Below are positions 1-53,741 of a stretch of DNA of 53,741 nucleotides, piece after piece. Position numbers and translations under genes: made by a program. The notes under the pieces were generated by a model, which was given only the letters and a program-made list of their open reading frames with translations, searched no databases and was not told the DNA's origin. How positions within the stretch are numbered: the stretch's first letter is position 1; the number at the start of each line of letters is the position of its first letter. Source of the stretch: Microcaldota archaeon (lineage in GTDB: Archaea; Micrarchaeota; Micrarchaeia; Micrarchaeales; Micrarchaeaceae); the NCBI GenBank assembly GCA_021807115.1, contig JAKAPJ010000008.1, forward strand, positions 1 to 53,741. Direction: 5' to 3'.

Positions 1-1
1 A

Positions 2-598
2 AAGATAATACTGGGCAGTACGCGCAGTGGCAGGTTCGGCGAGAAACCGGCAAGATGGCTGCTGGAGCAGGCGAAGGCCGAGGGGTCATTCGAAGCGGAA
101 CTTCTAGACCTCAGGGATTACCCTATGCCATTCTTTGACGATTCCGTCTCCCCTTCCCGCAACACCACGGGGAAGTACCCCAATCCCACGGTGCAGAAAT
201 GGGCCGATAAGATTAGGGAAGCCGATGCGTTCATAATAGTAACCCCGGAGTACAACCACGGCTACCCTGCAGTGCTCAAGAATGCGCTAGATGTGGTATA
301 CCTGGAGTGGAATAACAAGCCGGTCGGCTTTGTAGGCTACGGAAGCGTGCTCGGGGCCAGGGCCATAGAACAACTCCGCGGCGTAGCGATTGAGCTGCAG
401 ATGGCGCCAATACGCAATGCCATACACATACCTGGCGATGTATACATGGCAGCCGCAGGTAATGGCGGCGCTGACCTGTCCGTATTCAAGTCCCTGAGGG
501 ATGGGCCGATGGGCGACAGGGTTGCAGGTTTCTTCACGCAGTTGGCGTGGTGGGCCTCGGCGCTGAAGGCGGCAAGGCAAGCCAAGACTAGGCAATAA
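2..598 (+). CDS. NADPH-dependent FMN reductase family protein, 5' truncated by the window edge
   Basis: The reading frame is open from base 2, so the true start lies outside the window. The first visible residues, KIILGSTRSGRFGEKPARWL, match the phosphate-binding start of flavodoxin-like NAD(P)H:FMN reductases (GSTR.GR..). Further along, TPEYNHGYPAVLKNALD is the second flavin-contact loop of this family. These are soluble cytoplasmic proteins that pass hydride from NAD(P)H to FMN or reduce quinones and azo compounds; the substrate cannot be told here. Only the first few residues are missing. The gene ends 23 bases before the 3' end of the opposite-strand tRNA-Met. Confidence 0.85.
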   Translation, partial: KIILGSTRSGRFGEKPARWLLEQAKAEGSFEAELLDLRDYPMPFFDDSVSPSRNTTGKYPNPTVQKWADKIREADAFIIVTPEYNHGYPAVLKNALDVVYLEWNNKPVGFVGYGSVLGARAIEQLRGVAIELQMAPIRNAIHIPGDVYMAAAGNGGADLSVFKSLRDGPMGDRVAGFFTQLAWWASALKAARQAKTRQ

Positions 599-620
599 GC
601 CACACATAGGAGACAATGGC

Positions 621-737
621 TGGCGGAGGTGGGATTTGAACCCACGACCTCTAGATTTCCTAGTCATAGCATAAAGCTCATTACTCATAATGCTCGGCAT
701 ATGAGTCTAGCGCTCTACCAGGCTGAGCTACCCCGCC
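621..737 (-). tRNA. tRNA-Met (CAT), elongator type, with a 43-nt intron
   Basis: On the minus strand the acceptor GGCGGGG pairs with CTCCGCC and is followed by discriminator A. The D-arm is GCTC/GAGC, the anticodon stem CTAGA/TCTAG and the T-arm GTGGG/CCCAC. The anticodon is CAT. The stem lacks the three G:C pairs of the initiator, and the body resembles archaeal elongator Met rather than Ile2. About 43 nt (plus-strand 657-699) interrupt the anticodon loop after position 37, the canonical site for archaeal bulge-helix-bulge splicing. No 3' CCA is encoded. Confidence 0.93.
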
Positions 738-763
738 TAAGCTTATTTGTGTATGGTAAAAGC

Positions 764-771
764 TTTATAAG
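764..771 (-). promoter_or_regulatory. TATA box of tRNA-Met
   Basis: Read on the minus strand this is TTATAAAG, centred about 30 bases upstream of the mature tRNA 5' end at 737, the spacing expected for an archaeal TBP site. Confidence 0.6.
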
Positions 772-837
772 ATTTGTAACACTCTGCCCCTGGCGGGCAT
801 GGATGGGGGCGCATGCGGATTGACGGGGAGGTCGAAA

Positions 838-849
838 ACTTTATATATT
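838..849 (+). promoter_or_regulatory. TATA box of the AAA-AAA-Lon gene
   Basis: ACTTTATATATT is a strong archaeal TATA element. Initiation about 25 nt downstream (near 870) would leave a roughly 40-nt leader carrying the Shine-Dalgarno AGGAGG at 901-906. Confidence 0.6.
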
Positions 850-909
850 AGTGTCGGATAGAGTGTAACCTTATTGTTGCGCGGAGGCGCACGGGGAGTG
901 AGGAGGCAT

Positions 910-3813
910 ATGGTTGAAAAGGAGGGCGGACATGCCAAGCCTGAGGATAGCGCAGCAAAAAGGGCCAGGAAGGATGCAATGTCCAGGCCAGACACCGCAG
1001 TGCGCTACCTTTTCAGCAAGAAATATAGGAATGACCTGAAGAGCCAGAAGGCGGCGGAGGCCGCGCAGGGGGTGGGCGCGGGGGAAGAGGAGGTTTACAC
1101 TGGGCTGTTTGGCATGCAGGGGCCGCCAGGATACAATAAAAAGACGCCGGCCGAGACGCTTAGGGCCCAGGTATCCGAGGCGGGCCAGATGGTTACGCCG
1201 TATGCGGAGAGGGCGGCGGCGCTTGTGGGCTACGACAGGATCATGGAGGAGATCAGGGACGCGGTACAGTACCACATTATCAAGGATACGGGCTTCATAC
1301 AGGCGAGAGGGGCGGCTGTTCCCCCACAGATCTTCATAATCAAGGGATCGAGCGGCATGGGTAAGACCGCGCTGGTTAACGCGGCCATGTACGAGGCGTG
1401 GCAGATGGGAAAAGAGAGCGGTGTGGCGGTCTATTCCAAGACCCCGGAGGTTTCAAAGTTCAGCAACAAGATGTATGGTGAGTCAGAGAAACAGACCGAG
1501 GTAATATTCGATGATTCGTTCAAGAGGCCCACGGTGCTGTTCATAGACGAGGCTCAGGCGGTATTGAACAAAGGCGCCAACCCCGATCTTAACGAGGGCA
1601 ATACCGATGCCCCGGCGAGGACCCGCGACATGATTATACAGAAGATAAACCAGATGGCGGATTTCAAGAAACCGTGCGTGCTCATACTCGCAACTGACGA
1701 CTTCGAGATACTGCCCGACCCTATAAAGAGGAGGGCGGCAGGGGGCACGTTCGACCTGAACCTGGAGCTGACGCGCAATGATCTGGTGGAGATAACGAGG
1801 AGGGCCCTTGAGCGCCACTCCATGAGCTACCTGCCGGCGGCGGGGGTGCTTGATGCCGTGGAAATGAGCATAAAGGGCGAGGGCCACTCGCACCTTACAC
1901 CGGCCGACGTGACCACTGCGGTGAACAAGGTCGATAGGGGGAACAGGAAGCCCATCCGCGCTTCGGAGTTCCGCAAGCTCGCAAAGGGGGAGGCGGCCAA
2001 AAGGGAGCAGGAGGTGCCGAAGGTGACACTGGACGACTTCAGGAAGCTCAAGGGGCTCAGGGAGTACGATGAGAGCAGGAAGAGCAAGGATATCAGCCGG
2101 ATGATATCGAAAATAAAGCCCACGCTCACGCTTGACGACGTCGGCGGGCAGTCGCCCATGAAGGAGGACATGCTCACTGACGTGGAGCTTGCCTTGGACC
2201 CGGAAAACACCAAGCAGGCAGGGGCATCGCCTATACGAGGCATAATGCTGTACGGGCCCCCCGGCACGGGAAAGACATATGTTGCCAAGGCGGTTGCTGG
2301 GGAGGTAAATGCCACTGTGTATGAGGTAAGCGGCTCGGAGATAATGAAGCCGTATTATGGCCAGAGCGACAAGTTGATAAGGGATCTTTTTGCTGACGCT
2401 AGAAAGAATGCGCCGTCCATGATCATATTTGACGAGATAGACGCCATCACTGCGGACAGGGCGTCACTTGGCGGCTCGGATGGCAGGCACACGGTAATAA
2501 CCACGCTGCTTTCCGAGATGGACGGACTGAACCCGAAGGACGGCGTTGTGGTGATTGGGACAACGAACATACTGGATTCGGTGGATCCGGCATTCAAGAG
2601 GCCGGGGAGGTTCGACAGGCTACTGCATGTAGACCTGCCTAAAAGTGACGCGGAGGCGCTTGAGGTAATAAACGTTCACATGAGAAAGTGCATGGGCATT
2701 CTCGATCCTTCCGCAACCAACGAGAGCGTGCTTGCGCTTTTCAACAAGAGGACTTTCTCGCCGGCTAGAATAAAGAGGGTTGTAAGCGATGCCGCGCAGC
2801 TGAGGCTGAAGGAGCTGAATGCCATCCGCAGGATAACAAACTTAGGTGGTAACAACCAGCAGGGGCTAGAAAATGCCATGAAAAAGTACGGTGGGGATTT
2901 CAAGCGCGCATGCGACAACCTCGGAATACCGCTCAAGGATCGTGCGACGGAGAAAGACCTAACTCCCGAGGTATATGAAGCGCTACGGCATGTGGACCCA
3001 AACAAGTACCATATAACGATGGCGCATTTCAGGACCGCACTTGACATGATGAAGGACGAGATGTTTGACGAGATAAGGGGCGTGACGGCGGCGCTCAGGG
3101 GCAATGCCCCAAAGCCCGAAGTAGGGAAGGTATACGGGCTCTCCGTACTGAGCGACAACGGCGGCGGTGCAGGGACCGAGGGGATGGTTAGCATAATAGA
3201 GTGCAAGGGCGACCCGGGCGCCGGAAGGGGCGCGGCGAACGTTGTCGGCAGCGAGATAGCCAAATCCATCAAGGAAAGCGCAGAGGGCGCGAGGGTGTTC
3301 ATCAATGAGCAGTCAGGCTGGGCCATGAGGCACCATGAGTTCACGCTCGACTTCGTCACTGCGATGAAGGGGGTTGACAGGGAGATGATAGCCGGGCCTA
3401 GCGCGGGGGCGGCGATGGCGCTCGCACTTTACAGCAGGGCGACGAACACTGAGGTGCTGCCGAACGTAGTGGTAACTGGTGGCATAACGATAAACGGCGA
3501 AATCCTGAAGGTGGGGGGGCTGGACCACAAGGGGATGGGAAAGATGGTGGCGGCCATTGAAACTGAGGGGGTGGACACCATTGTCATACCCAAAGCGAAC
3601 TACGACGGGTTAAGCGCCGAGGACATTGAATCGTTTTCCAAGCACAACCTGAAGGTGGTGCCAGCAAGCACGTTCTGGGACGTTGCGAAGGCGGCACTTG
3701 TAGGGAACCCTGGCGAGCAGCAGGCAAAGGAGGCGCTGAAAAACTTTGAGAAGCTCAAGCAATATCAGCGCACCGAGGGCCGCGATGCGGCGCAGCCCCA
3801 GGCAGAACAGTGA
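910..3813 (+). CDS. Tandem AAA+ ATPase fused to a Lon-type (S16) protease domain
   Basis: 967 residues from the ATG at 910, chosen because AGGAGG lies four bases upstream; a longer TTG-initiated frame from 874 would read through that site. Module 1 has Walker A GSSGMGKT (146-153) and Walker B FIDEA (DE at 213-214). Module 2 is of the Cdc48/FtsH class: GPPGTGKT (449-456), IIFDEIDA (DE at 508-509) and GTTN...RPGRFDR with its arginine-finger region. The C-terminus is a Lon proteolytic domain with catalytic Ser in GPSAGAA (S831) and Lys in GMGKMVAA (K878). No membrane helix is seen, unlike archaeal LonB, which has one AAA+ module and is membrane bound. It is inferred to unfold proteins with a p97-like double ring and degrade them in an attached serine protease chamber. 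Confidence 0.9.
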   Translation: MVEKEGGHAKPEDSAAKRARKDAMSRPDTAVRYLFSKKYRNDLKSQKAAEAAQGVGAGEEEVYTGLFGMQGPPGYNKKTPAETLRAQVSEAGQMVTPYAERAAALVGYDRIMEEIRDAVQYHIIKDTGFIQARGAAVPPQIFIIKGSSGMGKTALVNAAMYEAWQMGKESGVAVYSKTPEVSKFSNKMYGESEKQTEVIFDDSFKRPTVLFIDEAQAVLNKGANPDLNEGNTDAPARTRDMIIQKINQMADFKKPCVLILATDDFEILPDPIKRRAAGGTFDLNLELTRNDLVEITRRALERHSMSYLPAAGVLDAVEMSIKGEGHSHLTPADVTTAVNKVDRGNRKPIRASEFRKLAKGEAAKREQEVPKVTLDDFRKLKGLREYDESRKSKDISRMISKIKPTLTLDDVGGQSPMKEDMLTDVELALDPENTKQAGASPIRGIMLYGPPGTGKTYVAKAVAGEVNATVYEVSGSEIMKPYYGQSDKLIRDLFADARKNAPSMIIFDEIDAITADRASLGGSDGRHTVITTLLSEMDGLNPKDGVVVIGTTNILDSVDPAFKRPGRFDRLLHVDLPKSDAEALEVINVHMRKCMGILDPSATNESVLALFNKRTFSPARIKRVVSDAAQLRLKELNAIRRITNLGGNNQQGLENAMKKYGGDFKRACDNLGIPLKDRATEKDLTPEVYEALRHVDPNKYHITMAHFRTALDMMKDEMFDEIRGVTAALRGNAPKPEVGKVYGLSVLSDNGGGAGTEGMVSIIECKGDPGAGRGAANVVGSEIAKSIKESAEGARVFINEQSGWAMRHHEFTLDFVTAMKGVDREMIAGPSAGAAMALALYSRATNTEVLPNVVVTGGITINGEILKVGGLDHKGMGKMVAAIETEGVDTIVIPKANYDGLSAEDIESFSKHNLKVVPASTFWDVAKAALVGNPGEQQAKEALKNFEKLKQYQRTEGRDAAQPQAEQ

Positions 3814-4204
3814 TTTTTCTGCGAACATGAGGCCGTATTGGCAATATGCGGCCCGCATACTTGCGCATTGCCGTAACGGTAAGATCGCCTTTCTCTTCGT
3901 GGTCGGCGAGCACTATTGTTGCTATGCCGGCAAAAAGCAGCAGTAGCGCGGAATAGAGGAACGTTTCAATCTCTGCGCCCAGCACATGGACGTCCAGCAT
4001 GTTCTGCTGGCCATACACCCATGCGCGCGAGCCCAGTGCGGGCGGCTCAAGTATCGCAGTCAGCATTATCCCCAGCAATGCCATGGCCCCCAGAAACCTC
4101 GCGTAGGGCCGCAGGTCCCTGCGCACAAGGGCGAGCTCGATGAGCAGCGCGCCTCCGGCAAAAAGGAATATCGACATCAGGTATGTCAGCTGCTGGAGGC
4201 TCAC
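3755..4204 (-). CDS. Lycopene cyclase domain membrane protein, second subunit (CrtYd-like)
   Basis: 149 residues starting at a GTG whose last two bases and the following A are the stop codon of the upstream gene (GTGA overlap, plus-strand 4201-4204). It has about three hydrophobic segments. LTAILEPPALGSRAWVYG and GAEIETFLYSALLLLFAG resemble the W.Y and IE-core repeats of heterodimeric bacterial/archaeal and fungal CarRA-type cyclases. With its partner it would cyclise the ends of lycopene toward beta-carotene in the membrane. Its polar C-terminal tail overlaps the 3' end of the convergent AAA-AAA-Lon gene by 59 bases. Confidence 0.75.
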   Translation of the reverse strand: MSLQQLTYLMSIFLFAGGALLIELALVRRDLRPYARFLGAMALLGIMLTAILEPPALGSRAWVYGQQNMLDVHVLGAEIETFLYSALLLLFAGIATIVLADHEEKGDLTVTAMRKYAGRILPIRPHVRRKITVLPGAAPHRGPRCADIA

Positions 4205-4533
4205 CTTCTCACCTTCTTGGGCATCAGGAACCTTCCGAAGCGCGCCCTTATTATCAGGACCATGGTCGTAACCAGCATGCCGAGGAATATCATGAAACAG
4301 TATTCCTCTATTGGCAGGGTGAAGATGTATATGCCCACCACGCTGTGCACCGGGAATGACCATGTGTTTGTCGCAAGTGCAAAAAAGTCCCAGGGAACGC
4401 CGATAGCCATTGACAGCAGGGCGGATATCGCCAGCGTCTTTTTGTGGCGGATTACGAGGCTGCCGTGCGTTGCCCACAATACGGCAAGGGGTAGCCATAC
4501 GTAGACTGCGAGCCATGTGAGGTATGCAGGCAT
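4201..4533 (-). CDS. Lycopene cyclase domain membrane protein, first subunit (CrtYc-like)
   Basis: 110 residues with three membrane helices. The signature G.PWDFFALATNTWSFP followed by IFTLPIEEYCFMI is the hallmark of the CrtYc/CrtYd/CarRA lycopene cyclase domain, including the PIEE acidic motif. It is translationally coupled to the second subunit by a 4-base overlap, so both halves should be made in equal amounts. No carotenoid synthase, desaturase, dioxygenase or rhodopsin gene lies in this window, so the lycopene source and the use of the product are unknown. A minus-strand TTTTAAGA near 4566 could be its TATA box. Confidence 0.85.
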   Translation of the reverse strand: MPAYLTWLAVYVWLPLAVLWATHGSLVIRHKKTLAISALLSMAIGVPWDFFALATNTWSFPVHSVVGIYIFTLPIEEYCFMIFLGMLVTTMVLIIRARFGRFLMPKKVRR

Positions 4534-4623
4534 TGAGAACCAACGCAGGTTTGTCTGAGCGGCATCTTAAAACCCTTTTGCACGCATCCGTCAATCAGAC
4601 CGCGGCGCATTGCGCTGCGCCGC

Positions 4624-4636
4624 AAACGATAAATAC
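4624..4636 (+). promoter_or_regulatory. TATA box of the EamA-like gene
   Basis: AACGATAAATACG lies about 30 bases upstream of the ATG at 4663, consistent with a leaderless or nearly leaderless transcript. Confidence 0.5.
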
Positions 4637-4662
4637 GCCGATTGCATATCTTAGTGGTGCCA

Positions 4663-5577
4663 ATGGACAGTGTGAGGAAGGGATTGGGGCTGGCGCTGGC
4701 CTCTTCGGTGGCGTGGTCGTTCTGGACCGTGCTAATAGACGTAGTGGACGGGATGGGCAAATCCAACTACATAGCTTACCTCACCATCGTGGAGCTTTTT
4801 GTCATAGCGCTAAATCTGGCATTCCTCCGCTTTTACAAGACGAAGGCGACGAGGCCGCCTAGGCTACATGGGGCCAGGGGCATAACGCGCTACCCCGTAT
4901 ACGCCGGGCTTTGCTTCGGGGTGGGCAACATCATATTTTACGCGCTGGTGGGCGGCAAGGACTACCCGTTCGTGGCATCGATGATGTTCAGCAGCGTGGT
5001 GATACTCGCGCTGCTTCTGGGCAGGATCACAAAGCGCAGGATAGGTGCGCTTTATGTCGTGGGGACCATGATAACGTTTGCAGGCCTTGTCGCCCAGGCC
5101 GTGGTCCTGTATGGTACGGACCTGGCGCTTGCAGCGGGTATAATAATATATTCAGCGGCCATGTCGTTGTCCTATGCGCTTGGGTACTATTTCGCTATCT
5201 ACTATGCGTACGAGGGGATAGACCCGGTTAGGACGCTGCCTCAGGTGTATGTCCCAATACTGGCCACCGCCATATTGTTCGGAATTGCAACGGGCGGCTA
5301 TTCCGGCCTTGCCATGATAACCCCGGAGGAGGTGCTGATATGCCTGCTCATAGCGGTTGCCGTTATAGTCGGGTACCTGACAGAGGAATTCGCGTTCGCC
5401 GCGCTGCGCGGCGCGAAGACCAAATACCTAAACATAGCCAATATCCTCACCAATCTTGAGATAGTTGGTGCAGGGGTCTTCACCGCGTTCTTCCTGCACC
5501 TGGCATACCAGTGGCTCCTGGCAGGCCTGGCACTGACGTTCATAGGCATACTTGTAATAGAGAGGTCCAAGGACTGA
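4663..5577 (+). CDS. EamA/DMT-family integral membrane transporter-like protein
   Basis: 304 residues from the ATG at 4663 (MDSVRKGLG). In-frame TTG and GTG codons at 4642-4657 are possible alternative starts, but the TATA spacing favours 4663. The protein has about ten alternating hydrophobic helices with short loops, in two similar halves (first helix VAWSFWTVLIDVVDG; late pair VGAGVFTAFFLHLAY and LLAGLALTFIGILVIE), which fits the drug/metabolite transporter fold. Substrate unknown. There is no retinal-lysine helix, so it is not a rhodopsin despite the neighbouring carotenoid genes. Confidence 0.7.
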   Translation: MDSVRKGLGLALASSVAWSFWTVLIDVVDGMGKSNYIAYLTIVELFVIALNLAFLRFYKTKATRPPRLHGARGITRYPVYAGLCFGVGNIIFYALVGGKDYPFVASMMFSSVVILALLLGRITKRRIGALYVVGTMITFAGLVAQAVVLYGTDLALAAGIIIYSAAMSLSYALGYYFAIYYAYEGIDPVRTLPQVYVPILATAILFGIATGGYSGLAMITPEEVLICLLIAVAVIVGYLTEEFAFAALRGAKTKYLNIANILTNLEIVGAGVFTAFFLHLAYQWLLAGLALTFIGILVIERSKD

Positions 5578-5696
5578 ATGCAATGCCACGGCGCGTTTTC
5601 TGGGAATGCTTTTATTATTGAGCGGAGATTGATACACTGAATGCGTCACGGGGCGCCCGCTCGCATGCGGATCGCAGCATAGCGCCGTACGGCAGG

Positions 5697-6719
5697 TTGG
5701 TTTATTTGGCAATTTGGGGCAGAAGTGCATTTGCGGTATTGGCGGCAATAGTAGCAATAGCAGCGGCTGGGCTGCTGCTGTACTATGTTTTGTCGCATAC
5801 GGAGTTCAGCCTGTCATACCTGCTGAACCCCCCGCAGGGGCTTACCCTCACCGAAATACTGACAATAGCGTTCGTCCTGGGCGTGCTCCACGGAGTCACG
5901 CCGGACGAGCACACATGGCCGATAACTTTCAGCTATGCGGTGGGCAGCTACAGCACAAGGAAGGGAATGAAGGCAGGCTTCGCCTTCTCGGCGGGATTCA
6001 CCGTGCAGCGCGCGCTGCTGACGACCCTTGGGTTCCTCGGGCTCGCGGCAATATACAAGCAGTACAATCTTGACGGACCGATCTATATGCTTGTCGGGAT
6101 CGCGATGGCAGTGGTAGGGATGTACGTCCTGAACAAGAAGGCATATCTGCACATACCCTTCGACGTGATGCTGGGCAGCGAGCACCATTCGAAGGGCCTG
6201 GGCAGGACCCCGATGCACGATGTGGACCCGAAAGTCGCCGTAATCCACGGGCTGATTGCGGGATTCGGGTTCGGCGCGTATGCAACCATAATAACGTTCA
6301 TGCTAGCGCCGCAGGTGCCCTCCCTGATTTATGCGCCGCTGCCCGGGATTATGTTCGGGCTCGGCACGATGGTCATGCAGATCACGTTCGGCGCAGTGTT
6401 CGCGAACTTCGCCAGGCTGAAGAGGCTGAGCGAAAGGCAGGTGAAGTACGTGGGCCAGAAAACCGCGGGCAGGACCCTCCTGTACGGCGGGATTGCGTTC
6501 TTCGTGATAGGCGCGCTCGTGGTGGTGTTCCCATCCATAGAGGGACTTGCCATAAGCACAGGCAACCCGATACCCAACCTGGATTCCATAGGAGTAGCGA
6601 CCGTGCTGGTGCTGCTGGTTGTGGGGGCTATAGGGATTGGCAGCCTGGTAAGCGGATTCAGGGAGGTATTGGCGATGGGAGACCGCAGCGCACACACACG
6701 CGGCAGAAAGGCAAACTGA
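5697..6719 (+). CDS. NicO/UreH-like polytopic membrane protein, possible metal transporter
   Basis: 340 residues with about seven or eight membrane helices. The start is taken as TTG at 5697 with GGCAGG just upstream; no in-frame ATG or GTG is available before the first helix. The motif LGVLHGVTPDEHTWPITF resembles the His/Asp-rich first signature of nickel/cobalt and UreH/NicO permeases (HG..PDH). A cytoplasmic loop near the middle contains HHSKG and HDVDPK, and a second conserved helix starts IHGLIAGFGFG. Divalent metal export or uptake is an inference from these motifs. Upstream, TTTTATTATT (5609-5618) could be the TATA box; the leader contains a 13-codon ORF at 5641-5682. Confidence 0.6.
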   Translation: MVYLAIWGRSAFAVLAAIVAIAAAGLLLYYVLSHTEFSLSYLLNPPQGLTLTEILTIAFVLGVLHGVTPDEHTWPITFSYAVGSYSTRKGMKAGFAFSAGFTVQRALLTTLGFLGLAAIYKQYNLDGPIYMLVGIAMAVVGMYVLNKKAYLHIPFDVMLGSEHHSKGLGRTPMHDVDPKVAVIHGLIAGFGFGAYATIITFMLAPQVPSLIYAPLPGIMFGLGTMVMQITFGAVFANFARLKRLSERQVKYVGQKTAGRTLLYGGIAFFVIGALVVVFPSIEGLAISTGNPIPNLDSIGVATVLVLLVVGAIGIGSLVSGFREVLAMGDRSAHTRGRKAN

Positions 6720-6745
6720 GGATTAATGCGTGCAATGTATGTTTA

Positions 6746-6818
6746 TGCGATCGCCGGGATTTGAACCCGGGTTTTTGCCTTGGAGGGGCAAAGTCCTACC
6801 AGGCTAGACTACAATCGC
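6746..6818 (-). tRNA. tRNA-Gly (TCC)
   Basis: The acceptor GCGATTG pairs with CGATCGC (one T:G pair), discriminator A. D-arm GTCT/GGAC, anticodon stem TTGCC/GGCAA, T-arm CCGGG/CCCGG. The anticodon loop reads CCTCCAA, so the anticodon is TCC but position 33 is C instead of the nearly universal U. No CCA is encoded. A minus-strand TATA-like stretch at 6846-6854 lies 28 bases upstream of the 5' end. Confidence 0.92.
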
Positions 6819-6963
6819 ACAATATTGGATAAATGACACGCTAACATATATAATGTATAGCATTGGTGTTTGACGGTATGCGGGCGCGCGAGCCGCCTGC
6901 TGCGGCTCGGCGTATTGCCCTGGCCTGCGCATGCTGCACTCCGGTGCATTCTGCGCCGCGGAT

Positions 6964-7242
6964 TCACTTGGTCTGCGCGGCTATTATTATCGCAGCCGCA
7001 CCCAGTGCGAGCTTCTTTTTCCTCGCAACCCTCATGGCCCTTATTGCATACTCCGCAGCCCTCTCTGCAAGCACGGCCTTGAGCGCCGAATTTGCAGTGC
7101 CGTTGATGTCGGTCATTCCAGCTGCCTCGAAGATTGCAGTAAGGTTGCTGCCCCTCAGTGCCTCAGCTGCCCTGCCCATTAGTTTGGCTTTGTCTCCGCC
7201 AACCACTATGCCGGGAACCTTCATCTTGTCCGTCATCCCCAT
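6964..7242 (-). CDS. Small protein of unknown function with a hydrophobic C-terminus
   Basis: 92 residues; not a family I recognise. An amphipathic helical middle (LMGRAAEALRGSNLTAIFEA) is followed by a basic patch (RVARKKK) and a short hydrophobic segment LALGAAAIIIAA, which could be a tail anchor. The start at 7242 (or ATG 7236) follows GAAAGGGG. A minus-strand TTTAAATA near 7273 gives correct promoter spacing. The clean promoter, ribosome site and biased composition support a real gene. Confidence 0.6.
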   Translation of the reverse strand: MGMTDKMKVPGIVVGGDKAKLMGRAAEALRGSNLTAIFEAAGMTDINGTANSALKAVLAERAAEYAIRAMRVARKKKLALGAAAIIIAAQTK

Positions 7243-7343
7243 CCCCTTTCATAACCCATTCTCATGGCCACTATTTAAAGGTTTTGTGGAAATTTCCAAT
7301 AATTTCTTAGAATATAGACGGCGTTGCTGCGAGCAGGGGCGCT

Positions 7344-7937
7344 TCAGGACACCCACAGCCGGTCGAAGTGCGATGACAGCTCCCTGATCCTGGACCTGTC
7401 CTTGATGATCTCTATGTGCTCTATGTTACGGTGCATGCCGCTGTACGTCAGGTTGGCGCTGCCGACTATTGCGGTGTCCTCGGTTATGTATAGCTTCTCG
7501 TGTATGAACGGCCCGTCCGACACCTTCAGATGCAGCCTGGGCATGCCCAGCCTGGAGAAGAAGGAAAGGTATGCGGCGAGCGCCGTGAGCGCGAACAGCA
7601 GCAATGCCGCCGAATAATACCTCATCGAAAACACGACTGCCGTCAGTGCGGCCAGGGCCAGCACGGGCTTGAGCCTGACCTTCTTGGCCTTTGATTCCAG
7701 GAAATCTATCGCCGCACGCTGGGACCTGCCGGTCGTGGCGCCCTTGCGCCTTGAGACTATGACGTACACGCTCTTTCTCTTGGACGCCTCGAAGAGCATC
7801 CTGGAGTAGTATTCGCTTATGAAGGGGGTCACCACCTTTAGCGAGCTGCCGCTGCCCTTTATCAGTTTCTCTATGTGCCTGTAGCTGTCGCTGCCGCTGT
7901 ATCCCGAGCTATTCTGACTGGCTGGAAGACCGAACAT
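7344..7937 (-). CDS. Phospholipase D-like (HKD) protein with an internal membrane hairpin
   Basis: 197 residues with a single HKD catalytic motif near the C-terminus: HEKLYITEDTAIVGSANLT, containing the His, Lys, Asp and GS..N of the PLD superfamily. The N-terminal half carries the family's first strands (KVVTPFISEYYSRMLF; VYVIVSRRKG). Between them two hydrophobic helices (about residues 95-128) interrupt the fold, so the catalytic face probably lies at the membrane. With one HKD it should act as a homodimer. Phosphodiesterase or nuclease activity is inferred; the substrate could be lipid or nucleic acid. The promoter region (TATTAATTAATA at 7952-7963) is shared with the divergent IleRS gene. 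Confidence 0.8.
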   Translation of the reverse strand: MFGLPASQNSSGYSGSDSYRHIEKLIKGSGSSLKVVTPFISEYYSRMLFEASKRKSVYVIVSRRKGATTGRSQRAAIDFLESKAKKVRLKPVLALAALTAVVFSMRYYSAALLLFALTALAAYLSFFSRLGMPRLHLKVSDGPFIHEKLYITEDTAIVGSANLTYSGMHRNIEHIEIIKDRSRIRELSSHFDRLWVS

Positions 7938-8027
7938 CGCCTACACGAAATCTATTAATTAATATGCATGAAAATACTTAATACTTCAACGGAGGGGGCG
8001 TCGCATTCTTGCAGCGATGGTGGTAGC

Positions 8028-11000
8028 ATGGTAACGCTTGTGGAGAGGGAGGAAAGGATACTCGCGTACTGGAAGGACAACAAGATAAACGAGAAGGTCC
8101 GCGAGAAGAACCGCGGCAAGAGGAAGTTCTACTTCCTTGACGGGCCGCCCTACGTGACTGGGGACCTGCACCCCGGACAGATGTGGGTCAAGACAGTCAA
8201 GGACATTTTCCTGCGCTACAGGAGGTACAGGGGCTTTGACGTACGGGACAGGGCAGGCTACGACGTCCATGGCCTGCCGATAGAGAACAAGGTGGAGAAG
8301 CTCCTGGGCATAGGGTCGAAGAAGGACATTGAGGCGAAGATAGGGATAGAGGAGTTTGTCAGGAGATGCAGGGAGTATGTGGACTCGTTCATGGGCAGGA
8401 TGGACAAGGACTACATGCGCTTTGGCATGTCGCTGAACTTCGAGAACCCCTACCTCGCCTACAGGAACGAGTTCATAGAGACCGCGTGGGGCATACTCAA
8501 GAGGATAAACGAGAACGGCTTCCTCTACAGGGGCAAAAAGACGACGGCCTTCTGCACGCACTGCGAAACCGCCCTGGCACAGGGCAGCATGGAGGTGGCG
8601 TACGGGGACTCTGAAGACCCATCAATATTCGTCGCATTCAAGGTTGACAGGGAGGCGTCGAGCGCCAAGGTAGATTTCACCGACAACACATACCTGCTCA
8701 TATGGACAACGACGCCATGGACGCTCCCGGCCAACGTGGCTGTCGCCGCAAACCCAAAGGCGCTCTACGTGCTTGCCAATGCAGGGGGCCGCGACCTGAT
8801 AATCGCGAAGCAGAGGCTGGAGGCGGTGGCCAATGAGATAAACGAGAACGTCATGGTCAAGGCTGAGTTCTATGGCAGCGAACTGGATGGTACTGCATAC
8901 GTGAGCCCACTTGAGGGCAAGGTGCCGATGCAGAAGGAGCTCAGGCGCGCCCACCGCGTGATATTTTCCGAGGAGCTGGTGTCGCTCGGGGACGGCACCG
9001 GCCTCGTCCACATAGCGCCAGGCCACGGGCTTGACGACTACGCGCTTGGGCTGAAGAACAAGATGCCGATATTTTCCCCTGTCGCCCCGAATGGCGTATA
9101 CACAGGGGAGGCAGGCGATTACAAGGGCATCGCGGTGCCGAAGGAGGCAAACCGCACCGTGCTCAAGGACCTGGAGGCGGCCGGGTCGCTGCTTGGCGGC
9201 GGGACCGTAAAGCACAGCTACCCGCAGTGCTGGAGATGCGACACCAAGCTGATATACATTGCCACGGAGCAGTGGTTCTTCGATATACAGAAGGTGAAGG
9301 ACAGGCTGATAGACGAGAACAGGAAGGTCTTGTGGCACCCCGCGGAGGCGCAGGGTTGGCTTGCGGACGTGCTGGGCGCGTCCCCTGACTGGTGCATATC
9401 CAGGCAGAGGTACTGGGGCATACCGCTGCCAATATGGGTGTGCTCCGCTTGCAAGGAGACGTCGATAATCGGCTCTGTGGCGGAGCTGGGAGAAATGGGA
9501 TGGGAGCACAAGCGCGCGCTGAGCGACCTGCACAGACCCCACATAGACAAGGTGGTCCTGAAATGCGCCAAGTGCGGAGGGGACATGAAGAGGATACCGG
9601 ATGTGGTGGACGTTTGGTATGACGCCAGCATCGCGTTCAGGGCGAGCATGACACAGGAGGAGTTCGAGCGTATGTTCCCCGTTGACTACATACTTGAGGG
9701 CAAGGACCAGCTCAGGGGCTGGTTCTCGTACCTGCTGAAGACCAGCGTAATGGCGTACGGCGCTAGGCCCTACACCCATGTAGGCGTGGACGGCATGCTG
9801 CTGGACGAGCACGGCAGGGAGATGCACAAGAAGCTAGGGAACTATGTGGGGCTGGACGAGATAGCGAAGAGCCCGGGCGCTGACGTCTTCAGGCTCTGGT
9901 GCGCGGACCACACACCGTGGCTGGACCTTAACTGGAACACGGAGGAGCTCAAGGAGGCAGGCAAGGTGGTAATGGTTCTGGACAACATCTCGAACCTCAT
10001 ATCGGAGTACACCGACGCGTTGGGCTACAAGGCGGACCGCAAGGAATGGCCCGCGGGCGGGCCGCTGGCCAAGGAGGACGAGTGGATCCTCTCGCGCATG
10101 GAGAGCACAGTTGAGAACGTCACCGCGCACCTGGACAACTACGAGGCGTACAGCGCCGCGGCGGCGATAAAGACATTCGTGATGGAGGACTTCAGCCGCT
10201 TCTACCTCAAGCTAGCCAAGAAGCGCATACTGTACGGTGACAAGGATGCCGCGAAGGCCATAATAGACATAATAAACTTCGTGCTGGCAAGGACGCTGGT
10301 GCTTATATCGCCGATAACTCCGTTCGTGGCCGAGGGGATATACCAGGAGAGGTACAAGGCCAGGGACAGCATATTCCTGGAGGACTGGCCTGCCCCGAAG
10401 AAGGACGCCATGAACAAGGACCTTGAGGCTCAGATGGAGGTCGCGAAGGACGCCATAACCGCGCTGCTCAGCAGCAGGGAGAAGAGCGGGATAGCGCTGA
10501 GGTGGCCAATAGCGAAGGAGACGCTCGAGGTTAACGATGATTCGGCTTATTCCGCGCTGGAGCGGCTCGGGGGGATAGTTGAGACCTGCACCAATTCCAA
10601 GAAGCTCGTGCTTAAGAGGAGCTACGGCATAGGGGAGGAGGTGCGGCCGGTATTCGCAAAGATTGGGCCCGACTTCAAGGAGAAGGCCAACGCGGTGGCG
10701 AAGGCGCTGAGGGGGGCCGATGCGGCCGAGCTCAGGCACGGCGTAGAGAAGAACGGGCATTACTCGCTGCACACCGAGGCGGGGACGGTGAACATAAGGC
10801 AGGAGCACTTCTTGATAGTCCAGATACAGGAGCAGGGCGAGGCTGCAATGTTCGAGTACGGGAAGGCCTATGTTGACAGGGAGATGAGCAGGGAACTCAT
10901 GGACGAGGCCTTGGTCAGGGAGTTCGAGCGGAGGATACAGATTATGAGGAAGGAGCTCAGGCTCAAGAAGGCCGATAGGATTGCACTCCATTACGAGGCG

Positions 11001-11159
11001 GCGGGCGGCCTGGGCGATGCGATACGCGGAGGGCTGGCAGGGATAAAGAGGAGGCTGAATGTTGCAAGGATGGAGAAGCACAGCGGAGAGGGAAGCCTCA
11101 CCAGGGAGTTCGAAATAGAGGGGGCGAAGATAACGGTCTCCGTAAAGAAACTGCCGTGA
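8028..11159 (+). CDS. ileS: Isoleucyl-tRNA synthetase
   Basis: 1043 residues from the ATG at 8028 (MVTLVEREERILAYW), preceded by GGTGG. An upstream in-frame ATG at 7968 lies only a few bases from the TATA-like TTAATTAATA and is unlikely. The class I core is clear: PPYVTGDLHPGQ in place of a HIGH motif, AGYDVHGLPIE, the editing domain with TTPWTLPANVA, DWCISRQRYWGIPLPIW, a zinc-binding C..C region and GGWFS-like sequence LRGWFSYLL. The KMSKS loop is replaced by EMHKKLGN. The C-terminal anticodon-binding region is complete. The protein attaches isoleucine to tRNA-Ile in the cytoplasm. Confidence 0.95.
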   Translation: MVTLVEREERILAYWKDNKINEKVREKNRGKRKFYFLDGPPYVTGDLHPGQMWVKTVKDIFLRYRRYRGFDVRDRAGYDVHGLPIENKVEKLLGIGSKKDIEAKIGIEEFVRRCREYVDSFMGRMDKDYMRFGMSLNFENPYLAYRNEFIETAWGILKRINENGFLYRGKKTTAFCTHCETALAQGSMEVAYGDSEDPSIFVAFKVDREASSAKVDFTDNTYLLIWTTTPWTLPANVAVAANPKALYVLANAGGRDLIIAKQRLEAVANEINENVMVKAEFYGSELDGTAYVSPLEGKVPMQKELRRAHRVIFSEELVSLGDGTGLVHIAPGHGLDDYALGLKNKMPIFSPVAPNGVYTGEAGDYKGIAVPKEANRTVLKDLEAAGSLLGGGTVKHSYPQCWRCDTKLIYIATEQWFFDIQKVKDRLIDENRKVLWHPAEAQGWLADVLGASPDWCISRQRYWGIPLPIWVCSACKETSIIGSVAELGEMGWEHKRALSDLHRPHIDKVVLKCAKCGGDMKRIPDVVDVWYDASIAFRASMTQEEFERMFPVDYILEGKDQLRGWFSYLLKTSVMAYGARPYTHVGVDGMLLDEHGREMHKKLGNYVGLDEIAKSPGADVFRLWCADHTPWLDLNWNTEELKEAGKVVMVLDNISNLISEYTDALGYKADRKEWPAGGPLAKEDEWILSRMESTVENVTAHLDNYEAYSAAAAIKTFVMEDFSRFYLKLAKKRILYGDKDAAKAIIDIINFVLARTLVLISPITPFVAEGIYQERYKARDSIFLEDWPAPKKDAMNKDLEAQMEVAKDAITALLSSREKSGIALRWPIAKETLEVNDDSAYSALERLGGIVETCTNSKKLVLKRSYGIGEEVRPVFAKIGPDFKEKANAVAKALRGADAAELRHGVEKNGHYSLHTEAGTVNIRQEHFLIVQIQEQGEAAMFEYGKAYVDREMSRELMDEALVREFERRIQIMRKELRLKKADRIALHYEAAGGLGDAIRGGLAGIKRRLNVARMEKHSGEGSLTREFEIEGAKITVSVKKLP

Positions 11160-11160
11160 C

Positions 11161-11376
11161 TCAGGCGCGCGCCTGACCCTGCACGGCCTCGCGCTTGTTC
11201 TTGTACAACGTGCGCTTCTCCATATTGCTCCAGCAGTCCCTGCATATTATGAGACGCTGTAGCTTGCTGGCGCGCTGCGACGCCTTCATGCAGCCGTCGC
11301 ACACCGCCCTGTCGCAGTAGTTGCACTTGTTGTTCCGGTATATCTCGCGCTTGCACCTTTCGCATAACATAGTCAT
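11161..11376 (-). CDS. Small four-CxxC zinc-binding protein
   Basis: 71 residues with four Cys pairs: C5/C8, C18/C21, C26/C29 and C45/C48, enough for two zinc sites in a cross-brace or double zinc-ribbon arrangement. The C-terminus is basic. The stop codon lies one base from the stop of the convergent IleRS gene. A TAAATTATT element on the minus strand near 11399-11407 is a plausible TATA box. Function unknown; nucleic-acid or protein binding is likely from the fold alone. Confidence 0.7.
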   Translation of the reverse strand: MTMLCERCKREIYRNNKCNYCDRAVCDGCMKASQRASKLQRLIICRDCWSNMEKRTLYKNKREAVQGQARA

Positions 11377-11413
11377 CGTAACACACTCTCTCTGATGCGT
11401 AATAATTTACTAA

Positions 11414-11446
11414 TGAATATATAGATATTCTTTCCTTAGGAAAGAA
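11414..11446 (+). promoter_or_regulatory. Promoter with a 19-bp palindrome upstream of the MtaB-GatDE cluster
   Basis: ATATATAG (11418-11424 area) is the TATA box. Just downstream, TTCTTTCCTTAGGAAAGAA (11428-11446) is a perfect palindrome with 9-base arms and a single central T. It covers the space between TATA and the expected start of transcription, a typical position for an archaeal repressor. Confidence 0.6.
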
Positions 11447-11469
11447 GTAATGTCTCACTAGAGATTGCC

Positions 11470-12765
11470 ATGCAAACCTTTATAAAAACGTATGGGTGCA
11501 CCCTTAACCAGGCGGACAGCGACATTATGGAGGGGCTCCTCTCTGCCGAGGGCATCACGGCGGCCGGAAGCATGGACGCGGCTGACGTGGTGATAGTGAA
11601 CACCTGCACCGTCAAGACGCCCACAGAGCAGAAGGTACTGCACGAGCTGGCGAAGCTGGAGCATGCTGGGAAAAGGGTGGTTGTTGCGGGCTGCATGGCT
11701 AGCGCCAACGGCGACCTCGTAAAGAAGTACGCGCCTGGCGCCAGCATCGTTACGACCAGCAATGTGCACCGCATCGTATCTGCGGTGAGGGAGGCTGCCG
11801 CAGGCAGGAGGGTTGTGCTGGACACATACAGCAAGAACGACAAACTGGCTTTCCCTATGGCGCGGGGGGCGGTAGTAGTGAAGGTGCCGGTGAGCGAAGG
11901 ATGCCTAAGCAGCTGCGCATTCTGCGAAACTAAGTTCGCGAGGGGGCCGCTCAACAGCTTTTCCGAGGACAGGATAGTGAACGCGGTGAAGGCGGGCGCG
12001 GGGGGCGGTGCGAGGGAGGTGCAGCTCACGTCGCAGGACATGGGAGCATACGGACTGGACAACAAAACAGACATAGCTGCGCTGATGGAAAGGCTCGGCA
12101 GCATCGAGGGGGACTTCAGGGTACGGGTTGGCATGCTGAATCCGGAGCATCTCCACAAGTACATGGACAGGTTCACGGCGGCATTGCAGGGAGGGAGGTT
12201 CTACCGTTTCGTGCACCTGCCAGTGCAGTCAGGCAGCGACAGGGTGCTGGGAGACATGAAGCGCGGCTACAGCGCAGGACAGGTGGCGGGGTACTTCAGG
12301 GAGCTTAGGCGGGCGATGCCGGACGTGACGATAGAGACAGACATAATAGTAGGATATCCGAGCGAGACGGAGGAGGACTTCGGCATGACGCTCGACTTCG
12401 TCAGGGACGCGAGGCCGAACGTTGTGAACATGTGCAAGTTCTGGGCCAGGCCGCACGCCGCAGCATCACGCCTCAAGCAGTTGCCGACCGAAGTCATACT
12501 TAGTCGCAGTGCGGAGCTCGGGAGGGTCGTTAGGGCGGTGCAGAGGGGCATAAATGAAACATTTATAGGCAGGACCTGCGATATTACCATTACTGAACAG
12601 GAGGGGGATTCCATAAGCGGCAGGACCGACACCTACAAAAAGGTGATACTCAAGGCAGGGCGCGGCGTGGGCATAGGGGCGGATGCCGCCGTAAGGATAA
12701 CCGGCGCGTCCTGCAATGTACTGTACGCTGCGCCGCTGGCGGAGGTGGAAGCAGTAGTGGTGTAA
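11470..12765 (+). CDS. Radical-SAM tRNA methylthiotransferase (archaeal MtaB/CDKAL1 type)
   Basis: 431 residues. The N-terminal UPF0004 domain (FIKTYGCTLNQADSD, then VNTCTVK and VAGCMA supplying three cluster cysteines) is followed by a radical-SAM core with C...C..C in GCLSSCAFCETKFARG, and a C-terminal TRAM domain (about 370-431). This order defines MiaB/MtaB methylthiotransferases. Archaeal members convert t6A37 to ms2t6A37 in ANN-decoding tRNAs. The stop codon TAA shares its last A with the ATG of gatD, so the two are translationally coupled. Confidence 0.93.
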   Translation: MQTFIKTYGCTLNQADSDIMEGLLSAEGITAAGSMDAADVVIVNTCTVKTPTEQKVLHELAKLEHAGKRVVVAGCMASANGDLVKKYAPGASIVTTSNVHRIVSAVREAAAGRRVVLDTYSKNDKLAFPMARGAVVVKVPVSEGCLSSCAFCETKFARGPLNSFSEDRIVNAVKAGAGGGAREVQLTSQDMGAYGLDNKTDIAALMERLGSIEGDFRVRVGMLNPEHLHKYMDRFTAALQGGRFYRFVHLPVQSGSDRVLGDMKRGYSAGQVAGYFRELRRAMPDVTIETDIIVGYPSETEEDFGMTLDFVRDARPNVVNMCKFWARPHAAASRLKQLPTEVILSRSAELGRVVRAVQRGINETFIGRTCDITITEQEGDSISGRTDTYKKVILKAGRGVGIGADAAVRITGASCNVLYAAPLAEVEAVVV

Positions 12766-14102
12766 TGTACTCTGAAGATATAACAAAGGCCATGGCGTCC
12801 GGCGGCATAGCTGTCGGGGATACGGTGAGCGTGAAGGGAGGCAACATCTCTGTGGAAGGGGAGCTCATGCCCAAGACAGAGGCAGGCAATGATGGTACGC
12901 TGATAATCAAGCTAAAGAGCGGCTATAACATAGGGATAGTTTTCGGAGAGGGCGTGAGCATATCGAGGGTATCGGCACGCAGCGCGCCTGCGGCTTTCCC
13001 GTTCACAAAGCCCAAGGCAAACACACGGCTGCCTAATGTGACGGTGCTGTGGACCGGAGGGACCATAGGCAGCAAGATAGACTACAGGACCGGGGGCGTG
13101 TACATGACCGTAAAGCCGGAGGAGCTGCTCTACTACGTCCCTGAGCTGTCAGGCATTGCGAACATATCGATAAATCACCTCTTCGGTACATCTAGCGAGG
13201 ATCTCACGCACCTGGAATGGCAGAAAATCGCAGAGGAGACGGCCAAGGCGATAAACGGCGGGGCGCGGGGCGTGGTGATAACGCACGGCACGGACACGAT
13301 GCACTACACGGCTTCGGCGCTGGGCTTCATGCTGAAGAACCTCAACGCCCCTGTTGTGCTTACGGGCTCGCAGAGGAGCAGCGACCGCGGCTCCAGCGAT
13401 GCATTCCTCAACCTCACCTGCGCGATGCACCTTGCGGCCAAGTCGGACGTAGCAGAGGTTGGGATATGCATGCACGCCAGCAGCTCTGACGACAGGCTGT
13501 CGTTCATCAGGGGGGTGAAGGCCAGGAAGATGCACACATCAAGAAGAGACGCATTCAGGCCCATAAACGACAGGCCGCTGGCCATGGTGAGGCACAATGG
13601 CGATATATCGTACACCAACCAGTACAGGAGGGTGGCCCAGGGGCGGTCGCCGGAAGTAGAGGTTAGTGGCAAGTTCGAGCCCAAGGTGGCGCTGATAAAG
13701 GCGTATCCGGGATCCGAGCCGGGGGTTATAGACTACTACACAGGCAAGGGCTACAGGGGGATAATAATAGAGGGGACAGGGTTGGGCCACACCCCTGTGA
13801 GCATAGAGCACGAGGGCAGGTCGTGGCTGCCGTATATAAAGAGGGCTGTGGACGGCGGCGCGGTTGTTGGGATGACGTCCCAGTGCCTATACGGCAGGGT
13901 GCACAGGAATGTTTACAAGAATCTCAGGCTGCTGAGCAATGCGGGCGTGGTGTACTGCGAGGACATGCTTCCGGAGACCGCGTATGTGAAGCTTGGATGG
14001 CTGCTCGGCAACTACAGTGGCGACAGGGCAGCGGAGCTCCTGTGCCGCAACGTAGCAGGGGAGATAAACGAAAGGGTCAGCATAGACGAATTCTTGGACT
14101 GA
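12765..14102 (+). CDS. gatD: Glutamyl-tRNA(Gln) amidotransferase subunit D
   Basis: 445 residues. An N-terminal beta-barrel of about 85 residues precedes an L-asparaginase-like domain with VLWTGGTIGS (first catalytic Thr) and ITHGTDTMHYTA (second Thr plus Asp). This architecture is specific to archaeal GatD, which releases ammonia from glutamine or asparagine for GatE. The start overlaps the upstream stop by one base. GatE follows after 33 bases. Confidence 0.97.
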   Translation: MYSEDITKAMASGGIAVGDTVSVKGGNISVEGELMPKTEAGNDGTLIIKLKSGYNIGIVFGEGVSISRVSARSAPAAFPFTKPKANTRLPNVTVLWTGGTIGSKIDYRTGGVYMTVKPEELLYYVPELSGIANISINHLFGTSSEDLTHLEWQKIAEETAKAINGGARGVVITHGTDTMHYTASALGFMLKNLNAPVVLTGSQRSSDRGSSDAFLNLTCAMHLAAKSDVAEVGICMHASSSDDRLSFIRGVKARKMHTSRRDAFRPINDRPLAMVRHNGDISYTNQYRRVAQGRSPEVEVSGKFEPKVALIKAYPGSEPGVIDYYTGKGYRGIIIEGTGLGHTPVSIEHEGRSWLPYIKRAVDGGAVVGMTSQCLYGRVHRNVYKNLRLLSNAGVVYCEDMLPETAYVKLGWLLGNYSGDRAAELLCRNVAGEINERVSIDEFLD

Positions 14103-14135
14103 TGCGGTCACATTGCGATATCGAAAGTGTGAGAG

Positions 14136-16034
14136 ATGCAGAATGACAAGGGAGGCGCGGACGACGCTGCCGAATACAAGAAGATAGGCTTCATGTGCGG
14201 CCTTGAGATACACCAGAGGCTGGCCACTGCCACCAAGCTATTCTGCTCATGCCCGACCGCGATCCCCGAGCAGGCCGAAAAGCCGCTGCAGACGGTCTAC
14301 CGCTACCAGCGCGCGGTCGCCGGGGAGCTGGGTGACATAGACAGGTCTGCGGAGTTCGAGGAGCTGAGGAACAGGAAATTCGTATACGAGGTGCACGACA
14401 GGAACGCGTGCCTTGTGGAGCTTGACGAGGAGCCGCCGCACGAGCTTAACAACGAGGCCCTTATGGTTGCGCTGGCGTTCGCCAAGGCAATGAAGATGAG
14501 GGTCGTTGACGAGCTGCAGCCGATGAGGAAGGAGGTGGTTGACGGAAGCGACCCGAGTGCGTTCCAAAGGACGATGATGGTAGGGCTTGACGGCAGGATA
14601 AGCACCGGAGGATACGAGATAAGCATACCGTCAATGTTCCTTGAGGAGGAATCCTGTGGCATAGTGTCCAGCACGGAGGACACCATTACATACGACACGG
14701 GTAGGCTCGGCATACCGCTGGTCGAGATAGACACGGACCCCTACATACCTACACCCAAGGCGGCAAAGATGATTGCGCTTTATCTGGGCACCATGCTTAG
14801 GATATCCGGGGTGGTGCAGAGGGGCATAGGGTCGATCAGGCAGGATGTGAATGTGTCAATACGCGGGGGCGCACGGGTGGAGATAAAGGGGCTGCAGGAT
14901 TTGGACAGGCTTGACAAGTTCATAGAGAACGAGGTGCTTAGGCAGCAGAGGCTGCTGGAGATAAAGGATGCGCTCGTAGGCGCGAGGGCGTCGGTGGGGG
15001 AGCCGGCGGATATAACGGACATAATGAATGGCAGCAAGGTGAGGATAGTTGCCAGCCACCTGGAGAAGGGAGGCGTGGCGCTGGCGTTCGGCCTCAAGGG
15101 GTTTGCGGGGCTGCTGGGCAGGGAGGTCAACCCACAGAGGAGGCTCGGCACGGAGATAAGCGACTATGCCAAGATGGCAAGGGTGAACGGGATAATACAC
15201 ACGGACGAGGACATGAAGGCGTACGGCTTTGAGGCCAGCGATCTGGCCAGGATAAGGCACAGGGTCGGCGCCGGCGAGGGCGATTCTCTGGTAATAGTGG
15301 CGGGTGCAAGGGCTGACGCGGAGCGCGCGGCCAAGCTGGCGGCGGAGCGCGCCAAGTACGCCCTTGTCGGAGTGCCGCTTGAGACCAGGGGTGCCATAAA
15401 CAGCGATCTTTGCGTCACTAGGTTCCTCAGGCCGCTGCCAAGCGGCTCGAGGATGTACCCGGAGACCGATGCAAAGCCGGTGCTGGTCTCCGCCCAGATG
15501 ATTAAGGCAGCCTCGGAGAATGCTCCTGACATAGAGAGAGAAAGGAAATGGCTTGAGTCCAAGGTGCACGGCAAGGCCGTAGCGGAACAGCTGCTGCTGT
15601 CGCCCAAGCTACAGATGTACAAGAACATAGTAAAGTCGGCCGGCGCAGATTCGGAGTTCGTGGCTAACATACTTGTGCAGAAGTTCACCGAGCTGCGGAG
15701 GGGCGGGTATGAGGTTGAGGCCATAGACGAGGGCAGGCTTGCGGCGATGTTTTCTGCGTACGGCGCGGGCAGGATAACAAAACAGGGCGTTGACGAGCTG
15801 CTTAAGGAGATGGCGAAGGGCGAGGCGGGCGTGGACGACCTGATAGAATCAAAGGGGCTTGCCCGCATAAGCGGCGTGAAGCTGCGCGGGCTTGTAGAGT
15901 CTGCCAGAGGGAAGGCAGGCGCAGGGGCCGGGGTGGACCAGCTCAGGGGGGAGATAATGTCGCGGCACCGCCTGAACGTGGACGGCGCGGAGCTGAATGC
16001 CATGCTTTCCGATCTCGCAAAAGGGGCTAAATGA
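14136..16034 (+). CDS. gatE: Glutamyl-tRNA(Gln) amidotransferase subunit E
   Basis: 632 residues. [22 protein letters not shown] is the GatB/GatE cradle signature; an AspRS-like insertion typical of GatE replaces part of the GatB body, and a YqeY-like helical tail ([16 protein letters not shown]) ends the protein. It phosphorylates Glu-tRNA(Gln) and amidates it with ammonia from GatD. The presence of GatDE implies that this organism makes Gln-tRNA indirectly and that its GluRS is non-discriminating. The 3' end overlaps the convergent M24 peptidase by 8 bases. Confidence 0.97.
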
Positions 16035-17118
16035 GCCTGCCGCCGCTCTTAGTCACCACAACATCATCCTCAATCCGCACGCCGCCGAACCCTGGCACAT
16101 ATATGCCTGGCTCGTCGCTCACCACCATGTTCGCCTGAAGCTTCTCCGTCACCGATGGACCCAGCCGCGGACCCACATCGTGCACGTCTATCCCCAGCGA
16201 ATGGCCCAGCGAGTGTATGAACCTGCCTCTGTACTTGCCGCCGCATGCACCGTCTATGTACTCCGCTGCGACAAGGTGGGCGGACTTCCCGGGCAGACCT
16301 GCCCTTATAGAGCCCATTGCGAGCCCCTGCGCCTCCTTCACGGTGTCGAGCATCTGCCGCATCTCCCGGTGCTTTGCCGTTGCGGCGTCGGGCTTGAAGA
16401 TGAATGTGCGCGTCACGTCGGAGCAGTAGTTGGCGTATTTCGCCCCGCAGTCTATGAGCACCAGGCTGTTCCTGCGCAGGCGCGCCGCGGTGGGCATGTG
16501 GTGGGGCAGGGCGGCGTTCTCCCCGAAGCAGACAATAGTCGGGAAGGAAGGCCCGTCAGCGCCGTAGGCCCTCATCATGTACTCGACCTGCGCGGCGAGC
16601 TGCTTCTCGGTCATACCCTCCTTGAAGTATGATTGTATCTCCCCCATCATCTTCAGTACTAGGTGGTTGGCCCTTGATATCATGGAAATCTCGTAGTCGT
16701 CCTTGACGGCCCTTGCTGCATAAAAGCTCCCTGACACATCCACGAACGCCCTTGCCTTGGAGTACCGCTTGAGGAGCAGATAGTACTTCTGCGGCAGGGA
16801 CTCGCCGTCTATGCCTACACGCTTGCCCTCCAGGTACTCCCCTAGCTCCGTGAACAGCTCTGATGCCTTCTTCGCCCCCATGTTTCGGACTTCCATCTCG
16901 GCAGGATGCTGCCGACGCGCAATCTCGTATTCAAGGGGGTTTGTGAGCAGCACCTCGCGCCGCCTTGTGACCACAAGGGGGGAGAACTCGAAAAGCCCGC
17001 TGGTCATCCCTGTGAGGTAGAGGAAGTTGCTGGTGGGCGCAAGCGTATTCATGAGCAGTATCGCGTCTACGTCCGTGCCCATGAACGCTTTTCTTATGCG
17101 GTTTAATATTCTGGCCAA
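16027..17118 (-). CDS. M24-family metallopeptidase (Xaa-Pro dipeptidase/aminopeptidase)
   Basis: 363 residues. The N-terminal creatinase-like domain (about 1-135) is followed by a pita-bread catalytic domain with all five metal ligands visible: the two Asp in [17 protein letters not shown], His in [13 protein letters not shown], Glu in [10 protein letters not shown] and Glu in [11 protein letters not shown]. It is expected to be a cytoplasmic di-metal peptidase that cleaves bonds next to proline. A divergent promoter region of about 80 bases separates it from the CAP-domain gene. Confidence 0.92.
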
Positions 17119-17200
17119 GCACGCACCATTGCTTCAACGCAATGATAGCTTATTTGCGCATATATTAATAATTTATCTGCGCCATCAATAGGGGGAGCGC

Positions 17201-18244
17201 ATGGCAGTGAGGTTCATCATAAACCTGCTTCTGCTTGCCGTTATAGTAGGCGGCATCTATTACCTTGTAATCAACGTGCAAAATCCGTCATCAATCCTTA
17301 GCCACGGCCTGAACATAACTACGACGCAGGCCGCAAACCTCTCCTACCCGACAACTACCATAAGGCCAAATATAATACCGCAGAACGAGGCGGTGGCATA
17401 TGCGCTCTCGCTCATAAACAAGGACAGGCAGGCCTTCGGCCTGCAGAACGTCACTTATGCCAACGAGACATCGGGCCAGCAGCACTCGGAGAGCATGCTG
17501 CAGAACGACTATTTCAGCCACTGGGACATATACGGCATGAAGCCGTACATGAGGTACACGCTTTTGGGGGGCAACCAGAGCGTGCAGGAGAACGTAGCCT
17601 TCGTGTCTAACAGCAGCGGCATCAACGTTACGCAGGAGCTGCAGCAGATGGAGTACAACATGATGTACAACGACCAGGCATGCTGCAACAACGGCCACCG
17701 CTACAACATACTCAACCCGCTTCACAACCAGGTGAGCATAGGGATCGCATACAACAGCACGACGATATTCTTCACGGAGGACTTCATAAACAACTACGTC
17801 AACTGGTTCGACAACACGCCTTCTTACAACAACGGCAATGTGCAGCTTAAGGGCCAGGTCATAGGCAGCTATCCGCTGAAGAACGTGGAGGTAACCTACG
17901 ACCCTCCAGTGACAAACCTCACTAGGGCGCAGCTAGGCGCCAGCCCGTACAACAGCGACTACGGAAACGGCAAGAATGTGGCGGGCATTGCGTACACAGT
18001 GGGCAACGAGCGCTTCTACTACTCGGGGGTGATGAACCTCAATGCCACCACATACGCAGTACAGGGCAACAAGTTCGATGTGGAGTTCAACATGCACAAC
18101 CTCACCAACACATACGGCCCCGGGGAGTACACCGTAGTCCTGATAGGGAACTACACGCGTAACCAGTCTGTGCAGTTCGTCATGTCCACATACACGATTT
18201 TCATAAATAGCTCGCTGGCGGCATTCACACCTAAAAATATTTAG
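17201..18244 (+). CDS. Membrane-anchored CAP (SCP/PR-1) domain surface protein
   Basis: 347 residues. One N-terminal signal-anchor helix (FIINLLLLAVIVGGIYYLVI) is followed by an extracellular CAP domain (about 65-190) with ALSLINKDRQAFGLQNVTYA, HSESMLQNDYFSHWD and QENVAF, including the conserved His residues near the cleft. Roughly 120 further residues form a beta-rich tail with many N-x-S/T sequons. CAP proteins in microbes are secreted and mostly of unknown activity. The TATA-like ATATTAATAATTTA stretch at 17160-17173 gives a near-leaderless start. NreA follows 30-odd bases later. Confidence 0.85.
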   Translation: MAVRFIINLLLLAVIVGGIYYLVINVQNPSSILSHGLNITTTQAANLSYPTTTIRPNIIPQNEAVAYALSLINKDRQAFGLQNVTYANETSGQQHSESMLQNDYFSHWDIYGMKPYMRYTLLGGNQSVQENVAFVSNSSGINVTQELQQMEYNMMYNDQACCNNGHRYNILNPLHNQVSIGIAYNSTTIFFTEDFINNYVNWFDNTPSYNNGNVQLKGQVIGSYPLKNVEVTYDPPVTNLTRAQLGASPYNSDYGNGKNVAGIAYTVGNERFYYSGVMNLNATTYAVQGNKFDVEFNMHNLTNTYGPGEYTVVLIGNYTRNQSVQFVMSTYTIFINSSLAAFTPKNI

Positions 18245-18277
18245 CAGTAGAATGCCTGATTCTGATTGGTGAGGGGA

Positions 18278-19516
18278 TTGGACAGGGACACCATGCTCAG
18301 CGCGCTAAGGGTGAAACGCTCTGACATAGTGTACAGGCACATGAGGGACCCCGCCCTGCTGCGGTACTACTACAAGGTAAAGACAGTGGCATCGATAAGC
18401 AGCCTGAGCCTGGCAGGATCATCGCCCACAGACCTGTTCATAGGCAGGTTCGGATACCCTAAGGTCAGCATAGGGCCGCTGGTGCCGCCGGAGTTCGGCG
18501 ACACCTCGATGATGGCGACCCCGGAACGCTGGTGGAACAGCTCGATAGAGGACATAGTTGGATTCCGGTCCAAGCTTGTGCGCGGCATGCAGCTGTCCAA
18601 CGTGCACGACGTTGAGAGGGGGAGGATACAGGAGCAGGTCCGGGACCTCGCGCTGGCCGAAAGGCCGGCAGACGCTGACCTGGACCTCGTGGGCAAACCA
18701 TTCGTAAAGATGGAATTCAACGACGAGGTGCAGCCGTACGGCCCGAGCGCAAGGATAAGGTCCTTCGATGTGCACAATTTCAAGGCTGACCGCAAGATAG
18801 AGGGGCTCTACTTCGACACCGATGCAAAGGCCTCCACCGCCCTGATAGAGCTGTATAGGGAAGGCATAAACGTTTCGAAGCTGCAGAGGGCCCTGTCCGC
18901 CGGGCTGTTCGGCCTCAAGGGCAATAGGAAATTCGTCCCTACCAGGTGGAGCATAACCGCAGTGGACGACACGCTAGGGAAGAACAACCTCAGGGACGTT
19001 AAGGGGAACGGCACCATAGACTCGATATACGCATACTACAACGTGGCCCTGGACAACAGGTGGCTCATATTCTTCATCCCTGGCAGCTGGGAGTACGAGT
19101 CCATAGAGGCATTCTTCCCGGGTACGGTATGGAATGAGGACGGCAGGAACGTCAGCATATTCGGCTCATACGAGGGCTATAGGGGCAGGAAGACATACGC
19201 CGAGATAGGTGGCTGCTACTACGCGGCCAAGCTGGCGGTGACGGAGAAGCTGCTCAAACTCAATGGGCAGGCCCGAGTCCTCATACTCAGGGAGGCGCAT
19301 CCTGGCTACGTCATGCCGGTCGGGGTGTGGAACGTGCGCGAGCACGTTAGGGAGACGCTGCAGACGCAGCCCACGGTGCTGCACAGCACTGCAGACATGT
19401 TCAAGTTTATACAGGCCAAGATGGTCATAAGCCCGCAGCAGTGGCAAGAGAACAGCGTGCTGCTCAGGCGCCTGGTATCGCAGAAGGGGATCATGGAGTA
19501 TGTGGCGACAAACTGA
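18278..19516 (+). CDS. NreA-family DNA repair protein
   Basis: About 412 residues. LFIGRFGYPKVSIGPLVPPE is the highly conserved archaeal Nre signature, and the later VPTRWSITAVDDTLGKNN and GWELR-like GSWEYESIEAFFPG blocks also match. Nre proteins are archaeal PCNA-associated factors in DNA damage response. The C-terminal QKGIMEYV is a weak PIP-box-like string. The start is uncertain: TTG 18278 follows GGTGAGGGG; TTG 18266 and ATG 18293 are alternatives. No N-terminal zinc finger is seen. Confidence 0.88.
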   Translation: MDRDTMLSALRVKRSDIVYRHMRDPALLRYYYKVKTVASISSLSLAGSSPTDLFIGRFGYPKVSIGPLVPPEFGDTSMMATPERWWNSSIEDIVGFRSKLVRGMQLSNVHDVERGRIQEQVRDLALAERPADADLDLVGKPFVKMEFNDEVQPYGPSARIRSFDVHNFKADRKIEGLYFDTDAKASTALIELYREGINVSKLQRALSAGLFGLKGNRKFVPTRWSITAVDDTLGKNNLRDVKGNGTIDSIYAYYNVALDNRWLIFFIPGSWEYESIEAFFPGTVWNEDGRNVSIFGSYEGYRGRKTYAEIGGCYYAAKLAVTEKLLKLNGQARVLILREAHPGYVMPVGVWNVREHVRETLQTQPTVLHSTADMFKFIQAKMVISPQQWQENSVLLRRLVSQKGIMEYVATN

Positions 19517-19539
19517 TTGTGTTTGCGATTGGGCGCGCC

Positions 19540-19968
19540 CTATAGCGCGACCATCGCCCTGGTCTTGACTATGCCGTCTATCCTGTCTATGCCGTTGAGC
19601 AGTATCGCCCTGAAGTGCGCGGTGTCTTTCGCCACCACCCTTATAATAATGTCCGCATCGCCTGTGACGATGTACCCTTCCTTCACGTAGTCCATGCTAA
19701 GTATTTCCTCCAGAAGCTTTTCCTGGCTTTTCCTAAGCTTCTGGAGCAGGTTCACGTCGATGCTGATGAGGATGAAGGCCGTGATCCCGAAACCCGCCTT
19801 CCCCCAGTCTATGTCTCCCCTGTAGCCCTTTATTATGCCGCCTTGCTCCAGTTTCTTCATTCTTATGTGCACCGTAGACAGCGGTGCGTTGACGCGCTTG
19901 GCCAGATCCGAGTAACGGGTTGTACCGGAGTCTGTGAGGCTTATCAGCTCCTCGTCAAGCTGGTCCAT
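19540..19968 (-). CDS. Lrp/AsnC-family transcriptional regulator
   Basis: 142 residues. An N-terminal winged helix (MDQLDEELISLTDSGTTRYS; PLSTVHIRMKKLEQGGII) is joined to a RAM/Lrp ligand-binding domain with VKEGYIVTGDADIIIRVVA. It binds DNA as dimers and higher oligomers, often sensing an amino acid. It is divergent from an asparagine synthetase gene, as asnC is from asnA in E. coli, which suggests asparagine-linked control. Its TATA (minus TTTAAATA, plus 19991-19998) makes the transcript leaderless and lies between the arms of a 12-bp inverted repeat, implying autoregulation. Confidence 0.95.
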   Translation of the reverse strand: MDQLDEELISLTDSGTTRYSDLAKRVNAPLSTVHIRMKKLEQGGIIKGYRGDIDWGKAGFGITAFILISIDVNLLQKLRKSQEKLLEEILSMDYVKEGYIVTGDADIIIRVVAKDTAHFRAILLNGIDRIDGIVKTRAMVAL

Positions 19969-19972
19969 TATT

Positions 19973-20014
19973 GTATTTTATCCATATTATTATTTAAATC
20001 TTTGGATAAAATAC
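19973..20014. promoter_or_regulatory. Inverted-repeat operator between the Lrp/AsnC gene and the asparagine synthetase gene
   Basis: GTATTTTATCCA (19973-19984) and its exact reverse complement TGGATAAAATAC (20003-20014) are separated by 18 AT-rich bases. The arm centres are 30 bp apart, about three helical turns, as expected for two dimers of a Lrp-type regulator on one face. The repeat encloses the regulator's TATA box. Confidence 0.75.
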
Positions 20015-20044
20015 GGATATTATACTGATTTATTGTAGAAATCC

Positions 20045-20052
20045 TTATATAA
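20045..20052 (+). promoter_or_regulatory. TATA box of the asparagine synthetase gene
   Basis: TTATATAA lies 31 bases upstream of the ATG at 20083, consistent with a leaderless or very short-leader mRNA. Confidence 0.55.
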
Positions 20053-20082
20053 TGAGTGCACCTCATCTTTTCTGTGATTTTC

Positions 20083-20988
20083 ATGGCGGATGATGCAAGA
20101 CTAGTGGGGAAACTGTCCGTGGCGAGCGATGTGATAAGCGCAACGGTTGAGTTCTTCCATGAGGAAGGGTTCATACAGTTGCTGCCTGTGCTGCTGGGCA
20201 AGAGCACAGACCCGTTGGGGCCTGATCCCGGCTCCTCGGTCATAAAGACCGCGGAGATAGAGTACCTCGGCGCGCAGCTAAGGCTGATGAACTCAATGAT
20301 ACTGCACAAGCAGGTTGCGATCAAGAAGCTTGGAAAGAAGATATGGATCCTTTCGCCGAACATAAGGCTGGAGAAGGGGGAGAGGAAGTCCACAAAGAAG
20401 CACCTTTTCGAGTTCACCCAGGCCGACTTCGAGATTCCCAACGCCAAGAAGGAGGACGTATGGGCATTGGTGGAGCGCTACTACAAGAAGCTGGGCAAGC
20501 GGCTCAGGAAGAGCGAGGCGTTCCCTGCACTTGGCATAGAGCCGTTCAGGTTCAAGACGCCGTTCAAGGTGTACGAGACCCACGAGTTGGAGGAGAAGTT
20601 CGGCGCGGACTGGGAGATCCCCGCCTCCCTCAAGGCAAAGCAGCCCTTCTGGGCGGTCTGCCACAAGAGGGAATTCTATGACAAGGAGGATCCGGCAAAC
20701 CCGGGCCACTACCTGAACTACGACCTGGTATACCCCCTCGGCTTCGGGGAGGCGCTGTCCGGCGGAGAGAGGGAGAATGAGTACAAGAGGATACTTGAGA
20801 GGATGGGGAGGGACAGGCTGGGCATGGACGTTTATTCCGCGTACCTGAAAGAGGCGGAGCAGGGCTTCCTGCCTTCGGCCGGAGCGGGTTTCGGGGTAGA
20901 GAGGCTGGTGCGCTTCCTTACGCAGGAGGAACACATAGGCGGCGTGCAGCTGTTCAGGAGAGTCCCGGGAGAGGAGATAACAATATAG
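20083..20988 (+). CDS. Archaeal asparagine synthetase related to AsnRS (AS-AR type)
   Basis: 301 residues from ATG 20083 (MADDARL). It is a class II synthetase catalytic core only: motif 2-like KKHLFEFTQADFEIP, and motif 3 GAGFGVERLVRFL. The usual N-terminal OB-fold anticodon-binding domain of AsnRS is absent. The stand-alone AsnRS-like core in archaea such as Pyrococcus is an ammonia-dependent asparagine synthetase that makes Asn from aspartyl-AMP. The function is assigned from this architecture and from the divergent AsnC-type regulator; aminoacylation cannot be excluded from sequence alone. Confidence 0.85.
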   Translation: MADDARLVGKLSVASDVISATVEFFHEEGFIQLLPVLLGKSTDPLGPDPGSSVIKTAEIEYLGAQLRLMNSMILHKQVAIKKLGKKIWILSPNIRLEKGERKSTKKHLFEFTQADFEIPNAKKEDVWALVERYYKKLGKRLRKSEAFPALGIEPFRFKTPFKVYETHELEEKFGADWEIPASLKAKQPFWAVCHKREFYDKEDPANPGHYLNYDLVYPLGFGEALSGGERENEYKRILERMGRDRLGMDVYSAYLKEAEQGFLPSAGAGFGVERLVRFLTQEEHIGGVQLFRRVPGEEITI

Positions 20989-21006
20989 GGTCCAGGTTTG
21001 CACAAC

Positions 21007-21063
21007 CGGCGGTGGCGTGGGGCGATGCTGCGCCTGCGGCTTTGCCTCGGCCAGCCACCGCCG
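21007..21063. other. GC-rich long-stem element, possible structured RNA or terminator
   Basis: CGGCGGTGGC (21007-21016) pairs perfectly with GCCACCGCCG (21054-21063) around a 37-base loop. Inside the loop GGCG/CGCC can form a smaller hairpin. It sits 18 bases after the asparagine synthetase stop. No T-run follows. Confidence 0.4.
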
Positions 21064-21146
21064 CGTTGGCGCATTTGGAGCGGCGACGTATCTGCAGTAA
21101 AGCATTAAATATCTTGTTCGAGGCATATCATTTCTAAGTGGATTTG

Positions 21147-21632
21147 ATGGGAGAGCTGAGCGGAAATGGGTACGGGGAAGACGTGGACATGCGCGGCATA
21201 AGGGCAAAGATAGACATTGAGCTGCTGCCACTCTTCGAGGCCAACAAGGAGATGCAGCACATAGCGCGATACCTGTTCTACGAGTTCTACTCCGAAAGCA
21301 CGCCGATGATAATGCCAAGGGGGGAAGGCACGCTTATGAGCCAGGTGCGGAATAAGATAGAGAAGATGAAGGACAGCTGGGCGTTCGAGGAGATAAGGAT
21401 GAGGACCCGCAACAACAAGGAGGAGACGGAGATCCAGGTTGCCGACATCATGAACGACGTAATCAGAGAGGTTAAGAGGGACATGGAGGCGCACGGGGAG
21501 CGCATGCCAAAGTTCTCCTACGTGAGGGCCGAGACGGACGAATCTAAGGGCGTGGTGGTAGGCCCGCTCCTTGACAGCATGATAAAGAGGATAGAGAAGG
21601 AGGAGCAGCGGCGCAGCAAGAGCGCGGGATGA
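21147..21632 (+). CDS. Uncharacterised helical protein
   Basis: 161 residues from ATG 21147; GTG 21138 is an alternative. ATTAAATATCTT (21103-21114) is the probable TATA box. The sequence is strongly charged and helical (IEKMKDSWAFEEIRMRTRNN; MIKRIEKEEQRRSK) with no recognisable motif, signal or membrane segment. I do not recognise the family. The 3' end is 10 bases from the convergent membrane-protein gene. Confidence 0.65.
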   Translation: MGELSGNGYGEDVDMRGIRAKIDIELLPLFEANKEMQHIARYLFYEFYSESTPMIMPRGEGTLMSQVRNKIEKMKDSWAFEEIRMRTRNNKEETEIQVADIMNDVIREVKRDMEAHGERMPKFSYVRAETDESKGVVVGPLLDSMIKRIEKEEQRRSKSAG

Positions 21633-21642
21633 CCAAAGGCAG

Positions 21643-21891
21643 TCAGTCCTTTTTCTTAGGGGACAGCGTTTTGCCCACCAACCCCACTAGCCAGAATCCT
21701 ATGAATATCCATTTCAGTAGGAGAAACGGCAGTATAAATACAACGAACCCTACGGCTACCAGCGGGATGTTGCTGTAGTACACCCCGATGCCCATGAATG
21801 CGGCGCCCAGGGCCACCCCCACCACATCCAGCCACAGCTTCGGGTTCCTCAGGCTGAAGCCCTGTGTCGGTATCTCATGGGACATGTACAT
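21643..21891 (-). CDS. Small two-helix membrane protein
   Basis: 82 residues from ATG 21891; TTG 21903 and ATG 21885 are alternatives. Two hydrophobic helices (WLDVVGVALGAAFMGIGVYY; PLVAVGFVVFILPFLLLKWI) are followed by a basic tail ending KKKD. Function unknown. It lies downstream of the PH-like gene on the same strand with a short gap, so the two may be co-transcribed. Confidence 0.6.
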   Translation of the reverse strand: MYMSHEIPTQGFSLRNPKLWLDVVGVALGAAFMGIGVYYSNIPLVAVGFVVFILPFLLLKWIFIGFWLVGLVGKTLSPKKKD

Positions 21892-21924
21892 CGCCGTTTT
21901 CAATGCGCGCTGCTTCGGAAGGGC

Positions 21925-22275
21925 CTACGTGCTCTGCCCCCTTGCAATCATCCTGTTCACGAACTCGGACAGGTCCCTGGCGTCTATCTGACCCAAGCCG
22001 CTTATCCTATCCCAGCCGGTGCTCCCCCTCGCCGCAGATCCCCCTGTGTCAACGGAGCCGGCAAGGCGGAAAATTATTGATGATGATATCAGGCCGTTCC
22101 TGACCCTGACGCCCGCAAGCATGCCGTATGGTATGGTCTCGACATTGCGCTTGTTGCCCAGGCCGGTTATGGTGACCCTGGCGACTATGAGCCTCTTGCT
22201 AGTTGCGACCAGTATGGAATTCGATACCCACACCCTATAGAACGGAGGCCACACCGATGCAGTAGCCTCCACCAT
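21925..22275 (-). CDS. Bacterial-PH-domain-like protein, 5' end uncertain
   Basis: 116 residues from the first ATG (22275). Its beta-strand pattern (WVSNSILVATSKRLIVARVT; ETIPYGMLAGVRVRNGL) resembles the bPH/YdjM-type membrane-trafficking or stress fold: a strand pair with 'T..RLIV', then 'IPY..I..V'. The frame stays open upstream to 22353 and translates as DYAEINGLLDPGEMVEA, which includes the LL.PGE.V strand that usually starts this fold, yet no ATG, GTG or TTG lies in that part. Either an unusual start codon is used or the 5' end has decayed. Confidence 0.55.
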   Translation of the reverse strand: MVEATASVWPPFYRVWVSNSILVATSKRLIVARVTITGLGNKRNVETIPYGMLAGVRVRNGLISSSIIFRLAGSVDTGGSAARGSTGWDRISGLGQIDARDLSEFVNRMIARGQST

Positions 22276-22451
22276 TTCTCCGGGATCAAGCAGGCCATTT
22301 ATCTCCGCATAATCCGCAAGGTAAACAGTGATTGGATCACCCTCCCATTCTAGCTACATCTCTGGCAAAGGCTTAAAGTCTGATGGTGGCGGGGCGCGGG
22401 CAAAATTAATTAAACAGATGCTGGCAAACACTATATGCACAGGGTGGTTTC

Positions 22452-23357
22452 ATGGGGGACATAGTAAGCATAGATGTGGGGGCCACTAACATCAGGATTG
22501 CGCTCTTCGACAGGGATGGCGGCGAGGTCAGCGAAATACACAAGGACAAGATAGATCATGCGGACTTCATGGGCCAGATATATAGGGTGCTGGACAGGCA
22601 GAGGAAATTTGATGGGATAGGGATAGCCGTGCCGGGCAGGCTGGCGGAGGACGGCAAGGTATGGGTATATTCGCCAAACATGCGCGGCGTCACAAACCTG
22701 CCGGTGGTAGACATATTGTCCAAGAAATATAGGACACGCGTGCGCCTCTCTAATGACGCCGTCGCCGCAGTGACTGGGGAGTGGCGGTTCGGGGCGGGGA
22801 AAGGCATGAGGAATGTTGCATACCTTACGCTCAGCACTGGCATAGGTGCAGGCGTAGTTGCCGACGGCAGGCCCCTGTCCGGAAAGGACGGTAACGCGCA
22901 CGAGGTCGGGCACTGCACGATAGATGCCTCTGGCGCAATGAGGTGCGCGTGCGGGAGTTATGGCCACTGGGAGGCCTACTGCTCAGGGAGCAGCATACCG
23001 AGATTTGCCGAGCTCCTTATGAGAACCAAGTTCAAGGGCATGGAGAGCAAGCTGCGGCGCGTTGAAGGCATGGACGCCGAAGACGTGTACGGGGCGGCGG
23101 CGCATGACAAGGTGGCGGCGGGGATTGTTGAGGAGGTTGGCAGGCTTAACGCAATAGGAATAGCAAACCTCATAAACACCTATGACCCCGAGATAGTGAC
23201 GATAGGGGGAGGGGTAGCGCTGAACAACCGCAAGGCGGTGCTGGAGCCCATACTCCGGCACATAAACGAATACAAATTCAACAGGATACCGCCAATAGAG
23301 ATAACCCCGCTTGGGGAGAAGGTCGTCTTCTACGGCGCGGTCGCGGGGTTCATGTAG
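22452..23357 (+). CDS. ROK-family sugar kinase (glucokinase-like)
   Basis: 301 residues. The phosphate loop IDVGATNIRIALFD, catalytic region LSNDAVAAVTGEW (base Asp), TLSTGIGAGVV and the ROK zinc site GHCTIDASG...CACGSYGHWEAYCSG are all present. The usual CxCG..GC.E has His at the third Cys position (GH). It would phosphorylate glucose or a related hexose with ATP in the cytoplasm. Its 3' end overlaps the convergent HAD gene by 28 bases. A TTAATTAAAC stretch at 22406-22415 may be the TATA box. Confidence 0.9.
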   Translation: MGDIVSIDVGATNIRIALFDRDGGEVSEIHKDKIDHADFMGQIYRVLDRQRKFDGIGIAVPGRLAEDGKVWVYSPNMRGVTNLPVVDILSKKYRTRVRLSNDAVAAVTGEWRFGAGKGMRNVAYLTLSTGIGAGVVADGRPLSGKDGNAHEVGHCTIDASGAMRCACGSYGHWEAYCSGSSIPRFAELLMRTKFKGMESKLRRVEGMDAEDVYGAAAHDKVAAGIVEEVGRLNAIGIANLINTYDPEIVTIGGGVALNNRKAVLEPILRHINEYKFNRIPPIEITPLGEKVVFYGAVAGFM

Positions 23358-23992
23358 CTTTGGCCAGCCTGGCGCCCCGCAAGGCGCGCAACCGCCTGCG
23401 GGATATCCCTGAAATCGTCCAGTACTGCATCGGCAAGCGGAAAGTTTTCGTCAGACAGGAGTATCGACTTCATCCCGGCAGACCTGGCCGCCATCACGTC
23501 GGACGGGTAGTCACCGACATAAACGCATCGGGCCGACTCGACATTAAGCCGCCTCGCCGCAAGCAGCAGCGGTTCTGGATGCGGTTTGTGCATCTTGGTG
23601 TCCTCCTCTGTTACGACTGTGCTGAAATACTTGGTGATGCCCAAGCGGTCGAAGTCTGGCAGCAGGTACCCGAGCCGGGCACTGCTCACTATGCCGAGCT
23701 TGTATCGCGCATTGAGGTATGAGAGGACTTCCTTTTCCCCGGGCGGCGGACGGACCAGATGGTGTGGGAAGTCTACATCGGCATCCATAAGCTCCTTAAT
23801 CCTGCGCTCTGATTTTTCCCCCGTTAGATGCTTTATCGTGTCGAAGTAGGTCATGTAGAATACTGACTTCACTTCATTGTATGAAGGCTCGTCATAGCCG
23901 TTCTGCTTGAGCAATGACTGAATGAACTCAACATTGGCGTCTATCGTGTCGGCAAGAACGCCATCGAAATCGAACAATACTGCCGATATCAT
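23330..23992 (-). CDS. HAD-superfamily phosphatase (phosphoglycolate phosphatase/beta-PGM-like)
   Basis: 220 residues. Motif I DFDGVLADT with the nucleophile and acid/base Asp, motif II SSAR, motif III Lys in KMHKPHP, and motif IV VGDYPSDVMAAR are all intact. A helical cap lies between motifs I and II (about 15-85), so it is subclass I. The substrate is a small phosphorylated metabolite that cannot be specified. The convergent neighbour is the ROK kinase. Confidence 0.9.
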   Translation of the reverse strand: MISAVLFDFDGVLADTIDANVEFIQSLLKQNGYDEPSYNEVKSVFYMTYFDTIKHLTGEKSERRIKELMDADVDFPHHLVRPPPGEKEVLSYLNARYKLGIVSSARLGYLLPDFDRLGITKYFSTVVTEEDTKMHKPHPEPLLLAARRLNVESARCVYVGDYPSDVMAARSAGMKSILLSDENFPLADAVLDDFRDIPQAVARLAGRQAGQSYMNPATAP

Positions 23993-24048
23993 CCTTGCTC
24001 ACACTGTGAGATTATACATGGCAGGCCGGCACGGAGACCCACGCAGGA

Positions 24049-25308
24049 TCATGTGCCGCCCTCCCAGCTGGACAGGTATTTTTCCTGCGCAGGGGAGAGC
24101 GTGTCTATCCGAATCCCCATCGCCTCCAACTGCAGCTGGGCAATCTGGTTGTCTATCCCTGAAGGCAGCGTTATTACTGATGGTTTTAGCTTGCCCCTGC
24201 GCTTAACGAGATATTCACACGCCAGCGCCTGGCCGGCGAAACTCGTTGCCATCACCTCGCTAGGATGGCCCTCTGCGGCAGCGAGGTTCACGAGCCTGCC
24301 CTCCGCACATACATACACCTTCCTCCCTCCCACGTCGTACTCGTCCAGCAGGTCCCGCACCTTTTTCTTCTTGTAATTCTTGTTCATGGACGATACGTCT
24401 ATCTCGACATCGAAATGGCCGGAGTTTGCGATAATCGCCCCGTTCTTCATCTGTTTTACGTGGCTGAGCAGTATGACCCCCATGTTGCCCGTCACTGTGA
24501 CAAATATGTCGCCGATCTTGGATGCGTCGTCCATGGGCATGACCCTGAACCCGTCAAGGGCAGCCTGCAGCGCCCTGAAGTGGTCGACCTCTGTGACAAT
24601 CACGTTCGCGCCCATACCCTTGGCACGCATGGCAACCCCCTTGCCGCACGATCCGTACCCTGCCACGACAAAGTTCTTCCCTGCTATGAGTATGCTTGAT
24701 GCCCTGAGTATGCCGTCTATGGTGGATTGGCCAGTCCCATAATAGTTGTCGAGCAGGTGCTTGGTCTTGTTGTCGTTCACCGCCACAACGGGGTACTTCA
24801 GCTTCCTGCTCTTCTCCATCGCATGCAGCCGTATTACACCTGTGGTCGTCTCCTCGCACCCCCCCATTATGTCCTCCAGAAGCTCGGGGTACTTGGTGTG
24901 TATTCTGGTCACAAGGTCGCAGCCGTCGTCTATGGTTATGTTGGGCTTGAAAGATATGACCTTATCTATGAACTTGTAGTAGTCTTCGACTGTCTCCCCC
25001 TTGTAGCCGAACACTTTTACCCCCTCTGCAGCAAGCTGCGCGGCGACATCATCCTGGGTCGAAAGGGGATTGCAGCTCGCTATGGCTACATCGGCCCCTC
25101 CGCTCTTGAGCGTACGCACAAGCACGGCAGTCTCCTTCGTAAGGTGCAGCGCCATGCCTATTTTAAGCCCCTTGAACGGCTTCTCCTTTGAAAGTCGATC
25201 CCTTATCTTCAGCAGGGCGGGCATCCTCTGCTCCGCCAGGCCTATATTGAGCATACCCCTATTTGCTAGCGCCATATCCTTTACGGAGTAATTCACAGTA
25301 GAGTCCAT
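24049..25308 (-). CDS. ahcY: S-adenosylhomocysteine hydrolase
   Basis: 419 residues, normal length for archaeal enzymes. Signatures seen: LHLTKETAVLVRTLKSGGADV, CNPLSTQDD, the substrate-binding NDNKTKHLLDNYYGTGQS with catalytic Lys/Asp, and the NAD-binding GYGSCGKGVAMRAKG. It hydrolyses AdoHcy to adenosine and homocysteine, relieving product inhibition of the methyltransferases found in this window. An AACTTTAATAG element upstream on the minus strand is a plausible TATA box. Confidence 0.97.
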   Translation of the reverse strand: MDSTVNYSVKDMALANRGMLNIGLAEQRMPALLKIRDRLSKEKPFKGLKIGMALHLTKETAVLVRTLKSGGADVAIASCNPLSTQDDVAAQLAAEGVKVFGYKGETVEDYYKFIDKVISFKPNITIDDGCDLVTRIHTKYPELLEDIMGGCEETTTGVIRLHAMEKSRKLKYPVVAVNDNKTKHLLDNYYGTGQSTIDGILRASSILIAGKNFVVAGYGSCGKGVAMRAKGMGANVIVTEVDHFRALQAALDGFRVMPMDDASKIGDIFVTVTGNMGVILLSHVKQMKNGAIIANSGHFDVEIDVSSMNKNYKKKKVRDLLDEYDVGGRKVYVCAEGRLVNLAAAEGHPSEVMATSFAGQALACEYLVKRRGKLKPSVITLPSGIDNQIAQLQLEAMGIRIDTLSPAQEKYLSSWEGGT

Positions 25309-25382
25309 TTCACCACTTTTGTTGGCAGATAATGTTTGTAATGATGGCTATTAAAGTTTTTGGCTGGACTGGACAGATAGGC

Positions 25383-26735
25383 CTAGCCAGTGTGGAATGT
25401 GTGCATAAACCGCTCGCGATAGAATTTGGCGCCGATGTGGTTTGTTATGTATACGGCATCGTCAAATGCTATTTTCATGCAAGAGCTCGCGCCGGGTGAG
25501 GGTGTTATGTTGAATACCAGCCCGCCTTTCTTTATTTTTCCCTCGCCAAGCATTATCTCGCCTTTCTTCCTGTCCACGATCTGTGGTCTTATTCCACCTT
25601 CCCCTGCATGCTCATGCACATCCCTTGCCGTTAGGCGCGGAACGATTTTGTTTACCTCATTCTTGACAAATTCCGACTTCCCGAAAAGTGGGAGGGAGTA
25701 TGACAGATTGCGCAATATTGCGTGGCGGATGTCGCCGTTCCGCATTATTTTGGAGTAGCTCATTACCGTGTCATAGTCTAGCCCCATGGACTTCAGATTA
25801 TCTATAGCCACGGAGAGATTCGGCCGCTCCAGAAATGGATAGGGGGTTATGGTCGGGCCGTAGCGCGTCTGATTGGCGTGGTTTATGTCAGGATCGCCAT
25901 GCACGGATAGGAATGGTATTTTGCCCCTTGGCATTGTGTAGACCTTGCCATCCAGCACCTTCTTTGAGTGATAGAACCTGCCAAGCACGGGTATTATTGA
26001 CAGCGTGTCCCCGTAACCGAGGGATTTTGCGAAGCTCAGAGTATGCGCACCAGCGGAGACCACGACAGCCCTTGCGCTGTACGTACCGCGGGACGCCCTA
26101 ACTTCGTATCCACCCTGGCATTCTGATATGCTGTGCACTGGGTTGTCAAAGACAGCATTGGGGCGGTGTGCGCCGTCTCTGGCACCGTCAAGAAATGACG
26201 TGGAAAGCGATCCGAAGTCCACCATGTATCCGTTTTGCGCGTAGACCCCGAGTATCTCCTCGCCATTGTGCCGGCCTTTCATGATGTTTGGCTCCACCTT
26301 TGAGATTGCCCTTCTGTCAAGCACCTGCAGGTCTGGGAAGAGCCTGAGGAACTCCTCGTCGTACCTCGCCCGAATCGCTTCGGCCTCTTCCACTCCGATC
26401 CCTATCACCATCTTTTGGCATTTTGCCATGATCCTTCCGCGAGCCTTTGGAGGTAGAATATCCATGTACCTGCAAAGCATTTCTGCTGCCGCTCTGGTCT
26501 CCTTGACCTTCTCAATCCCGTAATTAGTCTCTATGTCCCCAAAGTGAAGGGTCTGGCTGTTGTTCCTGCTACTTGAATTCAACTGAGCGGGCAATGAGTA
26601 TTTCTCAAGCATTAGCACCTTCTCCACATTTGAGAAATTTGACAGCACATACAGAAGCGCAGTACCTATAACGCCTGCGCCGATTATAACAACATCGTAG
26701 TCATTGTCCATTAAATCAACTGTTTTGCATTTCAT
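25383..26735 (-). CDS. FAD-dependent oxidoreductase, malate:quinone oxidoreductase/L-2-hydroxyglutarate oxidase-like
   Basis: 450 residues; ATG 26711 (MDNDYDV) is an alternative start. The Rossmann FAD motif VVIIGAGVIGTALLYVLS is at the N-terminus, followed by SSRNNSQTLHFGDIETNY, which parallels the 'NNAGTGH...NY' substrate/flavin region of Mqo. The C-terminal ITPSPGASSCMKIAFDDAVYI corresponds to the second FAD contact. It likely oxidises a 2-hydroxy acid and passes electrons to a quinone. The first ATG overlaps the stop codon of the upstream surface-protein gene (ATGA), so their translation appears coupled. Confidence 0.85.
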   Translation of the reverse strand: MKCKTVDLMDNDYDVVIIGAGVIGTALLYVLSNFSNVEKVLMLEKYSLPAQLNSSSRNNSQTLHFGDIETNYGIEKVKETRAAAEMLCRYMDILPPKARGRIMAKCQKMVIGIGVEEAEAIRARYDEEFLRLFPDLQVLDRRAISKVEPNIMKGRHNGEEILGVYAQNGYMVDFGSLSTSFLDGARDGAHRPNAVFDNPVHSISECQGGYEVRASRGTYSARAVVVSAGAHTLSFAKSLGYGDTLSIIPVLGRFYHSKKVLDGKVYTMPRGKIPFLSVHGDPDINHANQTRYGPTITPYPFLERPNLSVAIDNLKSMGLDYDTVMSYSKIMRNGDIRHAILRNLSYSLPLFGKSEFVKNEVNKIVPRLTARDVHEHAGEGGIRPQIVDRKKGEIMLGEGKIKKGGLVFNITPSPGASSCMKIAFDDAVYITNHIGAKFYRERFMHTFHTG

Positions 26736-28132
26736 GATGCTCTTGCTGTGACTGAAGCCACCCTAATTGTGAGCCGTAGATTTGATGCGGACACTGCAGA
26801 TGGGGAAGCGGTGTAGTTAGCCCAGACGAATCCTGAGAAGACAGTGCCTGCGGGGGTATTTCCCATTATCACATTGTCAGTACTATAGCAAGGAAGGTTT
26901 GTCACCTGCACATTGGACGTGGGAGACAGGGTGTGGCTAGCTCCGAACAAGCCGCCCCTGAACGCAGATGCGCCCGGACCGGGCATGCCAGATGCGCTTG
27001 CGGCTGCGGCGCAGGCTAACTCGACATTATATAGAGCGCCACCGGCAGTCTGCGCAATTGTAAATGTAAGGTTACCGGACGTGCTGAGTACGGGGGCCCC
27101 GCACGTAAATCCGTTTGAGGGGGAGCAGGAGGCGGCAGTTGTGCTATTGCCTGGGTAGCTACCGGGCTTGGAAGGCAGATCTGCTATTGAGGAAGATGTG
27201 GTGTTCGCATCGGCGTGCGTCGCATTAAGCGAAAGTGCGGCCCTTATTGAAAGGGCTGCTGTCCTTATGCTTATATTAGCGCGTATGAAAAGCGGCACGT
27301 AAAAGTCTGCAGACAGGCAGGCCGCGTAGTAACCTGAGGTAGCCTGGTATAAGCTGCTGCCGGTTTCGTTTCTTGCGGCCTCGAGCTGTTTGGTTATTAC
27401 GGTGAGGTTGCCCCCTATCCGCCCATTGACTTCCAGGCACGGTGCATTCCCCTGTTGCCCCATCCCGAGTGTACTCGATGTTACATTTAGCCCGGAGTAT
27501 AACTCTGAAAGATTGAGGGCGTCTATGCTCACACCTTTTTGGCTTTCGTAGCGTATGAAGTTCCCGGAATCAAAACAAGTATAATTGCCTTGACTGTAGT
27601 TGTAAAACCAGTTGCCGCAATAGTAGATCATCGTGCCGTTCCTTACTATCATGCTGATTACATCCACGGGCGAAGAGGATGACAAAGCGTTAGGCGAAGT
27701 TATCTCTATAAGCATCCTGCTTTTGTTGAAGTACTTCTGGTATGATGCATGAATAGGGTAGGATGCCGATCCGATGCTTGACTGTGATGACAGCGTTATG
27801 TTCAATGTTCCTCTATATGTAAGGTTGAATTCCGGAATTGACATTACGTGCTGCACAATCACATTGGAGACATACAATGCACCCACCTGCTTACCCACAG
27901 GAATTATGGTTGCCAGCGGAGTCTGGGGCGATTGTGATGACCAGTAATACATGGATATTGCCACTACAACTATCAATATTGCGACATAGATGATGCCACT
28001 TCCGCGGTAAGGCGCTTTGACTGCCGAACCTGGCGCGCCGACGGAGGGAGGGGAAATTGCAGCAGTGCCAGTGTTCTTTGTCTGCTGAAGCTGCTGGCTT
28101 TGGGATGTAATTGTATACGGGTACATGCGCAA
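26732..28132 (-). CDS. Signal-anchored extracellular protein of unknown function
   Basis: 466 residues. A cytoplasmic Gln/Ser-rich tail of about 45 residues precedes one membrane helix (IIYVAILIVVVAISMYYW). The rest is extracellular, beta-rich, with many N-x-S/T sequons and paired cysteines (YYCGNW...FTCFDSG-like sites; TCGAP; LPCYS). No known domain is recognised. Its last codons overlap the FAD oxidoreductase start by 4 bases. Confidence 0.75.
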   Translation of the reverse strand: MRMYPYTITSQSQQLQQTKNTGTAAISPPSVGAPGSAVKAPYRGSGIIYVAILIVVVAISMYYWSSQSPQTPLATIIPVGKQVGALYVSNVIVQHVMSIPEFNLTYRGTLNITLSSQSSIGSASYPIHASYQKYFNKSRMLIEITSPNALSSSSPVDVISMIVRNGTMIYYCGNWFYNYSQGNYTCFDSGNFIRYESQKGVSIDALNLSELYSGLNVTSSTLGMGQQGNAPCLEVNGRIGGNLTVITKQLEAARNETGSSLYQATSGYYAACLSADFYVPLFIRANISIRTAALSIRAALSLNATHADANTTSSSIADLPSKPGSYPGNSTTAASCSPSNGFTCGAPVLSTSGNLTFTIAQTAGGALYNVELACAAAASASGMPGPGASAFRGGLFGASHTLSPTSNVQVTNLPCYSTDNVIMGNTPAGTVFSGFVWANYTASPSAVSASNLRLTIRVASVTARAS

Positions 28133-28195
28133 GTTCCACCATTATTCCGCTCATATTGAGCTGCACACATCTGCAGGCGTGTGGACTGGCGCCAC

Positions 28196-28594
28196 CTAGG
28201 CGGTCCGTCCCCTCCTTTTGTGCCTCTTGTGATTTTTGATAGGGATAATCGGCAGGGATCGGCTTGAAATCCATGCAGGTAGGCGGCGAATGTAGTGGCC
28301 AACCATTCCGCCCAGCATGCCTACGCATGTGCCGATTACCAGCGTCTCCACATTTGTTGCCACGGATGGTACGAAAGGTGGATAGACAAATATGACCACC
28401 AGCGAGTATAGGAAACCAGTAATAGCCGCGGAGACCGCGCGGCGCTTTATGCTGCCCTCCGTTATCGCCCCGGTGACAAGACAACCTAGCACGTCGGGAA
28501 ATATTGCAGAGGACTGCATGAATATGCCAAACGCATTGGCTATGAGGGTTCCTGCAATTATGGCAACTATCAGTCGCAAATCAGGTCGAGCCAT
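28196..28594 (-). CDS. Four-helix membrane protein of unknown function
   Basis: 132 residues from ATG 28594 (MARPDLRLIVAI). The frame is open further upstream, but that part is hydrophilic and crosses the divergent promoter. There are four hydrophobic helices (LIVAIIAGTLIANAFGIF; AAITGFLYSLVVIFVY; LVIGTCVGMLGGMVGHY and one weaker), then a very basic tail KNHKRHKRRGR that should face the cytoplasm. No family recognised. Confidence 0.6.
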   Translation of the reverse strand: MARPDLRLIVAIIAGTLIANAFGIFMQSSAIFPDVLGCLVTGAITEGSIKRRAVSAAITGFLYSLVVIFVYPPFVPSVATNVETLVIGTCVGMLGGMVGHYIRRLPAWISSRSLPIIPIKNHKRHKRRGRTA

Positions 28595-28710
28595 GCTATC
28601 AGATCGCCGTCGTATCCCGCGGTACGGCAGTATGCTGGAGGCGTGCGCGTTAGTGGATTTACGCTGCGCGCCCGTAAATGATACGAGGGAAATGTTTTTA
28701 TAGTGAGTTG

Positions 28711-28720
28711 TAATATATAC
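28711..28720 (+). promoter_or_regulatory. TATA box of the 46-residue zinc-ribbon gene
   Basis: TAATATATAC lies 12-21 bases upstream of the ATG at 28732; TTTTTATAG at 28695-28703 lies about 30 bases upstream and is the better spaced alternative. The transcript is probably leaderless. Confidence 0.4.
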
Positions 28721-28731
28721 TTGGCGATAAT

Positions 28732-28872
28732 ATGGACGCATATTGCGTTAAGTGCAAGGCAAAAAGGCAGATGAAGGACCCAAAAGAGGTAACCATGAAG
28801 AATGGTAAAAAGGCGGCCACGGGCACGTGCCCTACTTGCGGCACCAAAATGTTTAAGATAGGCGGCAAGTAG
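28732..28872 (+). CDS. DUF5679-like small zinc-ribbon protein
   Basis: 46 residues, read directly from the sequence. It contains two CxxC pairs (C5/C8 and C33/C36) in the pattern YCVKCKAKRQMKDPKEV then TGTCPTCGTKMFKIG, which matches the short zinc-ribbon family found widely in archaea and some bacteria. Likely a nucleic-acid or protein-binding knuckle; role unknown. It stands alone behind a strong AT-rich promoter. Confidence 0.88.
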   Translation: MDAYCVKCKAKRQMKDPKEVTMKNGKKAATGTCPTCGTKMFKIGGK

Positions 28873-29174
28873 CTTACCTGGCCTGTGCGTAATAGGTGCG
28901 CCATTAGGGTTAGGCAGATATGTGGATAGGTTGGGAATACAATGCGGATAACCGGGGGTCTAGCTTGCGTGAGTTTCACCACGAGTAGGCAGTTCCTCTG
29001 CCATGGCGCCCTCTAATTCAAACTTGTCAGCTATGACCGCCATGGTGTCCGGCAGGTCTGTGTCAAGGCTGAAGTGCTTGCGCGGTCTCTCAGCAGTAAG
29101 CCGTTTGGAGAGGGGGATGGCTAAAACTTTTGCATGGGGGTTGCGCGGGCTGCAAACTGCACAGTATGCTCACA
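28873..29174. other. Intergenic stretch without a confident gene
   Basis: About 300 bases follow the zinc-ribbon gene. A minus-strand frame is open across roughly 28967-29173 and reads plausibly near its end (MAVIADKFELEGAMAEELPT), but it has no suitable start before that internal ATG and no promoter. I do not call it. No RNA gene or repeat is evident. Confidence 0.4.
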
Positions 29175-29182
29175 TTTATAAA
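29175..29182 (+). promoter_or_regulatory. TATA box of the methyltransferase gene at 29205
   Basis: TTTATAAA is centred 26-27 bases upstream of the ATG at 29205, giving a leaderless mRNA and deciding that start over the upstream in-frame codons. Confidence 0.6.
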
Positions 29183-29204
29183 GCCGAATTGCCGTATCAG
29201 ATGC

Positions 29205-29990
29205 ATGGTGACTGACCGTACCCCAGATTACAACAAGTACGCGAAGGTGTACGACAAGACCGAAGCCACGGAGACTGAAGCACGCACGCTAAAGAACCGC
29301 ACCATAGAGGGGATACTAAAAAGGTACGGGACCAGGACAGTTCTGGATCTCACATGCGGGACTGGAGACCAGGTGTTCTGGCTTGCGGAGCGCGGCTACG
29401 GTGTTGTGGGCTCGGACATAAGCCCGGCCATGCTAAGCGTGGCGCGCCGCAGAGCAATGCTGCGTAAAATGAGGATAAAATTCCTGCAAGGGGACATGCG
29501 AAATGTAGAGGCAGGGACGTTCGATGCGGCGATAACGATATTCAACGCAGTGGGGCACCTATCTAAGCAGGGATTTGAAAGGGCAATGCGAAATATCCGC
29601 GACAACCTTAAGGACGGAGGCATATACGTATTTGACATACTTAATGCAAGCATGAGCAAGCCGCTTGAGGAGGGGCTGCTTGTTAACACCGTAACCGAAG
29701 CAGGGGCGGTTGCGGTACACAAGCTGCAGGTGTGCAGAATAAACAGGAGGAGCGGTATACTCACCATGGATGAGGTGTTCTGCACGTGGAGGAAAAATGG
29801 GCGCATAAAAATAGGGAAGCCGGTAAGGTGGACAATGCAGATTTACGGCGCGAAGGAGCTCAGGGATATGCTGGCGAGGAACGGGTTCAAAGTCCTGGGG
29901 CAATACTCATGGCCCGATGGCGGCAGGTTTCTGGGTAAGAACAGCAGCGCCATCCTTACGGTTGCAAGGAAAGTTCGATCGAATGGTTAA
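29205..29990 (+). CDS. SAM-dependent class I methyltransferase
   Basis: 261 residues from ATG 29205 (MVTDRTPDYNKYAKVYD). Motif I VLDLTCGTGDQ, motif II acidic GSDISPAMLSVARRR, motif 'LQGDMRNV' and post-I strand FDAAITIFNAVGHL are intact. The overall pattern resembles methyltransferase type 11/25 enzymes acting on small molecules or tRNA. The substrate is not predictable. A hairpin follows the stop codon directly. Confidence 0.88.
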   Translation: MVTDRTPDYNKYAKVYDKTEATETEARTLKNRTIEGILKRYGTRTVLDLTCGTGDQVFWLAERGYGVVGSDISPAMLSVARRRAMLRKMRIKFLQGDMRNVEAGTFDAAITIFNAVGHLSKQGFERAMRNIRDNLKDGGIYVFDILNASMSKPLEEGLLVNTVTEAGAVAVHKLQVCRINRRSGILTMDEVFCTWRKNGRIKIGKPVRWTMQIYGAKELRDMLARNGFKVLGQYSWPDGGRFLGKNSSAILTVARKVRSNG

Positions 29991-29993
29991 AAT

Positions 29994-30014
29994 CGGGTGC
30001 ACTGAATGCACCCG
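29994..30014 (+). terminator. Terminator-like hairpin after the methyltransferase gene
   Basis: CGGGTGCA and TGCACCCG form a perfect 8-bp stem around loop CTGAA, three bases after the stop codon. No T-run follows, so termination is a guess; the position is the main support. Confidence 0.4.
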
Positions 30015-30188
30015 TGGGCTCGGGACGAAAGGCGCAATGGCGGTTATTGCCCGGGGCGCATCGCCGTATGCAGAAACGCCCCGAATGGCCGGTGGGCTGT
30101 CTTATATCCCCAGATACGATTTGATATGGCTGCTACAGGGGGTAGGGACAAAAGGGGCATATAACTTTCTGCATTAATAGCATCATGA

Positions 30189-30677
30189 TTGCCGATTTAT
30201 TCGAAGTGGGGGGTGGCGGGCAAAAAAGGCAAGGGCGTGTTCGCAACGCGCTTTATCCCCAGAGGCACTTTTGTATACTTCGATTGCAAAAAATGCAAAA
30301 TGCTCAATTCAAAGAGGGAATGGGTGAAATCGTCCGAGGGAGGAATAGGGTTTTTTGATGTGCACGGAAGATACTGCAACGACCAACTCTGCTATACAAA
30401 CCATTCCTGCAATTCAAACGTTATGGGCCTTGGCAACTGCGTTGATATCGTAGTAAGGGACATTAAAAGGGGCGGAGGGCAGACAGAGGATTACAGGATA
30501 CTTTGCAACAATGAAATTAATTTTTCCGGGTTTGGCGGCGGTTGCAAATGCAGGGAACCGGATTGTATTAGGGATGGCACATTCTGTCGCCCGCCGACTA
30601 AGGAACTACAGTGGGTTTGGAGCAGGAAGATAAATGGTGCATTACTGTTGGCAAGCGCCGTGGATCAGCCCATCTAG
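30189..30677 (+). CDS. SET-domain protein (putative protein lysine methyltransferase)
   Basis: 162 residues. TTG 30189 is the only sensible in-frame start. GKGVFATRFIPRGTFVYFD is the SET-N strand pair with the GxG SAM site, NHSCNSNV the NHSC.PN motif, and CKCREPDC a post-SET zinc motif. The usual E(L/I)T.DY is EINFSGF, so the conserved catalytic Tyr is not obvious at that position. SET proteins methylate lysines of chromatin or ribosomal proteins; in archaea they are sporadic. A frame continues after the stop (next entry). Confidence 0.8.
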   Translation: MPIYSKWGVAGKKGKGVFATRFIPRGTFVYFDCKKCKMLNSKREWVKSSEGGIGFFDVHGRYCNDQLCYTNHSCNSNVMGLGNCVDIVVRDIKRGGGQTEDYRILCNNEINFSGFGGGCKCREPDCIRDGTFCRPPTKELQWVWSRKINGALLLASAVDQPI

Positions 30678-30683
30678 GCCCAA

Positions 30684-30822
30684 TTGTTAAAAGAGCATAA
30701 GGAGCTTTTGCAGTTCTTCGACAAAAAAACGAAGCCGAAAGCTCGAAGAATTGATGGCAAAACTGGAAAAAGGCAGGGGTGCGGCCCATGCCGAATATAA
30801 GCTAGAGAGGGATAGGGACTAG
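30684..30822 (+). pseudogene. Possible frameshifted small coding remnant
   Basis: After the SET stop, the same frame reads LLKEHKELLQFFDKK from TTG 30684. A run of seven A (30723-30729) then separates it from another frame reading KLEELMAKLEKGRGAAHAEYK, ending at TAG 30820-30822. One base fewer in the A-run would join the two into a helical peptide of about 45 residues. This could be decay, a sequencing error in the homopolymer, or programmed slippage. Confidence 0.35.
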
Positions 30823-30970
30823 AGCGCACTCGGGATGAGACGCCTGATGTCGGCCTGCTTCAAAAACGCAATTGGCTAAAAATAAGTGGTGCAAAGCGTT
30901 CATTTGCTTACAAGGCGTATGCCTCAGATGCAGTCGTAACGCTTTATCTCATTTTTGCCGAAGGGTGCCG

Positions 30971-31150
30971 CTAACCCTCTTTTAGGTAAAGTTTAGTCTC
31001 ATCTGCCTTAAACTCTGCGCCCTTATGCGCGCCGCTGCAAAATGGCTTCTTGGTTGAATGCCCACACCTACACAGAGCGTATTCTACCTTGCCATCTATC
31101 TTGACAAGCAATGGGCCGTCCTTGGTAAACTCAAATTCTACTTTTGCCAT
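30971..31150 (-). CDS. CDGSH-type iron-sulfur protein (short form)
   Basis: 59 residues read directly from the sequence. CRCGHSTKKPFCSGAH supplies the CDGSH cluster ligands C27, C29, C38 and H42 (3 Cys, 1 His), with CSGAH in place of CDGSH. It should bind a [2Fe-2S] cluster and act in electron transfer or redox sensing. A TATTTAAG element on the minus strand around 31176-31183 is a well-spaced TATA box. It lies at the left side of the AT-rich island. Confidence 0.88.
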   Translation of the reverse strand: MAKVEFEFTKDGPLLVKIDGKVEYALCRCGHSTKKPFCSGAHKGAEFKADETKLYLKEG

Positions 31151-31319
31151 AGTCTCACACAGATACTTCTACCCAGCATTCTTAAATACATTCGGGTTAT
31201 CTCATCCCTTGCTGCGCAAGACTGGATTTGAAGGGCGTCGTCCGAAGCAGACGTTGAGCTTAAAGTAGTACGCCCGAATGATATTCTTTAATATGCTTCG
31301 ATATCGTTTGGCACTTTAC
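31151..31319. other. Gene-free AT-rich junction at the left side of the tRNA-Asn island
   Basis: It contains the CDGSH promoter and, at 31242-31268, a string similar (23 of 27 positions) to 33263-33289 at the edge of the 79-bp repeat, beginning CCGAAGCAG and ending TTAAAGTAG. This may be an old insertion scar. No gene seen. Confidence 0.4.
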
Positions 31320-32267
31320 CTAAGTTTTTCTTTTCAGAAATTCCTTCACCTGCAGGTAATATTGCTTGAGGGCAAAGTCGACAAAGGTTTTTGGATTATT
31401 AGTTTCAACAGAGGCCACTAAGGCATCAAAATATGCCTCTTTGTTAGCAGAGATGTTGATTAAAGGGAAATGGTTATCTAGCAGTGTTTTGTTGAAGATC
31501 AATCTGCAAATCCTTTTATTGCCATCCAAGAAAGGATGAATCCTGTATAAGACATAATGGGCCACCGCCGCCTTCTCTATAGGGTTGAGCTCGCTTTTGC
31601 CGTACCATCCAAAAAATTGCTTTAACAAAGGGATAATCTTGCTATGATGTGGTGGACGGTATCTTAATTCCCTGTCCCCAGACGATCTGGCTGATCTTTT
31701 CCTATACAGATACACCTGCTTTTTCCTAAAGTCCCCTGGAGTTTTCACCTCAAATTTTGCCATTATTGTACGATGCAGTGCAAGGAGGTAATTCTGGTCT
31801 AGTTCATGGGTCCCTTTTATTGATTCGACGGCCTGAAGCATATTTTTACTGATTTGCTCGCGCAATGTCATTCCAGAGGTCTTAATTAATGCGTTTTTAA
31901 CATCAATTAGATCAACATCGACCTCTTCTGTTGTCAGTGTAGTGAGTGTGAAAATCACAGTGCTATCTATATCGTATTTTCTCCTTTTTAGATTCGTCAA
32001 TTTCTGGTATTTTTTATCGAACGCTATGCTGAACAGTATGCTCTTTATGACTTCGTCTTTGTTCATTAGCGAATTAGAATAGTCTTTGCCCGATAGTCTT
32101 TTAATCAGCTCGACCTTGAACTGGCTTTCGATTTTTTTTAAGGATTTATCGGTGGGTTTTTTTACTCCAATATACTTGCTAAAGCTTCTCGATTTGTCAG
32201 CTAAAAAATAGCTTAAGAATGAATAGTAGTAGTTTCTTTCTTTAATTTTTTTTACTACTAAGGTCAT
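31320..32267 (-). CDS. Fic-family protein (putative AMP-transferase)
   Basis: 315 residues. The Fic core motif HPFLDGNKR (244-252) with catalytic His is intact, as are the upstream LLALHRTIMAKFEVKTPGDFRKKQVYLYRK and the helix AVAHYVLYRIHPF. The N-terminal 130 residues are helical. At the expected position of the inhibitory [ST]xxxE[GN] helix the sequence is DSTVIFTLTTLT, without the Glu. Fic proteins attach AMP or other nucleotides to Ser, Thr or Tyr of target proteins, often as toxins. Low GC unlike the flanking genes suggests transfer. Confidence 0.92.
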   Translation of the reverse strand: MTLVVKKIKERNYYYSFLSYFLADKSRSFSKYIGVKKPTDKSLKKIESQFKVELIKRLSGKDYSNSLMNKDEVIKSILFSIAFDKKYQKLTNLKRRKYDIDSTVIFTLTTLTTEEVDVDLIDVKNALIKTSGMTLREQISKNMLQAVESIKGTHELDQNYLLALHRTIMAKFEVKTPGDFRKKQVYLYRKRSARSSGDRELRYRPPHHSKIIPLLKQFFGWYGKSELNPIEKAAVAHYVLYRIHPFLDGNKRICRLIFNKTLLDNHFPLINISANKEAYFDALVASVETNNPKTFVDFALKQYYLQVKEFLKRKT

Positions 32268-32274
32268 AATATAG

Positions 32275-32348
32275 TTAGGTAGATAAAAATATTTAATCCT
32301 ATCTACCTAAAGTTAGGTAGATAAAACTATCTCGAATAATCTACCTAA
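32275..32348. promoter_or_regulatory. Two tandem dyads overlapping the Fic promoter
   Basis: TTAGGTAGAT at 32275-32284 faces ATCTACCTAA at 32301-32310; the same pair recurs at 32313-32322 and 32339-32348. Each dyad has 10-base arms and a 16-base spacer; copies are 38 bases apart. The first spacer contains the AT-rich TATA region for Fic. This looks like a cooperative repressor operator. Confidence 0.75.
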
Positions 32349-32463
32349 TCTTCGTAAAAACATCGCCCAATGCAGGAGCGTTGCCGAAGGTTGACTGCCT
32401 ACTCGATATTGTTTAATATCATTCGATATTTCTGTCACTTTGCTAGAACAGTCATTTTGAGCG

Positions 32464-32718
32464 TTATTTCTTATAAATTTCACGCCGGTGGCCTACATCC
32501 AGCACCATAATCAACTTGGCCGTTTCATCTATATTGACTATTAGCATGTAATCACCAGCCCTAAGGCTCAATTCCGAAAGTCCAGTTAGTTTTTTTACGA
32601 ATGGTTTAGGATTTTCTGCAGCTAGGTTTAGTCGTTTTGCTATTTGCATTTGGAATGTTTTGCTCAGACCTAGAAAGGCCTTTTCTGCCAACTTCGAAAA
32701 AATGACCTTATAGGCCAT
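32464..32718 (-). CDS. RelE/ParE-superfamily toxin
   Basis: 84 residues. MAYKVIFSKLAEKAFLGLSK, the basic middle (KKLTGLSELSLRAGDYMLIVNI) and the C-terminal VLDVGHRREIYKK give the RelE fold pattern, including the GHR...Y end typical of mRNA-cleaving members. It overlaps the antitoxin gene by 11 bases and follows it in the same operon. Confidence 0.92.
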   Translation of the reverse strand: MAYKVIFSKLAEKAFLGLSKTFQMQIAKRLNLAAENPKPFVKKLTGLSELSLRAGDYMLIVNIDETAKLIMVLDVGHRREIYKK

Positions 32719-32953
32719 CTAACCCCGCCCGCTTCTTTACTTCATCGAAGCTAACGTATTTGCCTGCCCTTATCTCATTTAGAGATTGCTCGATGTGTCT
32801 CAAAGTTTCTGGGCTCAATTCTTCGCTGTCAGTTTCAAGGTGAATCAGCCGTTCGATAACATCATTATAGGTTTCCCTGGGATGCAATTTACGTGCATCC
32901 AGCGCCCTTTTTACCCTGCGGTCTACCTGTATGGTAGTTTCCGGTTTCTCCAT
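32708..32953 (-). CDS. RelB/RHH-type antitoxin
   Basis: 81 residues. TTIQVDRRVKRALDARKLHPRETYNDVIERLI is a ribbon-helix-helix DNA-binding region; the acidic C-terminal part (LSPETLRHIEQSLNEIRAGKYVSFDEVKKRAGL) would wrap the toxin. It precedes and overlaps the toxin gene, the usual antitoxin-first order. A tandem repeat in its promoter is the likely operator. Confidence 0.88.
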   Translation of the reverse strand: MEKPETTIQVDRRVKRALDARKLHPRETYNDVIERLIHLETDSEELSPETLRHIEQSLNEIRAGKYVSFDEVKKRAGLDGL

Positions 32954-32959
32954 ATTATT

Positions 32960-32993
32960 TATAACGTATTATAGATATTTATAGCGTTCTATA
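32960..32993. promoter_or_regulatory. Tandem operator of the RelBE-like pair
   Basis: TATAACGTATTATA (32960-32973) and TATAGCGTTCTATA (32980-32993) are direct repeats of TATARCGTNNTATA, 20 bases apart, just upstream of the antitoxin start. The spacing suits two RHH dimers; the AT-rich part also serves as promoter. Confidence 0.6.
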
Positions 32994-33193
32994 AACAATT
33001 ATGCGTGGTACGCCCAAGCTCAAACCTGCCCGGTAAACTCCAGGGATGGAACCATCTGGGGGATAGGCGTTTTCGCCACGGACTTGGAAGAAACAAAGTA
33101 TATACGATGAGGATCCCGGAGTAAAAGCGGGAATTTTTAGGTACGAACTTCATAAGGGGAGGGGAGTACCAGGTAGCTCTCTAAAATAGGCTT
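32994..33193. other. Degenerate non-coding stretch in the island
   Basis: No intact gene. Short open pieces occur in different frames (for example DEDPGVKAGIFRYELHKGRGVP near 33108-33165 on the plus strand), which could be remains of a lost gene. No RNA gene seen. Confidence 0.35.
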
Positions 33194-33272
33194 TTGCAGG
33201 TTAAATCCCCTAAGCACTTCCAGAAATTTGCCAATTTTACGACGACAAAATAAAAATTCCGCCCGATGCAGG
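33194..33272. repeat. Left copy of the 79-bp direct repeat (att-like)
   Basis: It matches 35111-35189 at 78 of 79 positions (A at 33203, C at 35120). The last 13 bases, CGCCCGATGCAGG, equal the 3' end of tRNA-Asn read on the other strand. The 1.84 kb between the copies holds the VapBC-like pair and the kinase gene. Confidence 0.9.
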
Positions 33273-33313
33273 CGTGGAGCTTAAGGTAGAATCCCCGGAG
33301 TATATTGTTTAAC

Positions 33314-33724
33314 TCATAATGAGCCAACAAGGGCAATGAGCTCTTTTGTAGTGGCGATTTTGACCCTTTTTTGTTGTCCAAAATCGTTATCGTTGCTCCA
33401 AATTATGGTGTCTTCTTGCAATGCACACGAGAGATACAGCCAATCCTTCGGGTCCTTAATAAGACTGGCCGCAGCTGGCAAAAACGGTTTAAGATCCCTA
33501 TCTGGTACTAGCGTTAGCTGCCCAAAGACCTTCAGTATAAGGTGGTGTAGCTCCTTTTCTGGCAACCCAGATTTTTCCTGTACTTCTAGGATATGCTGTA
33601 TTAGCTCATCCACAATAAATTCTGGAGCAAAAAGCGACAGCGCAGGATTGAAGAAGAGCTTTCTCGTCGTCGAATCCTTTATGAGGCATGCAAACAGTAC
33701 GTTTGCATCAACCGTTACCTTCAT
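33314..33724 (-). CDS. PIN-domain toxin (VapC-like)
   Basis: 136 residues from ATG 33724 (MKVTVDANVLFACL), inside the end of the antitoxin gene (17-base overlap). A longer frame starts at 33754. The PIN acidic residues are D6, E40, D94 (KDPKDWLYLSCA) and D112/D114 (SNDNDF). Expected to be a Mg-dependent ribonuclease neutralised by the upstream-encoded partner. Confidence 0.9.
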   Translation of the reverse strand: MKVTVDANVLFACLIKDSTTRKLFFNPALSLFAPEFIVDELIQHILEVQEKSGLPEKELHHLILKVFGQLTLVPDRDLKPFLPAAASLIKDPKDWLYLSCALQEDTIIWSNDNDFGQQKRVKIATTKELIALVGSL

Positions 33725-33950
33725 GGAGAAGCGCCTTTGCGTGTTTTGCCGCACTCTTTGATATCTTTTCGTTGATTGATTTCCAATCCCTCCAGCTGAA
33801 CTTGCTTCTTTTGGCTATATTTTCTGCCTCCCTAAACTCTGCAAGTTTCTGCTCTATGACGTTCCTTACCGCGCTTGACCACTTAACAGTAGGATGCCTC
33901 TTCATCTCCATCTTGAGCTCCCTGCTAATCACGAGGGTAACATTTGGCAT
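33708..33950 (-). CDS. VapB-like antitoxin
   Basis: 80 residues. PNVTLVISRELKMEMKRHPTVKWSSAVRNVIEQKLAEF fits an RHH/AbrB-like DNA-binding start of the archaeal VapB type ('V.W..V.R..I...'), and the charged C-terminal helix would contact the PIN toxin. It overlaps the toxin start and lies behind a 19-bp palindrome. Confidence 0.85.
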   Translation of the reverse strand: MPNVTLVISRELKMEMKRHPTVKWSSAVRNVIEQKLAEFREAENIAKRSKFSWRDWKSINEKISKSAAKHAKALLHEGNG

Positions 33951-33954
33951 TAAA

Positions 33955-33973
33955 TCACATAAATATTATGTGA
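33955..33973. promoter_or_regulatory. 19-bp palindromic operator of the VapBC-like pair
   Basis: TCACATAAATATTATGTGA has perfect 8-base arms around ATA. It begins 5 bases upstream of the VapB start, between the AT-rich TATA region (33979-33995) and the coding sequence, where a bound antitoxin would block transcription. Confidence 0.7.
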
Positions 33974-34089
33974 AGGAACATATTTATTATTTATTATTTA
34001 TTGTTTAGAGCTAGGCAATTGCACGCATCGGGTTTAAGGTAGATTTTTGATTAGGGCCGGTTATTAGAATTATCTAACAATATATCCAC

Positions 34090-35085
34090 ATGTATATCAG
34101 GAGGAAGGATTTAAACGCGATTCTTGAAGCCTATGGGATAACGCCCCACAGTTGTACAAAAACTGCAAGAGGACTTGTTAATTACAACTGGATTGTAGAT
34201 GCGGGAAAGAACAAATACATTTTAAGAGGGTCGCGATTCAAGAAACGGAAGGAATTGGAATTTGAGATAAAATACCTAAATTATTTAAAAACGCACGGAT
34301 TTGAGTATCAGATTCCGAGCGCAGTAAGGAGCAGGGCAGGGCACTTTGTGAAAGAATTTTCCGGCATAAATTTCTGGGTCTACACCTATATTGATGGCGA
34401 GTTTAAAAGACATCCGGAAAGGCAAGAATTGAGAGCCATAGCAGTGATGATGGGTAAATACCACACAATACTTGAACAGTCTCAGTTTGGGGTCTCCCAT
34501 AAAAAAGATATTATACGGATGAATTCCATCATCACCGGAATAAAAAGACAGTCTAATAGGCTAAGAGGAAACTCAAGTCATATTGATAGTTTATATCTAA
34601 AATACTCGAAGATCCTGGTGCCTGCTGCAGAAAACTTATGCCTAGAAGGCTACTCTAAGCTTAAACGGTATCCACTGCACAGAGATTTTGGAATGAGAAA
34701 TTTCTTGTGGAACGGGAAACAGCTTACGGGCATTATAGATTTTGAGAATGTTAGTGGCCCAGCAGAACCATTAGTAAGAGACATATCATCGTTCTTCCAG
34801 TACCATTGTAGAAAAAGAAAATATGAAATGGATTTAGATATGACCAGATACTTCCTGGCCAAATATTTGAAATATAGAAGGATTACAGCCATGGAAATCA
34901 AACTTATTCCCGATTTAATGATAAGCATGTATGCAGAAGATTTCGACTTTGGTTACTGGCGGCTTAAAAATGATCCAAAACGTGCCAGCGCCTCAGAATT
35001 CGAGCTTTGTGCCAAGTCTGCCCGCTGGTGTGCTGCAAATAGCGATAGGATAATTCAAAACCTGAAAGCGAGTCTAGAAAATTGA
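34090..35085 (+). CDS. Aminoglycoside phosphotransferase/homoserine-kinase-II-like kinase
   Basis: 331 residues. The N-lobe (LVNYNWIVDAGKNKYILRGSRF) is followed by the catalytic loop PLHRDFGMRN (H197, D199, N204) and metal-binding IIDFEN (D217, E219). This is the APH/choline-kinase fold; real substrates in archaea are usually unknown small molecules, and antibiotic resistance should not be assumed. The gene is AT-rich and lies inside the direct-repeat-bounded cassette, divergent from the VapBC-like pair, so it is probable cargo. Confidence 0.85.
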   Translation: MYIRRKDLNAILEAYGITPHSCTKTARGLVNYNWIVDAGKNKYILRGSRFKKRKELEFEIKYLNYLKTHGFEYQIPSAVRSRAGHFVKEFSGINFWVYTYIDGEFKRHPERQELRAIAVMMGKYHTILEQSQFGVSHKKDIIRMNSIITGIKRQSNRLRGNSSHIDSLYLKYSKILVPAAENLCLEGYSKLKRYPLHRDFGMRNFLWNGKQLTGIIDFENVSGPAEPLVRDISSFFQYHCRKRKYEMDLDMTRYFLAKYLKYRRITAMEIKLIPDLMISMYAEDFDFGYWRLKNDPKRASASEFELCAKSARWCAANSDRIIQNLKASLEN

Positions 35086-35110
35086 GGATTTAACCATAAC
35101 AAACAGACCC

Positions 35111-35189
35111 TTGCAGGTTCAATCCCCTAAGCACTTCCAGAAATTTGCCAATTTTACGACGACAAAATAAAAATTCCGCCCGATGCAGG
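35111..35189. repeat. Right copy of the 79-bp direct repeat, overlapping the 3' end of tRNA-Asn
   Basis: The copy begins with TTGCAGGTTCAATCCCC and ends 13 bases inside tRNA-Asn. The first part (GCAGGTTCAATCCC, 35113-35126) is identical to the T-arm of the tRNA but on the opposite strand, so a 14-bp inverted repeat with 35186-35199 is also present. Confidence 0.9.
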
Positions 35190-35248
35190 GATTGAACCTG
35201 CGACCTACTGGTTAACAGCCAGTCGCTCTACCACTGAGCTAATCGGGC
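35177..35248 (-). tRNA. tRNA-Asn (GTT)
   Basis: Acceptor GCCCGAT/ATCGGGC with discriminator G, D-arm GCTC/GAGC, anticodon stem ACTGG/CCAGT with loop CTGTTAA (anticodon GTT), T-arm GCAGG/CCTGC. No CCA encoded. Its 5' ten bases contain the stop codon of the upstream same-strand gene. ACATATATG at 35288-35296 inside that gene may be its TATA box. Confidence 0.96.
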
Positions 35249-35934
35249 TTGAAAAACGGGAATGGTTCAGCTAGATTTACAACCCTAACATATATGTATG
35301 AGTGGTCGCCGAACGTGTTAGTGGGCTCCACCCTATCGTTGCTGTAGTTGTACCTGAAGAAGCAGAATTCCCCGCCTTCGTCCAGCCTTGAATATGTAAG
35401 AAACTTGAGTTCATCCTCGTCTATCAGCCCGAACGCCGCCACATAGCGGGCCTGCTTGTAGCTGAACACGTAGACCTTTCCCATTGTTTCATGGTCCATG
35501 GCCTTGGTTATTACAGCCTTTATGAGCTGGCTGGAGTCCCTGGCCTCTATACAACTCGCATCTATGCGCGGCTTCTTTTCCTCGAATGGCACATTTTTCA
35601 GCTCCAATATGGGTATGCACTGTGCGTTGCCGCCCTGCGGGCCGGATGGCTGCACTGCCATGAATTCGACGGATTCCTCGCCGAATTCGGACTTTGGCTT
35701 ATAGAGCAGGCAGTTTCCTATCTCCTTTGACTCGCAGTAGAGCACGATCCTGCACTCCCCTATTTTTGCCCCAGGCCACATCAGCCGATAGCCGCCCTGG
35801 TTTTTTTGGGCAAATATTGGCCTTATCAAATCCCCGAACGTAGATACGTTCCTTGCCATGTCGTGAACCGACCTAAGCTTAACGAATTGTGAGGGTATTG
35901 CCATTTCACGCTTGCCACCCTTAACGCCTGCCAT
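35239..35934 (-). CDS. Uncharacterised protein ending inside tRNA-Asn
   Basis: 231 residues; ATG 35904 (MAIPSQFVKLRS) is an alternative start. I do not recognise the family. It is soluble, mixed alpha/beta, with several Cys (GECRIVLYCESKEIGNCLLY; SCIEARD; FCFFRYNYS). The final codons CCC GAT TAG are bases 2-10 of the tRNA, so mRNA and tRNA overlap by 10 bases. It is the first gene upstream of the tRNA and 12 bases downstream of a surface-protein gene. Confidence 0.65.
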   Translation of the reverse strand: MAGVKGGKREMAIPSQFVKLRSVHDMARNVSTFGDLIRPIFAQKNQGGYRLMWPGAKIGECRIVLYCESKEIGNCLLYKPKSEFGEESVEFMAVQPSGPQGGNAQCIPILELKNVPFEEKKPRIDASCIEARDSSQLIKAVITKAMDHETMGKVYVFSYKQARYVAAFGLIDEDELKFLTYSRLDEGGEFCFFRYNYSNDRVEPTNTFGDHSYIYVRVVNLAEPFPFFKPD

Positions 35935-35946
35935 GCAAATTACCCC

Positions 35947-36780
35947 TCAGCCACCAAAAAGCTTCCCTATGAGGTACATAACAGCGTATGCAGGCTCGTA
36001 TATTATCGGGAACGCTATGGCGCCCTCGCCTATGGCAGCATAGTCGTTAAGCACTGAGGCCTGTATCCCTATCTCTATATTGCTCTTGGCTGAAACAAGC
36101 GGACTGGCCGTGGACGTCACCTGCATAACCGCGGAGTAGTTGCCAGGCTCGTTTTCGTATATGGAGTAGGAGAAGTTACGCTCTGTGTGGTGCAGCGCTA
36201 TTACTGTTTCGGTCAGGTTCCATGCCGGCAGGCCCACTGCCTCTATCTGGAATGGGCTGTCCGAAACCCCCGTGTTGTTTATCGACACGGTTATTGTGGC
36301 AGGCTCGCCGGGGCCGGTGCTTATGCTGGTGGGGGTGACGCTAAGCGCGAACACGTTTGGAGTCACGTTTATGTACGCGGTGAAGTTGAGCTTGCCAAGC
36401 CTTGAGTAGTTGCCTATGTTCGTGGCGGTGAGGTTGAGTTCGTATGTGCCGTTTGCCGCAGTCGGGGCGGTGGTTATCTTTACAGTCTCGTTGGCGTTGT
36501 TTAGCGAGGAGTTCTCCACGACCCACCCCTGTGGCTTCTTGGTGACGTTCAGCTCGTTCCAGCCCCTTGGAAAGACGGCGCCGGTCGCATTGGAGGTGGT
36601 GGCGGATATCGCTATGGCAAAGGTCTGGCCCGGTCCCACCTTCCCCAGAAAGACGCTGCCGCCATCGTGCAGAGTGGAGTTGAACGGCTCCAATACACTG
36701 ACATAAGTGGATCCTGCAATGGCCGGATATACAGCCAGAGCGAGAATGCACGCTGCGATGGCACACGTATGCGTATTCAA
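35947..36780 (-). CDS. Secreted beta-sandwich protein with C-terminal anchor
   Basis: 277 residues. A signal peptide (CAIAACILALAVYPAIAGS) precedes two or three Ig/CARDB-like beta domains; TISVS-like strands such as SVTPTSISTGPGEPATITVSINNTG are typical of the COG1470/NEW3 type. Many N-x-S/T sequons are present. The hydrophobic C-terminus (FPIIYEPAYAVMYLIGKLF) may anchor it. Likely a cell-surface or adhesive protein. Confidence 0.75.
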   Translation of the reverse strand: MNTHTCAIAACILALAVYPAIAGSTYVSVLEPFNSTLHDGGSVFLGKVGPGQTFAIAISATTSNATGAVFPRGWNELNVTKKPQGWVVENSSLNNANETVKITTAPTAANGTYELNLTATNIGNYSRLGKLNFTAYINVTPNVFALSVTPTSISTGPGEPATITVSINNTGVSDSPFQIEAVGLPAWNLTETVIALHHTERNFSYSIYENEPGNYSAVMQVTSTASPLVSAKSNIEIGIQASVLNDYAAIGEGAIAFPIIYEPAYAVMYLIGKLFGG

Positions 36781-36930
36781 TTTATCGCCATGTCTACGGA
36801 TTGTATTACTGCACCCAAGCTTATAAAAGTATTCATGGGGTTGGCCATTGGCGGCGGGGGCGGCGGCACCTGATTTCCAGCACCTTACCCGATAGGTAGG
36901 TCTGCAACGCTTTATTTATTTTCTTCCGCG

Positions 36931-38145
36931 TTACTTCGCCGCCTTCTCGGTGTTCGCCTTGCCCACCTGCAGCTTCACTCCGGTGTCGTCCCTGGTTATT
37001 ACAACGTCCAGGTCGTCGCTGCCGAATATTTTCTGCAGCTCGGAGTAAGAGTAGGAGCCGGGCGTTACTGTGGGCTCAACTCCCTTGTCGCGCAGGACCT
37101 CATTGCGCCGTTCCTTGAGCTGTTCCTTCTCCGACTCCGTGAACGTCAGATACAGCTTCGGAGCTTCCCTGGACTCGAAGAGGGCGTCCACATCAAGATT
37201 TATCTGCTTGTATCCTGCGTCCTGCATGATGAACGGGAGCACTGCCGAGAATTCCTCCTTCACCTCGTCTACGACCCGGTCCAGGCCATCGCGAGGGCCT
37301 GCAACCACGAAGTCGGTGGTGTTCAGGAAGCCCACGAACGCATTGCCGCTCTGGGACTTCACAGAGTCCTGCAGGAGCTGCGACACAAGGCGCAATATTG
37401 CCATGGCGGCGCGCTTGTCGAACTTCTCCGCAAAAGTTCCGAGGCCAGCTATCTTCAGGGTGCCTATGGAGTACTGGCCCCCCTGCTTTATGGAGTGTTC
37501 AAGCTGGCTGGATATGCGCTCCTCGTCCGGCAGGTCTATTAGGGGGTCGAACCTCTTGCCCTTCTTCTTCAGGAAGATGGTGACTAGGCTCCTTATCTCA
37601 TGGGGATCAAACGGCTTCTTGATGTAATAGTCGGCGCCGTACTTTATTCCCTGGAACCTGTTGCTTGTGGGGTCCATGGCACTGACTATTATCACAATTG
37701 TATCCTTGATCGCAGGGTCGCTTTTGATTGTCTGGCATATGTCAAGCCCATCCTTGTTTGGCAGCATGAGGTCAAGCACCACAAGATCAGGGTGGTCCTT
37801 CCTTACGGCCTGTATCGCCTCGCCGCCGTCGTATATCTGCCTGACATCAAACCCCTTGCCTATCGACAGCGCCATAAGCTTGTTTATGTTCCTGTCGTCC
37901 TCGACTATCAGAACCTTCCTTATCTCGTCGGCACCGTTCAGTATATAGTACGTGAGTATGCCGCCGCTACTGCGCGATGCTATGGTCTTGTCCCTCTCCA
38001 GCTCTGAAAGGCAGTCCTTGAGTCTGGCTTCCTCTACGCCCCTGCTGAACGCCATGTCGCTTAGTTCGTTGTACGAGACCTGCTGCCGCTCGTTTATTAT
38101 TTCAGTGAGGTCCTTCCTGAAAGTAGCAACGTCGTCCCCTGCCAT
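36931..38145 (-). CDS. Winged-helix, receiver and degenerate GGDEF-like response regulator
   Basis: 404 residues. Residues 1-70 look like a winged helix (DLTEIINERQQVSYNELSDMA). A canonical receiver spans about 76-195: acidic D83/D84, phosphoacceptor D125 in VVLDLMLPNKDG, and K176/K177 in IKKPF. The next segment (199-330) follows the GGDEF fold pattern: FDPLIDLPDEER mirrors 'D.LTGL.NR', and FVGFLNTTDFVVAGP takes the place of R.GGDEF, so no cyclase activity is expected. A charged tail follows. AGGTGACC precedes the start. The histidine kinase at 39373-41643 is the obvious candidate partner. Confidence 0.8.
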   Translation of the reverse strand: MAGDDVATFRKDLTEIINERQQVSYNELSDMAFSRGVEEARLKDCLSELERDKTIASRSSGGILTYYILNGADEIRKVLIVEDDRNINKLMALSIGKGFDVRQIYDGGEAIQAVRKDHPDLVVLDLMLPNKDGLDICQTIKSDPAIKDTIVIIVSAMDPTSNRFQGIKYGADYYIKKPFDPHEIRSLVTIFLKKKGKRFDPLIDLPDEERISSQLEHSIKQGGQYSIGTLKIAGLGTFAEKFDKRAAMAILRLVSQLLQDSVKSQSGNAFVGFLNTTDFVVAGPRDGLDRVVDEVKEEFSAVLPFIMQDAGYKQINLDVDALFESREAPKLYLTFTESEKEQLKERRNEVLRDKGVEPTVTPGSYSYSELQKIFGSDDLDVVITRDDTGVKLQVGKANTEKAAK

Positions 38146-38229
38146 AAGGTCACCTGGTATGGTATCGAAGCAAAGAATAATATTACTTTACTTGTGCAGA
38201 TATGGGGGCAGGAGAGTGACCCAGTAACA

Positions 38230-38237
38230 TTTATATG
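38230..38237 (+). promoter_or_regulatory. TATA box of the Thr-rich surface protein
   Basis: TTTATATG lies about 30 bases upstream of ATG 38265, supporting that start over the in-frame upstream codon at 38235, which overlaps the TATA box. Confidence 0.55.
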
Positions 38238-38264
38238 CCTTATTTAGGAATAAATAATGATCCA

Positions 38265-39347
38265 ATGGCACAGAAGCCCAAGGTAGATAGGTCCGAGCCC
38301 GGCATCCCTGGACAGGGCGGCAAGAACATGGTCGTAAGGAGAGCCCCGGCCGTTGTTGCGGCGATAGTGGTGCTCTATTTCGTCGTCGCCGCGCTGTTCG
38401 GATCCGCGTCATCGATTAGCATATCTGGGCCGACAACGATTAACCTGACAAGTTCCATAACTTTCTTCAGCGTGGGCGAAACGCAGTACGCGGCTTTCTT
38501 CGTGTCTTCGCCGCAAAACGCAACGTACGCGAGGATAGAGGTTTCCAGGATGCCCATTTTCCTTGGCAAGACAATGTATGTTGACCTTTACCTTGCCAAC
38601 GCCACCAGCATAAACACGGCGGGACCCTACGCCGACGTGCAGATGACACTGCTGCACAGGACAACGTCAAGCGCGACAGTGGTAATCGTGCCGGTCCCTA
38701 TAGCTTACCAGCAAAAGCCTTCATCGGGCAGGATAACACTGGTGGCCACCACGCTCTCGCAGCCAGGCTCGAGCCAGTCTGGAAGCGGTGCTCAGACCAC
38801 AACAGTGACGACCACGACCACCCAGACCAGCGCCAGCACTACAACAGGCACAAGCGCAAGCACCACAATACAAAATGGAGGAGGGACAAACTTGGCCAAG
38901 GCACAGACGCTGCTTGCCCAGGATCTCTACTACCCGATCATGATCAACTACACCAACCTTTACGCCAATGAGACGGGATGCACATCCGCCCTGTACAACA
39001 GCACATACGCCACAAAATACGGGCATACGCCAAAGTATTACACGTATACAAATGTAAGCACTCTCGTCCCCTACCAGATGATATCCACCATAAAGAACAC
39101 ATCGGACTCCGTGTACATCGCTAGCTACAGCACCGTCTCACACACCGGAAGCCCGTGGGCAGGAACTGCACCTGCACTCACGATAACCATGAACGTGTCC
39201 TCAGACATCATAACGGGTACCGTTGTGAGCGGAAGCGGCATATTCAGCGGGCTCAACTATTCGCAGATAGTGGGCGGCTACAGCGCGGCAAAGAACATCG
39301 GCAACGCTTGCGGGATATATGTGGCGGCGTGCGGCGTACAGTGCTGA
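38265..39347 (+). CDS. Signal-anchored Thr/Ser-rich surface protein
   Basis: 360 residues. A basic cytoplasmic tail precedes a membrane helix (APAVVAAIVVLYFVVAALFG), a beta-rich domain, a linker of Thr/Ser/Gln (about 175-220) likely to be glycosylated, and a C-terminal domain with four or more Cys (NETGCTSALY; NACGIYVAACGVQC). The Cys-rich end suggests disulfides outside the cell, and a VKOR is encoded at 49978-50424. It lies between the response regulator and the histidine kinase genes. Confidence 0.75.
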   Translation: MAQKPKVDRSEPGIPGQGGKNMVVRRAPAVVAAIVVLYFVVAALFGSASSISISGPTTINLTSSITFFSVGETQYAAFFVSSPQNATYARIEVSRMPIFLGKTMYVDLYLANATSINTAGPYADVQMTLLHRTTSSATVVIVPVPIAYQQKPSSGRITLVATTLSQPGSSQSGSGAQTTTVTTTTTQTSASTTTGTSASTTIQNGGGTNLAKAQTLLAQDLYYPIMINYTNLYANETGCTSALYNSTYATKYGHTPKYYTYTNVSTLVPYQMISTIKNTSDSVYIASYSTVSHTGSPWAGTAPALTITMNVSSDIITGTVVSGSGIFSGLNYSQIVGGYSAAKNIGNACGIYVAACGVQC

Positions 39348-39372
39348 AGGCGCCTGGCAGGGCGGTGCAATT

Positions 39373-41643
39373 TCACTCCTTCTTGTTCTTCTTCGGCTTG
39401 GGAGTGACGGGTATGGTAAACCAGAATGTGCTCCCCTCGCCTGCCTTTGACTCGAACGATATTTTGCCGCCGTGAAGCTCTACAAGATCCCTCGTTATCA
39501 GCAGCCCAAGGCCGGTTCCGGTGCCTGGGCGTTCCACCAAGCCGCGCTGAGGCGCCTCGAAGAAGCGGTGGTTCTTGCGCAGGATCTTCTTCTTTGCGTC
39601 GTCGCTCATCCCCATCCCGCTGTCTATCACGCTGCACTGCACGGTGCCCTTGTTCTTCCTGATAATATGAACCCTAATTCCACCCTTCTCCGTGAATTTT
39701 ATGGCGTTGCCTATGAGGTTAACGAATACCTGTATGAGGCGGTTAGGATCCCCCTGGACCCGTGGAACATTGAAGTCCACCTCCCACTTGAACTCAATCC
39801 CCTTGCCCTTTGCCGACTCCTCAAGGGCCTTTATGCTGGGGTTGTTCCCCATGTTCTGGAAGTCCACCTCCTTGTATTCGAGCTTGACTTTCTTCGCATC
39901 GAGCTTCGCCGCGTCCAACACCTGCTGTATTACGAGCATAAGCCGGTCTGCTTCGTCCAAGGTCGTCTTTATGTAGCCCTTTTGCTCGTCCGTCAACTTA
40001 CCGAACTCTTCATCGTGGAGAAGGGTGGAGTACCCCTTTATGTTTGTAAGCGGGGTCTTGAGCTCGTGTGATATGTTGTATATGAACTGCGATTTGAGGT
40101 CGCTCTCCGACTTGAGCTTTTTTTCCATGTTTTGATAGAGCAGCAGCGAGGCCTCCTGGTCTTCAAGCTTCCTCTTCGTTGCTATCTCCTTCAGGATTAT
40201 AAGGTATACCTCGCCGTAGTCGGACTTGCTGGAGTTAAGTATACGTATGGAATGCGTGGCCGGTATCTGTACGTCTGCGCCGTCCTTGTTCGCTATAACA
40301 TTGACAAATGTGTTGTCGACCTTTACGTTATTATTCGCATAGGTCATGTCGCGCTCGAGCAGGACAGGATCGGCATAGAGCGAGCGGACCTCTTTGCCCA
40401 CTAGCGCCTCCCTCTTTATGCCCAGTATTGTCTCGGCAGGCATGTTGCAGTCTATTATGTATCCGGACTTGTTGATGCTGAGCACTATGTCTGAACTGCC
40501 GCTTATGAAATCGCTCAGATCCCGCTTTGCGCTCTCTATGTACTTCTCTATGCTGGCGTCCACCAACATGAAAAACAGCCCGTCCATGAACCGGGTGCAT
40601 GTGAAATGCACGTACTTCTTTATGCTCTCGTTAAAGGAGAGGTTGGCGCTGCCGCTTGCGAACTGGCCGTTACCTGACAGCATGTTCCCTACCGCCCCCT
40701 TGAAATCTGGCTGGTCCTGCTTGATTATTATGTCAAGAAGGTTGCCGGCAGCCAGTATTCCAGTCGGGTAGCCGAACATCTTCTCGGTGTTGGCCGAAGC
40801 GTTCCTTATCGCGAAGCTGGTGTCTGTAAGCAGGAATGCGACATCCTTGTTGCGGTTCACTACCCCGGATATCGTGTCGTACGAAATGGTAGGTGTGGCG
40901 TCGTTTGCCATCACATGCACTAGCTTCTCGTTTATGCGGCTTGTGGACACTGCGTACACCTTTCCTGCATTGGTGCGGTCCGCGATGACATCGGCATAAA
41001 TGCCTGCGTCTATAGCCTTGACCTTCTCCATGTCAAGCGCAAGAGTGTCGGTTATCCTTGCCGATTCGCTGGCGGATGCGCCAAACGCGCGCATTGCAGA
41101 CCTGTTTAGCTTTACGATGGTGCCGTCCCTGTCTATTATGAACTGTGGCATGCCGTTGTTGAACGCCGCATCGAAGTATGTGGCGAGGCGCAGGCTGCGG
41201 ACCAGCTCCGACTTGTACATGAGCACGAATCCGATGAACGATGCGCCGAACGATATGCTGCTTAGCATGTCATCGCTGAACTTGTTCTCGCTCTGCGAAA
41301 GCATCTCTATAAGAGACACTACCTTGCCCTCCGCCATAAGCGGCATCACGGCGCAGCTGCGGTAGCCTCCGTTCTTGTACCTTATGAGCTCAGGAAATGA
41401 GGAATACTCGCTGAGCTGGTTGTCCACGAACGTCTTCTTTGTGTTGCGTATGTAGTCCTCCAGAGAGCCCATTGTGCCGCCCTGCCTCTTCTTCAGGTCG
41501 GTAAAGCTGACCTTGTCTATCCCGAACAGCGTAGACACGGACTTTGAGAAGTTGCTTATAATGTCATCCTCGCCCATGGCGCTGTTTGCAATGGGCACTA
41601 TGTCGTAAAGGAACCTGCTAACCACCATGTCCTGGATTGCCAT
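39373..41643 (-). CDS. Cytoplasmic GAF/PAS sensor histidine kinase
   Basis: 756 residues without a membrane helix. An N-terminal GAF-like domain (about 8-145), three PAS-like domains (155-235, 262-365, 375-485), a HisKA dimerisation domain with phosphoacceptor H526 in ISHELKTP, and an HATPase domain with NLIGNAIKFTEKGG (N box), DSGMGM (G1) and GTGTGLGL (G2). It should autophosphorylate in response to a cytoplasmic signal and feed a receiver such as the protein at 36931-38145. TTTAAATA at 41689-41696 (minus) is its TATA box. Confidence 0.94.
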   Translation of the reverse strand: MAIQDMVVSRFLYDIVPIANSAMGEDDIISNFSKSVSTLFGIDKVSFTDLKKRQGGTMGSLEDYIRNTKKTFVDNQLSEYSSFPELIRYKNGGYRSCAVMPLMAEGKVVSLIEMLSQSENKFSDDMLSSISFGASFIGFVLMYKSELVRSLRLATYFDAAFNNGMPQFIIDRDGTIVKLNRSAMRAFGASASESARITDTLALDMEKVKAIDAGIYADVIADRTNAGKVYAVSTSRINEKLVHVMANDATPTISYDTISGVVNRNKDVAFLLTDTSFAIRNASANTEKMFGYPTGILAAGNLLDIIIKQDQPDFKGAVGNMLSGNGQFASGSANLSFNESIKKYVHFTCTRFMDGLFFMLVDASIEKYIESAKRDLSDFISGSSDIVLSINKSGYIIDCNMPAETILGIKREALVGKEVRSLYADPVLLERDMTYANNNVKVDNTFVNVIANKDGADVQIPATHSIRILNSSKSDYGEVYLIILKEIATKRKLEDQEASLLLYQNMEKKLKSESDLKSQFIYNISHELKTPLTNIKGYSTLLHDEEFGKLTDEQKGYIKTTLDEADRLMLVIQQVLDAAKLDAKKVKLEYKEVDFQNMGNNPSIKALEESAKGKGIEFKWEVDFNVPRVQGDPNRLIQVFVNLIGNAIKFTEKGGIRVHIIRKNKGTVQCSVIDSGMGMSDDAKKKILRKNHRFFEAPQRGLVERPGTGTGLGLLITRDLVELHGGKISFESKAGEGSTFWFTIPVTPKPKKNKKE

Positions 41644-41734
41644 GCTACCTGCCAGTCGTGAATCGCCACTATAATTTCCAACGGAAACTATTTAAACTTA
41701 GACCGACGTGCGGAGCGTCGACTCATGACGCAAA

Positions 41735-41743
41735 GATATAAAA
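41735..41743 (+). promoter_or_regulatory. TATA box of the fibrillarin gene
   Basis: GATATAAAA lies about 40 bases upstream of the fibrillarin start, leaving a short leader with AGGATG before GTG 41780/ATG 41783. Confidence 0.55.
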
Positions 41744-41779
41744 CCGGGAGGTTGCAATAGTACTTGCTGCTTTTAGGAT

Positions 41780-42448
41780 GTGATGATCGTGGATGCTGAG
41801 GCACTCTTCCCCGGTGTGTACAGGATCAAGGGCAGGATAGCAACCGAAAACATGGTGCTGGGCAGGAAGGTTTATGGAGAGGAGCTGTTTGCGGTTGGCG
41901 GAAAGGAATACCGCTCATGGACCCCGTACAGAAGCAAACTGTCGGCTGCGATATCCAACGGCATGAAGACGATGGAAATAAGGGAGGGATCCAATGTGCT
42001 TTATCTTGGGGCGTCCACTGGTACAACGCCAAGCCATGTGAGTGACATAGTAGGAATGCGCGGCAGGGTGTACTGTGTGGAGATATCAGAGAGGAGCATG
42101 AGGGACCTTGTCGGCCTCTGCCAGCACAGGGGGAACATGCTGCCAATATTGAACGACGCCTCGAGGCCCGAGGCATATGCCGATATTGTAGAGGAATGCG
42201 ATGTGATATACCAGGATGTCTCGGCAAAGGAGCAGGCAGGGATACTGAAGGCGAACAGCAGGTTCCTCAAGAGCGGAGGGTACGCGTACTTCGTGATAAA
42301 GTCGCAGAGCATAGACATATCCAGGTCCCCAAGTGAGGTGTTCAAGGCGGAGCTCGAGTCGCTGAGTGGCAAGTTCGATGTGGTGGAGAAGATAGGACTG
42401 GAACCCTACGACAGCATGCACCTGTTCGTCGTGCTGAAGAAGAGGTAG
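41780..42448 (+). CDS. flpA: Fibrillarin-like rRNA/tRNA 2'-O-methyltransferase
   Basis: 222 residues; GTG 41780 or ATG 41783 start. ATENMVLGRKVYGEELF and EYRSWTPYRSKLSAAI are fibrillarin-specific; the SAM site is VLYLGASTGTTPSHVSD, followed by VYCVEISERSMRDL and the catalytic-core YQDVSAKEQ and FVIKSQSIDIS (K-D-K-H family residues). It works in the box C/D RNP with Nop5 and L7Ae. No Nop5 gene is next to it, unlike many archaea. Confidence 0.97.
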   Translation: MMIVDAEALFPGVYRIKGRIATENMVLGRKVYGEELFAVGGKEYRSWTPYRSKLSAAISNGMKTMEIREGSNVLYLGASTGTTPSHVSDIVGMRGRVYCVEISERSMRDLVGLCQHRGNMLPILNDASRPEAYADIVEECDVIYQDVSAKEQAGILKANSRFLKSGGYAYFVIKSQSIDISRSPSEVFKAELESLSGKFDVVEKIGLEPYDSMHLFVVLKKR

Positions 42449-42513
42449 GTGTGCACCAATGCAACCCCGCGTGCTACATTTTAATATGTTTTCGTTTTAG
42501 TATTATTGATACT

Positions 42514-43476
42514 GTGGCATCTTTTCCATCAAATGAGCATGCAGACTTGTCCAAGGCAGGAGCTGCTGCCCGAACGCAGGGCGGAGAACCGGCTGCCGCA
42601 CACCAGAAGCCTGCCGAGGGGCATGGCAAAGCCAAGGAGGCAAGGCCGAAGGTTGACATTGCTTCTTATTTAGCAGGCATAGGCAGGCTTGGGAAGATGA
42701 ACCGCGCAACATGCGTCTACTGCGGCCATGAAAACATAACTGCCGGGGACGTTTGGGTGTGCAACTACTGCGAGATGGCGATGAACAGCGCAAACGCCAT
42801 GTCAAAGCTTGGCGACGGGACGTTGCAGGAGTCGTTGAAGGCGGTAAACGGCGGGATAAGCGCAGGAAACTTCGACGCGGCGCTGGCCGAATACGAAAAA
42901 CTTGCCGCAAAGTACAAGGAGCCACAGTTCTACTACAGGGAGGGGCTAATTTGTTTTCAGCAGTCCAATGCGGAAGTGGAGCAGGTAAGGTACGACAGGA
43001 AGGGCTTTATGGAGGAAAATGCCGTACATAGGGCGAATGCGAGCAAGATAGAGTCAAAGGCGAAGACCATCCTGTACAAGGCTTCGGTGCTGTGCCAGAC
43101 CGAGATGAAGTCCGGCATAGAGGATCCGTTCCTGGGGTTCGCATACTTCATGATAAACGTGAAAATAGGGAACCTCAAAACCGCAAAGGACGGCATTGCG
43201 GTAATAGACAAGCATGGGAATGCCTACCTGTCGGGGTATGCGAACATGGTATTCAGCGCGGAGCTTGGGAGGTACTGGGACGTGATAGCCCACGCCAATG
43301 CGCTAACGAAGTCCGACATGTTCTCGCCTAACGCTTATTACTACATAGCCTGGGCGCTGTTCAAGCTCAGGCGCCACAGGGAGTCGATGCACATAGTGAG
43401 AGAGCTGGAGAAGTACATAAAGACCGGCAGCGTGTATGCGCTTATGCACGACATACAAAAGACCAGCACGATATAG
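42514..43476 (+). CDS. Zinc-ribbon protein with a TPR-like helical domain
   Basis: 320 residues from GTG 42514, chosen because TTTTAATATG (42479-42488) sits 26-35 bases upstream; a longer frame begins at 42451. The N-terminus is low-complexity (Ala, Gln, Lys). A zinc ribbon CVYCGHE...VWVCNYCEMA is followed by about 200 helical residues with repeating pairs (FDAALAEYEKLAAKYKEPQFYY; YLSGYANMVFSAELGRYWDVI), like TPR. Possibly a scaffold. I do not recognise a named family. Confidence 0.65.
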   Translation: MASFPSNEHADLSKAGAAARTQGGEPAAAHQKPAEGHGKAKEARPKVDIASYLAGIGRLGKMNRATCVYCGHENITAGDVWVCNYCEMAMNSANAMSKLGDGTLQESLKAVNGGISAGNFDAALAEYEKLAAKYKEPQFYYREGLICFQQSNAEVEQVRYDRKGFMEENAVHRANASKIESKAKTILYKASVLCQTEMKSGIEDPFLGFAYFMINVKIGNLKTAKDGIAVIDKHGNAYLSGYANMVFSAELGRYWDVIAHANALTKSDMFSPNAYYYIAWALFKLRRHRESMHIVRELEKYIKTGSVYALMHDIQKTSTI

Positions 43477-43491
43477 GGGTAATGCGATTTT

Positions 43492-44031
43492 ATGACAGGT
43501 AGGGAGAGGGTGCTGTTCAGGGCCGGAACATTCAACGTGGTTGAGGCCGGATACGGCAGGGGGGAAAAACGCTTCACGAAGCGCTTTGTGGACTATGGCC
43601 CCAGGGTGGCAGGAGCCCTACCCATACTTGATGACGGGAGGCTCGTCCTGGTGCGGCAGTACCGGTACCCGATAGGCAGATGGATATACGGCCTGCCAGG
43701 GGGGAAGGTGGGCAAAGGCGAAAGCATGATAGATGGCGCGCGCAGGGAGCTTAGGGAGGAGACTGGATACCGCGCCAAAAGGATGAGGCTCATCATGAGG
43801 ACTTATGCCGCACCTGGGCTGTTAAGGCAATCCCCCTGGAGCATATATATAGCAACCGGGTTGACCCAGGACACACGGATGCTTGAACTTGATGAGGACA
43901 TAGAGGTGAAACGGATTACGCTGAAGAACGCTCTTAGTTGGATATACGAGGGTAGGATACGGGACCTGGGCACAATTGCAGCAATACTGCGCTATTCGGG
44001 GCACAGCAGGCCGCGTTACGACTCACTTTGA
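43492..44031 (+). CDS. Nudix hydrolase (ADP-ribose pyrophosphatase-like)
   Basis: 179 residues. GGKVGKGESMIDGARRELREETGYRA fits the Nudix box GX5EX7REUXEEXGU. The N-terminal strands (VDYGPRVAGALPILDDGRLVLVRQYRYPIG) match ADP-ribose/nucleoside-diphosphate-sugar pyrophosphatases, including the RQYR motif. It lies 15 bases after the zinc-ribbon gene and its 3' end overlaps the convergent GluRS gene by 9 bases. Confidence 0.93.
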   Translation: MTGRERVLFRAGTFNVVEAGYGRGEKRFTKRFVDYGPRVAGALPILDDGRLVLVRQYRYPIGRWIYGLPGGKVGKGESMIDGARRELREETGYRAKRMRLIMRTYAAPGLLRQSPWSIYIATGLTQDTRMLELDEDIEVKRITLKNALSWIYEGRIRDLGTIAAILRYSGHSRPRYDSL

Positions 44032-45750
44032 TATGAAGATGAACTGCATCGCATCTTTTTTGTCCAGGATGCAGTAGCCGAACCGCTCGAACTGCACTAT
44101 GGCACCCTCCTCCAGGGCCGAAACCGCGTTTTCGGCATAACCCCTTATGGTGGTCAGGCTGTTCTTGTTGAGCTTCCCGCTGTCGTCGACCAGATTCCCC
44201 GGCACTAGCACGGTGCATTCGGTGCTGCTGCCATCCGCGACCCACTGTATTACCCGCCCCTGTAGCTGGGATTGCGACTTGTGGGCGTGAATTTCCTTGC
44301 CTTTCTCGTCTATTACCACATCCACGAGATCCTTCAGCCTTATGCTCTCCCCCTGCTTCGCGGAAATGGAGTCCTCCCTGCCTATGTAGAATGTGTCGCC
44401 AGTAACGTATGTCCTGAAGCCGAGCTCGTTGGCCGGGTGCAGGCGCATTTCCGCTTTCTGATGCCCGGCGCCGGACACTACGAGCTTGACCGGATCTGGG
44501 ACGAAGAAAAAGTGCCGTGCTACCGGATCTATGATCTTCTTGTTCTCCGAGAGCAGCGCGGACATCTCCGCCACGCCGTCGGTCTTGCTCATCCCTGACC
44601 TTAGTACAAACTCCTTAATCGCCCCAGGCTGTATCCCGCGGCGCCTGAGCGCCATTATAGTGAGCAGGCGGGGGTCGTCCCAGCCTTCGACCACGCCATC
44701 GGATATCAGCTTCCGGATCACACGCTTGTGCGTTTCGTTTCCCTTTATGTTCAGGCGCGCCTCCAGGTGCATGCGAGGTACCCTCAGCCCCAGCGTGTCC
44801 AGTATGAGCTTGCTCAATTCGTCCCTAAGCTCGTACTCCTTGCTCCTGATTATGTCTGTTATCCCGTTTATCGAGTCCAGGATGGGGGTGTTGAAATCAT
44901 AGACAGGCCATACTGAGTATTTGTCCTTCTGCCGATAGTGGGTTTTCTTAACTATCCTGAGCATTGCCGGGTCGCGCAAAACAGTGTTCTGCGCGCCCAT
45001 GTCGCCCTTCAGCCGCACGACAGCTGCACCCTCCTCCATCTTGCCGCCCAGCATGGCCTCAAACAGTGACAGGTTCTTTGCCGCATCCTGCACGCGATGT
45101 ATGCACGCTATGCCTGCGAACCTCTTGCTCTTTATCTCATCCCTGTCGCACATGCACACGTACGCTGAGTTCCCCATCAGCAGCTGCCGGGCATACACAT
45201 AGATCCTGTCTATGTTGTCGCTAGCATAATACTCCATGTCGAACTCCAGCCCGAGCCACGCCGCATCGCGCTTTATCGCGTCGACATATTCTTGGCTGCA
45301 CTTCTCTGGGTTAGTATCGTCAAAATACAGGTAAAGCTTGCCCTTGTATATCTTTGCGAACTCGGAGCTGAGCAGGGACTGCTTAGCATGTCCTATATGC
45401 ATGTATCCGCTGGGTTCCGGTGAAAACCTGGCAATGAAGTCGCCTTCCCTTGCCCCCTCGAGCTGCATCCTTGGTTTGGCGGTTTTCTTTGCGGTCTCCA
45501 CGGCTCTCTGCTCAAACTCCTTCCTGAATTGCGAATATTCCGCGTCCAGGGCTGCCTTATCCATGCGGTTCACTGCGTCCACTATGGCCTTGACCTCGAC
45601 CTTAAGCTGGGCCACTGGCACTCCTTTTGCAAATGGGATTATCTTGCCTATCACGCTGCCTATGTCCGCCTTGCCGTAGTCTACCGCATTCTTGACTGAG
45701 TACTTTCGTATTATGATTTTTGTGCTTTCGTCTAGCGGCGTATGGATCAT
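44023..45750 (-). CDS. gltX: Glutamyl-tRNA synthetase, archaeal type
   Basis: 575 residues. RFSPEPSGYMHIGHAKQSLLS contains an intact HIGH; YLYFDDTNPEKC and the GlnRS-like C-terminal beta-barrels identify the archaeal/eukaryotic type. The KMSKS region reads NETHKRVIRKL where relatives have SKRK. With GatDE in the window, it is expected to be non-discriminating and also to charge tRNA-Gln with Glu. The start ATG overlaps the stop of the upstream membrane-anchored protein (ATGA). Confidence 0.96.
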   Translation of the reverse strand: MIHTPLDESTKIIIRKYSVKNAVDYGKADIGSVIGKIIPFAKGVPVAQLKVEVKAIVDAVNRMDKAALDAEYSQFRKEFEQRAVETAKKTAKPRMQLEGAREGDFIARFSPEPSGYMHIGHAKQSLLSSEFAKIYKGKLYLYFDDTNPEKCSQEYVDAIKRDAAWLGLEFDMEYYASDNIDRIYVYARQLLMGNSAYVCMCDRDEIKSKRFAGIACIHRVQDAAKNLSLFEAMLGGKMEEGAAVVRLKGDMGAQNTVLRDPAMLRIVKKTHYRQKDKYSVWPVYDFNTPILDSINGITDIIRSKEYELRDELSKLILDTLGLRVPRMHLEARLNIKGNETHKRVIRKLISDGVVEGWDDPRLLTIMALRRRGIQPGAIKEFVLRSGMSKTDGVAEMSALLSENKKIIDPVARHFFFVPDPVKLVVSGAGHQKAEMRLHPANELGFRTYVTGDTFYIGREDSISAKQGESIRLKDLVDVVIDEKGKEIHAHKSQSQLQGRVIQWVADGSSTECTVLVPGNLVDDSGKLNKNSLTTIRGYAENAVSALEEGAIVQFERFGYCILDKKDAMQFIFISK

Positions 45751-46391
45751 CCTGGTGTTACAACGACTTGGTTCTGATACACGCTCCCGTTAAGCGCTAT
45801 GAGCGCCTTGACCGAAACATTGAGGGGCGAGCCTACGCCAGGCAGCGGGGAGATGCTAATCGAATAGTTTAGCTGGCTGAGCGCAATCTTTACAGGTGCG
45901 TTGTTGTTGTACGCGATTATTGTCTGCGGCATTAGCACGTACGTGGTAGCATTTACGCCTATAGAATTCCTGGTCTGTAGCCGGGATAGGAACAGCTGCT
46001 GTAGCGCGTACGCGTTCATTGTGCCCAGGTTTACCTCGAATGACCTTGGTCCCGAGCTGAAGTATGCGGTGACAGAGCCATTACGCTCCAGTGCCAACAG
46101 CGTGCGGTTGACTGCGGCGAGTGAAGTTTGGTTCTGGGTGCCTAGTGAGACAACAGCATAGTCAGAATACCCCAGCACTATCGCGTTTGCGGAACCGAAG
46201 ACGGGCACCGTCCTTACTGAGGATACAGTAGTGGTTGACTGGGATTGGACGTTGTTGTTACCGAATGCTGCAACGCCGCTCAGGAACATGATAACGACGA
46301 ACAGAGTGCCCAGAAATATGAATGTCTTCTTTTTTTTCTCGGATTCGCTTTTGTTAGTGCCCAAGTAAACACCACGCGCAAGGTAATGCAA
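45747..46391 (-). CDS. Signal-anchored extracellular protein of unknown function
   Basis: 214 residues; the start could also be the GTG/ATG close downstream. A cytoplasmic lysine-rich tail (KSESEKKKK) precedes one membrane helix (TFIFLGTLFVVIMFLSGVAAF), then about 160 extracellular residues, Ser/Thr/Asn-rich, with a mixed alpha/beta pattern (SANAIVLGYSDYAVVSLG). It is coupled to GluRS by a 4-base overlap, which may only reflect genome compactness. Confidence 0.7.
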   Translation of the reverse strand: MHYLARGVYLGTNKSESEKKKKTFIFLGTLFVVIMFLSGVAAFGNNNVQSQSTTTVSSVRTVPVFGSANAIVLGYSDYAVVSLGTQNQTSLAAVNRTLLALERNGSVTAYFSSGPRSFEVNLGTMNAYALQQLFLSRLQTRNSIGVNATTYVLMPQTIIAYNNNAPVKIALSQLNYSISISPLPGVGSPLNVSVKALIALNGSVYQNQVVVTPG

Positions 46392-46522
46392 GTGAAGAAA
46401 AATAAATAGGCCGAATAAAGGTTTATCGACTTGAAGGCTTTTATAGCTATAGCATTAATTAATCTATACCGATTGGGCGGCAGCGGTACTTGCACTTGCG
46501 CCGATGCAGTCCTGACCGGCAT

Positions 46523-47245
46523 ATGGGTAATAACATGGCTTTTAAAGACGGGGATTTCCTTGAGGTGGAGTACACAGTATGGAACGCCGGGGACAGCAGC
46601 ATAATCGCAACTACTGACGAGAAGAAGGCGAAGGAGTCTGACACTTTCAACGAGAAGACGCATTACGGCCCTACGCTGCTTGTGGTAGGATCCAGCGGAA
46701 TGATAAGAGGCCTAGACCGGGAGGTAAGGGGCATGAAGGAGAACGAGGTAAAGAAATTCACTTTTGGCCCTGCGGACGCGTTCGGAGAGCGGGTGGAGGA
46801 GCTCGTAAGGGTGATGCCGCTATCGGCGTTCAAGGAAAGGAACATAAGCCCATACCCCGGGATGCAGGTGGAGCTCGACAGCACCACGGCAATCGTGAAG
46901 AGTGTGACCTCAGGCAGGGTGACGGTGGATGCGAACCATCCGTACGCGGGCAAGGACGTAATTTATGAGGTGCGCGTGGTGAGGCTGCTGCAGAGCGAAA
47001 AGGACAAGGTGGGGGCGCTGGCACAGAGCTATTCCCTGAAGCCCACGCAGATAAACGCTTACAGCGACACAGTAGAGCTTTTCTTCGACAACAAGGTGGC
47101 GAAGAACGCAGACTACTTCATAAGCAAAGCCAGCTTTGTGGCCTCGGCATTCACCTACTTTAAGAGCATGAAGAAGGTGGATGTGAAGGAGGAATACCTG
47201 CGCCCGGAGGAAGCCCACACCGACAGAGACGGAGCCAAAAAGTGA
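46523..47245 (+). CDS. FKBP-type peptidyl-prolyl isomerase (long archaeal SlyD-like)
   Basis: 240 residues from ATG 46523; ATG 46535 (MAFKDGDFLEVEYTVW) is an alternative. The FKBP core DFLEVEYTVW...GSSGMIRGLDREVRGMKENEVKKFTFGPADAFGER is split by an insert-in-flap region, as in SlyD, and followed by a C-terminal domain of about 90 residues. It should fold nascent proteins in the cytoplasm. The AATTAATCTATA stretch at 46455-46468 is the probable promoter. Confidence 0.93.
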   Translation: MGNNMAFKDGDFLEVEYTVWNAGDSSIIATTDEKKAKESDTFNEKTHYGPTLLVVGSSGMIRGLDREVRGMKENEVKKFTFGPADAFGERVEELVRVMPLSAFKERNISPYPGMQVELDSTTAIVKSVTSGRVTVDANHPYAGKDVIYEVRVVRLLQSEKDKVGALAQSYSLKPTQINAYSDTVELFFDNKVAKNADYFISKASFVASAFTYFKSMKKVDVKEEYLRPEEAHTDRDGAKK

Positions 47246-47306
47246 GGCATGGGCGGCACTATGGCATGATGCCGCGGCCATGACAGGTGATGTAGGCGGT
47301 GCGCTT

Positions 47307-47498
47307 TCAGGACTTTATGTTCAGCGCGAAGGTGCTGTTTACCTTCAGCCCCAGCTTCTTCGCCAAATCGGACTTCTCAGCATTCAGCACTATGGCATAG
47401 CTGCTCCATTTTGTGGTAAGCTCTGTCGACCCGCACAGGGGGCACTTGTCCCCGTGCGTTATCAGTATCCTGCAGGCTTTGCAAACTTTTCCTTCCAT
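47307..47498 (-). CDS. spt4: Transcription elongation factor Spt4 (RpoE'')
   Basis: 63 residues from ATG 47498, with GTGAT upstream; GTG 47507 is an alternative. Two zinc-binding pairs KVCKACRILI and DKCPLCGSTELTTKWSSYAIVL match archaeal Spt4, which forms with Spt5 a processivity clamp on RNA polymerase. It follows rpoE within 20 bases, the conserved archaeal order. Confidence 0.94.
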   Translation of the reverse strand: MEGKVCKACRILITHGDKCPLCGSTELTTKWSSYAIVLNAEKSDLAKKLGLKVNSTFALNIKS

Positions 47499-47513
47499 CC
47501 ATATCACTTAGCG

Positions 47514-48104
47514 TTATCTCCTTCCCCTGCCCTTGCCGGTTGCGCCACTCGTGCCCTTGGCCTTTCTTGCATCTGCGACTATCCATTCCAGCTTGCCCAG
47601 GCCGTCAGGTTTCATGGTAAGCGCTATCTTGGAGTCCTTAACCGTCTTCTTCATGCTCACCGTGGACACCTTTGCAAGCACGAGATCGCTCTTCTTCAGC
47701 AGCTTGCCGGTCTTCTTGGAAACGAATGACGGAACCTTCTTGTCGAACGAGAGGAAGTCGTTGGCTATCTGCGAAACATGCACCAAGCCCTCCACTGGAC
47801 CTATCCGCACGAACGCGCCAAATTCCACAAGCTCCGATACCTCCCCGGCCACCACCTCGTCGACTGTTGGCATGTACGCCAGCACGTCGAACTTGGCATT
47901 GTGGTGTGTGGAAGGCTCACCGGGGTAGACCACTCCGTCGCTTATCTCCCTCACGTTGAAGACAGCAACTATTACGCCAAGCTGCTTGTCTATCACACCC
48001 TCGTACTTGCGCTCCAGCACATCCGCCGCAACATCCTCAAGATTGTCACCGAAGTGCTCAGGGGGCAGCTTGAACATGTCTGTTACTGTATATACCTTGT
48101 ACAA
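47514..48104 (-). CDS. rpoE: DNA-directed RNA polymerase subunit Rpo7 (E')
   Basis: 196 residues. The N-terminal RNP-like domain (MYKVYTVTDMFKLPPEHFGDNLEDVAADVLERKYEG) and the S1 domain (VVAGEVSELVEFGAFVRIGPVEGLVHVSQI) are both present. Rpo7 forms the polymerase stalk with Rpo4 and contacts emerging RNA. The Gly/Arg/Lys-rich C-terminus (TSGATGKGRGRR) is an extension that may bind RNA. Confidence 0.97.
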   Translation of the reverse strand: MYKVYTVTDMFKLPPEHFGDNLEDVAADVLERKYEGVIDKQLGVIVAVFNVREISDGVVYPGEPSTHHNAKFDVLAYMPTVDEVVAGEVSELVEFGAFVRIGPVEGLVHVSQIANDFLSFDKKVPSFVSKKTGKLLKKSDLVLAKVSTVSMKKTVKDSKIALTMKPDGLGKLEWIVADARKAKGTSGATGKGRGRR

Positions 48105-48157
48105 TCAAATCACCTGAAGCATCATAATCGCAATGGCACGCGGCCAGAAAACAGAAA

Positions 48158-48529
48158 CTACCTGAGCAACCCTTGTCTTGTAAGCTTGAGGCAGCTGACA
48201 CCCGCGGAGCGCAAAATGTTGTACAGCTCCGTGTCGTTCGTTATGACCACAGTGTGCTTGGATTCCAGGGCTTTTGAATGGATCCATGCGTCTACATTGC
48301 TACCTATATTATCTACACGAATCTTTTTATATTTTATTGCCTCCAGTGCCATCCTGGCACTTTTGCCCTTGGCGCCCTTGTTAAGGGAGATTCCGGAAAG
48401 CTCCGACAGCACGCCCCTGGATATCAGCAGCGCGGCGGCGCCGAACCGCATGCGTGCTATCTCGAATACGTCTCTCCGGTTGGAGAAGCCGAAGAGTATT
48501 GCGCTCGTGTCTATTATGACAGTAAGCAT
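48158..48529 (-). CDS. PIN-domain ribonuclease, Fcf1/Utp24-like
   Basis: 123 residues. The acidic set D7 (VIIDTSA), E43, D80 and D99 (VVITNDTELY) is complete. In archaea this PIN protein usually sits directly upstream of rpoE, as here, and is related to the 18S-processing Fcf1/Utp24 nuclease. It is unlike the toxin PIN in the island: no antitoxin partner and normal composition. A role in rRNA processing is inferred. Confidence 0.88.
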   Translation of the reverse strand: MLTVIIDTSAILFGFSNRRDVFEIARMRFGAAALLISRGVLSELSGISLNKGAKGKSARMALEAIKYKKIRVDNIGSNVDAWIHSKALESKHTVVITNDTELYNILRSAGVSCLKLTRQGLLR

Positions 48530-48635
48530 GGAAATGGCCTGCGCATTTAGCCAGCAGTATAGTGGTGTAGCATCAGGTAATTAAGCTTTGCCATGCTTAA
48601 TTTATTGCCGAGAGATTTAGGCACAGGTAGATGAA

Positions 48636-49973
48636 ATGGGGAAAAAGAGGATAATAATAATGGGGGCCGCGGGAAGGGATTTTCATAACTTCAACGTGGC
48701 ATTCAGGAACAACGGGGACTACGAAATCGTAGCGTTCACCGCGACGCAGATACCGTACATATCCGACAGGATGTATCCGAAGGAACTCAGTGGGCCGCTC
48801 TATCCGAAGGGGATAAAGATATATGATGAGTCGGAGCTGCCAACCCTGGTAAAGAAATTCAAGGCGGACGTATGCATACTATCGTATAGTGACCTGAGCA
48901 ACCAGACAGTGATGGACAAGGCCAGCTGGGTAAATTCTCTTGGCGCGGACTTCTGGCTCCTTTCGCCGGAGCACACGATGGTCAAGTCCACCAAGCCAGT
49001 ACTTGCCATATGCGCAGTAAGGACGGGCAGCGGCAAATCGCAGACCACCAGGTACGTCTCTACAATGCTGAGAAAGATGGGGTTGAAGGTTGTGATAGTA
49101 AGGCATCCCATGCCGTACGGCGACCTGAACGAGCAGGCGGTGCAGAGGTTCGCGACCCTCAAGGACCTGGTAAAGAACAAGTGTACAATAGAGGAGCGCG
49201 AGGAGTACGAGTCACACATAAAGAACGGCATGGTCGTATATGCGGGAGTGGACTACGAAAGGATACTGAGACAGGCCGAGAAAGAGGCTGATGTTGTAAT
49301 CTGGGACGGCGGGAACAACGACGTGCCATTCTACAAGCCGGATCTTTTCATAGGCATTGCCGACCCACTGCGCCCAGGGCACGAACTGCAGTACTATCCT
49401 GGCCAGAATGTGACACGCATGGCGGACATCGTAGTCATGAACAAGGTAAATTCGGCGACAGTAGAGCAGATAGAGACGGTGACCGCCAATGTGAAGTCGG
49501 TTAATCCGAACGCCAAGATATTCTATGCGGACTCTAAGGTCAGGGCGGACAACCCTAAGCAGATATCAGGAAAGCGCGTGCTCATAGTCGAGGACGGTCC
49601 AACCATAACGCACGGCCAGATGCCGTTCGGCGCCGGCACAATAGCCGCGAGGGAGTATGGAGCCAGCGAATTCGTAAGTGCGAAGCAGTACGCCACGGGC
49701 AGCATAAAGGAGACGTTCGTTAAGTACCCGCACCTTGAGACGGAGCTGCCGGCAATGGGATACAGCGCGAAGCAGATCAGGGACCTGGAAGCCACGATAA
49801 ACGGAGCGGACTGCGACACGGTGATATCCGCCACCCCGACAGACCTCAGGAACCTCATAAATGCGAACAAGCCGATAGTGCAGGTTTATTATGACCTAGC
49901 GCCAAGGGGGGATGGTTTCGACAAGCAGATAAGGGCATTTGTGAGCAGGATAGGAAAGAAAAGGAGGAAGTGA
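48636..49973 (+). CDS. Cyclic 2,3-diphosphoglycerate synthetase-like GTPase/ATPase
   Basis: 445 residues. An N-terminal Rossmann-like domain (RIIIMGAAGRDFHNFNVAFRNN) precedes a P-loop domain with CAVRTGSGKSQTTR and DVVIWDGGNNDVPFYKPDLF. This arrangement is diagnostic for cpgS-related proteins, which in methanogens close 2,3-diphosphoglycerate to its cyclic form; in other archaea the role is not established. It starts an operon with VKOR (4-base gap) and an HD hydrolase. Confidence 0.88.
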   Translation: MGKKRIIIMGAAGRDFHNFNVAFRNNGDYEIVAFTATQIPYISDRMYPKELSGPLYPKGIKIYDESELPTLVKKFKADVCILSYSDLSNQTVMDKASWVNSLGADFWLLSPEHTMVKSTKPVLAICAVRTGSGKSQTTRYVSTMLRKMGLKVVIVRHPMPYGDLNEQAVQRFATLKDLVKNKCTIEEREEYESHIKNGMVVYAGVDYERILRQAEKEADVVIWDGGNNDVPFYKPDLFIGIADPLRPGHELQYYPGQNVTRMADIVVMNKVNSATVEQIETVTANVKSVNPNAKIFYADSKVRADNPKQISGKRVLIVEDGPTITHGQMPFGAGTIAAREYGASEFVSAKQYATGSIKETFVKYPHLETELPAMGYSAKQIRDLEATINGADCDTVISATPTDLRNLINANKPIVQVYYDLAPRGDGFDKQIRAFVSRIGKKRRK

Positions 49974-49977
49974 TTCG

Positions 49978-50424
49978 GTGTGGAAGACTAAGGCGCTCTA
50001 CTGCCTGATATTCCTAGGCATAGTGATATCCGCATATCTAACAGTAGCAAAGACGGACGGGGGGGTGCTGTATTGCCCTGATGTAGGGATCATAAACTGT
50101 GCGAGCGTTATAAACAGCCAGTACTCCACAATAGGAGGCGTACCTGACTCATTGTTCGGTCTGGCCCTGTTCCTGCTGGCGCCGGTGATGATACTAAGGG
50201 CCGAGGATACCCTGAACTTTCTATGGTCCTTGGGAGGAGCTGCGTCGGTGGTGTACTCTGTCTCCTCTATGTTCCTGCTGGGGGAGATATGTATATGGTG
50301 CCTTACACTTGATCTAGTCATAATATGCTCGCTTGTGGTAGTAAACTGGAAGGCTGAGCTCAGGACGCTGAAGGAGGTGGACGATGCGATAATGAGCCAT
50401 GAGGGAAAGAAAAAAGGCGGGTAA
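49978..50424 (+). CDS. Vitamin K epoxide reductase (VKOR) family membrane protein
   Basis: 148 residues from GTG 49978 with GGAGGAAG upstream. Four to five membrane helices. The loop cysteines C33 and C41 (YCPDVGIINCASV) and the CxxC C105/C108 (EICIWC), with the adjacent Ser (S43), are the complete VKOR set. It would reoxidise a thiol oxidase partner for disulfide formation outside the membrane using quinone. No thioredoxin-like DsbA domain is fused or adjacent. Its 3' end overlaps the HD gene by 26 bases. Confidence 0.93.
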   Translation: MWKTKALYCLIFLGIVISAYLTVAKTDGGVLYCPDVGIINCASVINSQYSTIGGVPDSLFGLALFLLAPVMILRAEDTLNFLWSLGGAASVVYSVSSMFLLGEICIWCLTLDLVIICSLVVVNWKAELRTLKEVDDAIMSHEGKKKGG

Positions 50425-51547
50425 TAAAATAACCTTCATAAGAGATGCTGTTTTCGGAGACATAAACGTGTCGGACACGGCCAAGGGGCTGATAGGAGAT
50501 CCCCACATGCAGAGGCTTGCGCAGATAAAGCAGCTGGGCTTCGTTTCGCTTGTGTATCCGGGCGCGAACCATACAAGGTTTGAGCATTCGCTCGGCACGA
50601 TGGAGCTTACAAGACAGATCGCACTGCAGACGTGTTGCAGGGGAATAGAGGAGCTGGAATGCGCAGGGCTGCTGCACGACATAGGGCATGCGGCATTCTC
50701 CCATTCCTCCGACAGCCTGCTCAAAAAGTACCTCAAGACCACACATGAGAAGGTGGGCGCGGAGATAATACGCAAAACCACCATACGGGACAGACTGAGC
50801 GGAGCGGGACTGTCGGTAAAAAGGGTGCTGGAGTATTTCTCGGGGCGCGGCAAGGGGGCAATAGTTACGGGCACGCTTGGCTCGGACCGCCTTGACTACC
50901 TGATCAGGGACGCCCATTATACCGGCACAACATATGGCATGATAGATTATGCAAGCATAAAAAACAGGATGACGCTTCTAAACGACCACCCTGCAATATA
51001 CGAGAAAGGTGTGTTCAGCGCGGAGTACATGCTTGTGGGCAGGTATTCAATGTTCGAATCGGTATACCTGCACCATACGTCGCTCATAGCCGCAGGCATG
51101 TATGAGAATGCAGTATCCTCTGCCATTGATGCGGGGGAACTCTCCGCAGACGAACTTAGAGGGTTCACGGACTGGGAGATGCTTTCAAGGCTCACCGGCG
51201 GAGGCAGCTCGTCGGGATTGGCAACCCGGCTTGTGGAGAGGAACCTGTTCAAGAGGGCATACCATGGCAGGCTTGAGGGAAGCATAAAGATGGCGGAGCT
51301 GGAAGGGGAATTAGGGAGGCTCGGCCTTGGGGAGGGGGACTATATAGCGAAGGTCATAGACATGAAGGGAGGCAGTGATGACATAGACGTGGTGGACAGG
51401 GATGGCAGGTTCGTGGGCAGGCTTACGAAGATTTCGCCGCTTGTTGGCAAGCTAACCTCCATACTAAGCAGCAAAAGGGAACTGCTGGTAGGCTGCGACG
51501 GCAGGAACGTGGAGAAGGTAGGCAGAGCCGTGCGCAGGCTGCTGTAG
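50399..51547 (+). CDS. HD-domain phosphohydrolase (SAMHD1/dGTPase-like)
   Basis: 382 residues. Metal ligands: H63 (NHTRFEHSLGT), H93/D94 (LLHDIGHAAFSHSS) and Asp in LGSDRLDYLIRDAHYTG. This is the COG1078 group related to SAMHD1, which hydrolyses dNTPs or nucleotide signals. Normal length for the group. It overlaps VKOR by 26 bases and is co-transcribed with it. Confidence 0.93.
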   Translation: MRERKKAGNKITFIRDAVFGDINVSDTAKGLIGDPHMQRLAQIKQLGFVSLVYPGANHTRFEHSLGTMELTRQIALQTCCRGIEELECAGLLHDIGHAAFSHSSDSLLKKYLKTTHEKVGAEIIRKTTIRDRLSGAGLSVKRVLEYFSGRGKGAIVTGTLGSDRLDYLIRDAHYTGTTYGMIDYASIKNRMTLLNDHPAIYEKGVFSAEYMLVGRYSMFESVYLHHTSLIAAGMYENAVSSAIDAGELSADELRGFTDWEMLSRLTGGGSSSGLATRLVERNLFKRAYHGRLEGSIKMAELEGELGRLGLGEGDYIAKVIDMKGGSDDIDVVDRDGRFVGRLTKISPLVGKLTSILSSKRELLVGCDGRNVEKVGRAVRRLL

Positions 51548-51566
51548 CGGTGTGCGCCTATCTATC

Positions 51567-52436
51567 CTATGGCGTTATCGATTCGGTAAGGTTCTGGTTG
51601 CTGGCCAGGTTGTCGTTGTACGACCCGGAGCCCAGCGTTATCCCGTAAATACCCCTGGGCATCAGATAGCCAGTGTTGTTGGATATGGTGCAGTTTGACG
51701 ACTGCTCCAGCACGATTGTGCTGTTTATCAGCTTGTTGCCCGCAACGGTGCTGCGGTTTGTATCTCGCAAAAGGATGCCGCCCGTGTTGGAATTTATGAT
51801 GGTGCTGTTGGATACGAAATTTGAGCTGGAGTGAAACATGTTTATGCCGCTGAACTTTCCGCCGTGGATTGTCAGCCCAACCATGCGGTTTCGGCTTGAG
51901 CTTATGAGCATTATCGCGGCATTGGACCCGAAGTTAGTTCCGGCTCCGGAAACTTTGCAGTCTACTATGGTGTTGTTGTTGTCATTCCCCTGCATCAGTA
52001 TGGCAGCCGCGTATGTAGTCGGGTCTTGGTATGGCATTGTGCTCAGCACCTGGTGGCCGTTGCAATTTAGGGTTACGTTGCTGATGCCGGGCGCGAACGT
52101 TATGGTGTTCGCCGATGCGCACGATATGTCAGCAGTCAGCGTATAGACGGCATTTGACCGCCATATGTAGTAGCAGCCCTCATTCACCTGGAAGTATGCC
52201 GTGTTGGTGGGGTATATGGTGGTAGTGTAGGCGGTAGTATAGACTGTAGTATATAGTGTGGAGCGCCCGCCCAGGCCGCCGGGTACGGTAGTTGTAGATG
52301 TTGTGCGGGTTGTGGTCGTATTGTTGATAGGCTGCCCCTCGCCTAGCTGCGGGTACATTTTGTAGACTATTATTGTGGCGACTATAACTGCCAGCACTAT
52401 GGCCATGGTGACCTTGAGCGCGTACTTGCTGTCCAT
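51567..52436 (-). CDS. Signal-anchored right-handed beta-helix surface protein
   Basis: 289 residues. An N-terminal helix (VTMAIVLAVIVATIIVYKMY) is followed by a Thr/Tyr-rich spacer (repeated TTVYTTAYTT) and a parallel beta-helix (about 110-285) with repeated rungs such as SNFVSNSTIINSNTGGILLRDTNRS and 'NxI.NN', as in NosD/PbH1 proteins. Extracellular polysaccharide binding or cleavage is possible. Its 3' end is 19 bases from the convergent HD gene. Confidence 0.85.
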   Translation of the reverse strand: MDSKYALKVTMAIVLAVIVATIIVYKMYPQLGEGQPINNTTTTRTTSTTTVPGGLGGRSTLYTTVYTTAYTTTIYPTNTAYFQVNEGCYYIWRSNAVYTLTADISCASANTITFAPGISNVTLNCNGHQVLSTMPYQDPTTYAAAILMQGNDNNNTIVDCKVSGAGTNFGSNAAIMLISSSRNRMVGLTIHGGKFSGINMFHSSSNFVSNSTIINSNTGGILLRDTNRSTVAGNKLINSTIVLEQSSNCTISNNTGYLMPRGIYGITLGSGSYNDNLASNQNLTESITP

Positions 52437-52555
52437 ACTACTATCCTGCCATTAGCAGTTTTCCATTTTCAGCCTTAAATAGTTTACCGCCGCAGTAAAT
52501 AAAATAGGTTTTTTATATTATCTATTACAAAATACAACACTGCACAATAAGGGAT

Positions 52556-52630
52556 GGGCTCGTAGCTCAGCTTGGCCAGAGCGGCTGGCTCTTAACCAGT
52601 AGGTCAGGGGTTCAAATCCCCTCGGGCCCG
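52556..52630 (+). tRNA. tRNA-Lys (CTT)
   Basis: Acceptor GGGCTCG/CGGGCCC with discriminator G, D-arm GCTC/GAGC, anticodon stem GCTGG/CCAGT with loop CTCTTAA (anticodon CTT), T-arm AGGGG/CCCCT. No CCA encoded. TTTATATTA at 52512-52520 is a TATA box about 36 bases upstream. A glycosyltransferase frame starts within 60 bases downstream. Confidence 0.95.
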
Positions 52631-52688
52631 CATTGTGCTCTTGTACATAAGGGATACCTTACGTCTTAGTCTATGGATAGGTGAGCTG

Positions 52689-53408
52689 TTGAGGCCTAGC
52701 GTGTCGGTAATTGTTCCCATGCTGGATGAGGAAAAGTACCTGAAGAGGTGCATGCACTCCATAACACGCCAGCAAACGTCCATGGATTTTGACGTCATTG
52801 CGGCTGTTGCCCAAAAAAGCACCGACATGACCGAAAAGATAGCGCGCCGTTACGCTGACAGGGTAGTGATGACGGAAAGGCTTGGCATCGGCCCGGCAAG
52901 GAACAGTGGTGCGAGAGCGGCAAGGGGCGACCTTTTTGTCTTTGTTGACGCAGACACCGAAATACCGGCAAATTATCTGGACGCCGTGCACGCAGTCATG
53001 AAAGAACGGGGGATATCGGGGCTCTCCTGCGCATTCCACTTTGACAAGGGAGGCCGTATGCTCAATGCGGTGCAGGAACTGTCCAACAAGTACCTGCTGC
53101 TCAAGGGCTCGTACGGGAGGGGGGAGATACTTGGATTCAACAACGCGGTGCGTAGCGACGTATTCTTCAAGGTGGGGGGATTCCCGGACGCGCCACTGGA
53201 GGACGGCATGCTCGCAAGGAAGCTGCATAGGGTCGGCAGGGTTGTATACCTGCCGGAACCGGTGGTCGTGACTTCTGCGCGGCGGCTGGAAAGCAGCGGA
53301 ACATTCAGGGCCGCACTTTATTATTCGAACCTCGCCATAGCTGCGAACTTCCCGCGCTCGCCGTTCAACACGCTGCTGAGGTACAAGCGCTACGTCCCCA
53401 TAAGGTAA
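52689..53408 (+). CDS. Family 2 glycosyltransferase
   Basis: 239 residues from TTG 52689, with AGGTGA upstream; GTG 52701 and TTG 52635 are alternatives. VSVIVPMLDEEKYLKRCMHSI is the GT-A start, FVFVDADTEIPANYL contains the DxD-like metal site, and FNNAVRSDVFFKVGGFPDAPLEDGMLARKL the acceptor-site ED. Acts at the cytoplasmic face to transfer an activated sugar, perhaps to a surface glycan; the substrate is unknown. No promoter of its own is evident between it and tRNA-Lys. Confidence 0.87.
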   Translation: MRPSVSVIVPMLDEEKYLKRCMHSITRQQTSMDFDVIAAVAQKSTDMTEKIARRYADRVVMTERLGIGPARNSGARAARGDLFVFVDADTEIPANYLDAVHAVMKERGISGLSCAFHFDKGGRMLNAVQELSNKYLLLKGSYGRGEILGFNNAVRSDVFFKVGGFPDAPLEDGMLARKLHRVGRVVYLPEPVVVTSARRLESSGTFRAALYYSNLAIAANFPRSPFNTLLRYKRYVPIR

Positions 53409-53491
53409 GCGCCCGCGTCATCATTATAAACCTTGCCTGTAACATCTTCGTGTGCCTTTGTTTTGTTGAGGTGTGGGCTGTGGATGGCTGC

Positions 53492-53741
53492 ATGGAGTAT
53501 GAAATCACCAAAACGACGTACGACAGGATAGCTCATGAATACGCACAGACGCATTATGACTACGAATTCTGGAAGGAGGAGTACATAAGGCTCGTGGAGT
53601 TCGCCTTGAGGGGCGGCCTCGTGCTGGACGTAGGGTGCGGGCCGGGCAGGGACTGCGCCTTCCTCGCGAAAAAGGGGTTCAAGGTTATAGGGATAGACAG
53701 TTCCAACGGCATGGTGGAGGAGGCGAAAAAACTTGTGCCTG
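53492..53741 (+). CDS. Class I SAM-dependent methyltransferase, cut off by the window end
   Basis: 83 residues visible from ATG 53492 (GTG 53480 possible). TTYDRIAHEYAQTHYDYEFW leads into motif I VLDVGCGPGRDCAF and GFKVIGIDSSNGMVEEAKK. The C-terminal half lies outside the window. The start resembles type-11/25 small-molecule methyltransferases. ATTATAAACC at 53423-53432 is a possible TATA box, leaving a leader with TTGAGGTG. Confidence 0.85.
   Translation, partial: MEYEITKTTYDRIAHEYAQTHYDYEFWKEEYIRLVEFALRGGLVLDVGCGPGRDCAFLAKKGFKVIGIDSSNGMVEEAKKLVP

Follow-up and report, generated by a model that had tools for sequence, protein, structure and literature searches.

The locus and its gene product

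The window analysed here, meaning the whole 53,741-nucleotide stretch of Microcaldota archaeon DNA, belongs to a draft genome (1.18 Mb, 44 contigs, 86% complete) in which its contig is C36, and it carries one uninterrupted frame that opens at ATG 910 and encodes a protein of 967 aa, hereafter P0001 (Table 1). Pfam searches with P0001 returned the AAA family (PF00004) in two stretches at 8.8e-54 and Lon_C (PF05362) at residues 724-931 (8.3e-18, 65.1 bits against a cut-off of 21.1), and both Walker A/B pairs are intact. The order AAA-AAA-Lon_C in a single polypeptide, which a sequence-only reading of this DNA had proposed, is thereby borne out, as is its placing of the second module, D2, in the Cdc48/FtsH class with an arginine-finger region. 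The first module, D1, is without the second arginine finger and shows GTFD in place of GRFD. No membrane segment is predicted in P0001, whose maximum 19-residue hydropathy is 1.24 compared with 3.26 for the LonB of the same genome. Single-sequence AlphaFold2 runs without an alignment gave poor models, with pLDDT values of 43 for the Lon domain and 47 for D1.

Table 1. Features of the P0001 gene and their positions in the window
Feature	Position	Strand	Remark
TATA-like box TTATATATTA	841..850	+	About 60 nt 5' of the start codon; recognised by its motif only
Shine-Dalgarno-like AGGAGG	901..906	+	3 nt before ATG 910; from sequence
Gene for AAA-AAA-Lon protein P0001, 967 aa	910..3813	+	
AAA module D1, residues 105-346	1222..1947	+	Divergent classic-AAA type
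D1 Walker A GSSGMGKT, residues 146-153	1345..1368	+	
D1 putative pore loop KMYG, residues 187-190	1468..1479	+	Aromatic; PYYG in the G309 homologue; from alignment, function inferred
D1 Walker B VLFIDE, residues 209-214	1534..1551	+	IIFMDS in paralogue P0002, Glu lost
AAA module D2, residues 405-634	2122..2811	+	Cdc48/PAN/FtsH type
D2 Walker A GPPGTGKT, residues 449-456	2254..2277	+	
D2 putative pore loop YYG, residues 482-484	2353..2361	+	From alignment, function inferred
D2 Walker B IIFDE, residues 505-509	2422..2436	+	
D2 arginine-finger stretch KRPGRFDR, residues 563-570	2596..2619	+	
Lon S16 protease domain, residues 724-931	3079..3702	+	
Predicted catalytic Ser831 (GPSAG)	3400..3402	+	
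Predicted catalytic Lys878 (Ser+47)	3541..3543	+	Preceded by a 4-residue insertion when compared with other Lons

The convergent neighbour at 3755-4594 (-) contains lycopene-cyclase-like pieces (PF18916 at 9e-5, below the cut-off). Membrane Lon affects carotenoid content in Haloferax (PMC4343526), and the adjacency of this neighbour to the P0001 gene may be due to chance. Elsewhere in the window, positions 30000-36000 form a low-GC island (0.43 versus 0.55), possibly of foreign DNA, which holds a Fic/DOC-domain protein at 31323-32267 (-), an APH-type phosphotransferase at 34090-35082 (+) and a tRNA-Asn at 35177-35248.

Related proteins in the host and in another phylum

Four Lon_C loci were found in the host genome, on contigs C36, C25, C12 and C19. 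The locus on C25 encodes a paralogue of 1039 aa, P0002, with the same domain order, 40% identity to P0001 over residues 84-945 and a Lon_C score of 64.7 bits. Its D2 and protease domain are intact and hydropathy analysis revealed no hydrophobic segment, and its D1 is degenerate, with a one-residue insertion in Walker A, a Walker B reading IIFMDS rather than IDE, in which Ser takes the place of the Glu, and a changed arginine-finger region. These motif losses suggest that D1 of P0002 probably binds ATP without hydrolysing it.

Contig C12 carries a canonical LonB, which has a strong membrane segment and whose AAA+ module matches AAA_5, Mg_chelatase, AAA_32 and LonB_AAA-LID. Cdc48 (contig C1, 750 aa) and two proteasome subunit genes are also encoded, and no PAN-like single-module frame is among the AAA matches listed for this 86% complete genome. 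The question of lonB and the proteasome raised by the sequence-only reading is thus answered: since the host keeps LonB, Cdc48 and proteasome genes, P0001 replaces neither lonB nor the proteasome there.

Two further host proteins were noted in passing. The locus on C19 (L007:4953-6857) encodes an S16 (Lon_C) protein of 635 aa that lacks an ATPase module. It has a signal-like stretch at its N-terminus and a hydrophobic helix at its C-terminus, and its motif GPSGG is similar to the one in P0001, yet its Lys lies at Ser+43. Contig C12 also encodes a protein (L034:742-3594) in which membrane helices at the N-terminus precede two AAA modules; it has no protease domain and is distinct from both Cdc48 and the AAA-AAA-Lon family. 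Proteins of this type (920-960 aa) appear to be widespread, with frames of about 930 aa in most relatives, the sequence having been read in the host and the others recognised by frame length.

A full-length homologue in a 1014-aa frame was found at 2.4e-33 in an unrelated phylum, in the closed single-contig archaeal genome G309 (1,418,269 bp), which is probably that of Ca. Odinarchaeum LCB_4 (Odinarchaeia). The two proteins are collinear, with 31% identity over 862 residues (E 2e-111), and the G309 protein scores 46.8 bits for Lon_C. The class of G309 is represented by two genomes in the set and the gene occurs in both, being cut by the contig end in the second, G331. Both Walker A motifs, the D2 Walker B, the catalytic Ser and Lys and the linker KIKP..DDVGG are kept between the phyla. 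The G309 protein starts with several N-terminal helices that are hydrophobic by hydropathy, so this form would be anchored at its N-terminus; the lack of a membrane anchor proposed by the sequence-only reading therefore holds for P0001 and is not general to the family. A Lon_C search of the closed G309 genome gave this protein as the sole match, indicating that the AAA-AAA-Lon protein is the only Lon there.

The Ser-Lys dyad and its spacing

The domain order, the nucleotide-binding motifs and the dyad can be read in three full-length sequences, P0001, P0002 and the G309 protein, on which the family rests. The distance from Ser to Lys is 47 residues in 3/3 of them, and the residue at Ser+43 is K, R and R, respectively, whereas in all other S16 proteins compared (LonA, LonB and others) the Lys lies at Ser+43 and position +47 is Ala. 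When an HMM of the family was run against PDB chains with hmmsearch, Lys878 fell on the Lys that is catalytic in solved archaeal LonB, the alignment opening a four-residue gap after GG[L/T], and the KxxAA helix motif matched that of other Lons via a clean 4-residue insertion. Based on this alignment and on the conservation of the +47 Lys in every full-length member, Lys878 is the right dyad Lys, and the Ser831/Lys878 pair named in the sequence-only reading proves to be in register. Lys874, at the canonical Ser+43 position, was considered as the dyad Lys and rejected, since it is Arg in both homologues and Lys878 is the residue that the HMM aligns with the catalytic Lys. The 47-residue spacing is a diagnostic difference of the AAA-AAA-Lon family.

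Some Lon-like proteins are non-peptidases, and the shift of the Lys may alter or abolish catalysis. If the shift disables the dyad, P0001 would be a double-ring unfoldase or chaperone with a weak or inactive protease, the S16 ring being merely structural. The departure from the 43-residue spacing of every other S16 protein compared speaks for this reading, as does the stress that PMC9569914 lays on the identical Ser-Lys distance of LonA and LonBA. It is nevertheless judged improbable: Ser and the +47 Lys persist in two phyla and through a duplication, whereas position +43 drifts to Arg, a pattern of selection on +47, and the helix motif described above lines up with other Lons through a clean insertion.

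Affinity of the AAA modules and the Lon domain

Both AAA modules of P0001 match PF00004 and, at the sequence level, Cdc48, PAN and FtsH, these named families all far below their cut-offs. The scores were 211.6 bits against 802.65 for TIGR01243 (CDC48), 206 against 500 for TIGR01242 (PAN) and 197 against 600 for TIGR01241 (FtsH); the Lon models gave 66.4 against 516.6 for TIGR00764 (LonB) and 67.7 against 608 for TIGR00763 (LonA). In a small AAA tree the new D1 modules group together in a single clade (100/100). Both D1 and D2 are set apart from Cdc48 D1/D2 and from FtsH, a separation that is weakly supported (76/85) and involves long branches. In the Lon-domain tree the new domains branch outside LonA plus LonB (98/95). 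The G309 domain has a long branch and joins the secreted S16 protein, which leaves both the placement and the monophyly of the Lon domains uncertain in the tree; the monophyly is founded instead on the full-length collinear alignment.

These comparisons also bear on whether P0001 is an ordinary Cdc48 that recently gained a Lon domain and otherwise keeps Cdc48 biology, namely the extraction of proteins for degradation. TIGR01243 is collinear with both modules (112-716) and the best PDB relatives are Cdc48/VAT, yet the score of 212 falls far below the cut-off of 803, the Cdc48 N domain is missing, and D1 and D2 lie, albeit weakly, outside the Cdc48 D1/D2 clades. Moreover, the host has a separate Cdc48, and the fusion is old enough to be common to two phyla at 31% identity, leaving such an origin with little probability. 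Accordingly, the proposal of the sequence-only reading that P0001 merges the roles of Cdc48/PAN and Lon stands in part: a self-contained double-AAA Lon is supported by sequence, while a simple Cdc48 plus Lon fusion is contradicted by the missing N domain, the weakly separate grouping of the modules and scores far below the CDC48 and PAN cut-offs.

Distribution and origin

The AAA-AAA-Lon architecture was encountered in 3 of approximately 1,000 archaeal genomes searched (the host, G309 and G331), so that the many homologues of the same order which the sequence-only reading had counted as evidence against itself did not turn up. Searching with P0001 at 1e-55 gave no match in the other genomes of the family (85 searched) or the phylum (301 searched), and the gene is missing from 13/13 same-genus and 71/71 further same-family genomes. 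A profile of the C-terminal third found ordinary LonB as the best other matches in the host phylum, at about 1e-19, and short LonB frames (444-529 aa) from this phylum, considered as members, were rejected for their canonical GDSAS motif and Lys at Ser+43. Of 395 genomes sampled, about 94 belong to phyla other than that of the host, and the sample yielded G309 as its one new full-length member; among about 700 archaeal genomes beyond the host phylum none like P0001 was found apart from G309 and G331. The phylum of G309 (228 genomes) and a further large archaeal phylum (390 sampled) otherwise gave matches of LonB length only. Scanning genome contigs with the C-terminal alignment, for which poor peptide patterns were picked, returned only a gammaproteobacterial LonA and is uninformative as to bacteria, scans of viral contigs gave no match, and tblastn against plasmids and phages gave no record at 80% query cover, the listed matches spanning the AAA modules only. 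The frames of two LonB genes (L023 in G284 and L028 in G200) begin with an intein-like C-terminal end (GNLFANGILVHN|SGGLG), which suggests that inteins occur in archaeal LonB.

An IleRS gene 4 kb downstream of the P0001 gene has its best matches in the host genus and order (55%), and misbinning of the contig was judged unlikely on this ground. That the gene comes from a chimeric contig or a contaminant, as its absence from 13 same-genus and 71 further same-family genomes and the 44-contig draft state of the assembly might suggest, is scarcely credible beside the same domain order on a second host contig and in a closed genome of another phylum, the host-like IleRS and the single uninterrupted frame with its own start signals, and as regards the fusion itself an artefact is already refuted. 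A chance fusion is likewise ruled out because collinear homologues exist. The gene occurs in a single species of a phylum that is well sampled and, elsewhere, in a class of two genomes; this pattern, together with the IleRS matching the host genus and order, fits a horizontal gain followed by duplication, and the host probably acquired the gene in this manner.

Proposed mode of action and significance

Considered as a whole, the evidence makes it likely that P0001 is a self-contained ATP-dependent protease that represents a new, double-ring Lon subfamily. Six subunits would assemble into an S16 proteolytic ring with two AAA rings stacked on top of it, D1 uppermost and D2 below. The aromatic pore loops, KMYG in D1 and YYG in D2, would grip the substrate as D1 and D2 hydrolyse ATP, and the substrate would be processively unfolded and threaded into the Lon chamber, where Ser831 is predicted to act as the nucleophile and Lys878 as the general base. 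In P0002 the D1 ring would be passive or serve as a gate, and P0002 may act alone or mix with P0001. In the host this enzyme would be an addition to LonB, Cdc48 and the proteasome, and the membrane-anchored form of the other phylum, which is probably Odinarchaeia, would be the only Lon there.

A wider account, for and against which the balance is about even, would make this the first single-chain AAA+ protease known to have two ATPase rings. Its S16 domain would have been joined to a tandem classic-AAA motor rather than a Lon-type motor, and its catalytic Lys would have moved by one helical turn. The membrane-anchored form would have replaced LonB in Odinarchaeia, and the soluble form would have been acquired by one small archaeon and duplicated into a pair with an active and a passive D1.

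The division of Lon into classes A, B, C and BA presupposes a single AAA+ module in each chain and a constant distance between Ser and Lys. The P0001 family breaks both rules and shows that a Cdc48/FtsH-type motor can be the partner of an S16 protease. Comparing P0001, whose D1 is intact, with P0002, whose D1 is without the Walker B Glu, offers a natural test, within single chains, of the contribution of a second AAA ring to a degradation machine. As the only Lon of a closed, probably Asgard, genome, the family also bears on membrane proteostasis in Asgard archaea.

Comparison with known Lon and AAA systems

By its Lon_C domain and predicted dyad the P0001 family falls within the S16 Lon superfamily, from which it departs in the 43-residue spacing, and judged by its motifs P0001 shows the features of none of the named Lon subfamilies tested. 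The Lon types A, B, C and BA and the domain combinations described in the consulted parts of PMC9569914 and PMC2605481 include none with two AAA modules of such kind, in agreement with the earlier suggestion that a double AAA motor sets P0001 apart from known Lon proteins, and searches of the available literature for the AAA-AAA-Lon architecture found none.

Archaeal LonB (MEROPS S16, for example 1z0e of A. fulgidus), the closest solved relative of the P0001 protease domain, likewise carries a C-terminal S16 Ser-Lys domain on its ATPase chain. LonB has one AAA+ module of another clade and a membrane anchor between Walker A and B, whereas the P0001 family has two classic AAA modules and is either soluble (host) or N-terminally anchored (G309); the LonB-style insertion, seen in host LonB, is in neither P0001 nor P0002, and the 25 best Pfam hits of P0001 include neither LonB_AAA-LID nor AAA_32. 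The serine motif of LonB is GDSAS at a spacing of 43, compared with GPS[AL]G at 47 in the family, and in place of [E/D]GDSA[S/T], as the catalytic motif of LonB is defined in PMC2605481, P0001 reads AGPSAG. The Pro preceding the catalytic Ser is shared with the type A active site of LonA and LonBA, in contrast to the Asp of LonB and LonC. P0001 differs from LonA and LonBA in its tandem classic AAA modules, its spacing of 47 rather than 43 and its lack of the LON N-terminal domain, the substrate-binding domain of LonA, which is not among its best 25 Pfam hits. LonC is a soluble S16 protease like P0001, but has a single ATPase module whose ATPase residues are lost according to PMC9569914, while P0001 keeps Walker A and B in two modules.

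Cdc48/p97/VAT share with P0001 two tandem classic AAA modules, D2 being the most similar by sequence; P0001 differs from them in lacking the Cdc48 N domain, in having its own protease domain and in its two aromatic pore loops, as also found in G309. PAN delivers substrates to a separate 20S proteasome, whereas P0001 has a protease domain of its own. FtsH likewise unites a classic AAA motor and a protease in one chain, and the G309 form is N-terminally anchored as FtsH is; FtsH, however, combines one AAA module with an M41 zinc protease, whereas P0001 combines two modules with an S16 serine-lysine protease that matches Lon_C and not M41.
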